Shown here: positions 1-64,000 of the stretch, one piece after another
Numbering within the stretch: position 1 is the first letter of the stretch
Layout: every line of letters begins with the position of its first letter
From: an uncultured Clostridia bacterium
GTDB taxonomy: Bacteria; Bacillota; Clostridia; Oscillospirales; Acutalibacteraceae
DNA: 64,000 nt
NCBI GenBank assembly: GCA_947631855.1
Contig: CANRMX010000004.1
Coordinates: forward strand, 1 to 64,000
Reading direction: 5' to 3'
The notes under the pieces: model-generated
Database searches by the model: none
What the model saw: the letters and a program-made list of their open reading frames with translations, nothing else
What the model was told of the DNA's origin: nothing
Made by a program: the position numbers and the translations under genes

Positions 1-507
1 CTCCTCCGGCCCTTTACGGCAGAGGACGTGGAGCAGGTGGTGGCGCTCTGCAACGACTGGGAGGTGGCGAAAACCACCCTGGGGATGCCCCATCCCTACC
101 TGCCGGAGCACTTCCTCAATTGGGTGCCCAGCCACGCCCAGTGGATGGCGGACGACGTGGAGTACAATCTGGCCATCACCGAAAAGCAGACCGGCGCGGT
201 GGTGGGCAGCATCTCTGTGTCGGGTATCCGCAAAAAGCACCGCCTGGGAGAAATTGGCTACTGGGTGGGCCGGCCATATTGGAACCGGGGCTATACCACG
301 GAAGCCGCCCGGGCGCTGGCGGAGTATGTTTTCCGGGAGAAGGGCTTCCACAAGCTGATCGGGCGGCACTTCGCCTGCAATCCCGCCTCCGGCAGGGTGA
401 TGGAGAAGATCGGCATGGAGAAGGAAGGCGTGCAGAAAAGCCAATACTTCCGGGACGGCCAGTGGCAGGACGTGGTGCTGTACGGGCTGATCCATGAGGA
501 GACGTAG
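1..507 (+). CDS. GNAT-family acetyltransferase, 5' end outside window
   Basis: The open frame runs in from base 1 without a start, so the gene begins upstream; an internal GTG at 28 is unlikely to be the start because the in-frame residues before it (LLRPFT then AEDVEQV) are the typical first strand and helix of a RimJ/RimL-type GNAT domain. Visible hallmarks are the IGYWVGRPYWNRGYTTEA acetyl-CoA loop region near the middle, the LIGRHFACNPASGRVMEKIGM helix region and the C-terminal strand ending in LYGLIHEE. Such enzymes N-acetylate ribosomal protein or other protein N termini, or small amines; the substrate cannot be read from sequence. A GC-rich hairpin terminator follows immediately. Confidence 0.85.
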   Translation, partial: LLRPFTAEDVEQVVALCNDWEVAKTTLGMPHPYLPEHFLNWVPSHAQWMADDVEYNLAITEKQTGAVVGSISVSGIRKKHRLGEIGYWVGRPYWNRGYTTEAARALAEYVFREKGFHKLIGRHFACNPASGRVMEKIGMEKEGVQKSQYFRDGQWQDVVLYGLIHEET

Positions 508-520
508 CTGCCCGCCCCGC

Positions 521-553
521 CGCCCGGCGTTCTATGAACGCCGGGCGCTTTTT
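521..553 (+). terminator. Rho-independent terminator after the acetyltransferase
   Basis: An 11-bp perfect inverted repeat (CGCCCGGCGTT, 5-base loop) is followed by CTTTTT, 14 bases after the stop codon. A second GC-rich hairpin at 565-590 lies between it and the duplicated tail of the DUF1624 gene and could serve the opposite strand. Confidence 0.8.
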
Positions 554-610
554 CGCAGAAAAAGCCGCGGGGCCCGAAAGGGCTCCGCGGGCGGGGCGGG
601 GTTGGCGGCT

Positions 611-692
611 ATAGTGTAGCCGGGAAAACGAGCAACGCCCAAAGTACGATCTGATGGGCAAGGTAGATCATCAGGCTGTGGCGCGATTGGGG
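611..692 (-). repeat. Detached copy 1 of the 3' end of the DUF1624 gene
   Basis: Read on the minus strand this segment encodes RHSLMIYLAHQIVLWALLV followed by FPATL and a TAG stop, almost the same last 24 residues as the intact gene at 1048-1797, but with silent and conservative base changes. It has no upstream gene body, so it is a duplicated gene tail rather than a gene. Confidence 0.75.
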
Positions 693-707
693 GAGATGGT
701 CGCCTCA

Positions 708-1050
708 CTGGTGGAGGAAAATGTCAAAAGAAATAAAAAAGAAAAAAGTTTTCTTTTCTTTACAGTGTAGCCGGGAAAGCGGGCAACGCCCAAAGTACCG
801 TCTGATGGGTAAGTTGGTCGCTGCGCTGGTGGAATACGGAACAAAAGAATAAAATAAGAAAAAATTTCTTTTTTGCGGTGCTGGTGGAGTAAATAGACAA
901 AAGAAATAAAAAAAGAAAAAATTTTCTTTTTTTGCCGCGCTGGTGGAATAAGGAACAAAAGAATAAAATAAGAAAAATAATTTTCTTTTTTGCGGTGCTG
1001 GTGGAATAAAGAGACAAAAGAATAAAAAAGAAAAAGTTTTCTTTTCTTTA
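708..1050. repeat. Array of five AT-rich palindromic repeats
   Basis: Five units begin with ctggtgg at 708, 826, 881, 940 and 998, spaced 55-59 bases apart except where a gene-tail copy (762-825) is inserted after the first. Each unit has a purine-rich stretch, then a near-perfect palindrome of the kind aaaagaaaaa/ttttctttt ending in a T run, and a short gc-rich link. The A/T hairpins with T runs could act as weak bidirectional terminators. Several long minus-strand frames cross this region only because it lacks stops; they consist of K, F and S runs and are not genes. Confidence 0.8.
762..825 (-). repeat. Detached copy 2 of the 3' end of the DUF1624 gene
   Basis: The minus strand reads SDQLTHQTVLWALPAFPATL and stop, a more diverged and shorter copy of the C terminus of the membrane protein encoded at 1048-1797. 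It sits inside the AT-rich palindrome array, between its first and second units. Confidence 0.7.
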
Positions 1051-1797
1051 CAGCGTAGCCGGGAAAATGAGCGCCGCCCACAGTACGATCTGATGGGCAA
1101 GGTAGATCACCAGGCTGTGGCGGCCCAGAAAGCTCAGCACCGGAACGGCGGGCGTGAGCGCCGCCCGCACCTGTGGGCTTTTGCCCACCAGCGCCCAGAG
1201 GAAATACCCTGCGAGATACAGGAAAAACCAGGGCAGCAGCGGAAAATAATCGCTGGAACGGAATCCCGGGCCCGGCAGGCCCAGCACCGCCAGGGCGTCC
1301 CACTGATAGAGCGCCCGGGGGAGTTCGACGAGCCGCAGGGATTCAAATCCCAAATACCCCTGCGGAAGGCCCCGGCACAGGCCAAACAGCAGCAGGGCCC
1401 CGCACAATCCCGCCCCAGCAGGGAGCCTGTCCAGCAGGGGCTTCAGGGGGATCAACAGCAGGGCGGAAAGCCCCAGCAGCGTCAGCACCCCATATTGGAT
1501 CAATTCCGAGGGCATGACCAGCAGGGTCGCCAGCGTCACCAGCGCCCCGCCGCCCACCAAAATCAGCCCGTGGCGCAGGGGCCGGCTGGAGAAATGCCGG
1601 CACGCCCCGGAGAGCAGGATGAACGTCCAGCAGATGCTCTGCTGCCACAGGTACCCCGGCAGTTGGGGGTACCAATCAATAGGCACGCCCAGGATGTACA
1701 CCAGATCGTACAGGGCGTGGTAGGCGATCATGCTCAACAGGCACGCGCCCCGCAGACCGTCCAGCACCCCCAGCCGGGAAGAGGCCGCGCCGCTCAA
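1048..1797 (-). CDS. DUF1624 (heparan-alpha-glucosaminide acetyltransferase-like) membrane protein
   Basis: The 249-residue product opens with RLGVLDGLRGACLLSMIAYH, the conserved first helix of the DUF1624/YeiB-like acyltransferase family, and has about seven hydrophobic segments. The C terminus (GRHSLVIYLAHQI) is the family's typical last helix. Related proteins are thought to acylate sugars at the membrane; the substrate here is unknown. The start is a TTG at 1797 overlapping the TGA of the dCMP deaminase gene (TTGA), which implies translational coupling. An ATG at residue 23 is possible but would remove the conserved first helix. Downstream, two partial copies of its 3' end lie in an AT-rich palindrome array. 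Confidence 0.8.
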   Translation of the reverse strand: MSGAASSRLGVLDGLRGACLLSMIAYHALYDLVYILGVPIDWYPQLPGYLWQQSICWTFILLSGACRHFSSRPLRHGLILVGGGALVTLATLLVMPSELIQYGVLTLLGLSALLLIPLKPLLDRLPAGAGLCGALLLFGLCRGLPQGYLGFESLRLVELPRALYQWDALAVLGLPGPGFRSSDYFPLLPWFFLYLAGYFLWALVGKSPQVRAALTPAVPVLSFLGRHSLVIYLAHQIVLWAALIFPATL

Positions 1798-2291
1798 TAT
1801 CCCAGCACCCCTTGCAGGGATTCGTCATCCGTCACCCAATCCGATACAGAGATCACCCGGTAGCGGGTCTCGTCGTCCCGGATGATCACCTGGGCGATGC
1901 CGGCGTTAATCACCATGCGTTTGCACATGGAACAACACGTGGCGTTTTCCACGTATTTCCCCGTGGAGACTTCCCGGCCCACCAGGTACAGGGTGGCCCC
2001 CAGCATCTCCCGCCGGGAGGCGGAAATGATGGCGTTGGCTTCGGCGTGGACGCTGCGACACAATTCGTACCGCTCCCCCCGGGGGATTTTCATGGCCTCC
2101 CGCTGGCAATAGCCCAGATCCGAGCAATTGGCCCGGCCCCTGGGCGCCCCCACGTACCCCGTGGAGATCACCTCGTCGTCCTTTACGATCACCGCGCCGA
2201 AGTGCCTGCGCAGGCAGGTGCACCGCTGAGATACCGTTTCCGCCAAGTCCAGATAGTAGTTGGTCTTGTCCCTGCGTTCCAATTTGGCCAT
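1794..2291 (-). CDS. dCMP deaminase family protein
   Basis: The 165-residue product has the zinc-dependent cytidine/deoxycytidylate deaminase signature: CRSVHAEANAI with the zinc-binding His and catalytic Glu, and the paired cysteines in ATCCSMCKRM. Cys and His residues near the N-terminal third (QRCTCLRRHFGAVIVKDD, GYVGAPRG) match ComEB/dCMP deaminases, which convert dCMP to dUMP for dTTP synthesis. The ATG at 2291 follows an AAAAGGGG ribosome site; the frame stays open further upstream but that part has no deaminase similarity and crosses a promoter and repeats. It is co-transcribed with the DUF1624 gene. Confidence 0.88.
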   Translation of the reverse strand: MAKLERRDKTNYYLDLAETVSQRCTCLRRHFGAVIVKDDEVISTGYVGAPRGRANCSDLGYCQREAMKIPRGERYELCRSVHAEANAIISASRREMLGATLYLVGREVSTGKYVENATCCSMCKRMVINAGIAQVIIRDDETRYRVISVSDWVTDDESLQGVLGY

Positions 2292-2333
2292 GCCGTCCGC
2301 CCCTTTTCTTCCGATGGAGAATTTGTTTCCTCC

Positions 2334-2363
2334 ATTATACTCCCGTTCGGGACGGTTTGACAA
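2334..2363 (-). promoter_or_regulatory. Sigma-A-type promoter of the dCMP deaminase operon
   Basis: On the minus strand TTGTCA (2358-2363) and a perfect TATAAT (2334-2339) are 18 bases apart, about 40 bases before the start codon. Confidence 0.7.
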
Positions 2364-2397
2364 CCAGCTTTTTTGAGAAAAAGGCGGGCTGAGCCTG

Positions 2398-2440
2398 CAA
2401 ACTTTTTCGAGAAAAAGTTTGACAAAAAGCTTTACGTGGC
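2398..2440. repeat. Dispersed repeat R2 (A/T palindrome type)
   Basis: Contains the palindrome aaactttttc-ga-gaaaaagttt followed by gacaaaaagctttacgtgg. The same roughly 40-base element recurs at 19044-19083, 24911-24950, 26843-26884 and 52501-52545, in both orientations. Confidence 0.85.
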
Positions 2441-2460
2441 TCCACTGAACTGAGATAGAA

Positions 2461-2740
2461 GTGCCTCCCCACCTTTGGTGGGGAGGCACTTTTTTACATC
2501 TATCGGGCGCGACCGAATGAATTGTTTCTTTTGCGCACCCATGCGCCCTCAGCGCAGCGCTATCCGAGCGCAGCGCATTTGCGGCAAGAACACAGTAAAT
2601 TCCGCGATAGGGCGAGTTGTTTCTTTTGCGCATCCGTGCGCCACAGAAAGCACCGCTATCCGAGCAAAGCGAGGATTGCGCAACGCTATTTGAGCGTAGC
2701 GAAAATTGCGTTTGGCCCGCGTCGTGCCCGCGGCGTCACG
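2461..2740. repeat. Composite dispersed repeat R1 (hairpin plus flank)
   Basis: A hairpin with arms gtgcctcccc and ggggaggcac followed by a T run (2461-2496) is a likely terminator. It is followed by low-complexity sequence with two related segments, each with gtttcttttgcgca and repeated gcgcag/ctatccgagc motifs. Related sequence occurs after or before many genes in the window (18190, 21322, 24672, 28365, 57376). No credible gene lies here: the open frames crossing it have no family features. Confidence 0.7.
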
Positions 2741-2743
2741 CCG

Positions 2744-3733
2744 CTATTTGCCAATGATGTCTTTGAAGACGCGCAGGACGTTTTTGTAGCAGATCTTCTC
2801 GATCTCGTCGGGCGTGAAGCTCTTTTCCAGGCCCTTCACCAGCAGCTGCTGGCCGGAGGCGTCGCCCCACTCCAGCTTGCTGCCCATGCCGTCGTAATCG
2901 GAGCCGAAGGCCACGGACTCAATGCCGGCTACGTCGGCCATGTGGCGCAGATGCCGCACCACCTCTTCCACGGAGGTGTAGTCGTCCTTTTCCCGATCCA
3001 CCACGGGATGCAGGAAACCGGCCAGATAATTGACGCCCACGACACCGCCCTTGTTGCCCAGGGCTTTCAGCTGTTCGTCGGTGAGGTCGCGGCCCACATC
3101 GCACAGGGCACGGGCGCAGGAATGGGAAGCGATAAACGGCTTGGAGGTGTGCTTCACCACGTCCCAGAAACCGCCCTCGGACAGGTGGGAAGTGTCAATG
3201 GCGATTCCCAGCTCGTTCATCCGGCGGATGGCGTCGATGCCAAAGGGCTTGAGGCCCTTCATGTGGGCCACCGGGTCGGAGCTCTGGGGATAGCCCAGGG
3301 AGTTCTCGTGGTTCCAGGTGAGGGCCACCATGCGGACGCCTTTCTTGTAGTATTCGTCCACGTTTTCGATCTTCCCGTCCAGGGTCACGCCGTCCTCCAC
3401 GGTGAGGATGGAGCTCATCTTCCCGGCGGCGTAATTTTTCTCCACATCCTCCACGGTGTAGGCGGGCAGGATCTCGTCCTTATTCAGCTCCATCTCCCGC
3501 AGATACGCCTGATAGGCCAGATCGAAGTATTCGGCGGGCGGCGGCAGGGCGGGGCCGGGCCGGCGGGAGGGCTTGCCCGAGGGATTCCACGGCACAAAGA
3601 TGGCGAAACACTGCACCATCCATTCCCCGGCCTTCAGCTTTTCCAGGCTGATGTGGGAGTTCTCCATCCCTTTCAGATGCTCACCATTATAGAAACGCAT
3701 AATGGTATCGCAATGTAAATCGGCAATTCTCAT
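2744..3733 (-). CDS. Membrane dipeptidase (peptidase family M19)
   Basis: The 329-residue product fits family M19, renal-dipeptidase-like zinc enzymes that hydrolyse dipeptides. The first metal motif DLHCDT is at residues 5-10; the bridging Glu is in TVEDGV, further ligands in DTSHLSEGGF and ASHSCARAL, and the last acidic ligand in FGSDYDGM. The length is normal for the family. It lacks a signal peptide, so a cytoplasmic role in peptide use is likely. It is a single gene on the minus strand, preceded by R1-type repeat on its 3' side and a 150-base gap on its 5' side. Confidence 0.93.
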   Translation of the reverse strand: MRIADLHCDTIMRFYNGEHLKGMENSHISLEKLKAGEWMVQCFAIFVPWNPSGKPSRRPGPALPPPAEYFDLAYQAYLREMELNKDEILPAYTVEDVEKNYAAGKMSSILTVEDGVTLDGKIENVDEYYKKGVRMVALTWNHENSLGYPQSSDPVAHMKGLKPFGIDAIRRMNELGIAIDTSHLSEGGFWDVVKHTSKPFIASHSCARALCDVGRDLTDEQLKALGNKGGVVGVNYLAGFLHPVVDREKDDYTSVEEVVRHLRHMADVAGIESVAFGSDYDGMGSKLEWGDASGQQLLVKGLEKSFTPDEIEKICYKNVLRVFKDIIGK

Positions 3734-3883
3734 AGCGATCTCCTTTCAGATTTTGGATTCCTTTCCAACCGGCACAGCCCGGCCCCCAGGGGCCAACGCC
3801 GTACCGTTTGCGGCTCTATTATACCATTGTTTGGATGCGCTGGCAAGCAATTTTCCGGGCGGCCCTGGGAAATCCCAGGAACT

Positions 3884-4435
3884 TTACAGCCCAAAGCGCT
3901 CTCTGATGTAGCGCGCCGCATCTTCCGGCGAAAGCGCGGAGTTATCGAGCTTCATGTAGTTTTCAAAAGGAATTTCCCCCGGAAGGCTCTCCAGCCGGTA
4001 GCGGGCGTCGGAGTCGATGAGGTTTTGATTCGACCACGGAACGTTTCGCTTGGAGGCTTTTTGCAGGAGGCGGTTTTCGGTGGCGTTCCGCTCTAGGCGC
4101 ACGCTTTGGGGCGCCACCAGTTCCACATAGTAAAATTCCGTGCCGTAGGGCCTGAAAATATCCTTGACCCGCTCCACATAGTCCCAGTCCTCCTGCCGGT
4201 CAAAGGCCCACATATAGGTGAAGATCATCCCGTATTGGTCCGTTTTAGCGAACTCCTCAAAGATGACCGTCCGCAGCCGGTCGATGGCCCGAGCGTTGAA
4301 CGCCCCAAAGATCTCCAGCACCGGCTCGATGGTCATGTGGTTGTGAAACAGCCGCAGCCCGGTGATCTTTGCAAGCGCCTGCCCCACGGTCATTTTGCCC
4401 ACCGCGGCATTTCCGATCATGAATACCAGTTTCAT
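3884..4435 (-). CDS. Small P-loop NTPase (shikimate kinase-like AAA family)
   Basis: The 183-residue product begins MKLVFMIGNAAVGKMTVGQAL, a P-loop (GNAAVGKMT) with the layout of small kinase-like ATPases; LFHNHMTIEPVL and a C-terminal ERFGL helix resemble shikimate kinase-like proteins that are annotated only as AAA family. The role is unknown. The ATG at 4435 overlaps the TGA of a 26-residue frame (ATGA), which in turn overlaps the end of rnfB, and a good ribosome site (GGGAGGA) precedes it, so it is probably the last gene of the rnf transcript. Confidence 0.75.
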   Translation of the reverse strand: MKLVFMIGNAAVGKMTVGQALAKITGLRLFHNHMTIEPVLEIFGAFNARAIDRLRTVIFEEFAKTDQYGMIFTYMWAFDRQEDWDYVERVKDIFRPYGTEFYYVELVAPQSVRLERNATENRLLQKASKRNVPWSNQNLIDSDARYRLESLPGEIPFENYMKLDNSALSPEDAARYIRERFGL

Positions 4436-4512
4436 GGAGTATCCTCCCGCAGACGCGCTTCAAAATAAACTCCCACGGTTTCGGCGGTGCGTTCGCCCAG
4501 CGTGAGCTCCAT
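4432..4512 (-). CDS. 26-residue frame bridging rnfB and the NTPase gene
   Basis: The frame starts with an ATG sharing one base with the rnfB TGA (TGATG) and ends in a TGA sharing three bases with the next ATG (ATGA). It encodes MELTLGERTAETV followed by GVYFEARLREDTP. The double overlap would let ribosomes pass from rnfB to the NTPase gene. No similarity is recognised, and it may be only a translation bridge. Confidence 0.35.
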   Translation of the reverse strand: MELTLGERTAETVGVYFEARLREDTP

Positions 4513-5300
4513 CACACGGTCTCCAGCCGGATGACCCCACGGGGACATTCCGCCGCGCATTTTCCGCAGCCCACGCACTTGGCCGGATCGATGGCCGCCA
4601 GGCCGTTTGCCACGGCCACGGCCCCCACCGGGCAGGCCCGCTGGCATTTCCCGCAGCCGATGCACCCCGCCTTGCACACCCGCAGGGTGTCCCGGGCAGG
4701 GTCGCAGTTCTGGCACAAGACCACCGCCCGGCGCTTTTTCGGGGCCAGTTCAATGAGCTTTCGGGGACAGGCGGCGGCGCACTTGCCGCAGCCCACGCAT
4801 TTTTCCCGGTCGATCTGGGCCAGGCCGTTGCACACCCGGAGGGCGTCGAATTCGCAGGCGGCCACGCAGTCCCCCAATCCCAGGCACCCGAACCCGCAAT
4901 CGGTCTGCCCGCCCAGCAGCTGGGCGGCGGCGCAGCTGGCAAGGCCCGCATACGCCACCCGATCCCGGGTGTTGTCCGCGCTGCCCAGGCACCGCACCGT
5001 GGCCACGCTGGGCACGGCGCTCACCGGCCCCGTCCCCAGCAGCTGGGCGCAGGCGGCGGCCGTCTTCTGCCCGCCGGGCGAACACAACCCCGGCTGGGCC
5101 TCCCCCGCCGCCATGGCTTTTGCATAGCCGGAGCACCCGGAAAATCCGCAGGCCCCGCAGTTTGCCCCGGGCAGGAGCGCCTCCAGTGCTTCGGCTTTTT
5201 CATCCTTCGGCACGGCCATGAGGATGGACGCCGCCGCCAGGATGATCCCCGCCAGCAGGCCGATCCCGGCCACGATGAGGATGGGAATCAAAATTTGCAT
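4512..5300 (-). CDS. rnfB: Rnf complex subunit B, iron-sulfur protein
   Basis: The 262-residue product has an N-terminal membrane helix, then the RnfB Fe-S domain (GANCGACGFSGC near residue 45) and three ferredoxin-type clusters, CVGCGKCAAACP, CIGCGKCQRACP and CVGCGKCAAECP. RnfB accepts electrons from reduced ferredoxin and passes them into the Rnf complex, which pumps Na+ or H+ while reducing NAD+. It is the last rnf gene of the operon, in the usual order. The three ferredoxin motifs plus the DCGFGCLGLGDC stretch fit the multi-cluster clostridial form. Confidence 0.95.
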   Translation of the reverse strand: MQILIPILIVAGIGLLAGIILAAASILMAVPKDEKAEALEALLPGANCGACGFSGCSGYAKAMAAGEAQPGLCSPGGQKTAAACAQLLGTGPVSAVPSVATVRCLGSADNTRDRVAYAGLASCAAAQLLGGQTDCGFGCLGLGDCVAACEFDALRVCNGLAQIDREKCVGCGKCAAACPRKLIELAPKKRRAVVLCQNCDPARDTLRVCKAGCIGCGKCQRACPVGAVAVANGLAAIDPAKCVGCGKCAAECPRGVIRLETV

Positions 5301-5312
5301 ACGCTTACCCCC

Positions 5313-5930
5313 TCACATCAGCCGGTCCACCAGGCCGTTGAATCCCAAAAACGACACCGCCACCAGCGAGGCCGCCACCAGCGTGATGGGCAGGCCCTGC
5401 AGGCATTTGGGCACGTCGCATTCCTCCAGCCGCTCCCGCACCCCGGCGAAAAGCACCATGGCCACCAGGAATCCCACCCCGGAGCCGAAAGCGTTGACCA
5501 GCGCCTGAATGTAGCCGTAGGAAGGATCCCCTGCGGCCTTTTCCAGCACCAGCATGGTCACGCCCAGCACGGCGCAGTTGGTGGTGATCAGCGGCAGATA
5601 GATGCCCAGGGAATTATACAGCGGAGGCATATACCGGTGGAGGATGGTCTCCAGCAGCTGCACCAGCGCGGCGATCACCAGAATGAACACCACGGTTTGC
5701 AGGTATTCCAGCCCGTTGGGCACCAGCGGGCCCACATAGAGGGGCCAGGTCACGGCGGTGGCGATGACCATCACCACCGTCACGGCGCAGCTCATGCCCA
5801 GGGCGGTACCCAATTTTTTGGACACCCCCAAAAACGGGCAGATCCCCAGGAATTTATTCAGCACGTAATTTTCCGTCAGGATGGCCGCCAGGAAAATGGC
5901 CACCAGACCTTTGATCACCTGTCCGTCCAC
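5313..5930 (-). CDS. rnfA: Rnf complex subunit A, integral membrane protein
   Basis: A 205-residue, six-helix membrane protein with the RnfA/NqrE hallmarks: LTENYVLNKFLGICPFLGVS near the N terminus and ITTNCAVLGV in the second half. RnfA and RnfE form the ion-translocating core and share a cysteine pair that holds an iron centre in known Rnf/Nqr structures; the Cys in GICPF and in TTNCAVLG are present. It starts one base after the rnfE stop and lies 12 bases before rnfB. Confidence 0.95.
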   Translation of the reverse strand: MDGQVIKGLVAIFLAAILTENYVLNKFLGICPFLGVSKKLGTALGMSCAVTVVMVIATAVTWPLYVGPLVPNGLEYLQTVVFILVIAALVQLLETILHRYMPPLYNSLGIYLPLITTNCAVLGVTMLVLEKAAGDPSYGYIQALVNAFGSGVGFLVAMVLFAGVRERLEECDVPKCLQGLPITLVAASLVAVSFLGFNGLVDRLM

Positions 5931-6617
5931 TTATTCCCCGGCCTCCTTCTTGCGGTTATTGATGGAGCAGCTGGCCGCCAGCGGGCAGTGGCCGCAGTCG
6001 GTGGCGGCAGGGGGCTTCTTCTCCGCAGAGAGCCGCCCGGCCAGGGCCACCAGCATTCCGAAGACGAAGAAGCCTCCCGGCGGCAGCAGGAAGATGATGA
6101 TGGGCTGCATGAAGCCGGAGAGCACCGGCAGCCCGAACACCGTCCCGGCCCCCAGCAGCTCCCGAAGGATGCCCATGGCCAGCAGCGTGGCGGTGAAGCC
6201 CACCCCCATGCCCAGGCCGTCCAGGATGGAGGGCAGCACCCGGTTCTTGCTGGCGAACATCTCCGCCCGGCCCAGGATGATGCAGTTCACCACGATCAGG
6301 GGCAGGAAGACCCCCAAAGCGGTGTCCAGCTCAGGCGAAAACGCCTTGATGAACAGCTGCACGATGGTGACGAAGCCGGCGATCACCGTGATGTAGGCCG
6401 GGATGCGCACCTTATTGGGGATGACGTTCCGCAGCAGGGAGATGGCCCCGTTGGAGCACACCAGCACAAAGGTGGTGGCCGCCCCCATGCCGATGGCGTT
6501 CCCGGCGGCGGTGGTGACGGCCAGGGTGGCGCAGCAGCCCAGCACCAGCCGCAGCACGGGATTCTCCCGCAGGATACCCTTGGTGAATTCCCGCCAGAGG
6601 GAAGTTTTCTCGTTCAT
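5931..6617 (-). CDS. rnfE: Rnf complex subunit E, integral membrane protein
   Basis: The 228-residue membrane protein is homologous to RnfA and to NqrD; GILRENPVLRLVLGCCATLAV at the N terminus and VNCIILGRAEMFASKN mark RnfE. Its C terminus carries a soluble cysteine-containing extension (CGHCPLAASCS) after the last helix, more than in many family members. The start ATG overlaps the rnfG stop by four bases. Confidence 0.94.
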   Translation of the reverse strand: MNEKTSLWREFTKGILRENPVLRLVLGCCATLAVTTAAGNAIGMGAATTFVLVCSNGAISLLRNVIPNKVRIPAYITVIAGFVTIVQLFIKAFSPELDTALGVFLPLIVVNCIILGRAEMFASKNRVLPSILDGLGMGVGFTATLLAMGILRELLGAGTVFGLPVLSGFMQPIIIFLLPPGGFFVFGMLVALAGRLSAEKKPPAATDCGHCPLAASCSINNRKKEAGE

Positions 6618-7174
6618 GAAGGATCCGCCTCCACTTCCTGATAATACGCCGCCACGGCCTGATTCACCGCGTCGGTGACGGCACGGCTGGTGATGGAAGC
6701 CCCGGTCATGGCCTCGATCTCGCCCGGGCCGGGAGCTTGATACCGCATCACGGAGAAGCCCGCCGGAGAGACGTCCTGCTCAAACTGGACGCGGAACTCC
6801 TCCCGCTCGGCGTTGGCGCCCAGGCCCGGCGTCTCCCCGTGCTCCAAGATCACCACGCCGGTGACGGCCCCCTGGGCGCTGATGCCGGTCATGACCCGCA
6901 CCGCGCCGCCATAGCCCCGGGATTCCGTCTCGAAGACATAGCCCACGGTCTCGCCGCCGGAAAGGCCCACGTAGCACGTTCCACTTTCAGAAGGCTCAAA
7001 GCTCTCCGCGCCGGGCAGCACGATCCGGCGGGAGCCCTCCGCCTTGGCCGCCTGTTGGGCGGCGATCTGGTCTTTTGTCAGCAGATTCGTCCCCGCCAGC
7101 AGGCAGGTCACCGCCGTGCAGATCACCAGCAGAACTGCGGCGGGCCGCAATACCTCCCCTATCTTAAGACGCAT
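6614..7174 (-). CDS. rnfG: Rnf complex subunit G, covalent FMN protein
   Basis: A single N-terminal helix (VLLVICTAVTCLLAGTNLL) anchors a periplasm-side FMN-binding domain. The motif MTGASITSRAV holds the threonine that carries covalent FMN (S/T-G-A-S/T-x-T). The ATG at 7174 (MRLKIGEVLRP) is chosen over the frame's earlier ATG at 7210 because it starts the membrane anchor; the gene then overlaps the end of rnfD by 11 bases. Length about 186 residues, normal for clostridial RnfG. Confidence 0.92.
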   Translation of the reverse strand: MRLKIGEVLRPAAVLLVICTAVTCLLAGTNLLTKDQIAAQQAAKAEGSRRIVLPGAESFEPSESGTCYVGLSGGETVGYVFETESRGYGGAVRVMTGISAQGAVTGVVILEHGETPGLGANAEREEFRVQFEQDVSPAGFSVMRYQAPGPGEIEAMTGASITSRAVTDAVNQAVAAYYQEVEADPS

Positions 7175-8126
7175 GGCCGTCACCCGCCTTCCCGGCCCTG
7201 GGCTTGCCAAAGGCCCGGGGCTTCACCGCCCGCTCCAGCAGCGGCGTCATGATATTCATCAGCACAATGGAATAGGACACGCCCTCGGGCAGGGAGCCGA
7301 ATTCCCGGATGAGCATAGTGAGCGCCCCGCAGCCCACGGCGAACAGCACCCGGGCTTTCCAATACACGGGGCTGGTGGTGTAGTCTGTGGCCATGAAGAA
7401 CGCCCCCAGCATCAGCCCGCCGGAGAGCAGATCGAACAGCGGGTCCCGGCCCAGCAGGGCGGAGAAGACCGCCGCCGTGCCCAGATAGGTCAGGGGGATC
7501 ACCGGGCTGATCACCCGCCGGAGGATGAGATACGCCCCGCCGATGAGGATGGCCAGGGCACAGGTCTCCCCCAGGCAGCCGCCGGTGCGGCCCAGGAACA
7601 ATTCCAGATCGCCGGGGAGATCTTCGCTCCCCTCCTGCAGCATGCCCAGCGGCGTGGCGGTGGTCACCGCATCGGCTCCGGCGGAATAAGCGAAGGGGGC
7701 CGTCCAGTGGGTCATGGGGGCCGGGAAGGAATTCATCAGGATGATGCGGGCGGTGAGGGCGGGATTCACGAAATTCTGCCCGATGCCGCCGAACATCTGC
7801 TTCACCACCACGATGGCCGCCACGCTGCCGAACACCGCCATCAGAGGATGGATGGTCACCGGGAGATTCAGCGCCAGCAGCACGCCCGTCACCACACAGC
7901 TCAGGTCGCCCACGGTCTGGGTGCGCTTCATCACCCGGCGGGAGAGATACTCGGAGAGCACGCAGGCCGCCACGCAGGTGAGGATCACCACCGCCGCCCG
8001 GACGCCGAACAGCACCACCGAGGCGATCATGGCCGGGCAGAGCCCGATCAGCACATCCAGCATGATCCGCTGGGTCGTCCGCCCCCCGTGGAAGTGGGGC
8101 GCGGGAGATACGATCAGTTTTTCCAT
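7164..8126 (-). CDS. rnfD: Rnf complex subunit D, membrane flavoprotein
   Basis: The 320-residue membrane protein starts with SPAPHFHGGRTTQRIM, typical of RnfD/NqrB. The covalent FMN threonine lies in DAVTTATPLG, and FFMATDYTTSPV is a conserved family stretch. RnfD, RnfG and RnfE/A together carry electrons across the membrane. It starts six bases after the rnfC stop. Confidence 0.95.
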   Translation of the reverse strand: MEKLIVSPAPHFHGGRTTQRIMLDVLIGLCPAMIASVVLFGVRAAVVILTCVAACVLSEYLSRRVMKRTQTVGDLSCVVTGVLLALNLPVTIHPLMAVFGSVAAIVVVKQMFGGIGQNFVNPALTARIILMNSFPAPMTHWTAPFAYSAGADAVTTATPLGMLQEGSEDLPGDLELFLGRTGGCLGETCALAILIGGAYLILRRVISPVIPLTYLGTAAVFSALLGRDPLFDLLSGGLMLGAFFMATDYTTSPVYWKARVLFAVGCGALTMLIREFGSLPEGVSYSIVLMNIMTPLLERAVKPRAFGKPRAGKAGDGHAS

Positions 8127-8132
8127 GGTTTC

Positions 8133-9473
8133 CTACCTCCCGGCGTTTCGCACGATGCTTTTGCCCAGCCGAATGGCCTGCACCAGCTGCCGCCCCGCAG
8201 GGCAGGAATAGGCGCAGCAGCCGCACTCCATGCAGGTGGCCACGTCCAGCGCCAAAAGCGCCTCCCGGTCCCGGCGCTGGGCGGCTTTCTCCAGCTTCAG
8301 GGGCATCAGATTCATGGGGCAGGCCGCCACGCAGCTGCCGCAGCGGATGCAGTCCGTGGGCTCCAGCGCGGCGGAGTCTTTTTCGTCAAAGGCCAGAACG
8401 GCGTTGTTCTGCTTGAGGATGGGCAGTTCGTCGGAATAGAGGGCGAGGCCCATCATGGGCCCGCCCATCATCAGCTTTTTGGGCGGGCACTTGTACCCGC
8501 CGCAGAATTCGATCACGTCCCGGATGGGCGTGCCGATGGGGACGATCACATTCTGGGGATGGGCCACGGCGGAGCCATCCACCGTGACGCGCTTGAGGGT
8601 GAGGGGCATCCCGGTGCGCAGGTAGCTGGCCAGAAAGGAGATGGACGCGATGTTCATCACCAGGCACCCCACGTCGGCGGGCAGCCCGCCTGCGGGCACC
8701 CTGCGGCCGGTGCAGGCCCGTACGAGCACCTTCTCCGCGCCCTGGGGATAGCGGCTTTTGAGGGCCAGCACCCGCACCTCGTCCAGCGGGTCCTTTTCCG
8801 GGTTTTCCGCGATCTCCGTGAGCCGGGCGATTACATCGGGTTTGTTGTCCTCCACGGCGATGATCACCCGGTGGACGTCCAGAATCTCCTTGACCTTGTA
8901 CACGCCGTCCAGCACGTTTTTCCCGTTTTCCAGGGCCTCCCGGTGGTCGGCGGTGACATAGGGTTCGCACTCGACGGCGTTGATGATCAGGGTGTCTACG
9001 GTCTTGTCCTCGGGGACGTTCAGCTTCACATGGGCCGGGAAGCCCGCGCCGCCCAGGCCCACCAGCCCTGCCGACTGGGCGGCCAGGGCCAGCTCCTTGG
9101 GGCCGATCAAAGGGGCGGGGGGATACACCCCGGGGTCCCGCTCCATCTTCCCGTCGGAGTCGATCACCACGGCGGCGGTACGCTGCCCGCCGGGCAGCTC
9201 CACCTGGGTGATGTCCGCCACGGTGCCGGAAACGGAGGCGTGGATCAGCGCGGAGACATAGGCGTCGCTGTCGCCGATGATCTGCCCCAGCAGCACGTGG
9301 TCGCCCTTCTTCACCACCGGGGTGCAGGACGCGCCGATATGCTGCTGCATGGGGAGGATCACCCGCTTCGGCGGGGGCATGGTGGCGGTGGGCAGGTTCC
9401 AGGTGTTCTTGCAGTGGGGGACCGATACGCCGCCATGGGTATGAAAAGGCTTTTTGGGGAAAGGCAAAGCCAC
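8133..9473 (-). CDS. rnfC: Rnf complex subunit C, NADH-binding iron-sulfur flavoprotein
   Basis: The 446-residue product has the N-terminal RnfC domain (FHTHGGVSVPHCKN), a barrel-sandwich region, the NuoF-like nucleotide/flavin site GLGGAGFPAHVKL, and two C-terminal 4Fe-4S motifs (CIRCGSCVAACP and CMECGCCAYSCP). RnfC exchanges electrons with NAD+/NADH. The start is a GTG at 9473, nine bases after AAAGGAG. It is the first gene of the rnfCDGEAB operon, with a good promoter 55 bases upstream. Confidence 0.95.
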   Translation of the reverse strand: MALPFPKKPFHTHGGVSVPHCKNTWNLPTATMPPPKRVILPMQQHIGASCTPVVKKGDHVLLGQIIGDSDAYVSALIHASVSGTVADITQVELPGGQRTAAVVIDSDGKMERDPGVYPPAPLIGPKELALAAQSAGLVGLGGAGFPAHVKLNVPEDKTVDTLIINAVECEPYVTADHREALENGKNVLDGVYKVKEILDVHRVIIAVEDNKPDVIARLTEIAENPEKDPLDEVRVLALKSRYPQGAEKVLVRACTGRRVPAGGLPADVGCLVMNIASISFLASYLRTGMPLTLKRVTVDGSAVAHPQNVIVPIGTPIRDVIEFCGGYKCPPKKLMMGGPMMGLALYSDELPILKQNNAVLAFDEKDSAALEPTDCIRCGSCVAACPMNLMPLKLEKAAQRRDREALLALDVATCMECGCCAYSCPAGRQLVQAIRLGKSIVRNAGR

Positions 9474-9527
9474 GGATGGATGCTCCTTTCTAGAGGGCGA
9501 TACAGATACGCCCGGGGTGCCTGTTTT

Positions 9528-9556
9528 ATTGTATTCAATAATTCTTGGAAATGCAA
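9528..9556 (-). promoter_or_regulatory. Promoter of the rnf operon
   Basis: Minus-strand TTGCAT (9551-9556) and TACAAT (9528-9533) are separated by 17 bases; the rnfC ribosome site lies about 35 bases downstream. Confidence 0.65.
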
Positions 9557-9594
9557 CGGGTTTATTCGATCTTTTTCCGGAAAAAGCGGGAAAA

Positions 9595-10605
9595 TCACCG
9601 GGCCTTTTCCATGCGGAAGATCCCCGCCTTTTTCCCGGAGACCAGAATGTCGTACCGCTTTTGCAGCGTGAGCATGGGGAGTGCCGCCACGGCGGCGGCC
9701 AGCTCTTCCTTTTTGGCGGTGAGCAGCACCATCCGGCCGCCGGGCTTCAGGACACGGTTTAGCTGCGCAAGGCTTTCCCGGTAGAACTGGGCGAGATCCC
9801 CCACGTTCTCGAACAACCCCCAGGGCGGGTCGGTGATCACCGCATCCACGCTGGCAGCGGGCAGGCGCTCACTTAAGGTGCGCACGTCCTGTTGGGCAAG
9901 CACGACGCGGGGGCTGCCCGCCAATTTTTCCCCGGCGCGCCGGACGGCGGACGCGTCCCGGTCGAAGGCATACACCGTCCGGAAAGGGAAGCGCTTCACC
10001 CGCTGGCAGGGGATGGCGCCACTGCCGCAGAAAGGGTCCAGCACCACGTCGGTATGCAAAGGCTCCGACAGCCAGCAGAGCATATAGGCCAGCTCCGGGT
10101 GGAGCTCGCCGGGCGCAAGCTGCCGGTCGTAGGCGGTGTGGCGGGAGAGGCGCTTCAAAAAGAAGCACAGGCCCTCGCTGCGGGCAAGCAGCCAGAATTC
10201 CGTATCCGGGCGGCTCCTGTCCGGCCTCAGCCCGGTGGCCTGGGCGATCTTCGCTTCCAGCCGGCGTTTGCCCGCGGCGTCCACCGATACCAGCCGGTTG
10301 CGGTGGGAAGTCACCAGCCGGAAGGTCTTCACCCGGGCGGGCAGTCTGCGGGCGGCGGCCCAGTCCGGCTGGGCGGCGGGCAGCGCCCGGAGGTAATCCT
10401 CCAGAGAATCGAACGCGCCCCGGTGGAGGACTTCAAACACGTTGTTGAAGCAGAAAAGGTTCAGGTCGCTGTACGGGACGCCGGTCTCGAATTCCACTGC
10501 GCCGTCCAGCAGCGCGGAAAGCTGCAAATCCTTCAAGCGCCGACGGAGCATGGCTGCGACGATCTCCCCTGTCCCGGGGATAAAGGTGGCAAAGTAGCGC
10601 GGCAA
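9595..10605 (-). CDS. THUMP/UPF0020-type RNA methyltransferase
   Basis: The second half is a Rossmann methyltransferase: LDPFCGSGAIPCQ (SAM loop), YAFDRDASAVRRA, and the catalytic DPPWG motif of N6-A or N2-G methylases. The first half (MPRYFATFIPG..., TGLRPDRSRPDTEFWL) resembles THUMP-containing enzymes such as RlmL or tRNA G6/G10 methyltransferases. The exact RNA site is not deducible. The start is taken as the TTG at 10605, eight bases after GGAGG; the frame's earlier ATG at 10665 would add a basic stretch with no family match. Confidence 0.82.
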   Translation of the reverse strand: MPRYFATFIPGTGEIVAAMLRRRLKDLQLSALLDGAVEFETGVPYSDLNLFCFNNVFEVLHRGAFDSLEDYLRALPAAQPDWAAARRLPARVKTFRLVTSHRNRLVSVDAAGKRRLEAKIAQATGLRPDRSRPDTEFWLLARSEGLCFFLKRLSRHTAYDRQLAPGELHPELAYMLCWLSEPLHTDVVLDPFCGSGAIPCQRVKRFPFRTVYAFDRDASAVRRAGEKLAGSPRVVLAQQDVRTLSERLPAASVDAVITDPPWGLFENVGDLAQFYRESLAQLNRVLKPGGRMVLLTAKKEELAAAVAALPMLTLQKRYDILVSGKKAGIFRMEKAR

Positions 10606-10683
10606 GGGGCATCCTCCTTTTCTTCTCCTTGGGGCTATCATACGCCAAAAACGGCAAAAAGGCAAGAAGAAACGCCGACGGGG

Positions 10684-10712
10684 TTGACATTCGGCGATTT
10701 GTAGGGTATAAG
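10684..10712 (+). promoter_or_regulatory. Promoter of the phosphofructokinase gene, followed by direct repeats
   Basis: TTGACA (10684-10689) and TATAAG (10707-10712) are 17 bases apart. Just downstream the leader has the 12-base direct repeat gtataggaatc(g) twice between about 10716 and 10741, a possible regulatory site. Confidence 0.75.
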
Positions 10713-10763
10713 ATTGTATAGGAATCGTATAGGAATCGTACAGCAGGGCATGGAGGGACGGAT

Positions 10764-11963
10764 ATGCAAGGAAATATGCTGATCGCCCAGTCGGGCGGGC
10801 CCACGGCGGCCATCAACGCTTCGCTGGCCGGGGCGGTGCGCAGGGCAATGGACATGGAGGAGATCGGGGAAATCTACGGCGCGCGCAACGGCGTGACGGG
10901 CCTTTTGCGGGAGGATCTGATCCCCCTGAGAGAAAAGCTGGTCAGCGAGGCGGATTTCGCCCGGCTTGCCAGGACGCCGGCCATGGCGCTGGGCTCCTGC
11001 CGGTTGCGCCTCAGCGAAACGCCGGACGAGACCTATGAAAAGATTCGGGAGATCCTGCGCCGCCACGGCATCCGGTACTTTTTCTACACCGGCGGCAACG
11101 ACTCCATGGACACGGTGCAGAAGCTGGCGGAATACCTGCGGGCCCAGGGCGAGGACATCCGGGTGGTGGGCATCCCCAAGACCATCGACAACGATCTGGG
11201 CGGGACGGACCACACCCCGGGATTCGGGTCGGCGGCAAAATACATCGCCACCACGGTGGCGGAGATCTTCGCCGACTGTGAGATCTACCTGCCCGCCTCC
11301 ATGACGGTGGTGGAGATCATGGGCCGCAACGCGGGCTGGCTCACGGCCTCGGCAGCGCTGGCCAGAAGCCACGGCGCCCCGGCGCCCCACATGATCTGTA
11401 TGCCCGAGGTTCCCTTTGACATGGAAAAATTCCTGGCCCGGGCGGGAGAGCTTTCCCGGGAATATGCCCATCTGGTGATCGCCGTGTCCGAGGGCGTGCG
11501 CCGCTCCGACGGCAGCTACATCGCCTCCGACGACAATCGGGACCCCTTCGGGCACCAGCAGCTGGCCGGTGTGGGCCACCGGCTGGGCCGGGTGCTGAAA
11601 GACCGCTTCGGCTGCAAGGTGCGGTCCATCGAACTCAACGTGCTGCAGCGGGCGGCAGGGCATCTCCAATCGGAACGGGACGTGGAGGAGGCCCGGCAGG
11701 TGGGCGCAAAGGCGGTGGAACTGGCCGTAGCCGGAGAGACCGGCGTGATGGCGGCGATCCGCAGAATCTCCAGCAGGCCCTACCAGGTGGCCTACGACAG
11801 CGTGGAGATCGCCCAGGTGGCGAACATCGAGCGCACCGTGCCGGTGGAGTGGATCGACCGGGAACGGATGGACATCCGGCCGCCCCTGTGGGAGTATCTG
11901 GAACCGCTGATCCAGAGCCCCAGCCAACAGGAGCCGGGCATCCCGAAGCATTTCACCTTTTGA
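10764..11963 (+). CDS. PPi-type 6-phosphofructokinase
   Basis: The 399-residue product is a phosphofructokinase with AQSGGPTAAINAS at the N terminus, GGNDSMDT in the phosphate-donor loop, PKTIDNDLGGTDHTPGFG at the active site and MGRNAGWLTA for fructose 6-phosphate. GGND instead of the GGDG of ATP enzymes, and the lysine in PKTIDND, are the known marks of pyrophosphate-dependent enzymes. It would interconvert fructose 6-phosphate and fructose 1,6-bisphosphate reversibly, saving ATP, which suits an energy-limited anaerobe. It is monocistronic with its own promoter. Family assignment is firm; donor specificity is inferred from these residues. Confidence 0.92.
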   Translation: MQGNMLIAQSGGPTAAINASLAGAVRRAMDMEEIGEIYGARNGVTGLLREDLIPLREKLVSEADFARLARTPAMALGSCRLRLSETPDETYEKIREILRRHGIRYFFYTGGNDSMDTVQKLAEYLRAQGEDIRVVGIPKTIDNDLGGTDHTPGFGSAAKYIATTVAEIFADCEIYLPASMTVVEIMGRNAGWLTASAALARSHGAPAPHMICMPEVPFDMEKFLARAGELSREYAHLVIAVSEGVRRSDGSYIASDDNRDPFGHQQLAGVGHRLGRVLKDRFGCKVRSIELNVLQRAAGHLQSERDVEEARQVGAKAVELAVAGETGVMAAIRRISSRPYQVAYDSVEIAQVANIERTVPVEWIDRERMDIRPPLWEYLEPLIQSPSQQEPGIPKHFTF

Positions 11964-12002
11964 CGAAAACTCGTAAGAATCGCCCGCGGCAATATTTTTC
12001 AA

Positions 12003-12046
12003 ATTAAAATGCACCCAAGTCTTGTCAGAAAAGATTTGGGTGCATT
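12003..12046 (-). terminator. Terminator overlapping the end of the glycosylase gene
   Basis: Arms aatgcacccaa and ttgggtgcatt form a stem that includes the last codons of the minus-strand gene; TTTTAATTT follows on that strand. It also separates it from the convergent phosphofructokinase gene. Confidence 0.65.
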
Positions 12047-12843
12047 CGGCTGTAATGGAAAAGATACTGCTGGGCAAGCCCGGCATTCTCGCCGAAATCC
12101 TGGGGAGAGACGCCGGGCAGCAGGGCCGCCATGGCCCGCTTCATCCACACGTCCATGGGGAAGCACTCCGTCTTGTGGAAGCCGAACAGCAGGGTGCATT
12201 CCGCCACCTTGGGCCCCACGCCCAGAATTTTTTGCAGCTCGCTCCGTCCGAATTCCGGCGGCAGGCGGGCTGCTTTTTCCATGTCCACTGCCCCGCTGGC
12301 CACCTTCCGGGCGGCGTCCAGCAGGTATTTTGCCCGGAAGCCCGCCCGCAGCGGGGCAAGCGCCTCCAGCGAAAGCCCGGCAATGCGCTCCGCGGTCGGA
12401 AAGGCGTGGAGCGGCACGCCGGGAATGGGCTCGCCGAAGGCTTCGCACAGCCGGGCGATGATCCCGGTGATCCGAGGGATGTTGTTGTTCTGGGAAAGGA
12501 TGAAGGAGCACAGGGCCTCCCAGGGCTCCTGACGCAGGATGCGGATGCCCGGGGCATAGGCGGCGGCCTCCCGCAGAACAGGACTGAACGCCATGAGCGC
12601 CGCACGCTTTTCGCCGTAGTCCGTGTCCAGATCGAAATACCCCCGCCAGAAGCCGTCGAATTCTTCTTTGGTGCAGCTCAGGCGGAGCTGCCCGTCCTCT
12701 TGCCGGAGCTGTAGGTATCGGCCGCCCGCCGCGCCGGTGTAGGTGCGGGGGTCCTCCGGAGAGGGCTGCCAGCGGAAGCACTGGCCGCAGGCGAAGGTCT
12801 GGGCCGGATCGAACCGGGCGGGGATGGAGATGCCGCCGGTCAT
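12025..12843 (-). CDS. 8-oxoguanine DNA glycosylase/AP lyase, OGG1 type
   Basis: The 272-residue product aligns with eukaryotic-type OGG1: an N-terminal domain with FACGQCFRWQ, a helix-hairpin-helix region (LGVGPKVAECTLLFGFHK) holding the catalytic lysine, and the catalytic aspartate in FPMDVWMKR. The enzyme removes oxidised guanine from DNA and nicks the backbone. The gene follows the DUF6062 gene by four bases on the same strand. Length fits the bacterial OGG1 subfamily of clostridia. Confidence 0.9.
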   Translation of the reverse strand: MTGGISIPARFDPAQTFACGQCFRWQPSPEDPRTYTGAAGGRYLQLRQEDGQLRLSCTKEEFDGFWRGYFDLDTDYGEKRAALMAFSPVLREAAAYAPGIRILRQEPWEALCSFILSQNNNIPRITGIIARLCEAFGEPIPGVPLHAFPTAERIAGLSLEALAPLRAGFRAKYLLDAARKVASGAVDMEKAARLPPEFGRSELQKILGVGPKVAECTLLFGFHKTECFPMDVWMKRAMAALLPGVSPQDFGENAGLAQQYLFHYSRMHPNLF

Positions 12844-12847
12844 GGGG

Positions 12848-13555
12848 TCAGCGGTTCTTGGCGTTGGAATCCTCCTCCGCCGTGGGCTTCCGGGCTGTCA
12901 GCCACTGGATGGCCCGCTCCGCCGCATCCTTGGAATTGCCCCAGTCGCCGCCGGCGTTGCGGTAATCGAACATGGAGCAGAAGTGGGTCACGTCGCCCTT
13001 GACTTCATCCAGATATTGGGCGGCCAGCCGGGTGGTCTCCTGCTCAAAGGCGGCAAAATCCTTCTTGGGCAGCTTCTGGGCGGCGTCCATCACCTGGCCG
13101 TAGTGGGGCAGGCAGATATAGGGCTGCTCGTTGTAGAGCCTGCGGAAATCGGGATCGGTGCGCCACATCCGCAGGCAGACCTCCAGCAGGTGCCGGGTGC
13201 TGTCGGCGATATTGTCGCAGATGAAGCAGCTGTCCCTGCGGGCCTGCACCGCGGCGGCGATCTTCTTGGCGGATTTCTTTTCCATGTTGAAGATCTCCGC
13301 TTTGACGGTGTCCAGCAGACTTTCCAGGATCAGATTGACGGAGAGCTTGTGCCCCACGGCCAGCATCTGGTTGAAATGCTCGTGGCAGAAGCCCAGGCGG
13401 TTGGTCTCCACCCGGACGCTGGGCTCCATCATGGCGGCGCCGGTGATGTACTCGGCCATCCGCTGCTCCAGCATGTCCCGCATCCGGCAGAAAGGGCAGC
13501 CGTCCTTGGGGCCGAAGATGTCGTTGACGGGGATGGTTGCAATGTCTTCGCGCAT
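12848..13555 (-). CDS. DUF6062 family protein
   Basis: A 235-residue soluble protein with two CxxC motifs, GCPFCRM near the N terminus and SCFICDN in the middle, and conserved His residues (FCHEHFNQM, CLPHYGQVMDA), a pattern suggesting metal binding. It matches a clostridial family of unknown function (DUF6062). The ATG at 13555 follows CAGGAGG at good spacing; the frame's earlier start at 13603 has none. It is co-transcribed with the OGG1-type gene. Confidence 0.75.
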   Translation of the reverse strand: MREDIATIPVNDIFGPKDGCPFCRMRDMLEQRMAEYITGAAMMEPSVRVETNRLGFCHEHFNQMLAVGHKLSVNLILESLLDTVKAEIFNMEKKSAKKIAAAVQARRDSCFICDNIADSTRHLLEVCLRMWRTDPDFRRLYNEQPYICLPHYGQVMDAAQKLPKKDFAAFEQETTRLAAQYLDEVKGDVTHFCSMFDYRNAGGDWGNSKDAAERAIQWLTARKPTAEEDSNAKNR

Positions 13556-14276
13556 AAAATTGACCTCCTGAATGGGAATTTTGTAAAAAGAATAAAAATT
13601 CATTTTCGATTGCAGAGCGATTTGGGGACGCCCCTTGCCAGTGCAGGACGAAAAACGGGAGAAACGCCGGGCAGAAAGGGGTTTTTCCGCCGAAAACGGG
13701 GCATTGGGCCGAATTGTTTGTCTCTAGTATAGCATAGGCGCCGGAAAGATGGTAGCCCCAAAATCGGGCGGAATGAAAATTTTTCGGGCCCGGGCGGGTC
13801 GATTTTTGTCCGATTTGCGAAAAGCAGGTTTTTCCACAGCATATCGGTGGGAAAACCCCATGGCCACAAGATGTGGGAGAGGGCCCGGGGGCGGGCCAGC
13901 GGCCGGACGGAAAGGAAATGCAACCTGGACAAACCCGGAGGGTGACATAACTTTTCCACGGGCAAAGGGTTTTTAACCGCCGGAAACGGCGCGGGACAGG
14001 GTGTTCTTAACATTTTCAACGGAGTTTTCAACAATCATTGGCCGCAGATAAAATTTGCGTTATGTAAACAAAAGGCGATGAGCGGAAAAAGCTGGAAGGA
14101 AAATGGATAAATATCCACGAAAATGAGAAAATATAAGTTATTTGGCCGAATCGCACCGGGTTTTGCGGCTTTTGACGCAAAAAAGGCCGGGGGAGCGCGG
14201 AAAATTATTTGAGATTTGTCGTGGAATGTGCTATACTTTTTATGTGTATTTTCAAAACGTGAGGAATGGAAAGCGC
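13556..14276. other. 700-base gene-free divergent region
   Basis: No frame here resembles a protein. The sequence grows AT-rich towards the right and holds several near-matches to the DnaA box TTATCCACA (ttttccaca at about 13830, ttttccacg at about 13950, atatccacg at about 14112), two ttttcaac motifs near 14012-14030, and the rlmB promoter. Nothing else is recognised. Confidence 0.5.
14209..14237 (+). promoter_or_regulatory. Promoter of the rlmB operon
   Basis: TTGAGA (14209-14214), 17 bases, TATACT (14232-14237), 40 bases before the GTG start. Confidence 0.75.
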
Positions 14277-15080
14277 GTGGATAAACATAGAGAGACCCCG
14301 GAAGAGCCCCGGGGCGCGGGGATCATCGCCGGGCGCAACAGTGTGAGCGAAGCCCTGCGGGCCGGAAGGGCCATCGACCAGCTGGTGGTGCAGCGGGGCG
14401 AAAAAAGCGGCACCCTGCGGACGATCCTGGCCCAGGCCAGGGAGAGAGGCATCCCCATCAAGGAGGCGGATCCCCGGAAGCTGGACCACCTGTGCGGCGG
14501 GGCGGTGCATCAGGGCGTGGTGGCCCTGGCCGCCGCCAAAGCCTACGCCACGGTGGACGAGCTTTTTGCCCTTGCCCAGGAGCGGGGCGAGCCGCCCTTT
14601 TTCGTCATCTGCGACGAGCTGGAGGACCCCCACAATCTGGGGGCGATCATCCGCACTGCCGAGTGCGCCGGGGCCCATGGGGTGATCATCCCCAGCCGGC
14701 GCAGCGTGGGGCTCACCTACGCCGTGGGCAAGGCCTCCGCCGGCGCGGTGGAGCATCTGCCCGTGGCCCGGGTGGGGAACCTGCCCCGGCTGCTGGACGA
14801 GCTGAAGCGCCGGGGCGTGTGGATCTACGCCGCGGACATGGACGGCCAGCCCTGGGTGGAGGCCGACCTCACCGGGCCGGTGGCCATGGTCATCGGCGGC
14901 GAGGGCAAAGGCGTGGGCCGGTTGGTGAAGGAAAAAGCCGATTTTGTGCTTTCCCTGCCCATGCGGGGAAAGGTCAGCTCCCTCAACGCCTCGGTGGCGG
15001 CGGGCGTGCTGTGCTATGAAGTTTGCAGACAGAGATGCGGCCTGCAGGCCGCGAGTCCCATAAGGAGGAGTTCCCCATGA
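14277..15080 (+). CDS. rlmB: 23S rRNA 2'-O-methyltransferase (RlmB/TrmH family)
   Basis: The 267-residue product has the substrate-binding domain (IIAGRNSVSEALRAG) and a SPOUT methyltransferase domain with the three family motifs: DPHNLGAIIRTAE, IGGEGKGVGRLV and LPMRGKVSSLNASVAAGV. RlmB methylates G2251 of 23S rRNA in E. coli; the precise base here is inferred from family. The GTG at 14277 is chosen because the frame upstream crosses the promoter. Its stop overlaps the next start (ATGA at 15077-15080). Confidence 0.9.
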   Translation: MDKHRETPEEPRGAGIIAGRNSVSEALRAGRAIDQLVVQRGEKSGTLRTILAQARERGIPIKEADPRKLDHLCGGAVHQGVVALAAAKAYATVDELFALAQERGEPPFFVICDELEDPHNLGAIIRTAECAGAHGVIIPSRRSVGLTYAVGKASAGAVEHLPVARVGNLPRLLDELKRRGVWIYAADMDGQPWVEADLTGPVAMVIGGEGKGVGRLVKEKADFVLSLPMRGKVSSLNASVAAGVLCYEVCRQRCGLQAASPIRRSSP

Positions 15081-18000
15081 GCGGGAAAAATGAGTTCACA
15101 CTGGAGGATATCTTGAAGGAGGAGCGCACCCGGCGGGAGACAGCCCCGGCTGCTGAGAAGCCTGTGGAATCCCCGACCATAGAAGCGGAAATCCCCGTGC
15201 AGCCGGAGCAGCCGGAACCCCAGGCGCTGACCCGGCCCGTGGAGCGGCCCGTGCCCGACGACGCGGCGGACTTGAACGCCTTTGCCACGGGGAACCTGCC
15301 CAACCTGCGGGAGGCGTACGATCCCTATGAGGAGCCGGAGCCGGAGCACGGAAAAAAGGGCAAAAAGAAAAAGAAGAAAAGGGGCCTGTTCGGCCGGAAG
15401 AAAGTGCCCGACTTTGACGAAGGGGAAGATTTCTACTACGGCCTGCAGCTGAAACCCATTGACGAATACAGCCAGGGCTTCGACCCGGTGACCGGGGAAT
15501 TCACCCTGAATCCCGCCGGGTACGACTCCCTGTTTGACGATTCCAAAAAGGCCATCGACGACGAGGTGGAGGAAAATTTCCAGCGCCTGCAGCGGGAGCG
15601 CCGCCGCCGGGTGGCCGAAGCGGTGCAGAACGCCGGTGTGGACGCGGAGGAGATCGCCAGCGAATTCGGGGTGGTGGCCCCCATGCCCATTACCTCCTTT
15701 GCCGCCGACCCCTACGCCAAGGAGCACGGCATCGACGTGGAGGGCAGCGGCTCCGAGGATCTGCCGGACATCCAGAAGGCCATGCTCCAGTCCTCCCAGG
15801 AGCAGACCATGGAGGTCAAGCTCAACGTGGCCAGCGACGCCATGGAGCTGCAGCGGGCGGGCGAGGACCCCGCGCCGCCGGTGAGCGAGGGCGCGGTGCA
15901 GCGCATCCTGGAATCGGACGAGCCCACGGAGGCCCAGCCGGCCCCGGTGGTCTTTGAGGCCCCGGCGGAGGCCGTGCCGGTAGCGGCCAATCCTGCCCTG
16001 ACGGAGGAAACTCCCGAGCACCCACGGCAGGAAGCACCCGCCCCCGAGGAGAGCGCCCAGGAGACGCCGGCTGCGGATGCAGAGATCGCTCCCGAAGAGC
16101 CGACGGTGGCGGCCCCGGAAATCGCCCCGGAGGAGGACGCCGAGAAACCGGCGGAGACCTTTGAAGATTTGGACAGCGGCAAGGAGCTGACCGAAAGCCG
16201 GGACGAGCCGGTGATCGAGGGCCGGGAGCAGGAAGCGATCCCCCAGGTGGGACAGGTGTATGAATACCGGGCGCGGAGCGTCCCCACCCACATCATCAAC
16301 GTGGACGTGGTGCAGAGCGCCCTGCTGTCCGAATCCGAGGAGCTCAAACGGGCCGCCGAGGAGGAGGAGATCCGCAGCGCCATCCGCAGCAAGCGGAGCA
16401 GGAAATCCCGCAAGCCCGAATTTGAGGACATGGATTCCGGCCGGGATACGGAGGAATCCATCGACGACTACACCGGCCCCGAGGACGCCAAAGCCATCGC
16501 GGGCGACCTCAAGGGCGATATGCAGGCGCTGACCCTGCGGCTGCTGATCACCGGAGTGTGTACGGCCCTGCTGGCCATCGCCAACCTGATCTTCCCGGGC
16601 CGCATGGCCGCGGCGGGCGGCGACGGCGGCAGCAGCGCCGTGGTCTATCTGGTGCTGACCCTGCTGTTCCTGGGCGTATCCGTGGGCATCTGCTTCCGCA
16701 CCGTGGTGGGCGGCCTGCGGGCCCTGTTCTCCTTCAACGCCAATTCCGACAGCGCGGCGGCAGTGGCTGCGGTGGCGGCCGTAGTGCAGACGGTGCTGGC
16801 CCTGTTTTTCCGGGACGATCTGGCTGACGGGCGCTTCCATCTATACGCCGTGGTGCTGTCGGCGATCCTCTTTGTCAACGCGGCGGGCAAGCTCACCATG
16901 ATCCGCCGCATCCACAGCAATTTCCGTTTTGTCTCCTCCAAGGAGCAGAAGTACGCGGTGAACGTCTACGACGATTACAACACCGCCCTCAAGATGACCC
17001 GGGACGCCGTGGCCGAGCGGCCCCAGGTGGCGTACCAGTGCCGGGCCGGTTTCCTGCGGCGGTTCCTGGAGCTCTCCTACGCTCCCGACCTTTCGGAGAC
17101 CGCCTCCCAGCAGCTGGCGCCCATCGGGTTGATCGCCAGTCTGGCGGTGTGCGCGGTGTGCCTGCTGATCACTTCCAGCGTCCCCGCCGCCATCAGCGCC
17201 CTGGCCGCAGCCAGCTGCGCATGCGTGGCCGTGGGGAATATGCTCTCGGTGAATCTCCCGGTGAGCAGGCTGTGCAAGACCGCCCGGCGGGCGGGCGGCA
17301 TGACCGTGGGCTATGAGGCGGTGGAGAAGCTGGGCAACGTGAACGCCGTGCTGGTGGACGCGGAGGAGATCTTCCCCCGGGGCACCGTGGTGCTGGGCGG
17401 CATCAAGACCATGGGCGGTCGGGCAAGCGCCGAGGAGGCCATTCTGCTGGCTTCCGCGGTGATCCAGGAGGCGGGTGGCCCGCTGGGCGGCGTGTTCGAT
17501 CAGGTCATCAGCGAAAACGAAGACGCGCTGCCGCTGGTGGACAGCGTGCGCTATGAATCCGAAGGCGGGATCGTGGGCCGGGTGGACGGCAGGACCGTCT
17601 ATATCGGCACCCGGGCGCTGCTGATCAATCACCGGATCGACGCCCTGACCCGGGAGGAAGAGATCATGCTGGCCACGGGCAACCGGGTGGTGATCTATAT
17701 CGCGGTGGATACGGAAATTGCGGCCATCCTCACCCTGACCTATTCCGCCGACCGCCGCCGCAAGAACGAGCTGCAGCGGCTGGAAAACAGCGGTGTCAGC
17801 GTGATCGTCCGCACCACCGACCCCAATGTGAATTCCGCGATGCTTGCCCGGCTGTTCGGGGTGGAGCCCGCCTCGGTGGGCGTGATCGACGGCGAGCTGG
17901 GCGACACCGCCAAAGAGCTGCTGGAAACGAATATCCCCCGTGCCGATGCGGTGGCGGCCACCAAGGGCCGCGCCGAATCGCTGATGAGCGTGGTCTCCGC

Positions 18001-18190
18001 CTGCGTGGAGCTGAAGCGCTCCCTGAGCCTCACCGTGGCGATCCAGACTGCGGCGGCCATCCTGGGCCTGGTGCTGGTGGCCTTCCTGGCCTGCTTCGGC
18101 GCCATCCGTCAGCTGACGGCGCTGGTGCTGTTCCTGTTCCAGGCGCTGGCCCTGGCCGTGGTACTGCTCCTGCCCAAACTCCGGCGCTAG
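15077..18190 (+). CDS. Degenerate P-type-ATPase-like membrane protein with long acidic N terminus
   Basis: A 1037-residue protein. Residues 1 to about 480 are acidic, proline- and alanine-rich and probably disordered, with a lysine-rich KKGKKKKKKRGLFG patch near 95. Then come hydrophobic segments, a soluble module, and a last membrane pair ending in LLPKLRR. The soluble module follows P-type ATPase order: the phosphorylation strand is NAVLVDAEEIFPRG where an ATPase has DKTGT, then a nucleotide-domain-like VDGRTVYIGTRALL, then LTYSADRRRKNELQRLENSGVSVIVRTTDPNVNSAML where TGD and GDG motifs would be. The key catalytic motifs are lost, so it is likely a non-pumping relative. It is coupled to rlmB (ATGA overlap). 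Confidence 0.7.
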   Translation: MSGKNEFTLEDILKEERTRRETAPAAEKPVESPTIEAEIPVQPEQPEPQALTRPVERPVPDDAADLNAFATGNLPNLREAYDPYEEPEPEHGKKGKKKKKKRGLFGRKKVPDFDEGEDFYYGLQLKPIDEYSQGFDPVTGEFTLNPAGYDSLFDDSKKAIDDEVEENFQRLQRERRRRVAEAVQNAGVDAEEIASEFGVVAPMPITSFAADPYAKEHGIDVEGSGSEDLPDIQKAMLQSSQEQTMEVKLNVASDAMELQRAGEDPAPPVSEGAVQRILESDEPTEAQPAPVVFEAPAEAVPVAANPALTEETPEHPRQEAPAPEESAQETPAADAEIAPEEPTVAAPEIAPEEDAEKPAETFEDLDSGKELTESRDEPVIEGREQEAIPQVGQVYEYRARSVPTHIINVDVVQSALLSESEELKRAAEEEEIRSAIRSKRSRKSRKPEFEDMDSGRDTEESIDDYTGPEDAKAIAGDLKGDMQALTLRLLITGVCTALLAIANLIFPGRMAAAGGDGGSSAVVYLVLTLLFLGVSVGICFRTVVGGLRALFSFNANSDSAAAVAAVAAVVQTVLALFFRDDLADGRFHLYAVVLSAILFVNAAGKLTMIRRIHSNFRFVSSKEQKYAVNVYDDYNTALKMTRDAVAERPQVAYQCRAGFLRRFLELSYAPDLSETASQQLAPIGLIASLAVCAVCLLITSSVPAAISALAAASCACVAVGNMLSVNLPVSRLCKTARRAGGMTVGYEAVEKLGNVNAVLVDAEEIFPRGTVVLGGIKTMGGRASAEEAILLASAVIQEAGGPLGGVFDQVISENEDALPLVDSVRYESEGGIVGRVDGRTVYIGTRALLINHRIDALTREEEIMLATGNRVVIYIAVDTEIAAILTLTYSADRRRKNELQRLENSGVSVIVRTTDPNVNSAMLARLFGVEPASVGVIDGELGDTAKELLETNIPRADAVAATKGRAESLMSVVSACVELKRSLSLTVAIQTAAAILGLVLVAFLACFGAIRQLTALVLFLFQALALAVVLLLPKLRR

Positions 18191-18367
18191 CAGGCTAAGC
18201 CTGCACGCACTTCGCGGGACGCACGCTTAGGGCGTGCTGGTGCGTGCTGGAAACGACTTTTCCGGTCGCGGAACTTACTGCCTGCTGGAAACCGGTGAGC
18301 TTCGCTTGCACGCAACTTTCCTGGAGCCATATAACAGTGCCTCCTCCGCCGTAGGCGGAGGAGGCAC
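18190..18367 (+). repeat. Composite dispersed repeat R1
   Basis: Starts caggctaagcctgcacgcac, continues with gctggaaacgacttttccgg, tcgcggaacttactgcctgc and agcttcgcttgcacgcaac, then ctggagccatataaca, and ends in the hairpin gtgcctcctccgcc/ggcggaggaggcac (18337-18367). The order of blocks is the same at 24672-24849 and 57376-57547. The end hairpin lacks a T run here. Confidence 0.8.
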
Positions 18368-18429
18368 AATTTATATCTTTCGGGCGGCAGGATATTTTTT
18401 CTTCTCCCCACGCTTCGACATCTTTCGTG

Positions 18430-18458
18430 TTGATTTTCCCCTGCCGCTATGGTAAAAT
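18430..18458 (+). promoter_or_regulatory. Promoter and candidate operator of hairpin-RNA unit A
   Basis: TTGATT (18430-18435), 17 bases, TAAAAT (18453-18458). The -35 box is overlapped by the imperfect inverted repeat TCGACA-N7-TGTTGA beginning at 18416, present in all six units of the window. Confidence 0.75.
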
Positions 18459-18464
18459 AACATT

Positions 18465-18649
18465 GCGACATAATTTATTTCTTTTTTCCTATCCTTACAA
18501 GAAAAGCACGCAGCTTTGCCTTTTGGCAAAAATGCATGCTCTGCTTTTCATTATGCGCGCTTGCTTGTAATGGATAAGAAATAAAATTGTGTCGCAGCAA
18601 TTGGAGCCATGCGTTTTTCGGTGCGCGGCTCCGGCTGCGCACTTTTTTT
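18465..18649 (+). ncRNA. Hairpin RNA unit A (type a), upstream of HTH gene
   Basis: Predicted RNA of about 185 nt from seven bases after the -10 box to the terminator T run. The basal stem pairs gcgaca (18465-18470) with tgtcgc (18590-18595); long arms around 18471-18501 and 18564-18589 continue it with a bulge, and the apex pairs tttgcc with ggcaaa around a UUUU loop. The tail holds ggagcc-atgcgttttt-cgg and the terminator gtgcgcggc-tccg-gctgcgcac with seven T (18621-18649). The arms share little with the other units, but pairing is kept. Single unit at this locus. Confidence 0.65.
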
Positions 18650-18664
18650 ATTGGAGGTACCGCC

Positions 18665-18871
18665 ATGATGCAGATCGTCAATGCCAGTCAGCTTGTAGAC
18701 CAGTTGGCCGCGCTTCGCAAAGAAAAAGGCATGAGCCAGGCCCAATTAGCCCAGGCCGTAGGACTGAGCCGCGCCATGATTTCGTACTTTGAAGAAAAGA
18801 AGGTCTTTCTCCGCTTCAATACCCTGCTCCGGGTGATGGATGTGCTGGGCGTGAAAATGTATCTCAAATAG
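18665..18871 (+). CDS. HipB-like helix-turn-helix protein, copy 1
   Basis: A 68-residue XRE/Cro-type protein: MMQIVNASQLVDQLAALRKE, then the HTH in GMSQAQLAQAVGLSRAMISYFE, then a strand ending in VKMYLK. Overall it matches the small DNA-binding HipB antitoxin fold (QLxxxLRxxxGxSQxxLA, then a C-terminal strand for dimerisation), but no hipA lies nearby. GGAGG (18653-18657) comes four bases after the RNA terminator and seven before ATG. With no room for another promoter, expression must come from readthrough of the terminator. The proteins at 29112 and 58388 are near-identical. Confidence 0.85.
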   Translation: MMQIVNASQLVDQLAALRKEKGMSQAQLAQAVGLSRAMISYFEEKKVFLRFNTLLRVMDVLGVKMYLK

Positions 18872-18911
18872 CTGTGCTGTCCACACACAAATAACCCAGA
18901 GCCATATAACA

Positions 18912-19083
18912 GTGCCTCCTCCGCCGAAGGCGGAGGAGGCACTTATCTTAGTTCGGTCGAGCCAAATGTGTGCGGCCCAGCCCAATTTCGGGCGCGACCG
19001 GAAAATCAATCCCGGGTCTTCTCTCTGTCAGTTGGGGCAAACCGCGTAAAGCTTTTTGTCAAACTTTTTCTCGAAAAAGTTTG
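18912..19083. repeat. R1-type hairpin and R2 element before the EF-G-like gene
   Basis: Hairpin gtgcctcctccgcc/ggcggaggaggcac (18912-18942) after gagccatataaca, then ttagttcggtcgagcc, and an R2 palindrome copy at 19044-19083 (gcgtaaagctttttgtcaaa and its inverted partner). The first hairpin may terminate the HTH transcript. No gene is seen. Confidence 0.75.
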
Positions 19084-19153
19084 GGCGGAGGCTGAAAAAC
19101 TGCCAAAAAAGTGTACACAAGTACGTAAATTTCAGATAAATTCAAGTTGCTTA

Positions 19154-19182
19154 TTGTAATTCCCGGCGGGATAGTGTATAAT
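19154..19182 (+). promoter_or_regulatory. Promoter of the EF-G-like gene
   Basis: TTGTAA (19154-19159), 17 bases, perfect TATAAT (19177-19182), 70 bases before the ATG. Confidence 0.7.
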
Positions 19183-19251
19183 ACCAATAGCTTGTGCGAA
19201 ACGCATAAAATCAGCCGGACGGGGAGCCGTCGGCTGTGAAAGGAGCTCAGT

Positions 19252-21321
19252 ATGAAGCAATATCAGGCAAAGGATATCATCAATCTGGCCATGGCCGGCC
19301 ACAGCGGTGTGGGCAAAACGTCCCTGGCGGAGGCCATGCTGTTTCTGGCGGGCGTGACCGACCGCCGGGGCAAAGTGGCGGACGGCAATACCGTCTGCGA
19401 TTACGACGCCGAGGAGATCCGCCGCAAGGCGTCCATTTCGGCGGCCATGGCGCCGTTTGAGTGGAAGAACAAGAAGATCAACCTGTTGGACGCCCCCGGC
19501 CTGTTCGATTTTGAAGGCGGGATGTGCGAAGCCATGCGGGCGGCGGACACTGCGGTGATCGTGGTCTCCGGCAAGGACGGCGTCAGCGTGGGCACGGAGA
19601 AGGCGGTAGAGGCTGCGGATAAGCGCGGCCTGTCCAAGTTCTTCTTCGTCAACGGCCTGTCCGACGAGAACGCCCGGTTCTACGACGCTCTGGAGGGGCT
19701 GGAATCCACCTTTGGCGCGTCGGTGTGCCCGGTGGTGGTGCCCTATATTCAGGGGGATCACGCGGATGTGTACATCAATCTGCTGGAGAACAAGGCCTAC
19801 GACTTCTCCGGCGGCAAGCCCGTGGCGGTGGCCATGCCCGATCTGGGCGACCGACTGGAAGCCCTGCGCACCACCATCTCCGAGGCGGTGGCCGAAGCGG
19901 ACGACGAATTGTTTGAAAAGTATATGCTGGGTGAGGAATTCACCTCGGAAGAGATCATCGCCGGCGTGAGCAAGGGCGTCAAGAGCGGGGCGATCTCCCC
20001 GGTATTCTGCGGCGACGCGCTGCAGATGCGCGGCATGGAGCAGTTTATGGACGGCCTGGCCTGGCTGGCGCCCTCTGCAGAGGAGAAGGCCGGGGAATTG
20101 GCCGTGGATGAAAACGGCGAGCCCATCGAGGTGGCCGTCAGCGAAAGCGACCCGGCGGCAGCCATCGTCTTCAAGACCGTGGCGGACCCGTTCATCGGCA
20201 AGCTCTCCTATCTGAAAGTGATCTCCGGCAAGATCTCCACCGAGACCCAGTTGATCAACATGCGCACCGGCAATCCCGAGCGCGTGGGCAAGACTGTGAT
20301 GATGATCGGCAAGAAGCAGGAGGATGTGAAGTGCATCCCCGCCGGCGACATCGGCGCGGTGCCCAAGTTCGCCGCAGTGAACACCGGCGACACCCTGTGC
20401 GCCCCCAACCGGAAGGTCACGCTGGACGCCATCGAATATCCCACCCCCGCCATGTCCATGGCCATCGTGGCCAGCAAGAAGGGCGAGGAAGATAAGATCG
20501 CCCAGGGCCTGGCCCGGCTGTCCGAAGAAGATCCCACCCTCACCTCCGCCAACAACGCCGAGACCCATGAGATGACCGTCAGCGGCCTGGGCGAGCAGCA
20601 TCTGGACGTGGCGGTGACCAAGCTCAAGAGCAAGTTCGGCGTGGACGTCACGCTGAAAGAGCCCAAGGTGCCCTATCGCGAGACCATCCGCAAGACCGTG
20701 CAGGTGCAGGGCCGCCACAAGAAGCAGACCGGCGGCCACGGCCAGTTCGGCGACGTGTGGATCGAGTTCTCCCCCTGCGACAGCGAGGGGCTGGAATTCG
20801 GCGAGCGCGTGGTAGGCGGCTCGGTGCCCAAGGGCTTCTTCCCGGCGGTGGAGAAGGGCCTGCGGGAATGCGTCCTCAAGGGGCCGCTGGCTGGATACCC
20901 CGTGGTGGGCCTGTCCGCTGTGCTGTATGACGGCTCCTATCACCCGGTGGATTCCTCCGAAATGGCCTTCAAGACCGCGGCTTCTCTGGCCTACAAGGCC
21001 GGTATGCCCAAGGCCGATCCCGTGCTGCTGGAGCCCATCGGCCATCTGAAGGCCACGGTGCCGGACGCCAACATGGGCGACATCATGGGCGAAGTCAACA
21101 AGCGGCGCGGCCGCGTGCTGGGCATGGAGTCCGGCGGCAACGGCCGGCAGGTGGTGGAGGCCGAAGTGCCCATGGCCGAAATGCACGATTTCTCCACGTT
21201 CCTGCGCCAGAGCACCCAGGGCCGGGGCAGCTTCTTGTTCGCCTTTGAGCGCTATGAGGAAGCCCCCTACAACGTGGCCCAGAAGGTGATCGAAGAAGCC
21301 AAGGCCGAGAGCGAAGAATAA
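19252..21321 (+). CDS. EF-G-like translational GTPase with altered G motifs
   Basis: A 689-residue EF-G homologue with all five domains in order. The P-loop GHSGVGKTS is intact (residues 16-24), but G3 reads DAPGLFDF instead of DTPGH, losing the catalytic His, and the G4 position reads VNGLSDEN instead of NKxD. This is the pattern of the second EF-G family (EF-G-like, FusA2) of Firmicutes, whose role is not settled; the canonical fusA should be elsewhere. ATG follows AAAGGAG. It is monocistronic, flanked by R1 and R2 repeats. Confidence 0.88.
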   Translation: MKQYQAKDIINLAMAGHSGVGKTSLAEAMLFLAGVTDRRGKVADGNTVCDYDAEEIRRKASISAAMAPFEWKNKKINLLDAPGLFDFEGGMCEAMRAADTAVIVVSGKDGVSVGTEKAVEAADKRGLSKFFFVNGLSDENARFYDALEGLESTFGASVCPVVVPYIQGDHADVYINLLENKAYDFSGGKPVAVAMPDLGDRLEALRTTISEAVAEADDELFEKYMLGEEFTSEEIIAGVSKGVKSGAISPVFCGDALQMRGMEQFMDGLAWLAPSAEEKAGELAVDENGEPIEVAVSESDPAAAIVFKTVADPFIGKLSYLKVISGKISTETQLINMRTGNPERVGKTVMMIGKKQEDVKCIPAGDIGAVPKFAAVNTGDTLCAPNRKVTLDAIEYPTPAMSMAIVASKKGEEDKIAQGLARLSEEDPTLTSANNAETHEMTVSGLGEQHLDVAVTKLKSKFGVDVTLKEPKVPYRETIRKTVQVQGRHKKQTGGHGQFGDVWIEFSPCDSEGLEFGERVVGGSVPKGFFPAVEKGLRECVLKGPLAGYPVVGLSAVLYDGSYHPVDSSEMAFKTAASLAYKAGMPKADPVLLEPIGHLKATVPDANMGDIMGEVNKRRGRVLGMESGGNGRQVVEAEVPMAEMHDFSTFLRQSTQGRGSFLFAFERYEEAPYNVAQKVIEEAKAESEE

Positions 21322-21552
21322 GCAGGCTGAGCCTGCACGCACGACGCGTTTCGCGCACGTTTACGTGCGCTGGCGTGTGCTGGAAACAACTTTACAGGTC
21401 GCGGAATTTACTTAGTTTTTATTGCCCCTCCGCCTACTGCGGGCAGCCTGAGGCCAAACGCAATTTTCGCTGCGCTCAAATAGCGTTGCTGCACTTGGCT
21501 TCACCGAACTAAAGAGAATGGGCCTCCCTCCGCCTACGGCGGAGGGAGGCCC
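21322..21552 (+). repeat. Composite dispersed repeat R1 (diverged)
   Basis: Begins gcaggctgagcctgcacgca directly after the EF-G-like stop, has nested palindromes (cgcgtttcgcgcacgtttac), gctggaaacaactttacagg, tcgcggaatttactt, and ends in the hairpin ggcctccctccgcc/ggcggagggaggcc (21520-21552). It probably includes the terminator of the upstream gene. Confidence 0.7.
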
Positions 21553-21751
21553 TGTTCTATAGCTTGCAGCCAGTATGTGCACGCGGACCGCACCGGTTTC
21601 CCGCAGGCACTATCGGGCGCAACTACCCAACTATCCTCCTGCTGCAGAGGAGCGCGCCTGCTTTGCGCGGCGCTGGTCGCCAGTGGCGACCGTTCAGTGC
21701 CGACCGAACCGGCAGGTGAGACCGGCGCGGAGTGAAAACGGCGTCACGCCG
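21553..21751. repeat. Second repeat-derived segment before the MBOAT gene end
   Basis: Contains cactatcgggcgcaactac, ggagcgcgcctgctttgcgcg and aaaacggcgtcacgccgc. The first two blocks recur at about 58700-58780 in the same order. No gene is visible. Confidence 0.55.
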
Positions 21752-23209
21752 CTAGAATTGGAAGTAGACGAAGTCTTGGGGGGCGAAGCCCTCGCCCCAG
21801 GAGCCGAACAGCAGGATCGCCGCGATGAGGACAAAATACACCGCATAGCGCACCGCCACCCGGCGATTGAGCTTCGCCATCAGGTCACGCTCGCAGATGA
21901 ACCAATCGGCGACCAGCAGCCCCACGGAGAAGACGCCCAGCATCAACAGGGTGGGCAGGGTGGCGTTGATGGCCGGCAGATTCAGGGTGATCCCGTCCCG
22001 GAAGACCGACAGCAGGGCGGAAAAGATCAGCCCCGCGTCGGCCAGGGAATTGGCCCGGAACAGCACCCAGGCCAGACAGGTGAGGCAGAAGGTGACGAGG
22101 ATCCTGCACCCGTGGAGGATGGGGTTGGAATCCCGGAGGTGCAGCAGGGCGAACAGCTTTTGCTTCGCCGGGCGCAGCAGGATGGACACCGCCTGATACA
22201 GCCCATTGAGCAGCCCCCACACCACAAAGGTCAGGGCCGCACCGTGCCACAGACCGCTGACGGCAAAGACGATCAGCAGGTTGAGGATGGTCCGGGCCTT
22301 GCCCTTTCGGCTGCCGCCCAGCGGGAAGTAGAGATAATCCCGGAACCAGGTGGACAGGGAAATGTGCCACCGCCGCCAGAAATCCTGAATGCTGGTGGCA
22401 AAATAGGGACAGCGGAAGTTCTCCATCAGATGGAAGCCCAGCATTTTCGCGCTGCCCCGGGCGATGTCGGTGTAGGCGGAGAAATCACAGTAGATCTGGA
22501 TGGCGAAGGCCAGCGTAGCCAGCAGGAAATCCCCGCCGGCATATGCGCCGGGGGCGTTATAGACCGTGTTGACGATCACCGCCAGGTTGTCCGCCAGCAC
22601 GATCTTTTTGAACAATCCCCACAGCACCGGCAGCGCGCCGTCGATGAGATCCTCCCCACGGAAGGGATGGTATGCCTTGATCTGCCCCAGCATATTCCCG
22701 GAGCGCTCGATGGGCCCGGCCACCAGCTGCGGGAAGAAGGAGACGAACAGGGCGTAGTCTACAAAATTCCGCTCCGGCGCCACCGTGCCCCGGTACACGT
22801 CCACCGTGTAGCCCAGGGCCTGGAAGGTGTAAAAGGAGATGCCCACCGGCAGCAGCACGTCCAACAGCGGCGACTGCCAGGATACGCCCAGCAGGGCAAG
22901 CCCCTGACCAATGAGGGTGGACAGGAAATTGAAATACTTGAAGAAGAATAAGATCAGGAGATTGATGAGGAAGCTCAGGGCCAGCCAGAGTTTCCGCCTG
23001 CCCAGCGCCTTGCCGCCCACCAGCAGGCCGCAGCCAAAGGTGACGGCAGTGGAAAAGAGCATCAGCAGGGCGTAGGTGGGATTCCAGCACATATAGAAGA
23101 AGTAGCTGGCCAGGAGCAGCTGGTAATTCCGCGCCCGCTGGGGCAGCAGGTAGTACACCAGCACGTTGACGAACAGGAACAGGAGATACCCGATGGAGTT
23201 AAAATTCAC
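21752..23209 (-). CDS. MBOAT-family O-acyltransferase (AlgI/DltB type)
   Basis: A 485-residue membrane protein with about 11 helices. LPVGISFYTFQALGYTVDVYRG, FFPQLVAGPIER and DFWRRWHISLSTWFRDYLYFPLGGS are characteristic of AlgI-like MBOATs; the invariant His is in VSGLWHGAALTFVVWG. Such enzymes pass acyl groups across the membrane onto polysaccharides or teichoic acid. The product partners the protein encoded upstream (ATGA overlap, 23206-23209). The substrate is not deducible; an extracellular glycopolymer is likely. Confidence 0.93.
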   Translation of the reverse strand: MNFNSIGYLLFLFVNVLVYYLLPQRARNYQLLLASYFFYMCWNPTYALLMLFSTAVTFGCGLLVGGKALGRRKLWLALSFLINLLILFFFKYFNFLSTLIGQGLALLGVSWQSPLLDVLLPVGISFYTFQALGYTVDVYRGTVAPERNFVDYALFVSFFPQLVAGPIERSGNMLGQIKAYHPFRGEDLIDGALPVLWGLFKKIVLADNLAVIVNTVYNAPGAYAGGDFLLATLAFAIQIYCDFSAYTDIARGSAKMLGFHLMENFRCPYFATSIQDFWRRWHISLSTWFRDYLYFPLGGSRKGKARTILNLLIVFAVSGLWHGAALTFVVWGLLNGLYQAVSILLRPAKQKLFALLHLRDSNPILHGCRILVTFCLTCLAWVLFRANSLADAGLIFSALLSVFRDGITLNLPAINATLPTLLMLGVFSVGLLVADWFICERDLMAKLNRRVAVRYAVYFVLIAAILLFGSWGEGFAPQDFVYFQF

Positions 23210-24309
23210 GCGGCTGCCCCTCCTTCCCCGTCAGGCGATTGGGCGGCCTCCGCCGTGCGGGTGTAGAAATGCTCCGCCCGGCCCTGCCAGAGGGCAGCGT
23301 CTTCGCCCTCGGTGGGGACAAGTCCCAGGTCCGTAAGCGTTCCGGCCAGATACCGGGAGAGTTTCTCCGCGCCCCAGCAGTTGGTGTGGAGCGTGTCGTA
23401 AAAATCCCGGGAGAGGTCGAACCCGAAGCGGTCGAACACTTCGTTGTAGTTGATGAAATCCGCGCCCATCCCGGTGAGATCGGCATCCATCCGCGCCGTC
23501 AGTTCGTCGCTGACCCGATTGACGCTGGGCGCCAGGAAGAACACCGGCCGGATGCCCTTGGCCTGGCAGTAGGCCACGATCTCCCCGGCGGCCTCCAGAT
23601 TCCGGGGATAGTTTTCTTCCACATCCGCGTAGTCACGCACCTGGATCTCCTCTACCGGCTGGATGCGGGAGAGGAAGGTGTACCCGGCCAGCGGGTCGCG
23701 GTCGTAGCCGGAGAGGGCGATCTGAAAGTCCTGCGCCGTGAGGTCGTCCCAGCGGTCGTGATAGGCGTACATCGGGAACAGCAGGCCGGGCCATTCGCTT
23801 TTCTCCGCCTCGGCAAAGGTGGCGGCCAGCCGGTTTTTCCCCCAGGGCATATAGGTGAGATTCACCTTGAGGGAGCGGTTATTCTGGCCATAGAGCAGGC
23901 CCGTGGCCTCCACGAAAATCACCTTGGGCGACTGGGTGCGGCAGCTTTCCAGCAAATAGCGGTAAGTCACCGGGATGGTCTGCTCCGGCCCGGCCATCAC
24001 ATAGGAGGTGACGCCCGCCTCGTCGTAGATCACCCCGGGGGCGATATCGCAGTAGGCGATGGAGGTGCCGAAAAACAGCACGTCCACGGTGTTTTCGGGC
24101 TCTTTCAGGTACATATCCCAGGTGGCGCCGTAATCCAGCCGCTTGGGGATGAGCACCCGCTGGAAGAACCAAATAAACACCAAAAGGGCCAAAAGCAGAC
24201 AGACCAGCCCCACCAGCTCTTTTTTGAGCGCGGTGTGCTTGCCCGCTTTTGCCCCGGTGGGGTCGATTTTCTGTTCCTGCCCTGCAGCGGGCGAAAGATT
24301 CTTTTCCAT
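23206..24309 (-). CDS. DltD/AlgX-like SGNH-type partner of the MBOAT acyltransferase
   Basis: The 367-residue product has a single N-terminal membrane helix (ELVGLVCLLLALLVFIWFF) and an outside domain with an SGNH-like block I, VLFFGTSIAYCDIAP, and a C-terminal DTLHTNCWGAEKLSRYL that supplies Asp and His, as in AlgX/AlgJ/DltD-type proteins. These take the acyl group from the MBOAT protein and put it on the final polymer. The two genes overlap by four bases and form an operon. Function is inferred from this pairing. Confidence 0.78.
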   Translation of the reverse strand: MEKNLSPAAGQEQKIDPTGAKAGKHTALKKELVGLVCLLLALLVFIWFFQRVLIPKRLDYGATWDMYLKEPENTVDVLFFGTSIAYCDIAPGVIYDEAGVTSYVMAGPEQTIPVTYRYLLESCRTQSPKVIFVEATGLLYGQNNRSLKVNLTYMPWGKNRLAATFAEAEKSEWPGLLFPMYAYHDRWDDLTAQDFQIALSGYDRDPLAGYTFLSRIQPVEEIQVRDYADVEENYPRNLEAAGEIVAYCQAKGIRPVFFLAPSVNRVSDELTARMDADLTGMGADFINYNEVFDRFGFDLSRDFYDTLHTNCWGAEKLSRYLAGTLTDLGLVPTEGEDAALWQGRAEHFYTRTAEAAQSPDGEGGAAA

Positions 24310-24353
24310 GGGGAAAGAATACCATGTTTTACCCGCAAATGCAACGGTTTTTC

Positions 24354-24608
24354 CTATTTTTTGGCCTCATATTTGCGTTTTGTCGCCATACCGCCCCGGA
24401 TGTGCCGCTGGGCCTTGTTGACGGCCAGCACGTTTTTCACGTCCCGGTAGAGAGAGCTGTCGATGTATTTCAGCCGCTGGGAAACGTCCTTATGCACGGT
24501 GCTCTTGCTGATGCCGAACTGTTTGGCGGCCCGGCGCACGGTGGCCCGGTTTTCCACGATAAATTCCCCTAGCCTTGTAGCTCTTTCGTCGATGACACTG
24601 CCTGCCAT
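24354..24608 (-). CDS. spoIIID: Stage III sporulation transcriptional regulator SpoIIID
   Basis: The 84-residue product matches SpoIIID along its length: a helix-turn-helix in TVRRAAKQFGISKSTVHKDV, the following RLKYIDSSLYRDVKNVL, and a basic tail HIRGGMATKRKYEAKK that contacts DNA. SpoIIID acts in the mother cell with sigma-E. The start ATG at 24608 is the family start; the frame upstream has no similarity. Confidence 0.95.
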   Translation of the reverse strand: MAGSVIDERATRLGEFIVENRATVRRAAKQFGISKSTVHKDVSQRLKYIDSSLYRDVKNVLAVNKAQRHIRGGMATKRKYEAKK

Positions 24609-24671
24609 AGGTCCACCCCTCGCTTCAATTGTAGTACATCTTATGAGCGGCAGGGACAATTTATCACAAAA

Positions 24672-24849
24672 GCGCAGGCTAAGCCTGCACGCACGACGCG
24701 GGGCATGCGCCTGGGGCGCATGGATGCGCAAAGGAAACGACTGGCCCTATCGCGGAACTTTTTGCGTGCTGAACGCAAGAGAGCTCCGCTTACACGCAGT
24801 TGCTCCAAGCTACATAACAGTGCCTCCCCGCCCTTCGGGCGGGGAGGCC
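24672..24849 (+). repeat. Composite dispersed repeat R1
   Basis: Same block order as at 18190: gcaggctaagcctgcacgca, a palindromic gcatgcgcctggggcgcatg, gaaacgactggccctatcgc, gaactttttgcgtgctg, cgcttacacgcagttgctcc and the hairpin tgcctccccgccc/gggcggggaggc (24820-24849). Confidence 0.75.
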
Positions 24850-24910
24850 ATAATTATAGGGCAGGGAGGCACAATAATATCTATTGGGCGCGGCAAAAAG
24901 CGGTCGAACC

Positions 24911-24950
24911 ACGTAAAGTTTTTTGTCAAACTTTTTCTCGAAAAAGTTTG
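24911..24950. repeat. Dispersed repeat R2
   Basis: Copy of the A/T palindrome element in reverse orientation to that at 2398, sitting 24 bases before the promoter of the MBL gene. Confidence 0.8.
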
Positions 24951-24973
24951 CGGCCACGCGCGTGAAATAGAGC

Positions 24974-25002
24974 TTGTCTTTTTCGGGCGTTCATACTATA
25001 AT
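24974..25002 (+). promoter_or_regulatory. Promoter of the MBL hydrolase gene
   Basis: TTGTCT (24974-24979), 17 bases, TATAAT (24997-25002), 30 bases before the ATG. Confidence 0.75.
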
Positions 25003-25031
25003 GAGATCAATCTGAAACGGGAGGCCGCTTT

Positions 25032-25889
25032 ATGAAATTCCAATATCTGGGCACCGCCGCCGCCGAGGGCTGGCCGGCCGTGTTCTGCAAGTGCGAGCAC
25101 TGCCTGCGGGCCGCAGAGGCCGGAGGCAAAAATATCCGCACCCGGAGCCAGGCCATCATCAACGGCGATCTGCTTCTCGATCTGCCCCCGGATACCTATC
25201 TGCACAAGCTGCAGCACGGGCTGGAGCTCAGCGCCGTGAAGTATCTGCTGGTGACCCACTGCCACATGGATCACTTCTATCCCCAGGAGTTGAGCATCCG
25301 GGGCTCCTGCTACAGCCCGGTGATGGAATCCCCGGAGATGGACGTGTACTGCGCCGCCGAGACCAAGGCGCTCTTTGATCGCTGCACCGCCGGGGAGATA
25401 GACGAGGCCAGCATGAGCGCCCTCCATTGGCACATCCTCCAGCCCTTTGAGACCGTGCAGGCAGGGCCCTATACCGTCACGCCGCTGCCGGCCAATCACA
25501 TGGGACAGGGGAATCAGCCCTTTGTGTATCACATCGTGGACGAGCAGGGCGTATCTGTGTATTATCTCCACGACAGCGGGTACTACTTCCCCGAGGTGTG
25601 GGATTATTTCAAGCGGCAGAAGCCCGCCGATCTGATCAGCCTGGACACCACCAATGGGGAGATCAGCTACAACAACGGCTACGGTGGCCACATGGGCGCG
25701 CCGGATATCCTGCGGGTGGTGCAGGAGATGCGGGAGATCGGCCTGGCCGACGAACACACCCGGTGCGTGATGAATCACTTCTCCCACAACGGCCATCTGC
25801 TCCACGAGGAACTGGAGGCCCTGGCCCGTCCCGAAGGCATCGAGGTGGCCTACGACGGGATGACGCTGGAACTGACGGGGAGGCCATAA
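25032..25889 (+). CDS. Metallo-beta-lactamase-fold phosphodiesterase-like hydrolase
   Basis: A 285-residue MBL-fold protein. The metal motif is THCHMDHF (residues 76-83), further ligands are in LPANHMGQGN, LHDSGYYF and MNHFSHNGHLL. The N terminus (MKFQYLGTAAAEGWP, FCKCEHCLRA) with a CxxC pair resembles the PhnP-like group of phosphoribosyl cyclic phosphodiesterases, but no phn genes are near. The substrate is unknown. The ATG follows a GGGAGG ribosome site. Confidence 0.82.
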   Translation: MKFQYLGTAAAEGWPAVFCKCEHCLRAAEAGGKNIRTRSQAIINGDLLLDLPPDTYLHKLQHGLELSAVKYLLVTHCHMDHFYPQELSIRGSCYSPVMESPEMDVYCAAETKALFDRCTAGEIDEASMSALHWHILQPFETVQAGPYTVTPLPANHMGQGNQPFVYHIVDEQGVSVYYLHDSGYYFPEVWDYFKRQKPADLISLDTTNGEISYNNGYGGHMGAPDILRVVQEMREIGLADEHTRCVMNHFSHNGHLLHEELEALARPEGIEVAYDGMTLELTGRP

Positions 25890-25905
25890 TTCCCCGTATA
25901 CGAAT

Positions 25906-25938
25906 TAAGAGAAAGGCTCCCGGAAGGGAGCTTTTCTT
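25906..25938. terminator. Bidirectional terminator
   Basis: aagagaaaggctccc-ggaa-gggagcttttctt lies between the convergent MBL and XRE genes; T runs exist on both strands. Confidence 0.75.
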
Positions 25939-26245
25939 ATGGCGCGGCGGATGCTTCGTCCTCTTTTTGAAAATAGGAGAGCAGCGCGTAGATCAGCTCT
26001 TTTTGGGGCTGGGTGAAGCCATCCAACTGGATGCTCTCGCTGCTGTCCAGGCCGAGAAGATAATCGGTGGAGACGTGAAAAAACAGGGAAAGCTCCACCA
26101 GCTTCGCGGCGGTCGGTATGGAAATGCCCATCTCCCACGCGTTGACGCTGGATCGCGTGACAGACATGATGCGCGCCAGCTCGCTCTGACTGATGCCCCG
26201 GGCCTGCCGGAGCTGTTTGATTCTGCTGTCGGCTTGAAGGATCAT
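25937..26245 (-). CDS. XRE-family transcriptional regulator
   Basis: A 102-residue protein with a Cro/C1-type HTH (RIKQLRQARGISQSELARIM, then SVTRSSVNAWEMG) and the usual FHVSTDYLLGLD helix, followed by a short C-terminal helix. It is divergent from the TM2 gene; a perfect 11-bp palindrome between them is the probable binding site, so it likely controls itself and perhaps the TM2 gene. Confidence 0.88.
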   Translation of the reverse strand: MILQADSRIKQLRQARGISQSELARIMSVTRSSVNAWEMGISIPTAAKLVELSLFFHVSTDYLLGLDSSESIQLDGFTQPQKELIYALLSYFQKEDEASAAP

Positions 26246-26283
26246 GCCCCACCGCCTCCTTTTGCGTCAATTATAGCTTGCCT

Positions 26284-26307
26284 CTAATGATAATAAATTA
26301 TCATTAG
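26284..26307. promoter_or_regulatory. Perfect palindromic operator for the XRE regulator
   Basis: ctaatgataat-aa-attatcattag is a perfect inverted repeat with 11-base arms, 38 bases upstream of the XRE start and 14 upstream of the -35 box of the TM2 promoter. Confidence 0.75.
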
Positions 26308-26320
26308 TGATAGTTTTAAC

Positions 26321-26349
26321 TTGACAAAAACCGACGCCTGTGGTAGGAT
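26321..26349 (+). promoter_or_regulatory. Promoter of the TM2 gene
   Basis: TTGACA (26321-26326), 17 bases, TAGGAT (26344-26349), 30 bases before the ATG. Confidence 0.7.
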
Positions 26350-26378
26350 GAATCCAAAGGATTAAAGGAGGTCGTTCC

Positions 26379-26825
26379 ATGAATACCGAGCCGAATGTAC
26401 AACCCCAGGAGACCCAGCCCCAGCAGCCCGCGGAGGCACAATCCGCTCAAGTGCCCAGCGAGCCCATGAAGTTCTGCAAGCATTGCGGCGCGCAGATCCC
26501 TGCGGACGCGGTGATCTGCACCCATTGCGGCAGACAGGTGGAAGCTGTCGGCGGCGGCGCCACGCCGAATATTGTGATCAACAACACCAACACCAATCAG
26601 AATACCAACGTCAACGCACTGAACGCCAATGTGGCCAAGAAGGCCCGCAACAAGTGGGTGGCTTTTTTCCTGTGCCTGTTCCTGGGATTCTTTGGGGCGC
26701 ACAAGTTCTATGAGGGCAAGGTCGGCATGGGGATCCTCTACCTCTTTACCGGCGGCTTGTTTGCCATTGGCTGGTTTGTGGATCTGATCGCCCTGCTGCT
26801 CAAGCCCAACCCGTATTTTGTTTGA
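26379..26825 (+). CDS. Zinc-ribbon and TM2 domain membrane protein
   Basis: The 148-residue product has a Q/P-rich N terminus, a zinc ribbon (FCKHCGAQIP, then ICTHCGRQV), an asparagine-rich linker, and a C-terminal TM2 domain (FFLCLFLGFFGAHKFYEGK, LYLFTGGLFAIGWFVDLI) with two helices. TM2 proteins are widespread small membrane proteins of unclear role. RBS AAAGGAGG is strong. Confidence 0.88.
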   Translation: MNTEPNVQPQETQPQQPAEAQSAQVPSEPMKFCKHCGAQIPADAVICTHCGRQVEAVGGGATPNIVINNTNTNQNTNVNALNANVAKKARNKWVAFFLCLFLGFFGAHKFYEGKVGMGILYLFTGGLFAIGWFVDLIALLLKPNPYFV

Positions 26826-26842
26826 CAGGGGCCGTGGCGTTG

Positions 26843-26932
26843 CAAACTTTTTCGAGAAAAAGTTTGACAAAAAGCTTTACGTGGCTCCGCTGAACTGAGA
26901 TAGAAATGCCTCCCCGCCGAAGGCGGGGAGGC
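26843..26932. repeat. R2 element followed by R1-type hairpin
   Basis: The R2 palindrome (26843-26884), then tccgctgaactgagataga and the hairpin gcctccccgcc-gaa-ggcggggaggc (26908-26932). The same pair in the same order occurs at 2398-2489. Confidence 0.8.
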
Positions 26933-27026
26933 CATACTTATAGGGCAGGGAGGCACAATGATTTCAGTTCGGTCAAGCCAAGTAAAGTTTTTCGCTAACC
27001 TTTTGCTTGCAAAAGGTTTTAGCCTC

Positions 27027-27067
27027 TTTTTCAAAAAGGCTGGCTTTTTCTTTCAAGAAAAAGGAGG
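27027..27067. repeat. Left copy of the 41-bp inverted repeat flanking spoIIP
   Basis: This 41-base block (central part aaaggctggctttttctttc) is the exact reverse complement of 28276-28316. It is itself partly palindromic and is followed by a hairpin cctccgccctacgggcggagg (27070-27090). Confidence 0.85.
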
Positions 27068-27118
27068 TTCCTCCGCCCTACGGGCGGAGGGGTTCGATCA
27101 AAAGGAAAAAAGTAGAGG

Positions 27119-28186
27119 CTACCCCAGGAAGACTTCGGCCAGGGACTGGCCGAACAGCTTCGCCGCGTATTCGGCCTCGGAGACAGTGTTCACCTCCGTG
27201 CCGATCTCCAGCAGGATCGACCCGGGCGTGGCGTTCATGTTGTACCGGCTGTCGGAGAAATTCAAAGGCCGGGCCAGGCCGGGATAGAGCTCCTGCATTT
27301 TCTGCTGGATGCGGAGCATCAGCCGCAGATTTTCCTCCCAGTTGGGGAAATCCTCCCAACTGCCGTCGGCGTTGCAGCCGGCGATCATCATGACCTGCGC
27401 GGCTTTCCGGCCGTCCACCGCCACGGTGGGCTTGTATTTCACGCCGCTTTCCGTGGTCATGGAATCCCGGTGTACGTCGATGGTGATTTGGATCCCCGGG
27501 TGCGCCGCCAGATTATTCTGGATCACGTCCCAGGAGCGGGAATAGGAGCCGTTGTAGATGGCGTCGCAGACCGTCGTATCGTGCACCACGCCGATGCCAT
27601 AGGCTTCCAGAGATCGCTTCAAAGCCTCCCCGGCGGCCACCACGTTCATGTCCTGATTCTGGGTCCGCAGGGTCATGTCGTCGTAATAGAAGCCGGTATA
27701 GGCTTCGGAATAGGCCTCGCTGGTGTGGGTGTGGTAGATGAGCACCTCCACACTGCCGTCGCCCCGCAGCTGCGCGGCGGGTTCCTGCGTCAATTCCCAG
27801 GCCAGATCGGTGCCGGAGCCGGTGGAATCCTTGACGAAGAAATTATCCACCGCTTCCCCGCCGTTGATCTCCCGCTCCTCCACCGCGTGCCAGGCCCGGC
27901 CGGGCTCGGGCGTGGCGGTGACGCCGGGCAGGGCGTCCTCGTGGAACGGGGCGATGCCGTCGTCGGCCAGCAGCAGGGGGTGCTCCTGATTGGCACTGCT
28001 GGCAGCAGCCGAGGCATCCACCTCCACCGAGGCGGCCACCGGCCCGATGGAAAACGGGGGAATGTCGCTGCCGGTCTGCCCGGCCCACTCCCAAAAGGCG
28101 GCAGCCGCGCAGCCCACGCACACCACTGCGCACCCCGTTCCTATGATTCGCCTGCCCAGGCTTCGTCCGGAAAATACGCCTCGCAC
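27119..28186 (-). CDS. spoIIP: Stage II sporulation protein P
   Basis: A 355-residue protein with an N-terminal membrane helix and a C-terminal SpoIIP amidase/endopeptidase domain: LIYHTHTSEAYSEA, TIDVHRDSM and LLEIGTEVNTVSEAEYAA carry the zinc-binding and catalytic residues of the family. SpoIIP with SpoIID degrades septal peptidoglycan during engulfment. The gene is alone and flanked by a perfect 41-bp inverted repeat. Confidence 0.93.
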   Translation of the reverse strand: MRGVFSGRSLGRRIIGTGCAVVCVGCAAAAFWEWAGQTGSDIPPFSIGPVAASVEVDASAAASSANQEHPLLLADDGIAPFHEDALPGVTATPEPGRAWHAVEEREINGGEAVDNFFVKDSTGSGTDLAWELTQEPAAQLRGDGSVEVLIYHTHTSEAYSEAYTGFYYDDMTLRTQNQDMNVVAAGEALKRSLEAYGIGVVHDTTVCDAIYNGSYSRSWDVIQNNLAAHPGIQITIDVHRDSMTTESGVKYKPTVAVDGRKAAQVMMIAGCNADGSWEDFPNWEENLRLMLRIQQKMQELYPGLARPLNFSDSRYNMNATPGSILLEIGTEVNTVSEAEYAAKLFGQSLAEVFLG

Positions 28187-28275
28187 CGCCGCGCCTCCTT
28201 TGCATTTCGTCCACCTTTCATCTATATGCGCCGCAGTCCAGTGATTTGCCTACTTTTTTAGTTTTTGATTGAGCC

Positions 28276-28316
28276 CCTCCTTTTTCTTGAAAGAAAAAGC
28301 CAGCCTTTTTGAAAAA
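28276..28316. repeat. Right copy of the 41-bp inverted repeat flanking spoIIP
   Basis: Exact reverse complement of 27027-27067, located 90 bases upstream of the spoIIP start. Confidence 0.85.
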
Positions 28317-28364
28317 AGTCTGGGCTAAAAACTTTATGTGGCCTGACCGCAGCCTGAGGCTGTT

Positions 28365-28523
28365 TTCGCGACGCGTTTCGCGCACGCTTGCGTGCGCTGC
28401 TGCGCAAAAGAAACAACCGACCCTATCGCGGAATTTACTGCGTGCTGGAAACTGGTGGGCTCCGTTTGCTCCTACTGACTGTGAGCTTTCAATAGAAATG
28501 TGCCTCCCCGTAAGGGGAGGCAC
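28365..28523 (+). repeat. Composite dispersed repeat R1
   Basis: Blocks tttcgcgcacgcttgcgtgcg, gaaacaaccgaccctatcgc, ggaatttactgcgtgctgg and the hairpin gtgcctcccc-gtaa-ggggaggcac (28500-28523), as in the other R1 copies. It lies just before the hairpin-RNA array; locus 3 (57376-57547) has the same arrangement. Confidence 0.75.
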
Positions 28524-28623
28524 TACTATCTTAAGTTCGGTGGAGCCAAGTGCGTGCAGCCTCAGGCTGCCGGGCCGGAGGCGGGGGAATAATTTTTGTG
28601 CCCATGCTTCGACAGGATTCGTG

Positions 28624-28652
28624 TTGATTTTCCCAGCCCGCTATGCTAAAAT
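28624..28652 (+). promoter_or_regulatory. Promoter and candidate operator of hairpin-RNA unit B1
   Basis: TTGATT (28624-28629), 17 bases, TAAAAT (28647-28652); TCGACA-N7-TGTTGA overlaps the -35 box. Confidence 0.75.
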
Positions 28653-28659
28653 AAACACT

Positions 28660-28840
28660 GCCACACAACTGCAATCGTCTGATTACACAGTAGTAGACAC
28701 AAGCGACATTTTTGTCCTATGGCAAAAATGCTTGCTCTGTTTTCTTTCATGCTCGCTTGTGTCGTGTGTAGAGAAAAGGTTGTGTGGCAGCAATCGGAGC
28801 AATGCGTTTTTCGGTGCGCGGCTCTGGCTGCGCACTTTTT
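28660..28840 (+). ncRNA. Hairpin RNA unit B1 (type b), no HTH gene behind it
   Basis: Predicted RNA of about 180 nt. Basal stem gccacacaac (28660-28669) with gttgtgtggc (28779-28788), middle stem gacacaagcga with its partner cgcttgtgtc, apex catttttgtc-ctat-ggcaaaaatg. The tail has ggagc-aatgcgttttt and terminator gtgcgcggc-tctg-gctgcgcac plus T run. After the terminator a T-rich stretch and a gcggggg hairpin lead straight into unit B2. Confidence 0.65.
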
Positions 28841-28908
28841 ATTTTTTCTTTTTTATCCCCCCGCCGAAGGCGGGGGAATAATACTAATGTGCTTCGACAG
28901 GATTCGTG

Positions 28909-28937
28909 TTGATTTTTCCATTCGGTCATGGTAAAAT
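28909..28937 (+). promoter_or_regulatory. Promoter and candidate operator of hairpin-RNA unit B2
   Basis: TTGATT (28909-28914), 17 bases, TAAAAT (28932-28937), with the same overlapping inverted repeat. Confidence 0.75.
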
Positions 28938-28943
28938 AAACTT

Positions 28944-29096
28944 GCGACACAACGGAATATTTTTACCAAGGGGCATGCCTTGTTTTGGCAAAAACGCATG
29001 TTCCACTTTTGGTCCCTTGGTTGAGCAAAAGCCGTTGTGTCGCAGCAATCGGAGCAATGCGTTTTTCGGTGCGCGGCTCCGGCTGCGCACTTTTTT
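28944..29096 (+). ncRNA. Hairpin RNA unit B2 (type c), upstream of HTH gene
   Basis: Predicted RNA of about 153 nt. Basal stem gcgacacaacgg (28944-28955) with ccgttgtgtcgc (29032-29043), second stem accaaggg/cccttggt, apical stem ggggcatgc/gcatgttcc with inner gtttt/aaaac. The apical strand aaaaacgcat is perfectly complementary to atgcgttttt in the tail. Terminator gtgcgc...gcgcac at 29069-29090 with six T. Almost the same hairpin occurs in unit C at 57683. Confidence 0.65.
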
Positions 29097-29111
29097 ATTG
29101 GAGGTACCGCC

Positions 29112-29324
29112 ATGATGCAGATCGTCAACGCCAGTCAACTGGTAGATCAGTTGACCGCGCTGCGCAAAGAAAAAGGCATGAGCCAGGCACAATTGGCCGA
29201 GGCAGTGGGCGTGAGCCGCTCCATGATTTCGTACTTTGAGGCGAAAAAAGTCTTTCTCCGCTTCAACACGCTGCTGGCGCTCATGCACCAGCTGGGCATG
29301 GAAGTATATTTTGAAGAAAATTGA
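29112..29324 (+). CDS. HipB-like helix-turn-helix protein, copy 2
   Basis: A 70-residue protein near-identical to copies 1 and 3 through the HTH (GMSQAQLAEAVGVSRSMISYFE) and FLRFNTLL, diverging only at the C terminus (LMHQLGMEVYFEEN). GGAGG at 29100-29104 lies directly after the terminator T run of unit B2, and there is no other promoter. The role is presumed DNA binding, possibly at the inverted repeat in the unit promoters. Confidence 0.85.
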   Translation: MMQIVNASQLVDQLTALRKEKGMSQAQLAEAVGVSRSMISYFEAKKVFLRFNTLLALMHQLGMEVYFEEN

Positions 29325-29365
29325 GCCAAACTGCTTCTGACTGCATCTTGCGGAAGGGAGCGGTT

Positions 29366-29650
29366 TTGTTGAAAAAGAAAGCGGAGCGGGCGCCCTTTTA
29401 TGCATCGCTGGGGGTGTCGCTGGCGATCCTGATCACCGGGCTGGGCTTTGCCACGGTGGATTACCAGGGGCGCAGGCTGAGCCTGGGCGACAGCACGCCG
29501 CCGGTGGACGTGGTGTCGCTGCCCAACGGAGGCACCGGCGTGCACATCAAGCTGATGGGGATCGACCGGGATTTTGACATCACCGGGTTCAAGGCGGTCT
29601 GGGATTTTGTGTGCGATTTCGCCTGCCTGCCCCGGGATTCTGCCCGATGA
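29366..29650 (+). CDS. Small membrane protein of unknown function
   Basis: The product of about 94 residues starts at a TTG (29366 or 29369) six to nine bases after GGAAGGGAG; the longer frame from 29321 lacks a ribosome site. It has a basic start (LKKKAERAPF), one membrane helix (YASLGVSLAILITGLGFATV) and a short outside domain (HIKLMGIDRDFDITGFKAVW). It lies 41 bases behind the HTH gene and might be read through from it. No family recognised. Confidence 0.55.
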   Translation: MLKKKAERAPFYASLGVSLAILITGLGFATVDYQGRRLSLGDSTPPVDVVSLPNGGTGVHIKLMGIDRDFDITGFKAVWDFVCDFACLPRDSAR

Positions 29651-29829
29651 CTGACGCTATATCTGGGAGCGACGGCGTTCGCGGCCACAAATCGCAAAAA
29701 ATATTTACAATTTGGTTACACATTTTTCCGATACAGAAATATAATTCCCCGACCGTGGAGTAAAATAGTATCCGACTTTATGTAAAGCACATTTGGATCT
29801 GGCGATCAGCCATTTGATGGAGGGAGCCT

Positions 29830-31068
29830 ATGAAACGAAAGTCTTTTGGGAAACGTGCCGCCGCGCTGCTGTTGGCAGTCTGCCTGCTGCTGGCCGGACA
29901 GGGCAGCGTCCTCGCCCGCACCATCGACGAGATCGAGGCCGATCAGAAAAAGCTGGAGCAGGCCGAACAGGAGGCCGAGGCCAAGCTGGATCAGCTGCGG
30001 GGCGACGAGGCAAAAATCAAAGAATACCTGGAAACGCTCCAGGAGGAGATCGACATCAAGCAGGAGCACATCCTCTCCGCCCGCAGGGATATCGAGGCGC
30101 TGGACCAGCGCATCTCCGTCCTGACCCTCACGCTGGAGACCGCGGAGAAGGAAATCCAGAGCACCATGGATCAGTTCAAGGAGCGGCTGGTGGCCCTGTA
30201 TAAGGCCGGGAACGTCAGCACCCTGGAGATCTTGCTCAATTCCACCAGCTTCAGTGATTTCACCATGCGCAGCGAATTGATGGACGCCATGAGCCGGCAG
30301 GATCAGGCCATGATGGATAAAATACGCGCCTACATGGACGAGACCTCCGAGGAGCGAGAGGAATGCACCCGCAGCAAGGCCAAGGTGGCAGAACTGAAAA
30401 AGGAACTGGAGGAGCAGCAGGAGGAGCTCAACGCCCTGTATGCGGAGAACGAGGAGGCGCTGGAGGCGCTGCAGGCCACCGAGGCCAGCACCCAGGAGGA
30501 GCTTGCAAAGATCGCCCAGGAAAAAGAAGCGAATGACGCCGAAATTCAGCGGCTCATCGAGGAAGAGAAGAAGCGCCAGGAGGAGGAAGCCCGCAGGCGG
30601 CAGGAGCAGCTGAATCAGGCCCAGCAGACCGGCGGCGGCACCAACACCGGCGGGGGCGTGATCCCCACCGGCGGCAGCGGCGGCGTGGAGGGCTTCCGGC
30701 CCATTTGGCCCCTGCCCGGCGTCACCTATATCTCCGCCGGCTGGTACGGCTATCCTGGCCACAAGGGTTTGGACATCGCGGGGCCCTGGGGCACGGCGGT
30801 GGTGGCTGCGGAATCCGGCACGGTGATCGCGGCCAATTCCAGCGACACCTGGGGCTCGGGCTGGGGATATTATGTGTTGATCTACCACAACGGCACTTTC
30901 TCCACCCGGTACGCCCACCTGAGCAGTCTGGCCGTTTCCAACGGGCAATATGTGGAGCAGGGCCAGGTGGTGGGCTATGAGGGCACCACCGGCAACGTGA
31001 CCGGGCCCCACCTGCACTTTGAGGTGTACGAGAACGGCACCCGCACCGACCCCATGCGGTTCCTGTAA
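29830..31068 (+). CDS. Secreted murein hydrolase activator-like protein with M23 domain
   Basis: The 412-residue protein has a signal peptide (KRAAALLLAVCLLLAGQGSV), a long coiled coil from about 30 to 250 (PcsB/EnvC/CwlO type), a glycine-rich linker, and a C-terminal M23 peptidase domain with GHKGLDIAG and the GPHLHFEVYENG HxH motif. Such proteins cut or regulate cutting of peptidoglycan at division, often with FtsEX. The first metal ligand His and Asp (HKGLD) are present, so the domain may be active. Confidence 0.9.
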   Translation: MKRKSFGKRAAALLLAVCLLLAGQGSVLARTIDEIEADQKKLEQAEQEAEAKLDQLRGDEAKIKEYLETLQEEIDIKQEHILSARRDIEALDQRISVLTLTLETAEKEIQSTMDQFKERLVALYKAGNVSTLEILLNSTSFSDFTMRSELMDAMSRQDQAMMDKIRAYMDETSEEREECTRSKAKVAELKKELEEQQEELNALYAENEEALEALQATEASTQEELAKIAQEKEANDAEIQRLIEEEKKRQEEEARRRQEQLNQAQQTGGGTNTGGGVIPTGGSGGVEGFRPIWPLPGVTYISAGWYGYPGHKGLDIAGPWGTAVVAAESGTVIAANSSDTWGSGWGYYVLIYHNGTFSTRYAHLSSLAVSNGQYVEQGQVVGYEGTTGNVTGPHLHFEVYENGTRTDPMRFL

Positions 31069-31089
31069 GACGAGAGGTATGCAAAAAAG

Positions 31090-31123
31090 CGCTCCGAGCG
31101 AGGACAGATCGCCGGAGCGTTTT
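31090..31123 (+). terminator. Terminator after the M23 gene
   Basis: cgctccg and cggagcg arms with an inner gcga/tcgc pair, followed by TTTT. Confidence 0.75.
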
Positions 31124-31266
31124 CTATTCGAGGTGGGCAGAAACTGCGAAAAAATTCGATCAGCCAATTTAACCGACAGTAGATTTGTTTACGTTTGGGT
31201 GGTATACTGTTCAGTGTTGCGTGGGTGAATGTTCGGCAATGCGGGATTTAGAAAAAGGGGATGGAT

Positions 31267-31926
31267 ATGAAGATTTCACTCAAAAACACGCCAAAATCAT
31301 ATTTTATCATTTTTGTGATAGGCATTGCTGTTGGGTGCATTTGTCGATTGGCCGATTATTTCCCGGCAGAAACAGTATGGGGTTTTTCGTCCATTCAGAC
31401 GTTGCTTGGGTTTTGGATCATTACAAATACAACAATCGTCATATTTAGCTCGTCTTGTTTGTGTGCGGGACTCAGTTCATTTCTATATATGTTTGGAATG
31501 ACATTGAGCTTTTATGGATTAAAAGCGATATTGGGTAAATTTATCCCGATGTTCTCAGGTGAATTTAATACCGGGCTTTTTATGATGTTCACGATTGCGG
31601 CGATCCCCTGTGCGATTGCCGCAGCCATCTTATACTTATGGAATCAAGATAGGATATTCAATTCCGTTTTGTACGCGCTGCCCGTGGGCGCCTTAATGGC
31701 GGAAGCATTTGCAACGACTATTTTTCTATTTGCTTTTCATCGGTATTTATTCCAAGTTTTAATGGATCTTGTTGGTGCAGTTGTATTCGCTATTATTTTC
31801 TGGAAAAAAGTAAAAAGCAAAAAAGTGTACATTTTTTCTATTGGAATGACATTTGCTGTTTTTTATTTTCTAATGTGGCACAAAGAGCTGATGTTCTGGT
31901 TACAGAACCCAGAACTGCTTTCATAA
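31267..31926 (+). CDS. AT-rich gene for a polytopic membrane protein (DUF6518-like)
   Basis: A 219-residue protein with about seven hydrophobic segments. The base composition is clearly lower in GC than every neighbour and codons end often in A or T, which suggests recent transfer. The ATG at 31267 is six bases after AAAGGGG; an ATG at 31261 is too close. Weak resemblance to DUF6518 membrane proteins; no function can be given. Confidence 0.7.
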   Translation: MKISLKNTPKSYFIIFVIGIAVGCICRLADYFPAETVWGFSSIQTLLGFWIITNTTIVIFSSSCLCAGLSSFLYMFGMTLSFYGLKAILGKFIPMFSGEFNTGLFMMFTIAAIPCAIAAAILYLWNQDRIFNSVLYALPVGALMAEAFATTIFLFAFHRYLFQVLMDLVGAVVFAIIFWKKVKSKKVYIFSIGMTFAVFYFLMWHKELMFWLQNPELLS

Positions 31927-32027
31927 AAGCAAATGGCAAGAGGGATGAAGCCTTTTGCAAATTGTGTGATCCATGCGCTGCGAGGCTTCCACGCGGACAG
32001 CAGAAAGCCGCCAGCCCGCCGCCCCGG

Positions 32028-32098
32028 CCCCGCCCTGGAAGGGCGGGGCGTTTTCGCGCCCGCAGGGCGCGAAAACCGCCGGGCCAAAGGCCCGGCGG
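32028..32098. repeat. Three adjoining GC-rich palindromes at the argS 3' side
   Basis: ccccgccc-tggaa-ggggcggg type (32028-32048), ttttcgcgccc-gca-gggcgcgaaaa (32051-32075) and ccgccgggcc-aaa-ggcccggcgg (32076-32098) follow each other without gap. The middle one has T and A runs fitting a bidirectional terminator for argS and the AT-rich gene. Confidence 0.75.
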
Positions 32099-32127
32099 GG
32101 GGCGGCGGCAGTGGCCGCTTGCGCTTT

Positions 32128-33819
32128 TTACATGGTCTCCGGCGCGCTGACCTTGAGCAGGGCCAGGGCGTTGCGCAGCACCGTCTGGGCCGCACAGCAC
32201 AGGGTCAGGCGGGCCGCCGCCAGCGGCTCGGCCTCGCCCCGCACCCGGCAGGTGTTGTAGAACTTGTGGAACAGCGTGGAAAGGTTGGTGATGTACCGGG
32301 TCACCCGGGCAGGGTCCAGCGCCTTGGCCGCGCCGATCAGCTCGTCGGTGTAGCCGGAGAGGAAGCGGATCAGCTCCCGCTCTTCCGGGGCAGAGAGCAG
32401 CTTCAGCTCCTCCGCCGTGCAGTCCCGGGGCTCCACGCCGTCGGCTTTCAGATTCCGCAGGATGCTGCAAATGCGGGCATGGGCATATTGGGCGTAATAC
32501 ACGGGGTTTTGGGAATCCTGCTGCACCGCCAGGTCCAAATCGAAATCGATGCGGGTGTTGGGCTCATAGGAATTGAACAGGAACCGCGCCGCGTCCACTG
32601 GGACTTCCTCCAGCAGCGTCACCAGCGTGATGGCCTTGCCGCTGCGCTTGCTGGCCTTGACGATCTCCCCATCCCGCACCAGCCGCACCATCTGCATCAG
32701 CACTACGTCCAGCTTGCCCGCATCCACACCCAGGGCGGTGAGGGCGGCCTTGAGCCTGGGCACATAGCCGTGGTGGTCGGCCCCCAGCACGTTGATGGCC
32801 CAGTCGAAATTCCGGGTGACCAGCTTGTCGTAGTGGTAGGCGATATCCGGCACCACATAGGTGGGCACGCCGTTGCCGCGCACCAGCACGAAATCCTCGC
32901 TGCCGTAGGCTTCGCCCTTGAACCACACCGCGCCGTCCTTCTCATAGGTGGCGCCTTTTGCGGTGAGTTCCTCCACCATGCGCATCACCGCGCCGCTCTG
33001 GTGCAGGGTGGATTCGTGGAACCAGTTGTCGTATTCCACCCGGTAGCGCTGGAGATCGTCGTGGAGGCCCTGGATATTCCTGGGCAGGCCGAAGCCGATC
33101 AGCGCCGCCCGCCGCTCCTCGGGGGCCGCATCCACATACCGGTCTCCGTGAAGCTCCGCGAAGGCTTTGGCGTTTTCGATCACATCCGGGCCCAGATAGC
33201 CGTCCTCCGGGAAGGGGAAGCCCTCCTCGCCCTTGTAGAGCTGCATATACCGGGCCTCCAGGGAGAGGGCGTATTTGTTCACCTGATTGCCCGCGTCGTT
33301 GACGTAGAATTCCCGCTCCACCCGGTAGCCCACGGTCTCCAGCACCGCAGACAGGGCGTCGCCCAGCACGCCGCCCCGGGCGTTGCCGATGTGCATGGGC
33401 CCGGTGGGATTGGCGGAAACGTATTCCACCAGCACCCGCTTGCCCTGGCCGTATTCGCTTTGGCCGTATTTTTCGCCCAGGCGCAGGATGTCCTGCAGCA
33501 CTTCGCCGTAGAAGCCCGCGTCGTAGGTGAAATTCAAAAAGCCCGGCCCGGCGATCTCCACGGAGGCGAAGCCGGTGCCGCTCAAGTCCAGATTGTCCAC
33601 GATGGCCTGGGCGATCTGCCTGGGCGCGGTGTGGAAGGTGCGGGCGCCCACCATGGCGGCGTTGCACGCCCAATCCCCATGGGAACGGTCGGCGGGCACC
33701 TCCAGCACAAAATCGGGCAGGGGAGCGTCGGCCAGGGCCCCATTTTCGATGGCCCTGTGCAGCGCATCGCTTACGGCCACCCGCAGCCCGGCGGTGGCCT
33801 TCGATACCAGAAGTGACAT
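32128..33819 (-). CDS. argS: Arginyl-tRNA synthetase
   Basis: The 563-residue class I synthetase has the N-terminal Add1 domain, the HIGH-type motif ANPTGPMHIGNARG, the KMSKS-type loop KASKRSGKAITL, and the C-terminal anticodon-binding domain ending LLKVSAPETM. It charges tRNA-Arg. It lies 31 bases after the DUF1934 gene, the same neighbour as in many Firmicutes. Confidence 0.97.
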   Translation of the reverse strand: MSLLVSKATAGLRVAVSDALHRAIENGALADAPLPDFVLEVPADRSHGDWACNAAMVGARTFHTAPRQIAQAIVDNLDLSGTGFASVEIAGPGFLNFTYDAGFYGEVLQDILRLGEKYGQSEYGQGKRVLVEYVSANPTGPMHIGNARGGVLGDALSAVLETVGYRVEREFYVNDAGNQVNKYALSLEARYMQLYKGEEGFPFPEDGYLGPDVIENAKAFAELHGDRYVDAAPEERRAALIGFGLPRNIQGLHDDLQRYRVEYDNWFHESTLHQSGAVMRMVEELTAKGATYEKDGAVWFKGEAYGSEDFVLVRGNGVPTYVVPDIAYHYDKLVTRNFDWAINVLGADHHGYVPRLKAALTALGVDAGKLDVVLMQMVRLVRDGEIVKASKRSGKAITLVTLLEEVPVDAARFLFNSYEPNTRIDFDLDLAVQQDSQNPVYYAQYAHARICSILRNLKADGVEPRDCTAEELKLLSAPEERELIRFLSGYTDELIGAAKALDPARVTRYITNLSTLFHKFYNTCRVRGEAEPLAAARLTLCCAAQTVLRNALALLKVSAPETM

Positions 33820-33849
33820 AAGGTTTCTCCTTTTCCTTTTCTCGGTTTT

Positions 33850-34305
33850 TTACTGCCTCAGCCGGCTGGCGGCCCGGGGCTTGATCTCCACCTCGATCTC
33901 GTTGGAGCTGGTCAGGGCGGAGTCAATATCCAGCGTGTATTTGACGTTCAGCCGCCCACCCCGGCGGGTGAGGGAGGAATCCATCTCGCTGGTGAAGATG
34001 CCCACCGAAAGGGCCCCGAAGCCCGTGTCATAAAAGCACAGGTGGCGCTTTCCCTTTTCCAGGATCAGCTTGGTGGAGGAGCCCGTGCGGGACATGGTGA
34101 CACGGCCCGGCTCCACCTTCAGCACCGCGGTGTGGGCGATCTTCGGGTCATCCTCGTCGTATTCCTTATAGGCGATGAACGTTGCCCCGCCCCGCTCGGT
34201 ATAGCTGCCGGTGGTGGAGAGGGTGATCTCCCCGGTCTCGTTGTGCTCCTCGCCGCCGTAGGTCTGCCGGCCCCGGATGCGGATGTCATAGTTGTCCTTG
34301 AGCAT
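33850..34305 (-). CDS. DUF1934 (YwiB-like) beta-barrel protein
   Basis: The 151-residue protein fits the YwiB/DUF1934 calycin-like family: IRGRQTYGGEEHNETGEITL, TFIAYKEYDED, VTMSRTGSSTKLILEKGK and LNVKYTLDID. The function is unknown, but the gene is habitually adjacent to argS, as here. The ATG at 34305 is preferred to one at 34332 because the family begins at MLKDN. Confidence 0.85.
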   Translation of the reverse strand: MLKDNYDIRIRGRQTYGGEEHNETGEITLSTTGSYTERGGATFIAYKEYDEDDPKIAHTAVLKVEPGRVTMSRTGSSTKLILEKGKRHLCFYDTGFGALSVGIFTSEMDSSLTRRGGRLNVKYTLDIDSALTSSNEIEVEIKPRAASRLRQ

Positions 34306-34337
34306 TGTGCGTTCCCATTCCTTTTGTGTCACATGAA

Positions 34338-34564
34338 CCCCCGGCTATGCCGGAGGGCAAAATAGGCTTTAGCTAAAAGCATCGAGCGAAGCGGGCCGCT
34401 ATTAAGCCAGGCTACGAATACCGACACGTTGCAAATAAGCGGATAAACCCGTTTACGGGTCGCAGGGCAAGTGATGCAAGTGACGGAAATTCGGTGCGTC
34501 TTGAGACGCTTGCCGGTAAAAGACCCTTATAGGGCCTAATCAAGCCTCCGGCTGAGCCGGAGGG
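34338..34564. mobile_element. Small non-autonomous element bounded by similar hairpins (IS200/IS605-like ends)
   Basis: A 227-base stretch starts with the hairpin cccccggctatgccggaggg and ends with cctccggctgagccggaggg; between them are short stems (aaacccgtttacggg, cgtcttgagacg, agacccttatagggcc) and no gene. Two similar subterminal hairpins without terminal inverted repeats is the layout of IS200/IS605 derivatives that have lost tnpA/tnpB. Assignment is by architecture only. Confidence 0.4.
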
Positions 34565-34584
34565 TTTGACTTCTGTCGTTGCGG

Positions 34585-35391
34585 TCATTCCACCGTTACC
34601 CTGCGCAGCCCGCTTTCGATGCTGTGCCCCAAAAACAGCTCCGCCACCTCCCGGAAGCCTTCGGGGTTGTCGGTGACGAAATAATCGGCCTGGCGGGGAT
34701 TGTCTTCCGGCGCCAGCAGATCCAGCTCCGCCAGCCGCCCGGCCAGGGCCAGCGCGGCCTCCCGGCCGCTGTCGATGAGGACGACGCCCGGGCCCATCAC
34801 CGCCCCGATGGCCGCCCGCAAAATGGGATAGTGGGTGCAGCCCAGGATCAGCGTGTCCACGCCCTGCTCCCGCAAAGGGGCCAGGTAGCGCTCCACGGTC
34901 AGGCTGACCACCGGGTCTTCGGGAGAGATGAAGCCGCTTTCCACCAGGGGCACGAACAGCGGGCAGGCCCGTGGGAAGATGGCCAGGGACGGGTCTGCCG
35001 CCCGCAGCGCTTTTTCGTAGGAGCCGCTGGCCACGGTGACGCTGGTGCCGATGACGCCGATCCTGCCGGTACGGGTGGCGGCAGCCGCCGCCCGGGCGGT
35101 GGGGGATACCACATCGAAATAGGGCACGGGCAGCGTGCCGCCGATATCCGCCGCCACGGAGCTCACCGTGCCGCAGGCCGCCAGCACGGCCTTGACGCCC
35201 TTTTTCATGAGGAAATCCATATCCTGCCGGGCATAGCCCCGGATGATCTCCCGGCTGCGGCTGCCGTAGGGCACCCGGCCGTTGTCGCCGAAATAGACGA
35301 CGCTCTCCCGGGGCAGCACCTGTTCCAGCTCCTTCACGGCGGTGAGGCCGCCCAGGCCGGAATCGAACACGCCGATGGGACGGCGATCCAT
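34585..35391 (-). CDS. murI: Glutamate racemase
   Basis: The 268-residue product has DSGLGG at the N terminus, VPYGSRS, the first catalytic Cys in LAACGTVSS and the second in LGCTHYP. The usual N of ACNT is G here, as seen in some clostridial members. It makes D-glutamate for peptidoglycan, agreeing with its place 34 bases behind ddl. The ATG at 35391 begins the family sequence. Confidence 0.9.
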   Translation of the reverse strand: MDRRPIGVFDSGLGGLTAVKELEQVLPRESVVYFGDNGRVPYGSRSREIIRGYARQDMDFLMKKGVKAVLAACGTVSSVAADIGGTLPVPYFDVVSPTARAAAAATRTGRIGVIGTSVTVASGSYEKALRAADPSLAIFPRACPLFVPLVESGFISPEDPVVSLTVERYLAPLREQGVDTLILGCTHYPILRAAIGAVMGPGVVLIDSGREAALALAGRLAELDLLAPEDNPRQADYFVTDNPEGFREVAELFLGHSIESGLRRVTVE

Positions 35392-35425
35392 AGTGTTCCC
35401 TTCTTTCGCGGGGATTTTGGGCCGG

Positions 35426-36511
35426 TCACCGGCCGGCTTTGGCAAAGGCCAGGTCGATGAGGCGGTCCAGCAATTCGCCGTAGGTGAGCCCGCCGGCCAT
35501 CCACAGCTTGGGATACATGCTGATATCCGTGAAGCCCGGCAGGGTGTTGATCTCGTTGAGGATCACCCGGTGGTCTCCCTCGGTGACGAAGAAATCCACC
35601 CGGGCAAGCCCGGAGCAGCCCAGCAGCCGGTAGGCCCGCACGGCCACCTCCCGCACCTTGGCGGCGGTGGCTTCGTCGATGCGGGCGGGGATATAGAGCC
35701 GGCTGGTGCCGTTGATATACTTGTCGTCGTAATCGTAGAAGGCGGCGGAAGCGCCGATCTCCCCCACGATGGAGGCTTCGCAGTCCCGGTTGCCCAGCAC
35801 CGCGCACTCCACTTCCTGGCCCCGGACGCCTTCTTCCACCACGATCTTGTGGTCCTCTCGGGCGGCCTTCAAAATGGCCTCGTCCAGGCCCTCGGGGGTC
35901 TCCACCCTGCTGACGCCCACGGAGGAGCCCGCGTTGGCGGGCTTGACGAATACCGGGAAGTTGAGCCGGGCCACGATCTTCTTTTTGATGGTCTCCGCCG
36001 CCACAGGGAAGCGGTCGGCGTAGAACCAGAGATAGTGGGCCTGTTCGATGTTCGCCCCCGACAGCAGGGAGTGGGTCACGGCCTTATCCATGCACACCGC
36101 GGAGGACAGGGTATTGCAGCCCACATAGGGGATGCCGGACAGCTGGAAAAGCCCCTGCAGGGTGCCGTCTTCGCCGTTTTTGCCGTGGAGCGCCGGGAAC
36201 AGGCAGTCGATGGGGAGGAGCTCCGCCCCCTGGGGCGTGAGGGCCACCAGCCCGTGGACGGTAGGATCCGGCGAAAGGAACGCCGGCACGGTTTGGCCGG
36301 AGGTCTCCCACGCGCCGCCGGAAAGCCCCTCCACCGGCCCGGTGTACAGCAGCCAGCGGCCTTCTTTGGTGATGCCCACCATGGACACGTCATATTTTTC
36401 CCTGGAAAGATTTTCAACGATGGAGGCCGCCGACATCAGCGACACCTCGTGCTCGGAGGAGACGCCGCCGAACAGTACGGCCACTCGGAGCTTTTGTAAG
36501 GGTTGATCCAT
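35426..36511 (-). CDS. ddl: D-alanine--D-alanine ligase
   Basis: A 361-residue ATP-grasp ligase: VLFGGVSSEHEVSL (first substrate loop), FPALHGKNGEDGTLQG, FVKPANAGSSVGVS, and the metal site LNEINTLPGFT. It joins two D-alanines for the peptidoglycan stem peptide. The overall layout is closest to the group that includes VanG ligases (SSAVCMDK, KYINGTSRLYIPARID), but with no vanH, vanT or vanXY beside it a housekeeping Ddl is the likelier reading. Forms an operon with murI. Confidence 0.93.
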   Translation of the reverse strand: MDQPLQKLRVAVLFGGVSSEHEVSLMSAASIVENLSREKYDVSMVGITKEGRWLLYTGPVEGLSGGAWETSGQTVPAFLSPDPTVHGLVALTPQGAELLPIDCLFPALHGKNGEDGTLQGLFQLSGIPYVGCNTLSSAVCMDKAVTHSLLSGANIEQAHYLWFYADRFPVAAETIKKKIVARLNFPVFVKPANAGSSVGVSRVETPEGLDEAILKAAREDHKIVVEEGVRGQEVECAVLGNRDCEASIVGEIGASAAFYDYDDKYINGTSRLYIPARIDEATAAKVREVAVRAYRLLGCSGLARVDFFVTEGDHRVILNEINTLPGFTDISMYPKLWMAGGLTYGELLDRLIDLAFAKAGR

Positions 36512-36660
36512 TGATGATCACATCCGATCCGTATAGATTCGGCCCGGGCACAGGGCAAACGCGGCTGTGCCGGAACCCTTATTATACTATGAGACAGAAA
36601 AATTATCAACCGCTTTTCGCGAGAAATCCGTGGGGAAGCGGAAAAGTGGCGGGTATACTC

Positions 36661-36689
36661 TTGACGGCGGGGCAGGGTTCAAGTATAAT
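36661..36689 (+). promoter_or_regulatory. Promoter of the conserved hypothetical gene
   Basis: TTGACG (36661-36666), 17 bases, TATAAT (36684-36689), 37 bases before the GTG start. Confidence 0.75.
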
Positions 36690-36725
36690 ACCTGTAGAAA
36701 ATATGCAGCGGGAAGGATCATCACA

Positions 36726-37508
36726 GTGGAAGTACGCGTGTTTGAACGGATACAGGAAGGGCTTGCAGAGGAACTGCAGAAGCAGGGCTACGGCGAGCCG
36801 GTGGAGCTGGAGGAGGAGGGCGCCCGGACGGTCATGTTCCCCTCCGAGGGCGTGGCCTACGGCCTGCGGTATGTGAACGCCAAAAAGGTCTTTGAATTGT
36901 GCTCCGCCACCATGCGGGTGGACGGCACCCCCGGCGAATGGCGCAGCCTGGCCACCTGGCTGTTCGATTACCAGACCGGCGACAGCTCCGACGTGGAGAG
37001 CATCCTCAACGATTTCATCGAGGTCGTCCAGGGCCCCAAGCAGGTGGCCGTGATGCAGCAGAAGCGCAAGCGGAACAAGGACGACGAGCGGGTGGTGGAC
37101 TGCCTGTTCTTCTTCAACCGGCTTGTCACCCTGTTCCCGGAGCTGCGGGAGGAATTCAACGACGAGAAGATCGTCTACGGCCAGGTGCGGGCGGTCACCT
37201 TCACCCGGCAGAAGGTGGTGCCCAAGGCGGAGCAGCTGTTCACGCTGTATCCCAACAGCGAGGTGGCAGGGAAATTCTGCTCCCTGCTGGACGATATGTA
37301 CAAGAACGGCGATCTGAATCTGCGCTCGGTCATCACGGCGGTGCTGCTCAACGGCCTGAGCGACGGCGCTTTCGCCGCCGTGCGGGAGCAGGTGGACGAG
37401 GAGCTGCAGAAGGCGCTGAAGTACAGCCGGAAGCTGAAAGGGAAGAAGATCAAGCCGGAGAAGAAGAAAAAGCAGGGGAAGAAGATCGAGACCAGGCTGG
37501 AAGCCTGA
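36726..37508 (+). CDS. Conserved hypothetical cytoplasmic protein with lysine-rich tail
   Basis: The 260-residue product has no membrane segment and no catalytic motif that I recognise. The centre is rich in aromatic and acidic residues (LATWLFDYQTGDSSDVESIL); the last 30 residues are strongly basic (KLKGKKIKPEKKKKQGKK), suggesting nucleic acid or ribosome contact. The GTG at 36726 lies behind GGGAAGGA and after a good promoter, whereas the longer frame from 36567 overlaps that promoter. Divergent from ddl. Confidence 0.6.
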   Translation: MEVRVFERIQEGLAEELQKQGYGEPVELEEEGARTVMFPSEGVAYGLRYVNAKKVFELCSATMRVDGTPGEWRSLATWLFDYQTGDSSDVESILNDFIEVVQGPKQVAVMQQKRKRNKDDERVVDCLFFFNRLVTLFPELREEFNDEKIVYGQVRAVTFTRQKVVPKAEQLFTLYPNSEVAGKFCSLLDDMYKNGDLNLRSVITAVLLNGLSDGAFAAVREQVDEELQKALKYSRKLKGKKIKPEKKKKQGKKIETRLEA

Positions 37509-37529
37509 GCCCCTTACCGCGCCGCACGG

Positions 37530-37558
37530 CCCCTTGCCGGGCCGCGCCCGGCAAGGGG
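37530..37558 (+). terminator. Strong hairpin after the hypothetical gene
   Basis: ccccttgccgggc-cgc-gcccggcaagggg is a perfect 13-bp stem; there is no T run, so termination is not certain. Confidence 0.55.
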
Positions 37559-37669
37559 CGGCCGTCGAAGACGGCCGATGCGCTGTGCGCATCTGTGCGG
37601 CGCGGTGTGGGCGGATATCCCGGCCTGCAAAAACCGAAGAAAAAGAACGCTTTGCCCGGGGAAAAGTGC

Positions 37670-37698
37670 TTGACATCCCGAAAGGGATGTGGTATAGT
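37670..37698 (+). promoter_or_regulatory. Promoter of the rpmG-secE-nusG cluster
   Basis: TTGACA (37670-37675), 17 bases containing the small inverted repeat tcccgaaaggga, then TATAGT (37693-37698). Confidence 0.85.
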
Positions 37699-37798
37699 GG
37701 TACTACCTCGAGGCGAGGGTTCTTTTTTTGTACCCGCTTTTGAGGGAGGCTGCGTGCCTAAAGTTCCAGAAAATATCCGATAAAGGGAGGAGCCGAAC

Positions 37799-37948
<150 letters not shown>

Positions 37949-37960
37949 GGGAGCGAAACT

Positions 37961-38227
37961 ATGGCTGAGAATACCAGGAAGGACCAAAAGTCCGAGAAAA
38001 AGGCGAAAAAGCCCAACGCCATCGTTCGTTTCTTTAAGAGGATCGTAAAGTTCTGCAAGGACTGCAAGGGCGAAATGAAGAAGATCGTCTGGCCGACCCC
38101 CAAGACGGTTTTCAAGAACACCGGCGTCGTGCTGGTCACCATCATCCTGCTGGGCCTGTTCGTCTTCCTGCTGGATACCGGCTTTATGAACCTGCTGAGC
38201 CTCGTGATGGACGTTGCGCAGGCATAA
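37961..38227 (+). CDS. secE: Preprotein translocase subunit SecE
   Basis: The 88-residue protein has a lysine-rich N terminus, the conserved amphipathic helix GEMKKIVWPTPKTV and one C-terminal membrane helix (GVVLVTIILLGLFVFLLD), the minimal SecE of Gram-positives. SecE clamps SecY in the membrane. Confidence 0.96.
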   Translation: MAENTRKDQKSEKKAKKPNAIVRFFKRIVKFCKDCKGEMKKIVWPTPKTVFKNTGVVLVTIILLGLFVFLLDTGFMNLLSLVMDVAQA

Positions 38228-38263
38228 CAGGATCGTTCCGGCGGGAAAGGATGAGAAGGAATC

Positions 38264-38791
38264 ATGGCTGAAGAAGCAAAATGGTACGTGGTACACACCT
38301 ATTCCGGATATGAGAACAAGGTGGCCTCCAATCTGGTGACCACCGTGGAGAACCGCCAGATGGGCGAGCTCATCCAGGAAGTGCGCGTGCCCACCGAGAA
38401 GGTCACCGAGATCACCGAAAGCGGCCAGCGCAAGGAAGTGGAACGGAAGATCTTCCCGGGGTATGTCATCGTGAAGATGGTGATGACCGACGAGACCTGG
38501 TATGTGGTGCGCAACATCCGCGGCTGCACGGGATTCGTGGGCCCCTCCTCCAAGCCGGTGCCCCTCACCGACGCGGAAGTGGACCGCCTGGGGATCGAGC
38601 AGCGCAGCGTGGAGGTCAGCTATCAGGTGGGCGATTCCGTCAGCATCATCGACGGCCCCTTGGAGGGCTTCATCGGCACCGTGGAGGAACTGGATGTGGA
38701 AAAGAACCGCGTTCGCGTGGTGGTCTCCATGTTCGGCCGGGATACCCCCGTGGAGCTGGAACTGGACCAGGCCGAGCCCGTGAACGACTGA
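38264..38791 (+). CDS. nusG: Transcription antitermination factor NusG
   Basis: A 175-residue NusG: NGN domain with WYVVHTYSGYENKV, PGYVIVKMVMTD and RNIRGCTGFVG, and a KOW domain in GDSVSIIDGPLEGFIGTVEE. It binds RNA polymerase and couples it to Rho or the ribosome. Order secE-nusG-rplK is conserved. Confidence 0.97.
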   Translation: MAEEAKWYVVHTYSGYENKVASNLVTTVENRQMGELIQEVRVPTEKVTEITESGQRKEVERKIFPGYVIVKMVMTDETWYVVRNIRGCTGFVGPSSKPVPLTDAEVDRLGIEQRSVEVSYQVGDSVSIIDGPLEGFIGTVEELDVEKNRVRVVVSMFGRDTPVELELDQAEPVND

Positions 38792-39009
38792 CGGCGGGCC
38801 CGGAACGGAAGAAGCTGCAAGCGGCAGCGCTTTTAGGGCGGCGCCGCATCATGCGGACGGTACAGGCGCTTTCAGCAGATGTGCCGTCCAGGCGCCAGAC
38901 GAGGATCGTGCGGCGCCTGCGTTAAGGGGACACCCCCTTGTGGGAGGCACAGGCAAATTCAACCTGCCGCCTGTACCGCCAACACCACAAAAGAAAGGAA
39001 GAGTTATCA
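38792..39009 (+). promoter_or_regulatory. 218-base nusG-rplK spacer, possible r-protein leader
   Basis: Contains several short inverted repeats (ggcggcgccgcatcatgcgg, ttaaggggacacccccttg, acaggcaaattcaacctg). No promoter stands out, so it may be an untranslated leader where L1 or L11 acts; this is inference from position. Confidence 0.35.
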
Positions 39010-39435
39010 ATGGCACAAAAGGTTACGGGCTATATCAAGCTCCAGATCCCTGCCGGACGAGCCACTCCGGCCCCGCCTGTCGGCCCCGCTCTGGGCCAGC
39101 ACGGCGTCAACATCCCCGCTTTTACGAAGGAATTCAACGAGCGCACCAAGAACGACATGGGCATGATCATCCCCGTGGTCATCACGGTGTACGCCGACCG
39201 CTCCTTCACCTTCATTACCAAGACCCCGCCCGCGGCCGTCCTCATCAAGAAGGCCTGCGGCATCGAGACCGCCTCCGGCGAGCCCAACAAGAAGAAGGTC
39301 GCGAAGATCACCCGCGCCCAGGTGGAGGAAATCGCCAGGACAAAAATGCCCGATCTCAACGCCGGTTCCATCGAAGCGGCCATGAGCATGATCGCCGGCA
39401 CCGCCCGCTCGATGGGTATCGAGGTAGTGGATTGA
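39010..39435 (+). CDS. rplK: 50S ribosomal protein L11
   Basis: The 141-residue product shows the L11 signature [33 protein letters not shown] and the RNA-binding C-terminal domain ending MGIEVVD. The ATG at 39010 is the family start, after AAAGGAAG. Confidence 0.98.
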
Positions 39436-39494
39436 TCCCCGGCAGTGGGAGGAAATCTTAAGGATCCGATATTGACCACTGGAGGAAATAAATA

Positions 39495-40187
<693 letters not shown>

Positions 40188-40205
40188 TGGGTTTTGAAAA
40201 AAGTA

Positions 40206-40234
40206 TTGACAGAAGCGCCCGCTTCTGCTATACT
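40206..40234 (+). promoter_or_regulatory. Promoter of rplJ-rplL
   Basis: TTGACA (40206-40211), 17 bases, TATACT (40229-40234); the spacer is itself an inverted repeat, gaagcgcccgcttc. Confidence 0.85.
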
Positions 40235-40240
40235 GTGTAA

Positions 40241-40448
40241 GCTGTCCAACCGAAGACAGCAGGTCGCTTTTCAAGCGGTAAACGGTTTACCGGCCTGCCG
40301 AGGAAAGACGTTTGATGACAGGGAACGGTTCCGTTCCGCAGATTCTTTCGCTTTCACCGCCTTTCTTCGGTTTCCACCGGGAAAGGCGTTTTTCGTTGGT
40401 CGACCCGCAGGCTTGTCCTGCCATCCTATCATCCGGAGGTGAAATGAT
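40241..40448 (+). promoter_or_regulatory. L10 leader with attenuator hairpin
   Basis: The leader has ccgaagacagcagg paired to cctgccgagg, the conserved core of the L10-binding leader found upstream of rplJ in Firmicutes. Further on, cgcctttc (40358-40365) and gaaaggcg (40381-40388) with TTTTT form a terminator, so L10-L7/L12 excess may favour early termination. Confidence 0.8.
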
Positions 40449-40985
40449 TTGCCCAGCAAAGCAATTCTTGAGCAAAAGCAGCAGCATGTGGCCGCGCTGG
40501 CCGAGGACTTCAAGAAGGCAAACGTGGGCGTGCTGGTCAACTACAACGGCATCGACGTTGCCAGTGACACCGCCCTGCGCAAGCAGCTGCGTGAAGCCGG
40601 CTGCCAGTATAAGGTCGTGAAGAACACGCTGCTCCGCCTGGCCTTTGAGGAGGCGGGCATCAAGGGGCTGGACGAGTACCTCAACGGTACCACCGCCATC
40701 GCGTACAGCGATGCGGGGTATGCGGAGGCGCCCAAGATCCTGTCCGATTACGTCAAGAACAATCCCAATTCCGATTTCCAGGTGAAAGCCGGTTTTGTGG
40801 ACGGCGGCGCAGTGGACGCGGCAGCGGTCAGCAATCTGGCCAAGCTGCCTTCCAAGGAAGTCCTCATTGCCCAGGTGCTCGGCGGCTTCAATGCGCCCAT
40901 CCAGGGCCTCGCCAATGTGCTCAACGGCACCATCCGCGGCCTGGTGATCGCCCTGAACGCCATCGCCGAGAAGCAGAGTGCCTAA
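40449..40985 (+). CDS. rplJ: 50S ribosomal protein L10
   Basis: The 178-residue protein has the L10 order: PSKAILEQKQQHVAALAEDF, GVLVNYNGIDVASDTALRKQLREAG, YKVVKNTLLRLA and a C-terminal helix that holds L7/L12 dimers. The start is a TTG at 40449, eight bases after GGAGGTG; no ATG is in frame upstream of the conserved region. Confidence 0.97.
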   Translation: MPSKAILEQKQQHVAALAEDFKKANVGVLVNYNGIDVASDTALRKQLREAGCQYKVVKNTLLRLAFEEAGIKGLDEYLNGTTAIAYSDAGYAEAPKILSDYVKNNPNSDFQVKAGFVDGGAVDAAAVSNLAKLPSKEVLIAQVLGGFNAPIQGLANVLNGTIRGLVIALNAIAEKQSA

Positions 40986-41057
40986 CCGCCGGCGGATCCC
41001 GCCCGGTAAAGATCCAAACCAACAGACACAACAATTATTCTATGGAGGTATTTTATC

Positions 41058-41438
41058 ATGTCTGAGAAAGTAACCAATCTGATCGAAGAAGTTAAGGCCC
41101 TTACCGTTCTGGAGCTCTCCGAGCTGGTGAAGGCTCTGGAAGAGGAGTTCGGCGTTTCCGCCGCCGCTCCCGCCGCTGTGGCCGTTGCCGCCGCTCCTGC
41201 TGACGCCGCTCCCGCCGCCGCCGAGCAGACCGAGTTCGACGTGGTGCTCACCAACGCCGGGCAGAGCAAGATCAACGTCATTAAGATCGTCAAGGAGATC
41301 ACCGGCCTGGGCCTGAAGGAATCCAAGGCTCTGGTCGACGAGGCCCCCAAGGCCATCAAGGAGAAGGTCTCCGCCGACGAGGCCGAGTCCATCAAGGCCA
41401 AGCTGGTGGAAGCCGGCGCCGAAGTGGAAGTCAAGTAA
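41058..41438 (+). CDS. rplL: 50S ribosomal protein L7/L12
   Basis: A 126-residue L7/L12: N-terminal dimer domain ([20 protein letters not shown]), an alanine-rich hinge, and the factor-binding domain ([28 protein letters not shown]). A terminator follows, and rpoB does not. Confidence 0.98.
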
Positions 41439-41455
41439 GTTTTCTGCTTGCTGAG

Positions 41456-41480
41456 AAAGCCCCCTTTGTGGGGCTTTTTT
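41456..41480 (+). terminator. Terminator of rplJ-rplL
   Basis: aaagcccc and ggggcttt arms with T run ending the r-protein transcript. Confidence 0.9.
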
Positions 41481-41636
41481 CTTGTAGAAAATAGTTTCGA
41501 TTGGGGTTGACAAGCGAAAAGTCTGGCGGCGAGCGCTGCGTGATCCAGGTGAACTGGTAGGAGCCTGTCGGGCCCAGCGAAAACGGGAGCCGGTCGAGCG
41601 ATTATCAAGATAGTATTGGTCAAGCCAAGAAAAAGA

Positions 41637-41665
41637 TTGATTTTTTCAGGGGAATCCGTTAGAAT
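41637..41665 (+). promoter_or_regulatory. Promoter of the alpha-galactosidase gene
   Basis: TTGATT (41637-41642), 17 bases, TAGAAT (41660-41665), about 50 bases before the ATG. Confidence 0.7.
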
Positions 41666-41713
41666 GGGGGCAGAAGCCGGAAACACCGGCAAATTGAATC
41701 GGAGGATTGTACT

Positions 41714-42865
41714 ATGCATGAAAAATTTTTGGGGCTCACCCCGCCGCTGGGATGGAATTCCTGGAACACCTTCACCTGGAACATCAACGAGGCGCTGATT
41801 CGGGAGACCGCCGACGTGATGGTCTCCTCGGGCCTCAAGGACGCGGGCTATGAGTATGTGGTCATCGACGACTGCTGGAGCCTCCGGGAACGGGACGCCC
41901 AGGGCAATCTGGTGCCCGATCCGGAGAAATTCCCCAACGGGATGAAGGCCGTGGCCGATTATGTCCACTCCAAGGGGCTGAAATTCGGCATGTATTCCTG
42001 CTGCGGCACCCACACCTGCGCGGGCTATCCCGGCAGCTTCGAGCACGAATTCCAGGACGCCGCCACCTTTGCCTCCTGGGGCGTGGATTATTTGAAGTAC
42101 GACAACTGCTACAAGCCCCGGCACATTGATGGGGAGATCCTCTATAAGCGGATGTCCCTTGCCCTGCGCAACTGCGGACGGGATATCCTGTTCTCCGCCT
42201 GCAACTGGGGCTCGGAGGACGTGCACAGCTGGATCCAGGGCACCGGCGCCCATCTGTTCCGCTCCACCGGCGACATCCAGGACAGCTGGGTGTCCATCAA
42301 AAATCTGGCCCAGTCCCAGATGCAGAAGACGCCCTTCTCCGGTCCCTTCTGCCACAACGACATCGACATGCTGGTGGTGGGGATGCACGGCGGCAGCAAC
42401 AACGAGTGGATCGGCTCCCTGGGCGGCTGCACCGACGAGGAGTACCGCACCCACTTCGCCCTGTGGTGCATCATGAATTCCCCGCTGATGATCGGCTGCG
42501 ATATCCGTTCCATGAGCGCGGAGACCAAGGCCACCCTGACCAACAGCGACCTGCTGAGCATCAATCAGGACGTGGAGTGCCGCGGGCCCTACCGCATCGA
42601 CGGCAACAACGAGGATCAGTTTATTCTGGTGAAGCCCCTTTCCGACGGGTCGCTGGCCATCGGGATGTTTAACCTCTCCGACCGGCGCAGCGAGATCGCC
42701 CTGCAGTTCTGGGATATGGGCATCCCCGCCGCGGCCGGGATGGGTCTGGAGCTGCACAATTGCTGGACCCACGAGAGCGAAGGCGTGGCCACCGAGCGCT
42801 GCGCCCGGACCATCGAGCCCCACGCCTGCCTGGTGTACAAGGCGAAGCCGGTGAAGGTGCGGTGA
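41714..42865 (+). CDS. Alpha-galactosidase, GH27
   Basis: A 383-residue GH27 enzyme without signal peptide. TPPLGWNSWNTF and VIDDCW are the family start; the nucleophile is Asp130 in YLKYDNC and the acid/base Asp187 in STGDIQDSW. NDIDMLVVGMHG and INQDVEC follow. It would release galactose from melibiose, raffinose-type sugars or glycolipids inside the cell. The stop overlaps the GTG of the zinc-ribbon gene. Confidence 0.93.
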   Translation: MHEKFLGLTPPLGWNSWNTFTWNINEALIRETADVMVSSGLKDAGYEYVVIDDCWSLRERDAQGNLVPDPEKFPNGMKAVADYVHSKGLKFGMYSCCGTHTCAGYPGSFEHEFQDAATFASWGVDYLKYDNCYKPRHIDGEILYKRMSLALRNCGRDILFSACNWGSEDVHSWIQGTGAHLFRSTGDIQDSWVSIKNLAQSQMQKTPFSGPFCHNDIDMLVVGMHGGSNNEWIGSLGGCTDEEYRTHFALWCIMNSPLMIGCDIRSMSAETKATLTNSDLLSINQDVECRGPYRIDGNNEDQFILVKPLSDGSLAIGMFNLSDRRSEIALQFWDMGIPAAAGMGLELHNCWTHESEGVATERCARTIEPHACLVYKAKPVKVR

Positions 42866-43065
42866 GCAATTCCAAAACGTGCAGGCAGTGCGGCGCACCT
42901 CTTGGGGCGGACGATATCGCCATCTACAAGAAGCTGGTGAATCGAGGCGCGGAAGAATTCTTGTGCATCGACTGTCTGGCGGCGTACTTCGATGTGGCCC
43001 GGGAGGAGATCGAGAAGCGCATCCGCTACTACCGGGAAAGCGGCGAGTGTACGTTGTTTCGATGA
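42862..43065 (+). CDS. Small zinc-ribbon protein coupled to the alpha-galactosidase gene
   Basis: The 67-residue product starts at GTG overlapping the preceding TGA (GTGA). It has two CxxC pairs, TCRQCGAPLG and FLCIDCLAAYF, around IYKKLVNRGAEEF, so likely a zinc ribbon, and a charged helix AREEIEKRIRYYRE. Function unknown. Two copies of its last 40 codons follow in tandem. Confidence 0.7.
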   Translation: MSNSKTCRQCGAPLGADDIAIYKKLVNRGAEEFLCIDCLAAYFDVAREEIEKRIRYYRESGECTLFR

Positions 43066-43123
43066 TTTTTGATTCCAGCCCCGCCTGGCGGCGGGGCTGG
43101 AAAGCTGCGTGAAGGGAATTCGG

Positions 43124-43235
43124 AAGAGTTTCTCTGCATCGACTGTCTGGCGGCGTACTTTGATGTGGCCCGGGAGGAGATCGAGAAGCGCATCCGCTAC
43201 TACCGGGAAAGCGGCGAATGCACGCTGTTTCGATG
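43124..43235 (+). pseudogene. Truncated zinc-ribbon gene copy 2
   Basis: Keeps EEFLCIDC to CTLFR and stop, lacks the first CxxC and any start codon in frame; identical at protein level to the end of 42862-43065. Confidence 0.7.
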
Positions 43236-43295
43236 ATTTTGTGATTCCAGCCCCGCCGCAAGGCGGGGCTGGAAAGCTGCGTGAAGGGAATGCGG

Positions 43296-43408
43296 AAGAT
43301 TTCTTGTGCATCGACTGTCTGGCGGCGTACTTTGACGTGGCCCGGGAGGAGATCGAGAAGCGCATCCGCTACTACCGGGAAAGCGGCGAATGCACGCTGT
43401 TTCGGTGA
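43296..43408 (+). pseudogene. Truncated zinc-ribbon gene copy 3
   Basis: Keeps EDFLCIDC to CTLFR and stop (one Glu to Asp change). A frame starting at 43109 runs into it, but its first part is the out-of-frame reading of copy 2 and the hairpin. Confidence 0.7.
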
Positions 43409-43425
43409 TTTTTGATGATTTGCAG

Positions 43426-43453
43426 ACGCGCCCGCTATGGCGGGCGCGTTTTT
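43426..43453 (+). terminator. Terminator after the zinc-ribbon array
   Basis: acgcgcccgc-tatg-gcgggcgcgt with T run. Confidence 0.85.
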
Positions 43454-43645
43454 GTGCGGGCAGTGCGTGCCCCCGTAAGTTGTGTTTCTTTCCCGGTTTT
43501 TGGGGGAACGACCACCATATTTTGGGGGTTATTTGTAAATAGATTGTGAATAATCCGGCAAACCTATTGCAATCGGGCAGGATGTGTGTTAGTCTGTAAC
43601 CAAATTGTAATGTTTACCTTGCGGGGAAGGGGAGCGGCCGGCCGT

Positions 43646-44008
43646 ATGCGAAACAGAACGGTGAAAAACCTGTTGAGTTTTCTGCTGGCCTTAGTGCTCA
43701 CTTTGGGCGTCGTCGCCGTGCTCAGCGCCATGACTCCTTCCGGGGCAAGGGCCGCCCGCGTGGAGCGCAAGGAGATCACGGTGGGCGGGGAGCAGCGGGA
43801 GACCGCCGCCCTTTCCGCCACAGTTCGGGAGGAGAAGCTGCCCGTCGGCTGGAGCATCCTGGCCTTTGGCGGCATCCTCGTCCTGCTGGGCGGCAAGGGG
43901 ATCAGCGCCCTGCGGAGCAGCGCCAGACAGACCGCCGCCGTCAGCCGCCGCCCGGTGCGCGCCCCACGGAGAGATCTGGGCAGCAGCGCCCGGCTCTCGG
44001 TCAAATGA
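43646..44008 (+). CDS. Small two-helix membrane protein of unknown function
   Basis: A 120-residue product with an N-terminal helix (LLSFLLALVLTLGVVAVLSA) and a second (GWSILAFGGILVLLGGKGI) separated by about 40 outside residues, and a basic tail rich in R and S. The ATG at 43646 is taken because it starts the basic, signal-anchor-like segment; a GGGGAAGGGGAG purine stretch lies before it. No family recognised. Confidence 0.55.
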   Translation: MRNRTVKNLLSFLLALVLTLGVVAVLSAMTPSGARAARVERKEITVGGEQRETAALSATVREEKLPVGWSILAFGGILVLLGGKGISALRSSARQTAAVSRRPVRAPRRDLGSSARLSVK

Positions 44009-44163
44009 TTGCAAGGATTTTTCATCCTTTCATTTTTACCTCAAGCAGATCGGCCGCCGCCCTGGCGGTCGATTTGCTTTGCGTTGATCAGCGGGCAAAC
44101 TGCCGCAATTTGCCCGCTGGATGTGGGGAAATCTGTGGAATTTAAAGAATCTGAAAAAACCGA

Positions 44164-44192
44164 TTGACAAATTCCCGGATACTCTGTATAGT
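44164..44192 (+). promoter_or_regulatory. Promoter of potABCD
   Basis: TTGACA (44164-44169), 17 bases, TATAGT (44187-44192). Confidence 0.85.
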
Positions 44193-44199
44193 GTTCTCA

Positions 44200-44408
44200 T
44201 TGCGTTTGCATCTGTAAAAGGTCTGCACGGGAGGTGAGCAGGCCATAAAAGCGGTCCGGCTACGCCGCCCACGGTTTTTCCGAGGCACCGTATTTCATCC
44301 TTTGCGGGAGGCGGCACAAATCCACCCGGACCGGGTTATGTGTGAATAACAAAGACACGCAACTTATTTTGGCGCGCTCCGCGCCACCGCAAAGGGGATG
44401 CATGAATC
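44200..44408 (+). promoter_or_regulatory. Long untranslated leader of potABCD
   Basis: About 205 bases between promoter and ATG with several possible stems (gcggtccggc...gccgcccac, accggaccggg type, ggcgcgctccgcgcc just before the ribosome site). The last hairpin could hide or present the start region. No known riboswitch recognised. Confidence 0.4.
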
Positions 44409-45536
44409 ATGTCAGACAGTATCATTTCGTTGCAGGACATCGCTGTATCATACGGCTCTGAGCAGGTCCTCAAAGGCTTCAATCTCGATATCCGGGATGG
44501 AGAATTTGTCACCCTGCTGGGCCCCTCCGGGTGCGGGAAAACCACCGTGCTGCGGACCATCGGGGGCTTCATCACGCCGGATACGGGCGAGGTCTTTTTT
44601 GGTGGGAAAAAGATCACCGCGCTGCCGCCCCACAAACGGGCGGTCAACACCATCTTCCAGCGCTACGCCCTTTTCCCCCATCTGAACGTGTATGACAACA
44701 TCGCGTTCGGGATGCGCCTGAAAAAGAAGAGCGAGAAGGAAGTGAAGGAGACCGTCCACGCCATGCTGGCGCTGGTGAACCTGAAAGGCTATGCCCATCG
44801 GGGCGTGAGCCAGCTTTCCGGCGGGCAGCAGCAGCGGGTGGCCATCGCCCGGGCGCTGGCCAACGAGCCCAAGATCCTCCTGCTGGACGAGCCCTTCGGG
44901 GCGCTGGACTTGAAGCTGCGCAAGGATATGCAGGTGGAACTGAAAAAAATTCAGAAGCAGACGGGGATCACCTTCATCTTCGTCACCCACGACCAGGAGG
45001 AAGCCCTGTCCATGTCCGACACCGTGGTGGTGATGGACGGCGGCGAGATCCAGCAGATCGGCTCGCCCACCGATATCTACAACGAGCCCAAGAATGCTTT
45101 CGTGGCGGACTTTATCGGGGAATCCAACATCCTGGACGGCGTGATGGTGAAGGATTTGGAAGTGCGCTTTGCCGGGCACACCTACCCCTGCCTGGACAAG
45201 GGCTTCGGGGAGAACGTGCCGGTGGACGTGGTCATCCGGCCGGAGGATATCGAAGTCACCGCCGCCGACAGCGCGCACCTGACGGGCGAGGTGACGGCCG
45301 TCACCTTCAAGGGCGTGCACTATGAGATCATCGTGGACGTACAGGGCTTCAAGTGGATGATCCAGTCCACCGACTACCGCGCCGTGGGCGACCGCATCGG
45401 GCTGGTCATCGGCCCGGACGATATCCACGTGATGGCCAAGTCCGAATACTCCGGGCTGTTCGGCGATTACAGCACCTTCAGCGACGAGATGGACGACGAT
45501 ATCAACGCGTCGGCGGAGAGTGTGGAGGACGACTGA
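44409..45536 (+). CDS. potA: Spermidine/putrescine ABC transporter ATP-binding protein
   Basis: A 375-residue ABC ATPase: Walker [11 protein letters not shown]-loop [12 protein letters not shown], signature [15 protein letters not shown], Walker [13 protein letters not shown], and the C-terminal TOBE domain of PotA/MalK-type proteins. An acidic tail ([17 protein letters not shown]) is unusual. It powers import by PotBC with PotD; stop and start of potB overlap (TGATG). Confidence 0.95.
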
Positions 45537-46360
45537 TGAAAACGAAATCCAAGCTGCTCTCCGCGCCGTACTCCGTTTGGATGACGGTGTTCATCGTCGT
45601 TCCCATGGTGCTGGTGGTGTGGTTCGCCTTCACCGACACCGCCGGGAATTTTACGGTGGAAAATATCCTGAACGTGGGGCAATACTCCAACGTGTTCCTG
45701 CGCTCCATCGGGCTGGGCGCTGTGGCCACGGTGATCTCGCTGGTGATGGGCTACCCGCTGGCCTACGGCATCGCCAAAATGGCCCCCCGCCGCCAGAGCG
45801 TGATGGTCATGCTGGTGATGCTGCCCATGTGGATGAACTTCCTGCTGCGCACCTATTCCTGGATGACGCTGCTGGAGGATAACGGGCTCATCAACGCATT
45901 GCTGACTTCTATCGGCCTGCCCCGGCTGCACATGATCAACACCGGCGGCGCGGTGGTGCTGGGCATGGTGTACAATTACCTGCCCTATATGATCCTGCCG
46001 CTCTATTCCGTGCTGACCAAGATCGACCAGAGCGTCATCGAAGCGGCCCAGGACCTGGGCGCAAATTCCCGCCACGTGTTCCTGCGGGTGATCATGCCCA
46101 TGAGCACGCCGGGGATCATCTCCGGCGTCACCATGGTGTTCGTGCCCGCCGTGAGCACCTTTATCATCTCCAAAATGCTGGGCGGCGGCGGCAACCTGCT
46201 CATCGGCGACCTGATCGATATGCAGTTTCTGGGCTCCGCCTATAACCCCAACCTGGGCTCGGCCATCTCCCTGGTGCTCATGGTGATCATCCTGATCTGC
46301 ATGGGCATCATGAATCAATTCGACGACAGCGACGGTGAGGAAGGAGGGATCATGCCATGA
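45536..46360 (+). CDS. potB: Spermidine/putrescine ABC transporter permease B
   Basis: A 274-residue permease with six helices and the EAA-type loop EAAQDLGANSRHVFLRVIMP. The ATG at 45536 shares a base with the potA stop, fixing the start. Ends in an acidic segment DDSDGEEGG overlapping potC by four bases. Confidence 0.94.
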   Translation: MKTKSKLLSAPYSVWMTVFIVVPMVLVVWFAFTDTAGNFTVENILNVGQYSNVFLRSIGLGAVATVISLVMGYPLAYGIAKMAPRRQSVMVMLVMLPMWMNFLLRTYSWMTLLEDNGLINALLTSIGLPRLHMINTGGAVVLGMVYNYLPYMILPLYSVLTKIDQSVIEAAQDLGANSRHVFLRVIMPMSTPGIISGVTMVFVPAVSTFIISKMLGGGGNLLIGDLIDMQFLGSAYNPNLGSAISLVLMVIILICMGIMNQFDDSDGEEGGIMP

Positions 46361-47172
46361 AAAAAGCAGGTTCCCGCATTTACATGGCGCTGGTGTTCCT
46401 GTTCCTCTATGCGCCCATTCTGGTGCTGGTGGTGTTCTCCTTCAACGACACCGCCACCGCCAGCCGCACCGTCTGGGACGGCTTCACCCTGCGCTGGTAC
46501 CAGCGGCTGTTTGAGGACCGGATGCTCCTGGAGGCCCTGCGCAACACCATCGTGATCGCCGTGGTGGCGGCCATCGTTTCCACCGTGCTGGGCACCATGG
46601 CGGCGGTGGGGATCAACTCCATGAAGAAGCTGCCCCGGCGTATCGTGATGAACGTGACCAACCTCCCCATGGTGAACCCGGACATCGTCACCGGCGTTTC
46701 GCTGATGCTGCTGTTCGTGGCCGCGGTTTCGCTTTTCGGCGGGCGGTCGCTGGGGATGGGCTCCCTCACCGCGGCCCACATCACCTTCTGCCTGCCCTAT
46801 GTGATCCTCTCCGTGCTGCCCAAGCTGCGGCAGATGGACCCCAATCTCTACGAGGCCGCCCAAGACCTGGGCAGCCCGCCGGTGAAGGCATTCTTCAAGG
46901 TGGTGCTGCCGGAGATCGTCCCCGGCATCGTCACCGGTATGATCATGGCCTTTACCCTGTCCATCGACGATTTCGTCATCAGCTATTTCACCTCCGGCAC
47001 CACCCAGACCCTGCCCATCTACATCTACTCCATGACCAGGCGGCGGGTGAGCCCGGAGATCAACGCCCTGTCCACCGTGCTGTTCACGGTGGTGATGGCC
47101 CTGCTCATCGTGGTGAACGTGCGGGGCAGCAAGGACAAGGCGGCGGAGCGGAAAGGAGAGGAGCATTCATGA
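46357..47172 (+). CDS. potC: Spermidine/putrescine ABC transporter permease C
   Basis: A 271-residue permease; EAAQDLGSPPVKAFFKVVLPE is the ATPase contact loop and SIDDFVISYFTSG is conserved in PotC. Overlaps potB and potD by four bases each (ATGA), so the four genes are translated as a unit. Confidence 0.95.
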   Translation: MKKAGSRIYMALVFLFLYAPILVLVVFSFNDTATASRTVWDGFTLRWYQRLFEDRMLLEALRNTIVIAVVAAIVSTVLGTMAAVGINSMKKLPRRIVMNVTNLPMVNPDIVTGVSLMLLFVAAVSLFGGRSLGMGSLTAAHITFCLPYVILSVLPKLRQMDPNLYEAAQDLGSPPVKAFFKVVLPEIVPGIVTGMIMAFTLSIDDFVISYFTSGTTQTLPIYIYSMTRRRVSPEINALSTVLFTVVMALLIVVNVRGSKDKAAERKGEEHS

Positions 47173-48344
47173 AAAAGTGGATCTCGCTCGCCCTCTGTCT
47201 GCTGGCGCTGCTGCCGGTGCTGAGTGCAAGCGCCGGCGCGGAGGAGCTGGACACCTCCGTCACCCTCAACGTGTATAACTGGGGCGAATACATCAGCAAC
47301 GGCACCGAGGGCTCGCTGGACGTGAACGCCGAATTCACCCGGCGCACGGGCATCCAGGTGAACTACACCACCTTCGACAGCAACGAGTCCCTCTATTCAA
47401 AGCTGGCCGGCGGCGGCGCGGATTACGACATCATCATCCCCTCGGACTACATGATCTCCAAGCTGCTGAACGAAGGAATGCTGGCCGAGCTGGATTTCGA
47501 CAACATCCCCAATTTCAAGTATATCGATGAGAAGTTCCGCGACCCGGATTACGACCCCGGCTGCGCACACTCTGCGCCCTATACCTGGGGCGTGGTGGGG
47601 CTGTTCTACAACACGGACTACATCGATGAGGAGATCACCAGCTGGGAGGCCCTGTGGGACCCGGATTACGCCGGGAAGATCCTGATGTTCGACAATCCCC
47701 GGGACGCTTTTGCCATCGCCCAGATGCGGCTGGGACAGTCCCTGAACACCACCGATCCCGCCGACTGGCGGGCCGCCGCCGATCTGTTGAAGGAACAGAA
47801 GCCCATGGTGCAGGCCTACGTCATGGACCAGATCTTCGACAAGATGGAGGCCGGGGAGGCGTGGATCGCCCCGTACTATTCCGGCGACGCCGCCCTGCTG
47901 GTGGAAAACAACGACAGCATCCAGTTCGCCATCCCCGAGGAGGGCACCAACTATTTCGTGGATGCCATCTGCATCCCCGCCACCTCCACCCACAAGCGGG
48001 AGGCGGAGGCGTATATCAACTTCCTGCTGGACCCGGAGATCGCCGGGGCAAACATGGACTACGTGGGGTATTCCACCCCCGAATCCGCCGCCAAAGAGTA
48101 CCTGGAGGAGGACGTGGTGAACGACCCCCTGCGGTATCCCGATGAGGAGACGCTCAGTCGCACCGAGGTGTTTGTGAATCTCCCCGACGACGTGAGCAAG
48201 CTGGTGGACACCCTGTGGGCCGAGGTGAAGATGGGCGGCCCGGGGGAGAGCGCCCTGCTGGTGGCCATTATCCTGGGCTTTTTGGCCCTGTATGTGGGCA
48301 TCGTCATCTACAAGCGCAGAAAGCGCAAGCGGGAGATGGCGTAG
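47169..48344 (+). CDS. potD: Polyamine-binding protein with C-terminal membrane anchor
   Basis: The 391-residue protein has a signal peptide without lipobox cysteine (LALCLLALLPVLSASAGA) and a PotD/PotF-type binding domain (LNVYNWGEYISNG, DIIIPSDYMISKL, PYTWGVVGLFYNTD, EAYINFLLDPE). Instead of a lipid anchor it ends with a hydrophobic helix (LLVAIILGFLALYVGIVIY) and a basic tail KRRKRKREMA, so it is anchored by its C terminus. Confidence 0.93.
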   Translation: MKKWISLALCLLALLPVLSASAGAEELDTSVTLNVYNWGEYISNGTEGSLDVNAEFTRRTGIQVNYTTFDSNESLYSKLAGGGADYDIIIPSDYMISKLLNEGMLAELDFDNIPNFKYIDEKFRDPDYDPGCAHSAPYTWGVVGLFYNTDYIDEEITSWEALWDPDYAGKILMFDNPRDAFAIAQMRLGQSLNTTDPADWRAAADLLKEQKPMVQAYVMDQIFDKMEAGEAWIAPYYSGDAALLVENNDSIQFAIPEEGTNYFVDAICIPATSTHKREAEAYINFLLDPEIAGANMDYVGYSTPESAAKEYLEEDVVNDPLRYPDEETLSRTEVFVNLPDDVSKLVDTLWAEVKMGGPGESALLVAIILGFLALYVGIVIYKRRKRKREMA

Positions 48345-48357
48345 CCCGCCCGCGCCT

Positions 48358-48391
48358 CAAAAGCCCCTTCCGCAATCGCGGAAGGGGCTTT
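48358..48391 (+). terminator. Terminator of potABCD
   Basis: agccccttccgc-aatc-gcggaaggggct followed by TT; perfect 12-bp stem 14 bases after the potD stop. Confidence 0.8.
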
Positions 48392-48467
48392 CTGCGTACA
48401 CGCAGCGGACCGGGCCGCAGGCCCGGTCGTGAGGCGCGGGGCTGTCGGCAAGCAACTGCCCAAAAAC

Positions 48468-48500
48468 AAAAAGGGACTCCCCCGGTCAGGAAGTCCCTTT
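48468..48500 (-). terminator. Terminator of the small membrane protein genes
   Basis: On the minus strand aaagggacttcc and ggagtccc arms end in a run of T, 12 bases after the stop at 48512. Confidence 0.75.
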
Positions 48501-48511
48501 CGTCTATGCGG

Positions 48512-48754
48512 TCAGTTGTCTTTCTTCACGAATTCTACGGCCAGGATCGCCAGCCCCAGCACAAGCAGCAGAATGCCTGCCACCAGCGGGACGATCAGCC
48601 CCATCTCGATGATGCCGGTGAGAAGCCGCCCGGGCGGTGTAGACCATTCAGTCGCATAAGGCGGGGGCGCATTGCTCGCACCGACCAGCAGGATGACGAT
48701 GGCCCAGATGGAACCGATGAGGCTTAAAAAGCCGCCAATCAAAACACGTTTCAC
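48512..48754 (-). CDS. 80-residue two-helix membrane protein
   Basis: Two hydrophobic helices (LIGGFLSLIGSIWAIVILLV and GLIVPLVAGILLLVLGLAIL) with a short proline-rich outside loop and a KKDN end. RBS AAGGAGG lies before the ATG. It shares the VEFVKKD-type ending with the 42-residue protein upstream (LDFFKKDEA), suggesting related small proteins. Function unknown. Confidence 0.65.
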   Translation of the reverse strand: MKRVLIGGFLSLIGSIWAIVILLVGASNAPPPYATEWSTPPGRLLTGIIEMGLIVPLVAGILLLVLGLAILAVEFVKKDN

Positions 48755-48781
48755 AGAGAATACCTCCTTGGTTTTTGAGGC

Positions 48782-48910
48782 TTACGCCTCGTCTTTTTTG
48801 AAGAAATCCAGCACCAGCGCGGAGACGCCCAGCAGGGTGGTGACCCCAGCGGCCAGGCACCAGAGCAGCTTCAAAAAGGAAAACGTTTTGCCGAGCGCGG
48901 TCTGCTTCAT
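48782..48910 (-). CDS. 42-residue single-helix membrane protein
   Basis: MKQTALGKTFSFLKLLW begins a product with one helix (LAAGVTTLLGVSALVLDFF) and the ending KKDEA. The ATG at 48910 follows AAAGGAAG at proper spacing. It lies 27 bases upstream of the 80-residue gene and likely shares a transcript with it. Confidence 0.6.
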   Translation of the reverse strand: MKQTALGKTFSFLKLLWCLAAGVTTLLGVSALVLDFFKKDEA

Positions 48911-48956
48911 GGGGACACTTCCTTTCGTTTTTCGTGTACTTTGAGGCGCGGGGAAG

Positions 48957-49862
48957 TCAGCGCCGGGTGCGCAGGCGCTGCCCATCGAAGCAGAGGATGC
49001 CGAAGCCCTCGCCGGTCTTGCCGCCGGAGAGCAGATAGCGCTTCACCGCCCGCTGCATGGAGGTGCGTTCCGGCAGCTCCGCTGCGGGCTTTTGGGCGTC
49101 CGCGCCGAAAAGCCGCCAGCCGTCGGCGAATTCTTCCTCCTCCCGATGGGAGATCACGTCAAAATCCCGCTGGAAATCCAGAATATTCCCGGGAGAAAGC
49201 ACCTCCTGCCAGGCGGGCAGCAGCAGCCAGGAATCACACACGCACCACAGCGGGCCGCCGCCCAGGGTGGGCTGAAAGAAATCGTATGCCTTCTTGTAGC
49301 TGTTGAGCCGGGCGGCAGCGTCGAAGGGCTCGCCGCTGGAGGGAATGTGGATGCTCTTCACCGGGTCGCCGGGCTCGAGGCGCAGGCCATCGATCCCATA
49401 GGGCTTGCCGTGGTACACGTCGTTTTCAAATTCCAGCCGGCCCAGCTTCACGATGTCGCAGCGGTAGAAGATGGGGTACCAGAAGGCCACGAAATTGCCC
49501 CAGACGCCCTGCACTTCCTTGCATTCCAGCACCTTGTATCTGAGGTCGCAGAAGGTGTCCCAGAAGACTTCCTTCGGCACGCCCTTCCTGAGATAATCGG
49601 CCTTGGCCCGTTCGCCCGCCAGGGCCAGGAACAGCCCCCACACGGTGTACACGTGGACGCCGGAAGCCTTGGCCATGGCCTCGATCTTCGGGCCCAGCGG
49701 CTCCATATCGAAGCGGTCCGTGTAAAAGTCTTCGATGGCCTTTTCCATCTGCGGGCCCTGCCCGGCGGATTCCAATCCCGCCAGCCCCGCGCGGTAGCTT
49801 GCCCGGGCCTCCTCGGGAAAGCCGGTCTTTGCCATGAGCAGGTCTAAAAATTCTCGGTTCAT
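48957..49862 (-). CDS. DUF5596-type GNAT-like acyltransferase
   Basis: The roughly 301-residue protein matches a clostridial family in which an N-terminal DUF5596 helical domain precedes an acyltransferase-like domain; GNFVAFWYPIFYRCDIVKLG, FENDVYHG and SIHIPSSG are characteristic. The reaction is not known. The ATG at 49862 is 11 bases after AAAGGAG; a GTG at 49874 overlapping the previous stop is too close to it. Last gene of a dtd operon. Confidence 0.7.
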   Translation of the reverse strand: MNREFLDLLMAKTGFPEEARASYRAGLAGLESAGQGPQMEKAIEDFYTDRFDMEPLGPKIEAMAKASGVHVYTVWGLFLALAGERAKADYLRKGVPKEVFWDTFCDLRYKVLECKEVQGVWGNFVAFWYPIFYRCDIVKLGRLEFENDVYHGKPYGIDGLRLEPGDPVKSIHIPSSGEPFDAAARLNSYKKAYDFFQPTLGGGPLWCVCDSWLLLPAWQEVLSPGNILDFQRDFDVISHREEEEFADGWRLFGADAQKPAAELPERTSMQRAVKRYLLSGGKTGEGFGILCFDGQRLRTRR

Positions 49863-49870
49863 CTTGTCTT

Positions 49871-50041
49871 TCACTCCTTTAGTTCGGTTTCGTGGGGAAA
49901 ACTTCTCAAAAAGACCAGGTTGCCAGCCGGGTCGTCGCTGTGACCGTCCACCCCCAGCAGCGCTCTGTAAAAATCTGCCAGCCGCGGAACGTCATCGGTC
50001 AGCAGGCAGACTTCGCCCAGCCGGATGTTCCCTTCGGTCAT
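49871..50041 (-). CDS. 56-residue VOC-fold half-domain protein
   Basis: The frame starts with an ATG overlapping the dtd stop (ATGA) and encodes [18 protein letters not shown] then [17 protein letters not shown] and a tail. [24 protein letters not shown] is the first strand-helix unit of glyoxalase/bleomycin-resistance (VOC) proteins. A usual VOC protein has two such modules; here the frame ends after about half a module pair, so it is either truncated or a real small protein. Confidence 0.6.
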
Positions 50042-50493
50042 TTGCCCATTACCTCCGTATCCAGAATGATGGTCACCGGGCCGTCGTTGTGCACGTCCAC
50101 GTCCATGTGGGCGCCGAATTCTCCCGTCTCCACCCGGTGGGGGCCTAGGGATTGGAGGCGGCGGACAAAGACTTCATAGAGGGCACGGGCTTCGTCGGGC
50201 GGGGCGGCCCGATCAAACGAGGGACGGCGGCCCTTTTTGCAGTCGGTGGAAAGGGTGAAATTGGACACCGCCAGCACCTCTCCGCCCACGTCCAGCAGCG
50301 AGCGGTTCATCTTCCCGGCCTCGTCGGAGAAGATACGCAGCCCCGCGATCTTTTCCGCCAGGAATTCAGCCTGCGGTTCCGCGTCGCCCCGCAGCACCCC
50401 CAGAAAGACCACCAGCCCCGGCCCGATGGCCCGCACCTCGCCGTGGTCGATGGTGATCTCCGCCCCGTGCACCCGTTGGACGATGGCTCGCAT
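50038..50493 (-). CDS. dtd: D-aminoacyl-tRNA deacylase
   Basis: A 151-residue [19 protein letters not shown], the active-site segment [18 protein letters not shown] (usually SQFTL, here Asn replaces Gln) and [20 protein letters not shown] with the Gly-cis-Pro motif region. It removes D-amino acids wrongly loaded on tRNA. It follows the phosphatase gene by 12 bases. Confidence 0.93.
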
Positions 50494-50505
50494 TGCGCTC
50501 CCTCC

Positions 50506-51225
50506 CTAAAACCGGATCGTGTTGTTGTAATAGGCGGGCAGCCCCTCCCGGTAGAGATGACCGTCCCCGGAGAGCATCAGCACCTTGGGCAGCACCCAGC
50601 CGTTGGCGGCGGTGCGGAATTCGATCACCGTCATGCCGGAGTGGGTCATGTCGAAATGGGTGCAGAACTGGGGATAGGGGATATCCAGCACGCTGCTGAG
50701 GAAGCTCATCCCAAAGCCCTGATGGGCAAACAGCGCCACCCGCTCCTCTGTGGGGGATTCCGCCCGGTACAGGCGGCGGGCCCGGTCGTGGGCATAGCCC
50801 AGAGATTGCAGGAAAGCGTCCGTCTCCCGGTCGACCCGTTCCACGCCCTCCTTGAAGCGGTACCCCGCAAAATCGGGATGCTCGTACCAGCGGTCGCCCA
50901 GGGAGACGATCTCCCGGGACACAAAGCGCTGGGTCATGGCATCCTGCGCAAAGGCCCAGGTGTAGCTGCCGTCCTCTCCGGGGATGGCGAAATCCCGCCA
51001 GGCGTGCATCTCGTTGCAGAAGTCCAGCAGTTGGATTTCCTTTTTCGTGAGCTCCGCGGTGGGCTGGGCCGTCTGGATCGCCCGGGTGGAGGTGGAGGCG
51101 AAGATCCTGTCCACCCCGAAAAGCGCCAGCCGCTTGCCCATGGCCTCGGCCTGTCGGCGGCCCAGAGGCGTCAGGGCGTCGGGATCGTAGGTGGGGTCGC
51201 CGTGGCGAATGTAAAACAAAAGCAT
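50506..51225 (-). CDS. Histidine phosphatase family protein
   Basis: The product has the phosphoglycerate-mutase-like RHGDPTYDP (catalytic His), TPLGRRQAEAMG, STSTRAIQTAQ and a second His in LFAHQGFG. About 239 residues from the ATG at 51225, which starts the first strand; a further ATG at 51240 is possible. Substrate unknown. Confidence 0.88.
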   Translation of the reverse strand: MLLFYIRHGDPTYDPDALTPLGRRQAEAMGKRLALFGVDRIFASTSTRAIQTAQPTAELTKKEIQLLDFCNEMHAWRDFAIPGEDGSYTWAFAQDAMTQRFVSREIVSLGDRWYEHPDFAGYRFKEGVERVDRETDAFLQSLGYAHDRARRLYRAESPTEERVALFAHQGFGMSFLSSVLDIPYPQFCTHFDMTHSGMTVIEFRTAANGWVLPKVLMLSGDGHLYREGLPAYYNNTIRF

Positions 51226-51285
51226 GATTTTCTCTCCCATGAAGCAAAGGCCCTCCCGAGGATCCCCGGGAGAGCGCGATTTTGT

Positions 51286-52476
51286 TTATTTGAGGCCCAT
51301 CTCGTCCCGGACCTGCTTGAAGCATTCCACGGCGAAATCCAGATCCTCGATGCTGTGGGCGGCGGACACCTGGGTGCGCACCCGGGCTTTTCCTTTGGGC
51401 ACCACGGGATAGCAGAAGCCCACCACGTAGACGCCCTTCTCCAGCATGCGGGCGGCGAATTCCTGGGCCACCTTGGCGTCGTAGAGCATCACCGGCACGA
51501 TGGGGTGGGTGCTTTCGGGTACATCGAACCCGGCCTCCTTCAGCGCGGCGCGGAAGTGGGCGGTGTTCTGCTCCAGCTTATCCCGCAGGGCGGTGGATTC
51601 GGACAGGATATCCAGCACCCGGATGGCCGACGCCGTGATGGACGGCGCCAGGGTGTTGGAGAACAGATAGGGCCGGCTCCGCTGGCGCAGCAGATCCACG
51701 ATCTCCTGGCAGGCGGCGGTGTAGCCGCCGGAAGCCCCGCCCAGGGCCTTGCCCAGGGTGCCGGTGACGATGTCCACCCGGTCGGTGACGCCCCAATATT
51801 CCGGGGTGCCCCGGCCGGTCTTGCCCACGAAGCCCGCCGCATGGCTGTCGTCCACCATCACCAGCGCGTCGAATTCCTCCGCCAGATCGCAGATGGCCGG
51901 CAGGTTGGCGATGTAGCCGTCCATGGAGAAGACCCCGTCGGTGGCGATCATCTTGGTGCGGCAGCCCGCCGCCTGGGCGGCCTCCAGCTGGGCGCGGAGA
52001 TCGGCCATGTCGTTGTTCTTGTAGCGGAACCGCTTGGCCTTGCACAGGCGGATGCCGTCGATGATGCTGGCGTGATTCAGCTCGTCGGAGATCACCGCGT
52101 CCTCCGGCCCCAGCAGCGTTTCAAACAGCCCGCCGTTGGCGTCGTAGCAGGAGGAATAGAGGATGGTGTCCTCCTTGCCCAGGAATTCCGACAGCTTCTT
52201 TTCCAGCGTGATGTGCTGCTCCTGGGTGCCGCAGATGAATCGCACCGAGGACAGGCCGTAGCCCCATTGGTCGAAGCTCTCTTTGGCGGCCTGGATGAGC
52301 CGGGGATCGTCGGCCAGGCCCAGGTAGTTGTTTGCGCACATATTCAGGACGCCCCGGGCCTGGGTGGTGCTGATGCGGGCGGACTGGGGCGTGGTGATGT
52401 GCCGCTCGTGCTTATAGGTGCCGTCCGCCTCGATGGCGGCCAGCTCCTGGCGGTAGCGTTCAATGGCTGTTTTCAT
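51286..52476 (-). CDS. kbl: Glycine C-acetyltransferase (2-amino-3-ketobutyrate CoA ligase)
   Basis: A 396-residue alpha-oxoamine synthase: [42 protein letters not shown] and the PLP lysine in [15 protein letters not shown]. It splits 2-amino-3-ketobutyrate with CoA into glycine and acetyl-CoA. The ATG at 52476 ([10 protein letters not shown]) fits the family; it lies downstream of tdh on the same strand, so the pair degrades threonine to glycine. Confidence 0.95.
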
Positions 52477-52500
52477 GGCAGTTTCCTCCTCTATTGGCTT

Positions 52501-52545
52501 CAAACTTTTTCGTGAAAAAGTTTGACAAAAAGCTTTCCTTGGCTT
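52501..52545. repeat. Dispersed repeat R2 between tdh and kbl
   Basis: caaactttttc-gt-gaaaaagtttgacaaaaagct, the R2 palindrome with one changed centre, reading on into ccttggcttacgggcagt. Confidence 0.8.
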
Positions 52546-52669
52546 ACGGGCAGTAAGATAGATGCGAAAGGCTGCGGGTGTATCCCACTCAAATTAAACT
52601 GAAAGTGGGCTTGCCCGATTCGAGCTTTTTCCTTGGCTTACGGGCAGTGGGATGGATGCAAAGCACTGT
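52531..52669. repeat. Direct repeat in the tdh-kbl spacer
   Basis: ccttggcttacgggcagt followed by aagatagatgcgaaag (from about 52538) and again by gggatggatgcaaagc (from about 52631), two copies of a roughly 45-base unit; the second directly adjoins the tdh stop. Confidence 0.7.
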
Positions 52670-52673
52670 GGGC

Positions 52674-53714
52674 TCAGTCCATCCAATTCAAGATGACCTT
52701 GCCTGCGTTGCCGGAGTTCATGGCGGCGAAGCCCTCCTCAAACCGGGTGTAGGGCAGGCGGTGGGTGATGATGGGGGAGAGGTCCAATCCGCCCTCCACC
52801 ATGGCCATCATCTTGTACCAGGTCTCGTACATCTTCCGGCCGTAGATGCCCTGCAGGCACAGCCCCTTGAAGATGATCTGATTCCAGTCGATATCCGCGC
52901 CGGGCTGCTGGATGCCCAGCAGGGCGATCTTGCCGCCGTTGCGCATATTGGCGATCATGCTCTGCAGGGCCTTGTCGCTGCCGCTCATCTCCATGCCCAC
53001 GTCGAAGCCCTCCACCATGTGGGCCGGGCCCAGCACATCCTCCAGCCGCTGCCGGGTGATGTTCACGGTGTGGGTGGCGCCCATCTTTTCGCACAGCTCC
53101 AGCCGGTAATCGTTCATATCGGTGACCACCACCGAGCGCGCGCCGTTCTTGCGGGCAATGGCCGCGGCCATCATGCCGATGGGCCCGGCCCCGGTGATCA
53201 GCACGTCCTCGCCCACCACGTCGAACATCAGCGCGGTGTGGGTGGCGTTGCCGAAGGCATCAAAGAAGGAAACGATGTCCTCGTCGATGCCGTCATTGAT
53301 GGGGATCACATTGGTGGCGGGGATCACGATATATTCGGCGAAGGCCCCGTTCCGGTTGACCCCCACGCCCTTGGTATCCTTGCACCACTGGCCGTTGCCC
53401 GCCCGGCAGTTCCGGCAGTGGCCGCAGACGATGTGCCCTTCGCCGGACACCCGCTGGCCCGGGTGGTAGGCGGTGACGCCCTCGCCCAGGGCATCGATCT
53501 CGCCCACATATTCGTGGCCGATCACCAGCGGAGGCTTCACGTTCTGCTGGCTCCAGGGGTCCCAATTGTAGATATGGACATCCGTGCCGCAAATGGCGGT
53601 CTTGTGGATCTTGATGCGTACCTCGCCCATGCCCGGCTCGGGCACCGGCACCTGCTTCAGCGTCAGCCCCTTGCCAGGGGCCTCCTTCACCAGCGCGTCC
53701 ATCATGCGTGGCAT
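52674..53714 (-). CDS. tdh: L-threonine 3-dehydrogenase
   Basis: A 346-residue zinc-dependent medium-chain dehydrogenase: the catalytic zinc in [13 protein letters not shown] and GHEYVGEI, the structural zinc cysteines in [15 protein letters not shown], and the NAD site [13 protein letters not shown]. It oxidises threonine to 2-amino-3-ketobutyrate, the substrate of the next gene product. The ATG at 53714 follows GAGGAAG. Confidence 0.95.
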
Positions 53715-53807
53715 AGTTTTACACTTCCTCGCCCATTGATTTGTACCTCCAGTGTAGCACGATTCCCCGGCATTTTCAAGCCTCACTTCGCGCCGAAAAC
53801 AAAAAGC

Positions 53808-53838
53808 TCCGCACCGCCCGCAGACGGTGGGAGCTTTC
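53808..53838 (-). terminator. Terminator of the ECF S-component gene
   Basis: On the minus strand agctcccaccg and cggtgcggagct arms end in TTTTTGTTTT, about 20 bases after the stop. Confidence 0.7.
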
Positions 53839-53859
53839 AGGGGTTGTTTGTGATCTGGA

Positions 53860-54414
53860 TCACGCCGCCGCCTTGGGGGCGTCTGGGATGAGCCCCGCCT
53901 TTTGCAGGGCAAGGACGATGAGGGGCACCAGCACGATGTGCACGATGATCCCGGGGATGGAGCCGGTGATGGTGCCGGAGACCCACAGCGCCAGGGAGAA
54001 TTCCGTGCCGTTGATGCCCAGCAGGATGAACCGGAAAATGCCATAGACGATCCGGCCGCCGATCATGGCGAGGATCAGGGACACATAGATGTAGAGGGGT
54101 TTTTTGGGCAGCACCCGGTAGAGGATACCGGTGAGCACGCCGTAGGCCGCAAGCTCAAAGGCCATGGAGAGGCCGGTGGGCATGATGGGCGGCATCCCGA
54201 ACATGGCGCTGCGCAGCAGGGGCGCGACGAACCCGACCACCAGCCCGTAGGGCCAGCCGCACAGGAAACCGCACAGCAGCACCGGGATGTGCATGGGGCT
54301 GAGCATGGCGCCGATGGTGGGGATCTGCCCGGTGAAGAAGGGCAGGATGATACACAGCGCCAGGCACAGCGCCGCGTAGGTCAGACGGAGGTAGGACTTC
54401 TTTGCTTGATTCAT
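53860..54414 (-). CDS. ECF transporter S component (substrate unknown)
   Basis: A 184-residue protein with six helices. The first helix [21 protein letters not shown], the [21 protein letters not shown] stretch and the C-terminal [14 protein letters not shown] fit substrate-binding S components of energy-coupling-factor vitamin transporters. The energising EcfAAT genes are elsewhere. The ATG at 54414 has AAAGGA at eight bases; an ATG at 54438 overlaps the stop of a leader frame and could be used by coupling. Confidence 0.8.
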
Positions 54415-54564
54415 GGGGATCATCCTTTCTTTTTTCATAAAAACAGCGCTGCCTCCCCTGCGGGGGAAACAGCGCCTTCATGACACGGTTGAATGATATG
54501 GAACGGACAACAGCCCTTTGTGGGCATATGGGAACTTCTGCTCCCGGGTGCGGCTTCGTGCCGC
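54415..54564 (-). promoter_or_regulatory. Attenuated leader of the ECF S-component gene
   Basis: From the promoter at 54571-54599 the minus-strand leader has the hairpins gcggcacgaagccgc and gggagcagaagttccc, a leader frame, and a strong terminator ggcgctg/cagcgc with an inner cccc/gggg stem and TTTTT (54436-54476) directly before the gene. The layout implies riboswitch or peptide-based attenuation; no known aptamer is recognised. Confidence 0.6.
54435..54527 (-). CDS. Possible 30-residue leader peptide
   Basis: The frame MPTKGCCPFHIIQPC then HEGAVSPAGEAALFL runs through the terminator; its TGA overlaps the ATG at 54438 (ATGA). The CCP and later QPC could be stalling codons. A weak purine stretch lies 13 bases upstream, so translation is uncertain. 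Confidence 0.35.
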   Translation of the reverse strand: MPTKGCCPFHIIQPCHEGAVSPAGEAALFL

Positions 54565-54570
54565 GAGGAT

Positions 54571-54599
54571 AGTATAGCAGATGCGGGAGAAAATGTCAA
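54571..54599 (-). promoter_or_regulatory. Promoter of the ECF S-component gene
   Basis: Minus-strand TTGACA (54594-54599), 17 bases, TATACT (54571-54576). Confidence 0.85.
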
Positions 54600-54648
54600 G
54601 CCCGGGCGGGGGATTTTCATGGCTTCCGCGGCATTTCCGATTTTACCC

Positions 54649-54676
54649 TTGACGAAGCGGATTTTTCAGGTATCAT
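54649..54676 (+). promoter_or_regulatory. Promoter of the DUF1349 gene
   Basis: TTGACG (54649-54654), 16 bases, TATCAT (54671-54676), 40 bases before the ATG. Confidence 0.65.
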
Positions 54677-54716
54677 ATAAGAGGACGGACAAATCAAAAG
54701 CGAAAGGAACAGAAGT

Positions 54717-55322
54717 ATGTTTGACGTGAAAGCATTGCAGTGGACCCGAGAGCCCCTGGACTATTCCATCGAGGAGGGGCGGATCGAGATCGTCACCAAA
54801 CCCCACACCGACCTGTGGCAGCGGACTTATTACCACTTCCGCAACGACAACGCGCCGGTTTTGCAGCTGCGCACGAAGGAGAAGTTTTTCTCCTTTGTGG
54901 TGAAGACGGAATTCGAGAGCAAGCACCGCTTCGACCAGTGCGGCGTGGTGGCCTATCTGGACAGCGAGAACTGGCTCAAGGGCTCCATCGAATATGAAAA
55001 CGAGACGTTCCAGCACCTGGGCAGCGTGGTGACGAACCACGGCTATTCCGATTGGGCTACCACCGCCATCGACGCTGCGGTGAAGTCCATGTGGTACCGG
55101 CTGAGCCGCCGGGAGGACGATTTCTGCATCGAGTGCTCCCAGGACGGCGAGACCTTCTCCCAGATGCGGGTGTGCCACCTGTGGGAGGGTGCAGACGAGA
55201 TCGCCTTCGGTGTCTATGCGTGCAGCCCAGAGGCGTCGTCCTTCAAGGCGACCTTCACCCACATGGACGTGACCGAGTGCAAATGGCTTGCCCACAACGG
55301 CCAGCAGCCGGACGAGGCATAA
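54717..55322 (+). CDS. DUF1349 concanavalin-like protein
   Basis: The 201-residue protein matches DUF1349 (YesU-like lectin/glucanase fold): DLWQRTYYHFRNDNAPVLQL, FSFVVKTEFESKHRFDQCG, GVVAYLDSENWLKGSIEYE and FGVYACSPEASSFKATFTHM. Such proteins are thought to bind or act on carbohydrates; there is no signal peptide. Followed after 14 bases by the next gene. Confidence 0.85.
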   Translation: MFDVKALQWTREPLDYSIEEGRIEIVTKPHTDLWQRTYYHFRNDNAPVLQLRTKEKFFSFVVKTEFESKHRFDQCGVVAYLDSENWLKGSIEYENETFQHLGSVVTNHGYSDWATTAIDAAVKSMWYRLSRREDDFCIECSQDGETFSQMRVCHLWEGADEIAFGVYACSPEASSFKATFTHMDVTECKWLAHNGQQPDEA

Positions 55323-55336
55323 AAGAGGCGCGTGGC

Positions 55337-55780
55337 ATGGGGCGCACACTGGATGAAGCCCGGCAAAGGGCGGTGAAGGCGCTGCAAGCGGATGCATCGG
55401 AGGACGCCCTGTGGGTCGCCGTGGCAGCCTTTCAGGGATTTCCTTTCCGCACGTCCTCCGGCCTGCCGTTCCGCTATACCCTGAAGACCGGCCGGAACGG
55501 GGAATGGACCCGGGAGCTGTGGATCGACCGGCGGGAGAACAGCAAATCTCTGGCCTGGAGCAGCGTGCGGCTGGCCTTTCAGCAGGCGGTGTCCATGGCG
55601 GGGCAAGTGGTGGCGGGGCCAAAATCCCTGGGGAATATCCGGGGCGTGTCCTATATCTACCCCATGCTGTGGCGGTTCGGCGTGATCATTGTGCCGGAAA
55701 AGATCGCGGAAAAGATGCAGGGCCCGGAGGCCAATGAAGCGCCGGGTGCGGCAGGATCAAAAAGAATGGAGAATTTATAG
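55337..55780 (+). CDS. Conserved hypothetical protein
   Basis: A 147-residue soluble protein starting at ATG 55337 (MGRTLDEARQRAVKALQ) after AAAAGAGG. FRTSSGLPFRYTLK, ELWIDRRENSKSLAWSSVRLAF and GVSYIYPMLWRFGVI look conserved, but no family can be named. Probably co-transcribed with the DUF1349 gene. Confidence 0.65.
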   Translation: MGRTLDEARQRAVKALQADASEDALWVAVAAFQGFPFRTSSGLPFRYTLKTGRNGEWTRELWIDRRENSKSLAWSSVRLAFQQAVSMAGQVVAGPKSLGNIRGVSYIYPMLWRFGVIIVPEKIAEKMQGPEANEAPGAAGSKRMENL

Positions 55781-55909
55781 CCAGAATAGCGAAAAATATC
55801 TCCTTAACTTCATCATTTATCACAAAGGAAATCTGCGCGGAAGTATGGTAAAATAGTAGTGCTGGATTGTTCGGTATCAAACAAATTCTCGAAAGGAGAG
55901 TTCTTCTTT

Positions 55910-57325
55910 ATGGCAGGCAGGCTCTCGTCCTTTTTCGGCGCGCAGGACATGACAGTGGGCAGCCCCATGTCCAATCTGGTCAAGTTCTCCGTGCCGCTGC
56001 TTGTGGGCAATATCGCGCAACAACTTTACAGCACCGTGGATTCCATCGTGGTGGGCAAGTATGTGGGCGACAACGCCCTGGCGGCCATCGGCGCCAGCGG
56101 CCCCATCATCAACCTGCTGCTGGTGCTGTTCATGGGCGTTTCCGTGGGCGCAAGCATCATCGCCTCGCAGCTCTATGGCGCTAAAGATAAAGACGGCCTC
56201 TCTCAGGCCATCGGCACCGTTATCACCGCAACCTTCATCACCACCCTGGTGGTCATGATCGTCGGCCCTCTGGTCACCCGGCCCTCCATGCGGCTGCTGG
56301 GCACCCCCGACGATATCTTTGAATCCACCTGCAATTACATGATCATCCTCTTTGTGGGCATGCTGGGCAGCGCGTATTACAATATTATTTCCGGCGTGCT
56401 GCGCGGCCTGGGCGATTCGGTCATGCCCCTGATCTTCCTGCTGGTGGCCTGCGGGCTCAACATCGTGCTGGATATCTGGTTCGTGGCCGGCCTCAAGATG
56501 GGCGTGGAGGGTGCAGCCTATGCCACCATTATGGCCCAGTTCGTTTCCGCCATCCTGTGCGTCTATCGGCTGCTCCACATGAAGGAGACGCTGGAGGTCA
56601 CGCCCCGGATGCTGATCCCCAAGAAATCGCTGGTGATGCGCCTGGTCACCCTGGGCCTGCCCAGCGGCATCACCCAGGCCATCTTCTCCCTGGCCATGAT
56701 CGTGGTGCAGTCCCTCACCAACTCCTACGGCACCTACGTCATCGCCGCCAACACCGTGGTGATGCGTGTGGATGGCTTCGCCATGATGCCCAACTTCACC
56801 TTCGGCACGGCCATGACTACATACGCCGGGCAGAACATCGGCGCGGGCCAGACCAAGCGGGTGGAGCAGGGCACCAAGAGCGGCCTGATCCTGGGCGTGG
56901 GTGTTTCCGCCGTGCTGGTGGGGATCATCCTGCTCTTTGGCCGCAACCTGATCTACCTCTTCACTGACACCCCGGAGGTCATCGCGCTGGGCATGCGGAT
57001 GCTGGACATCCTGGCCGTGGGCTACATCGCCATGAGCGTCACCCAGGTGCTTTCCGGCGTGATGCGCGGCGCGGGCGACACCATGACCCCCATGTGGATC
57101 TCCCTGATCACCACCGTGGTGGTGCGTGTGCCCATCGCCTATGTGATGGAGTACTTCACCCGTCCCGAGGGCGGCGCCATGGGTTCCGGTGCTCCCGACC
57201 CGCTGTTCATCTCCCTGCTGGTGTCCTGGGTCATCGGCGCGCTGCTGACCGCCATCTTCTACAAGCGTGGTGGCTGGAAGAAGAAGAACGAAATCCGTGC
57301 CGCCACCGCTGTGGATACGGAGTAA
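55910..57325 (+). CDS. MATE-family efflux transporter
   Basis: A 471-residue, 12-helix MATE protein: SNLVKFSVPLLVGNIAQQLYSTVDSIVVG spans the first helix, IGASGPI, a repeated second half starting LVMRLVTLGLPSGITQAIF, and MRGAGDTMTPMWISL. It exports drugs or metabolites using Na+ or H+. The ATG at 55910 follows GAAAGGAG; the frame before it has no membrane-protein character. Confidence 0.92.
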   Translation: MAGRLSSFFGAQDMTVGSPMSNLVKFSVPLLVGNIAQQLYSTVDSIVVGKYVGDNALAAIGASGPIINLLLVLFMGVSVGASIIASQLYGAKDKDGLSQAIGTVITATFITTLVVMIVGPLVTRPSMRLLGTPDDIFESTCNYMIILFVGMLGSAYYNIISGVLRGLGDSVMPLIFLLVACGLNIVLDIWFVAGLKMGVEGAAYATIMAQFVSAILCVYRLLHMKETLEVTPRMLIPKKSLVMRLVTLGLPSGITQAIFSLAMIVVQSLTNSYGTYVIAANTVVMRVDGFAMMPNFTFGTAMTTYAGQNIGAGQTKRVEQGTKSGLILGVGVSAVLVGIILLFGRNLIYLFTDTPEVIALGMRMLDILAVGYIAMSVTQVLSGVMRGAGDTMTPMWISLITTVVVRVPIAYVMEYFTRPEGGAMGSGAPDPLFISLLVSWVIGALLTAIFYKRGGWKKKNEIRAATAVDTE

Positions 57326-57375
57326 GAATTCGTTTTCTGATTTGTTTTATTCCCTGCACTACGGGCAGGGGGCGG

Positions 57376-57547
57376 TCTGAGGCCGTTTTCACGACGCGGG
57401 GCATGCGCCTAGGGGCGCATGGGTGTGCTGAGGAAACAACTTTTCCGGTCGCGGAATATACTGCCTGCTGGAAACCAGTACGCTTCGCTTACGCATACTG
57501 GCTGCAAGCTATATAACAGGGCCTCCCCGCCTTCGGCGGGGAGGCCC
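57376..57547 (+). repeat. Composite dispersed repeat R1 before hairpin-RNA array 3
   Basis: gcatgcgcctaggggcgcatg, gaggaaacaacttttccggt, gcggaatatactgcctgctgg, cgcttcgcttacgcatactgg, gctatataaca and the hairpin ggcctccccgcc/ggcggggaggcc (57519-57547) occur in the R1 order. Confidence 0.8.
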
Positions 57548-57647
57548 TAAATAATTAACTTGCGGCGAGCCAAGCGAAAGCGGCGTCACGGCGCCCCGCC
57601 GAAGGCGGGGGGATAATTTTTGTGCCCTTGCTTCGACAGGATTCGTG

Positions 57648-57676
57648 TTGATTTTTCCATTCGGTCATGGTAAAAT
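57648..57676 (+). promoter_or_regulatory. Promoter and candidate operator of hairpin-RNA unit C
   Basis: TTGATT (57648-57653), 17 bases, TAAAAT (57671-57676); TCGACA-N7-TGTTGA overlaps the -35 box. Confidence 0.75.
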
Positions 57677-57682
57677 AAACTT

Positions 57683-57834
57683 GCGACACAACGGAATATA
57701 TTTACCAAGGGGCATGCCTTGTTTTGGCAAAAACGCATGTTCCACTTTTGGTCCCTTGGTTGAGCAAAAGCCGTTGTGTGGCAGCAATCGGAGCAATGCG
57801 TTTTTCGGTGCGCGGCTCCGGCTGCGCACTTTTT
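57683..57834 (+). ncRNA. Hairpin RNA unit C (type c), first of array 3
   Basis: Differs from unit B2 at only two positions in the hairpin. One is in the 3' basal arm (gtggc instead of gtcgc), which breaks one pair with the 5' arm gcgac; that 3' arm matches the type b/d units, as if a crossover had joined a type c 5' part to a neighbour's 3' part. Terminator at 57808-57834. Confidence 0.65.
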
Positions 57835-57900
57835 ATTTTTTCTTTTTTATCCCCCGCCTCCGGCGGGGGATAATACTAATACGCTTCGACAGATTTCGTG

Positions 57901-57929
57901 TTGATTTTCCCCTGCTGTCGTGGTACAAT
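57901..57929 (+). promoter_or_regulatory. Promoter and candidate operator of hairpin-RNA unit D
   Basis: TTGATT (57901-57906), 17 bases, TACAAT (57924-57929), same inverted repeat. Confidence 0.75.
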
Positions 57930-57935
57930 ACTCTT

Positions 57936-58102
57936 GCCACGTAAATTTTAATAAATGCATTAACTGGATGGAGAGCTTTTTACTTCGGTAAAAATGCTCG
58001 CTTTCCTTTCCTTTCCCATCTAGTTAATGCAGAAATGGAATTTGCGTGGCAGCAACGGGAGCGAGGCATTTTTCGGTGCGCGGCTCCGGCTGCGCACTTT
58101 TT
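57936..58102 (+). ncRNA. Hairpin RNA unit D (type d)
   Basis: Basal stem gccacgtaaatt (57936-57947) with aatttgcgtggc (58039-58050), then tgcattaact with agttaatgca, and an apical stem gagcttttt-ac closed by a UUCG loop and gtaaaaatgctc. Tail ggagcgaggcattttt and terminator 58076-58102. No HTH gene follows. Confidence 0.65.
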
Positions 58103-58169
58103 ATTTTTTCTTTTTTACCCCCCCGCCTCCGGCGGGGGATAATACTAATACGCTTCGACAGATTTCGTG

Positions 58170-58198
58170 TTGATTTTCCCCTGCTGTCGTGGTACAAT
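58170..58198 (+). promoter_or_regulatory. Promoter and candidate operator of hairpin-RNA unit E
   Basis: TTGATT (58170-58175), 17 bases, TACAAT (58193-58198). Confidence 0.75.
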
Positions 58199-58204
58199 AC
58201 TCTT

Positions 58205-58372
58205 GCCACGTAAATTTTAATAAATGCATTAACTGGATGGAGAGCTTTTTACTTCGGTAAAAATGCTCGCTTTCCTTTCCTTTCCCATCTAGTTAATGCA
58301 GAAATGGAATTTGCGTGGCAGCAACGGGAGCGGGGCATTTTTCGGTGCGCGGCTCCGGCTGCGCACTTTTTT
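58205..58372 (+). ncRNA. Hairpin RNA unit E (type d), upstream of HTH gene
   Basis: A tandem duplicate of unit D, 269 bases further on, with the same hairpin and one visible change in the tail (cgggg for cgagg). The terminator (58345-58372) ends four bases before the GGAGG of the HTH gene, whereas unit D is followed by a T-rich stretch and a gcggggg hairpin. Confidence 0.65.
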
Positions 58373-58387
58373 ATTGGAGGTACCGCC

Positions 58388-58594
58388 ATGATGCAGATCG
58401 TCAACGCCAGTCAGCTTGTAGACCAGTTGGCCGCGCTTCGCAAAGAAAAAGGCATGAGCCAGGCCCAATTGGCCCAGGCCGTGGGACTGAGCCGCGCCAT
58501 GATCTCTTACTTTGAGGAGAAGAAAGTCTTTCTCCGCTTCAATACCCTGCTCCGGGTGATGGAAGTGCTGGGCGTGAAAATGTATCTCAAATAA
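58388..58594 (+). CDS. HipB-like helix-turn-helix protein, copy 3
   Basis: 68 residues, differing from copy 1 (18665-18871) only by Asp to Glu in the C-terminal helix (RVMEVLGVK). HTH in SQAQLAQAVGLSRAMISYFE. GGAGG at 58376-58380. Its DNA sequence from the terminator through most of the gene matches copy 1 with few silent changes. It closes an array of three hairpin units. No toxin-like gene is beside it. Confidence 0.85.
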   Translation: MMQIVNASQLVDQLAALRKEKGMSQAQLAQAVGLSRAMISYFEEKKVFLRFNTLLRVMEVLGVKMYLK

Positions 58595-58630
58595 TCGTGC
58601 AGTACGGCCAGCTGGTGCAAGCAAGACAGA

Positions 58631-58656
58631 AGTGCCTCCCTTTGAGGGGAGGTACT
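58631..58656 (+). terminator. Terminator of the third HTH gene
   Basis: agtgcctccc-tttga-ggggaggtact followed by a T run. It belongs to the same hairpin family as the R1 ends. Confidence 0.8.
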
Positions 58657-58815
58657 TTTTTACGGTTTGAGCTAAGCGAAGCCCACCTTGCGTCCAGCAG
58701 GAACTATCGGGCGCGACTACTCAATTGCCTCTCGCAGCCAAGGAGCGCGCCTGCTTTGCGCGACAGCGCGTCGTGGCTGTGGGCACTGCCCGCCGAAAAA
58801 GTTTTGTCGTTTCGC
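58657..58815. repeat. Repeat-derived spacer
   Basis: Holds ggaactatcgggcgcgactac and ggagcgcgcctgctttgcgcg as at 21610-21680. No gene seen. Confidence 0.5.
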
Positions 58816-58845
58816 TTTACCTGGGGCGGGCATTTGTAGTATAAT
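58816..58845 (+). promoter_or_regulatory. Promoter of the DUF1846 gene
   Basis: TTTACC (58816-58821), 18 bases, TATAAT (58840-58845), 54 bases before the ATG. Confidence 0.7.
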
Positions 58846-58898
58846 GTCACCGTAGGGTATTCTGCGGGCAGGGCCCGCGCAGGTGGGGAGACAATAAA

Positions 58899-60392
58899 AT
58901 GACACCAGGCAAATTGGGATTCGACCACGAGAAATATCTGGAAACACAGTCCCAGCACATTCTGGAGCGGATCGGGCGCTTCGGCGGCAAGCTGTATCTG
59001 GAATTCGGCGGCAAGCTGTTCGACGACTATCACGCCTCCCGGGTGCTGCCGGGCTTCCAGCCGGACAGCAAGGTGCGGATGCTGCTGCAATTGAAGGATC
59101 AGGCGGAGATCGTCATCGCTATCAACGCCGCGGACATCGAGAAAAACAAGATCCGCCGGGATCTGGGCATCACCTACGACGCCGATGTGCTCCGGCTCAT
59201 CGACGCTTTCCGGGAGATCGGCCTCTATGTGGGCAGCGTGGTCCTTACCCGATTCAACGGGCAATCCGCCGCCGAAGCCTTCCAGCAGCGCCTGGAAGCC
59301 CTGGGGGTGAAGGTCTATCGGCATTATCCCATCCCCGGGTACCCCAATAATCTGCCTTTCATCGTCAGCGAGGAGGGCTACGGCCGCAACGAGTACATCG
59401 AGACCAGCCGCTCTCTGGTGGTGGTCACCGCGCCCGGCCCCGGCAGCGGCAAAATGGCCACCTGTTTAAGCCAGCTCTATCACGAGCACAAGCGGGGCGT
59501 CCGGGCCGGCTACGCCAAATTTGAGACATTCCCTATTTGGAATCTACCATTGAAGCACCCGGTGAATCTGGCCTACGAGGCCGCCACCGCCGATCTCAAC
59601 GACGTCAATATGATCGACCCCTTCCACCTGGAAGCCTACGGCGTCACCGCCGTCAACTATAACCGGGATGTGGAGGTTTTCCCCGTGCTTTCCGCCATGA
59701 TGGAAAAGATCGCGGGGCGCTCCCCCTATCGTTCCCCCACCGATATGGGCGTGAACATGGCCGGCAACTGCATCGTGGACGACGAGGCCTGTAAGGAGGC
59801 CTCCCGGCAGGAGATCGTCCGCCGGTATTATATCGCCCTGTGCGAACAGCGGCGAGGCCAGGGGGACGCGGAAAGCGTCTACAAGCTGGAGCTGCTGATG
59901 AATCAGGCGGGCGTGACGCCCGCCGACCGGGCCGTCACCGGCCCTGCAAACCGCCGCGCCCAGGAGACCGGCTCCCCGGCGGTGGCCATCCAGCTGGCCG
60001 ACGGCAGGATCATCACCGGGAAAACCACCGAGCTGCTGGGCGCCCTGTCCGCCGCGCTGCTCAATGCCCTGAAAGCCCTGGCGGGCATCCCGAAAGCAGT
60101 GCACCTCATCGACCCGGCGGTGATCGAGCCCATCCAGAAGCTGAAGACCCTCCACCTGGGCAGCCGGAATCCACGGCTGCACACCGACGAAGTGCTGGTG
60201 GCGCTGGCCATGAGCGCCGTCACTGATCCCCAGGCCCAGCGCGCCATGGAGCAGCTGCCCGCACTGCGGGGGTGCATCGCCCATTCCTCGGTGCTGCTGT
60301 CCCACGTGGACGAGGACACCTTCCGCCGATTGGGCGTGGACTTGACCTGCGAGCCCCAGTACCAGACCAACGACCGGCTCTACCACCGATAA
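58899..60392 (+). CDS. DUF1846 family protein
   Basis: The 497-residue soluble protein matches DUF1846 along its length: [19 protein letters not shown] at the start, a nucleotide-loop-like [22 protein letters not shown] near residue 175, [20 protein letters not shown] and DMGVNMAG, with a C-terminal domain containing [13 protein letters not shown]. Structures of this family exist but its role is not established. ATG follows GTGGGGAG. Confidence 0.9.
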
Positions 60393-60498
60393 GCCGTGGG
60401 ATTTTAGTGGGTTTCCCCGGTTTTTCTCGGGAAGGCAGAAAAAACTTGTGGACATTTCTCGATGCGTGTGCTATACTGATTGAATAAAGGTACGGAAG

Positions 60499-60899
60499 GA
60501 AACGCGAAGTGGATGCAGCGTCACGCGGCAGTGCGGCCTGATTTGCGGTTTGCACGGGCTGGCGGGCGCGACCGAAAAATTTTCCGTTTGTGCGCGGCAA
60601 GCGAGCACGGCGAACGGAGAACGCGAAGTGGATGCAACGTCACGCAGTGGTGTAGCCTGATTTGCGGTTTGCACGAACTGGCGGGCGCGACCGAAAAATT
60701 TTCCGTTTGTGCGCGGCAAGTGAGCGCAGCGAACGGAGAACGCGAAGTGGATGCAGCGTCACGCGGCAGTGTGGGCCGATTTGCGGTTTGCACGAACTGG
60801 CGGGCGCGACCGAAGAATCTTCCGTTTGTGCGCGGCAAGTGAGCACAGCGAACGGAGAACGCGAAGTGGATGCAGCGTCACGCTGCAAGGAGGATGCCC
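60499..60899 (+). repeat. Tandem 119-120 bp repeat ahead of the SH3 lipoprotein gene
   Basis: Units begin acgcgaagtggatgca at 60501, 60621, 60740 and 60859; three are complete and the fourth runs into the ribosome site of the next gene. Shared blocks are ttgcggtttgcacg, ggcgggcgcgaccgaa, ttccgtttgtgcgcggcaag and gcgaacggagaacgcg. The 119-base period shifts the frame, so it is non-coding. In the last unit gcagcg-tca-cgctgc is a perfect hairpin over the ribosome-site region; it is imperfect in the others. Confidence 0.85.
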
Positions 60900-61460
60900 A
60901 TGAAACTGAAAAGATTTCTTTCCATGACAGTGGCGATTCTGTGTCTGGCGGCGCTGCTGGCCGGATGCGGCGGCAAAAAAGACAAGGACAAGGGCAGCAG
61001 TTCTCTTGCCAGCAGTTCCTCGTCCACCCCGTCCTCTGTGGAGACCCCCACCCCCGAGCCCAAAGTGTGGGTGGCCACCGTGCAGGCGGACGGCGGGTTG
61101 AATATCCGCTCCGGGCCCTCCACGGACGCCGACATCCTGGGATTGGCCGAGGACGGCAGCACGTTGATCTTGCAGCGGGAGACCGCCACGGACGGCTGGT
61201 TCCAGATCGAATATGAAGGGGAGACGGCCTACGTTTCCGCGGAATTCGCCCAGGCGAAGCAGATCACCATGACGGAGTATACCTCCATCTTCGGCTCGAA
61301 TGAGAGTTCCGCGCCCACCGGCGCAGGCCGGGGCGACGACACTTCCTCTGCGCCCGGCGCCACCGACGATCCCAGCACCGAGCCCACCCAATCGCCCACC
61401 GCCGAGCCTACGGTGTCGCCCTCCACCGCGCCCCAGCTGAACAATCAGGACGGGGAGTGA
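60900..61460 (+). CDS. Lipoprotein with bacterial SH3 domain
   Basis: The 186-residue product has a lipoprotein signal (FLSMTVAILCLAALLAGC) with the lipobox LAGC, a serine/proline linker, an SH3-like domain (GGLNIRSGPSTDADILGLAE, GWFQIEYEGETAYVSAEFA) and a long Ser/Thr/Pro tail. Such domains bind cell-wall material. ATG behind AAGGAGG. The next gene follows 55 bases later and both products are exported. Confidence 0.88.
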   Translation: MKLKRFLSMTVAILCLAALLAGCGGKKDKDKGSSSLASSSSSTPSSVETPTPEPKVWVATVQADGGLNIRSGPSTDADILGLAEDGSTLILQRETATDGWFQIEYEGETAYVSAEFAQAKQITMTEYTSIFGSNESSAPTGAGRGDDTSSAPGATDDPSTEPTQSPTAEPTVSPSTAPQLNNQDGE

Positions 61461-61515
61461 GGGTGCACCGCCAAGGGCACGCGATCGATTCTTTGTCCGG
61501 GAGGTAAGCAAAGCA

Positions 61516-62898
61516 ATGAATGGTATCCGGAAGAACAGCGGGAAACGTCTTCTGGCGGCGGGGCTGGTGCTCTGCGTGTGCCTGGGGGCTTTCCTCTCCT
61601 TCTGGGCTGCCGGCGGCGAAGATGCGCTGGGCGGTTTTGAGATCGCCCAGGAATCAGAGCCCACGGACATTCTCCTGCTCCAGGAGACCGACGGCCAGGT
61701 GCTGCTGGTGACCGCCGGCTTCGACGCTGCGGAGATCTACCGCTTCGATCCCGCCGGCGGAGAGCCCGATACCCTGCGGGTGGAGGGCGCTTTCGGATGG
61801 GCCGCTGTGCGGGACGGGAATCTGCTGCTGTGGGATTCCTGGGAAAATCAGCTGGCGGTAACGCCGGTCGCGTCTCAGCCGCTGGAGACAGGGGACCCCA
61901 TCGCCTTCAGCTGGGCAGGGGTCACCACCATGCTGGACAGCAACGGCACGGATACCGTATACGGAAAAACCGCTACCGCTCCCCGGAATCTGCAGATCAT
62001 GCAGGGCGGGGAGTATTCCTTTATCAGCTACGACCACGAGATTCAGTTCCTCGCTGTGGACGAAAACGGCCAGCCGGTGGTGTACACGGATGGCGTGCTC
62101 CACGTGGGCGAGGAGCTTTTTGACTGCCCGGAGACCCCCACTAAGCTGCTGGGCGGCGGCGTTTTTGTGGACGAGCTGCACACCCTGCGGCGCATCGGGG
62201 CGGAGGGGATCGAGCCCATGTTCCAGCTGCCTGCGGAGCCGGTCAGCGGCGCGATCTGCCGCAACGGCCAGGGGACGGTGCTGGTGGCCGGGGACGGCAA
62301 CGCCGTGATGGGCTACGCAGAGGACGGGCAGACCCGGGGACGCGTGGTGCTGGCAGGCAAGCCTTTGGGCGTTTGCCCATTGGGAGCGGTGTACCGGCAG
62401 GACAGCGCCCTCTATTTTGCGGCCTTCGGCAGCGCCTTTGCGGTGGAGGAGCCCACCCCCGGCCCTACGGAAGTCCCCACCGAATCGCCCTCGCCGGAGC
62501 CCACTGAGGAGCCCAGCGAAGAGCCCGGCGGAGACAGGCTGTTTGAGCTGCGGGGAAACTATCTGGTGGCCCGGGCAGGGACGGGGATCGACCAGCTGCG
62601 GGCGCAGCTCTACCCGGAGGCCGGGGATATCCGCGACGCGGAAGGGAATCCGGTTGCCAGCGGGCTGTTGGCCACGGGGATGACCGCCAATGCCTGGACT
62701 GTGGTGGTGCTGGGCGACTGCGACGGCACCGGCACCGTGACCGGGGCCGATCTGCGGGAGGCCATGGGCTGGTGCCTGGAGGAAAAGCCGGTGGAGGACG
62801 CCTACGGCCTGGCGGCCGATCTGGACGAGGACAGGGTGATCACCACCCGGGACACGGTGGCGATCAGCCGGATGCTGAGCGGCGAGGGCTCCGAATAA
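61516..62898 (+). CDS. Secreted protein with C-terminal dockerin-like domain
   Basis: A 460-residue exported protein: signal segment LLAAGLVLCVCLGAFLSF, a region of repeated strand-like units (possibly a beta propeller) to about residue 310, a proline/glutamate linker (PTPGPTEVPTESPSPEPTEE) and a C-terminal part whose GDCDGTGTVTGADLREAM and ADLDEDRVITTRDTVAISRM are two dockerin-type calcium loops. No cohesin is in the window. Probably wall-associated together with the SH3 lipoprotein. Confidence 0.8.
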   Translation: MNGIRKNSGKRLLAAGLVLCVCLGAFLSFWAAGGEDALGGFEIAQESEPTDILLLQETDGQVLLVTAGFDAAEIYRFDPAGGEPDTLRVEGAFGWAAVRDGNLLLWDSWENQLAVTPVASQPLETGDPIAFSWAGVTTMLDSNGTDTVYGKTATAPRNLQIMQGGEYSFISYDHEIQFLAVDENGQPVVYTDGVLHVGEELFDCPETPTKLLGGGVFVDELHTLRRIGAEGIEPMFQLPAEPVSGAICRNGQGTVLVAGDGNAVMGYAEDGQTRGRVVLAGKPLGVCPLGAVYRQDSALYFAAFGSAFAVEEPTPGPTEVPTESPSPEPTEEPSEEPGGDRLFELRGNYLVARAGTGIDQLRAQLYPEAGDIRDAEGNPVASGLLATGMTANAWTVVVLGDCDGTGTVTGADLREAMGWCLEEKPVEDAYGLAADLDEDRVITTRDTVAISRMLSGEGSE

Positions 62899-63004
62899 AA
62901 TCGGGACGAAGGAGAAAATCCTCTTTCCTTTTTGCCCGCGATATGCTATGATACAAGTAGATCCGGCAGGGCCGTGGGCCCCGCCATAGAGAGGAGCAAT
63001 TTCA

Positions 63005-64000
63005 ATGGCTAAAATCATCGGCAGACCCGCCCTGGCGAATATGCCCTGGCAGGACAAGCCCGCAGGCTGCACCAAGCCCGTGTGGCGGTACGATCAGAAC
63101 CCCATCATCCCGCGGGACGCCATCCCCACCAGCAACAGCATCTTCAACTCCGCTGTGGTGGTCTTTGGCGACGCCTATGCGGGCGTCTTCCGCTGCGACA
63201 ACCGCGGCGTGGAAATGGATATCTTCGCCGGCTTCTCCCAGGACGGCATCCATTGGGAGATCAACCACGACCCCATCGTCTTTGAGCCCGCTCCCGGCTG
63301 CGACCCCTGCGTCACCCGCAAGGAGTATCGCTACGATCCCCGGGTGTGCTTCATCGAGGACCGGTACTACATCACCTGGTGCAACGGCTTCCACGGCCCC
63401 ACCATCGGCGTAGGGTATACCTTCGATTTCAAGACCTTCTACCAGCTGGAAAACGCTTTCCTGCCCTATAACCGCAACGGCGTGCTCTTCCCCCGGAAGA
63501 TCGGCGGCAACTTCGCCATGGTCAGCCGGCCCAGCGACACCGGCCACACCCCCTTCGGCGATATCTTCTACAGCGAATCTCCCGACCTCACCTTCTGGGG
63601 CAAGCACCGCTATGTCTTCGGCACCGCCAACGGCTGGCAGTCCAAGAAAGTGGGCCCCGGCCCCACCCCCATCGAGACCGACGAGGGGTGGCTGATGATC
63701 TACCACGGCGTGCTCAATTCCTGCAACGGCTTCGTCTATCGCTTCGGCGTGGCCCTGCTGGACATCGACAAGCCCTGGATCGTCAAGGAGCGGGGCAGCT
63801 TCTATGTCTTCGGGCCCGAGGTGGACTATGAGCTCACCGGCGACGTGCCCAACGTCACCTTCCCCTGCGCCACCCTCACCGACCCCGAGACCGGCCGCAT
63901 CGTCATCTACTACGGCGCGGCGGATACCGTCACCGGCCTGGCCTTCACCACCGTGGACGAGCTGCTCTCCTATATGCGGAAGTATCCCTTCCCCACCACC
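63005..64000 (+). CDS. GH130 family mannoside phosphorylase/glycosidase, 3' end outside window
   Basis: The first 332 codons of a five-bladed propeller enzyme: WRYDQNPIIPRDAIPTSNSI, FNSAVVVFGDAYAGVFR, DPRVCFIEDRYYITWCNG, RNGVLFPRKIGG and LMIYHGV are GH130 hallmarks. The catalytic Asp is expected in YDPRV (residue about 112). Members phosphorolyse beta-1,4-mannosides or act on mannose-containing glycans. The ATG at 63005 follows GAGAGGAGC; the frame is still open at the window end. Confidence 0.88.
   Translation, partial: MAKIIGRPALANMPWQDKPAGCTKPVWRYDQNPIIPRDAIPTSNSIFNSAVVVFGDAYAGVFRCDNRGVEMDIFAGFSQDGIHWEINHDPIVFEPAPGCDPCVTRKEYRYDPRVCFIEDRYYITWCNGFHGPTIGVGYTFDFKTFYQLENAFLPYNRNGVLFPRKIGGNFAMVSRPSDTGHTPFGDIFYSESPDLTFWGKHRYVFGTANGWQSKKVGPGPTPIETDEGWLMIYHGVLNSCNGFVYRFGVALLDIDKPWIVKERGSFYVFGPEVDYELTGDVPNVTFPCATLTDPETGRIVIYYGAADTVTGLAFTTVDELLSYMRKYPFPTT

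Follow-up and report, generated by a model that had tools for sequence, protein, structure and literature searches.

Attenuators and riboswitch expression platforms are leader RNAs with a terminator just before the start codon and mutually exclusive helices (PMC2965389, in its accessible parts). The RNA units described here share these traits and differ from them in having no known ligand, varied downstream genes, tandem whole units, a predicted long-range pseudoknot between two segments termed A and B, and no match in Rfam 15. The AbiF system RNA (RCd22) and type III toxin-antitoxin loci likewise combine a sigma-A promoter, a structured RNA, a terminator and a protein gene reached by readthrough (PMC12373285, accessible parts), as do our units, but the protein is here an XRE regulator and elsewhere varied, and the RNA has a candidate antiterminator and is without short repeats; according to the same text, the type III repeats measure 34-50 nt and lie within one RNA. 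The SLH motif, one of the orphan riboswitch candidates in the available text of PMC6429828, is also an orphan leader RNA before cell-surface genes, in Clostridia among others; its gene set differs from ours, and the two are set apart by description, not by alignment. HTH-XRE genes are furthermore among the commonest neighbours of the candidate RNAs in another study (PMC8040213, available portion). With respect to the protein, the 68-aa XRE product resembles HipB/Y4mF-type regulators (TIGR03070, HipB structures), with matches to HipB-like XRE models and to HipB chains in PDB, but it scores below the NCBIfam cut-offs and is encoded behind an RNA. The locus does not appear to be of the HipBA type: no HipA_C match exceeded the cut-off in the source genome assembly (1.84 Mb, 81% complete), the one weak match (20.6 bits versus 30.5) being on another contig. 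PADLOC gave weak matches to HTH-bearing models only.

The window is the whole stretch of 64,000 nucleotides that was analysed, from an uncultured Clostridia bacterium. The original prediction of one, two and three units at 18.4, 28.6 and 57.6 kb agrees with the sequence and with a repeat search (families D1, D2, D5, D6 and D8). The parts assigned to each unit were also recovered, i.e. a sigma-A-like promoter, a hairpin RNA of 153-184 nt and an intrinsic terminator, and at all three loci an HTH gene stands behind the last unit only, as predicted, with its start codon 16-17 nt past the fifth T of the terminator. The features are as follows:

18414..18458, forward strand: operator-like block TTCGACA-N3-TTCG (18414-18427) and sigma-A-like promoter TTGATT-17-TAAAAT, locus 1
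18464..18647, forward strand: locus 1 leader RNA unit, with P1 hairpin, apical A strand, B segment and terminator
18665..18871, forward strand: locus 1 XRE/HipB-like HTH gene, 68 aa
28608..28840, forward strand: locus 2 unit 1, with block 28608-28621, promoter, RNA from 28658 and terminator; no gene directly behind
28893..29095, forward strand: locus 2 unit 2, with block 28893-28906, promoter, RNA from 28943 and terminator
29112..29324, forward strand: locus 2 XRE/HipB-like HTH gene, 70 aa
57632..57834, forward strand: locus 3 unit 1, with block 57632-57645, promoter 57648-57676, RNA from 57682 and terminator
57885..58102, forward strand: locus 3 unit 2, with block 57885-57898, promoter 57901-57929, RNA from 57935 and terminator
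58154..58371, forward strand: locus 3 unit 3, with block 58154-58167, promoter 58170-58198 and RNA 58204-58371
58259..58273, forward strand: apical strand A of locus 3 unit 3 (AAAAATGCTCGC...), predicted to pair with B
58325..58342, forward strand: tail segment B of locus 3 unit 3 (CGGGAGCGGGGCATTTTT), a predicted partner of either A or the terminator (C)
58345..58371, forward strand: intrinsic terminator of locus 3 unit 3 (segment C and T-tract)
58388..58594, forward strand: locus 3 XRE/HipB-like HTH gene, 68 aa, 16 nt past the terminator

The promoters read TTGATT-17-TAAAAT/TACAAT, the foot of P1 lies 5 nt past the -10 box and a typical terminator is GTGCGCGGCTCCGGCTGCGCAC-T5+. Scanning positions 57600-58650 gave four promoter-like and four terminator-like sites (shuffle means 1.0 and 1.8, respectively), and three of each are those of the three units of locus 3, the last of which has a folding energy of -79.5 kcal/mol (z = -9.0 relative to 200 dinucleotide shuffles). 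The arms vary between units of the window, yet entire units recur in the repeat search: 28890-29095 and 57629-57834 are 99% identical, and 57830-58098 shares 97% identity with the copy that follows it. The nearest neighbours in the window with a Pfam assignment are MatE, DUF1846, EF-G, SpoIIP and M23 peptidase genes.

Other repeats were noted in the window. Common intergenic GTGCCTCC..GGAGGCAC hairpins and GCAAACTTTTTCGAGAAAAAGTTTG repeats (18325-18375, 18900-18950, 24808-24858 and others; D11, D15, D16, I5 and I7) are perhaps terminators or a genome-specific repeat family, and further tandem repeats occupy 708-1050 (approximately 58 nt, D10), 42895-43409 (approximately 172 nt, D3) and 60501-60883 (approximately 119 nt, D4). 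The sole Rfam match of the window at gathering score is L10_leader at 40232-40403.

Membership of a known Rfam family, which the original prediction had named as a ground for abandoning it, was not seen on the units scanned in Rfam 15. Units of the window and of 11 loci gave no match at gathering score, and relaxed searches of the window array and 20 loci gave weak, chance-level matches on units (best 18.9 bits versus a gathering score of 70) or matches off the unit. One rejected candidate, RF04178 in locus L049, scored 39.2 bits (gathering 174.8) and falls outside the unit, on its downstream side. Nor did the main texts of the open-access literature, supplements apart and in the parts available (including PMC8040213, PMC2864571, PMC6429828, PMC2965389 and PMC12373285), yield a description of the RNA family.

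The tail-plus-terminator pattern was present in 24 of 250 genomes of the same bacterial family, source included, and its reversed form in none of the 250. A tail model of 76 positions was then applied to larger samples (model R1 was built from pattern-selected sequences); with the source genome counted, at the family level it matched 118 of 300 genomes, spread over 60 of 135 genera, and at the order level 85 of 245, spread over 51 of 126 genera. In a phylum sample the source genome alone matched (1 of 348), but samples of more than 40 genomes were searched with stricter filters and this search recovered 13 of the 18 source-genome matches, so that absence beyond the order is not absolute. Scanning named genomes gave at least 116 stretches, and among the 80 titles listed 78 are Clostridia, one is an uncultured bacterium and one is Candidatus Woodwardibium; part of the 78 name groups that we take to be Clostridia. 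As a whole, the related loci suggest an affinity to Oscillospiraceae-like Clostridia. RNA units were also present on 21 stretches of a viral collection, several near-identical to each other, and on two unannotated faecal contigs among phage records, where they precede other genes; a 301-base query had no match among plasmids. In six of the viral-collection loci (L281, L283, L287, L277, L288 and L294) the RNA precedes a small protein family (MSDNKNSNKNVSG.../MGTKSNKNISG...). The units apparently belong to a large, order-wide, undescribed leader-RNA family. Of the conserved flanks that were to be sought in relatives, the RNA was found across the order, and for the XRE gene no homologue was seen in the 299 other family genomes at E 1e-9.

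Anatomy was compared across 151 units; these remained from 165 model matches on fetched loci (76 + 89) after 11 second copies of the same place and three partial units had been left out, and they include some near-identical units and were fetched from the best-scoring matches, hence are a non-random sample. P1 has a helix score of at least 12 in 150 of the 151, and in 142 a -10-like box stands 2-12 nt before it; eight units do not fit the normal P1 foot. Since P1 was located by best pairing, comparisons that include controls deserve more weight. A stricter test placed a promoter immediately before P1 in 130 of 150 units, compared to 9 of 150 control windows. With arms set by promoter and tail position rather than by complementarity (101 units), the mean energy of the P1 duplex was -16.3 kcal/mol for cognate and -9.2 kcal/mol for non-cognate arms. 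Columns 2-12 of P1 each show at least three standard pair types, counts that are inflated since P1 was chosen by best pairing with its first two pairs required.

In the apical part of the hairpin, GG(U/C)AAAAA is followed by bases that can pair with the end of the tail, immediately ahead of the terminator. A usable A/B pair is present in 145 units, 100 of which have the exact A5 + U5 with a stricter A motif. Cognate and non-cognate means over the 145 were -15.0 and -10.6 kcal/mol for A:B, and -15.9 and -12.7 kcal/mol for B:C, in which B pairs with the loop and 3' arm of the terminator. For P1, A:B and B:C alike, none of 2000 permutations (which ignore relatedness) reached the observed cognate mean. 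When sequences were exchanged between the most similar units differing on both sides, the cognate partner was better, equal or worse in 109, 9 and 1 cases for P1, in 83, 15 and 19 of 117 for A:B, and in 70, 23 and 26 of 119 for B:C. Pairs 1-5 of A:B past the A5/U5 block are standard in 100, 99, 97, 82 and 72 of the 100 units, where independent columns would give 90.7, 83.0, 94.3, 70.8 and 49.5. In a set chosen by terminator pattern only, which shares some places with the 151 units, 70 of 82 cases carried the A motif, compared to 21 of 425 control windows. The P1 helix was present in 76 and the -10/P1 start in 65 of the 82, each compared to 13 of the 425 windows. Covariation accordingly supports P1, the A:B helix and, less strongly, the antiterminator B:C, for which support is moderate: the cognate partner was the worse one in 26 of the 119 swaps, and a large part of the pairing shows conservation instead of covariation.

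On these data we consider it probable, at roughly 70%, that the units constitute an undescribed, order-wide family of cis-acting transcription attenuators, here amplified along with an XRE gene and with an operator-like block specific to the units. An intrinsic terminator lies between promoter and start codon, and the conserved B:C helix (moderate support) is an alternative that excludes it. B is unable to pair fully with A and C together; A:B and B:C hence compete for B, as they would in a terminator/antiterminator switch that also has an anti-antiterminator. Anatomy, distribution, covariation (P1, A:B and the weaker B:C), gene order and purifying selection on XRE were computed directly, and from sequence we infer the transcription start, switching, sensing and XRE autoregulation. 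Transcription would begin near the foot of the long hairpin P1 and would normally stop at the terminator approximately 140-215 nt further on. In the predicted OFF state B would pair with the apical strand A, forming a pseudoknot if P1 is closed and leaving the terminator free, and in the ON state B would pair with the terminator loop and 3' arm (C) as an antiterminator, such that the gene is read; some signal would tip the balance between the two. When the energies are crudely summed, OFF comes out ahead by a median of 6.0 kcal/mol (IQR 3.7-9.3), with no penalty yet charged for the pseudoknot. This bias counts against an attenuator, as do the moderate support for B:C, the absence of an evident ligand pocket and the lack of a pathway common to the downstream genes. 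The earlier claim of a regulatory RNA upstream of a DNA-binding protein holds to the extent that the RNA looks regulatory and, on the units scanned, has no Rfam 15 match.

Two other kinds of attenuator were considered and rejected. For a leader-peptide type, the three frames are open in 47, 48 and 44 of the 151 units, with none preferred. For an antisense-controlled, plasmid-type attenuator, an antisense promoter-like site occurs in 25 of 151 units versus 30 of 149 control stretches, and in a fixed-step scan in 7 of 150 units versus 14 of 151 controls. Of 29 antisense sites, 16 share a position 46-51 nt before the 3' end, at which conserved GCAA yields a -35-like TTGC; a minority of units may use an antisense promoter.

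In 105 of the 151 units a Shine-Dalgarno sequence and ORF start lie no more than 60 nt past the terminator, at a median distance of 20 nt and with 95% of them within 39 nt, so that hardly any room is left for another sigma-A promoter. The other 46 have no such start within 60 nt, which also speaks against the attenuator reading, and 14 of them are, in our reading, array-internal. Each of these 14 has a terminator but is not directly followed by a gene, and they are left unexplained by a role in cis alone. They would suit stand-alone small RNAs that act in trans on mRNAs, on a protein or on each other, with the downstream gene read by terminator leak, as would the promoter and terminator that bound every unit and the recurrence of arrays in other genomes. 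We nevertheless judge this unlikely as an account of the family in view of the 105 closely spaced starts and since A, B and C co-vary within a unit, as an intramolecular switch predicts. The free upstream units may be by-products of duplication or a source of RNA acting in trans.

The genes behind the RNA are diverse. Scanning 119 downstream proteins gave 70 families in all, and the 25 listed include 16 BspA-type LRR_5, eight HTH_3, five ABC_tran, five double zinc ribbon, four CHAP, three EcoRI-like methylase and three MazE-type proteins. Downstream ORFs of L022, L031 and L058, assigned to these loci by sequence likeness, match an EcoRI-type adenine methylase family. An N-terminal hydrophobic segment was predicted by a rough hydropathy test in 61 of 91 downstream proteins compared to 51 of 183 other ORFs preceded by a Shine-Dalgarno sequence (downstream proteins of at least 100 aa, XRE loci of the source genome left out, comparison ORFs from the named loci), and by this test the targets lean towards exported or membrane proteins.

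This diversity bears on the proposal that RNA and HTH gene form one defined module, which we do not uphold: across the order the RNA precedes many unrelated gene types, and no XRE homologue was seen in the 299 other family genomes at E 1e-9. It bears equally on an addiction-like RNA-protein module in the style of type III toxin-antitoxin systems, where the RNA would bind the encoded protein. The order of parts (promoter, RNA, terminator, protein gene) is the same and RNA units occur in tandem, but the downstream protein changes with the genome (BspA-type LRR, ABC, XRE, methylase, zinc ribbon), is here XRE instead of an RNase, and no ToxN is among the 25 of 70 families listed. Moreover, short repeats in one precursor are absent; the repeats are complete promoter-RNA-terminator units approximately 190-310 nt apart, versus the within-RNA repeats of 34-50 nt in the accessible text of PMC12373285. 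We therefore regard such a module as very improbable.

Equally improbable, in our assessment, is that promoter and RNA form a selfish or mobile cassette, one that is spread by recombination and takes genes with it. The 99% identity between units of loci 2 and 3 and the 21 viral-collection stretches would fit it, as would a genome of the same genus (G217) without a unit between its MatE and DUF1846 homologues. In this empty-site comparison the DUF1846 gene was found at E 1e-30 only in G217 out of three same-genus genomes, and its MatE neighbour is in the other orientation, so that an insertion is not datable. Elsewhere, arms and genes differ and the promoter/start-codon spacing is tight, which fits a regulatory role, and no positive evidence was found for the suggestion that the units are possibly selfish.

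Returning to the attenuator reading, its use in the source genome centres on XRE. The genome has 18 tail matches, of which one is truncated at the edge of its contig. It also has ten XRE genes, nine close copies and one at 39% identity, each with a unit directly upstream. Across eight copies of equal length pN/pS is 0.08, and the protein thus appears to be under purifying selection. The block TTCGACA-N3-TTCG upstream of the -35 box occurs exactly 17 times genome-wide (once for a reversed-pattern control), always in unit promoters, 15 beside tail matches and two on contig edges. The block resembles tandem 0A boxes, and the genome encodes Spo0A, but its restriction to unit promoters fits a putative unit-specific operator better than possible Spo0A binding. 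The XRE protein probably binds this block over its own promoters and would thereby regulate itself. One XRE-controlling attenuator would then have been copied to 9-10 loci and tandemly multiplied in places, and the amplification is plausibly a lineage-specific, self-regulated use of the leader. A divergent unit of the same genome (L018, G000:C10:24584-24660) has an ABC transporter ATPase gene downstream, not XRE.

Five arrays of units are present in the source genome. Same-strand tandem units occur elsewhere (L050, L095, L103, L114, L127 and L137) and in seven of the 80 named loci (L187, L194, L195, L202, L210, L213 and L220), L127 and L194 being apparently one five-unit array in a Ruminococcus record, as both contigs measure 38558. 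In L194 (6629-7558) the five units lie approximately 210 nt apart, and two types with differing terminators alternate before an ORF starting MKVAIVGSRDYY. The presence of tandem units in several other genomes indicates that array growth by whole units recurs, consistent with the predicted growth by addition of units. To our knowledge, arrays of full promoter-switch-terminator units before one gene are unusual.

A more far-reaching interpretation, which we offer as tentative, is a new class of signal-sensing RNA switch that is present in about a third of the sampled species of one gut Clostridia order and governs a large, changing set of envelope and accessory genes; array-internal units would be free RNAs setting dose or threshold, and here the switch would be wired to a self-regulating family of ten XRE proteins. 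Attenuation as such is a known kind of control; neither Rfam 15 nor the open papers, as far as their texts were available and supplements apart, yielded this RNA family with its competing A:B and B:C helices, its gene set and its complete units in tandem. Where several full units precede one gene, the effect of additional leader copies can be examined directly. As a structured RNA family with strong covariation, these leaders would bring a new regulator to a bacterial group whose genetics is hard to access and which is mostly known from gut metagenome assemblies; since the targets lean towards exported and membrane proteins, the family may shape the surface that these bacteria show to host and phage.
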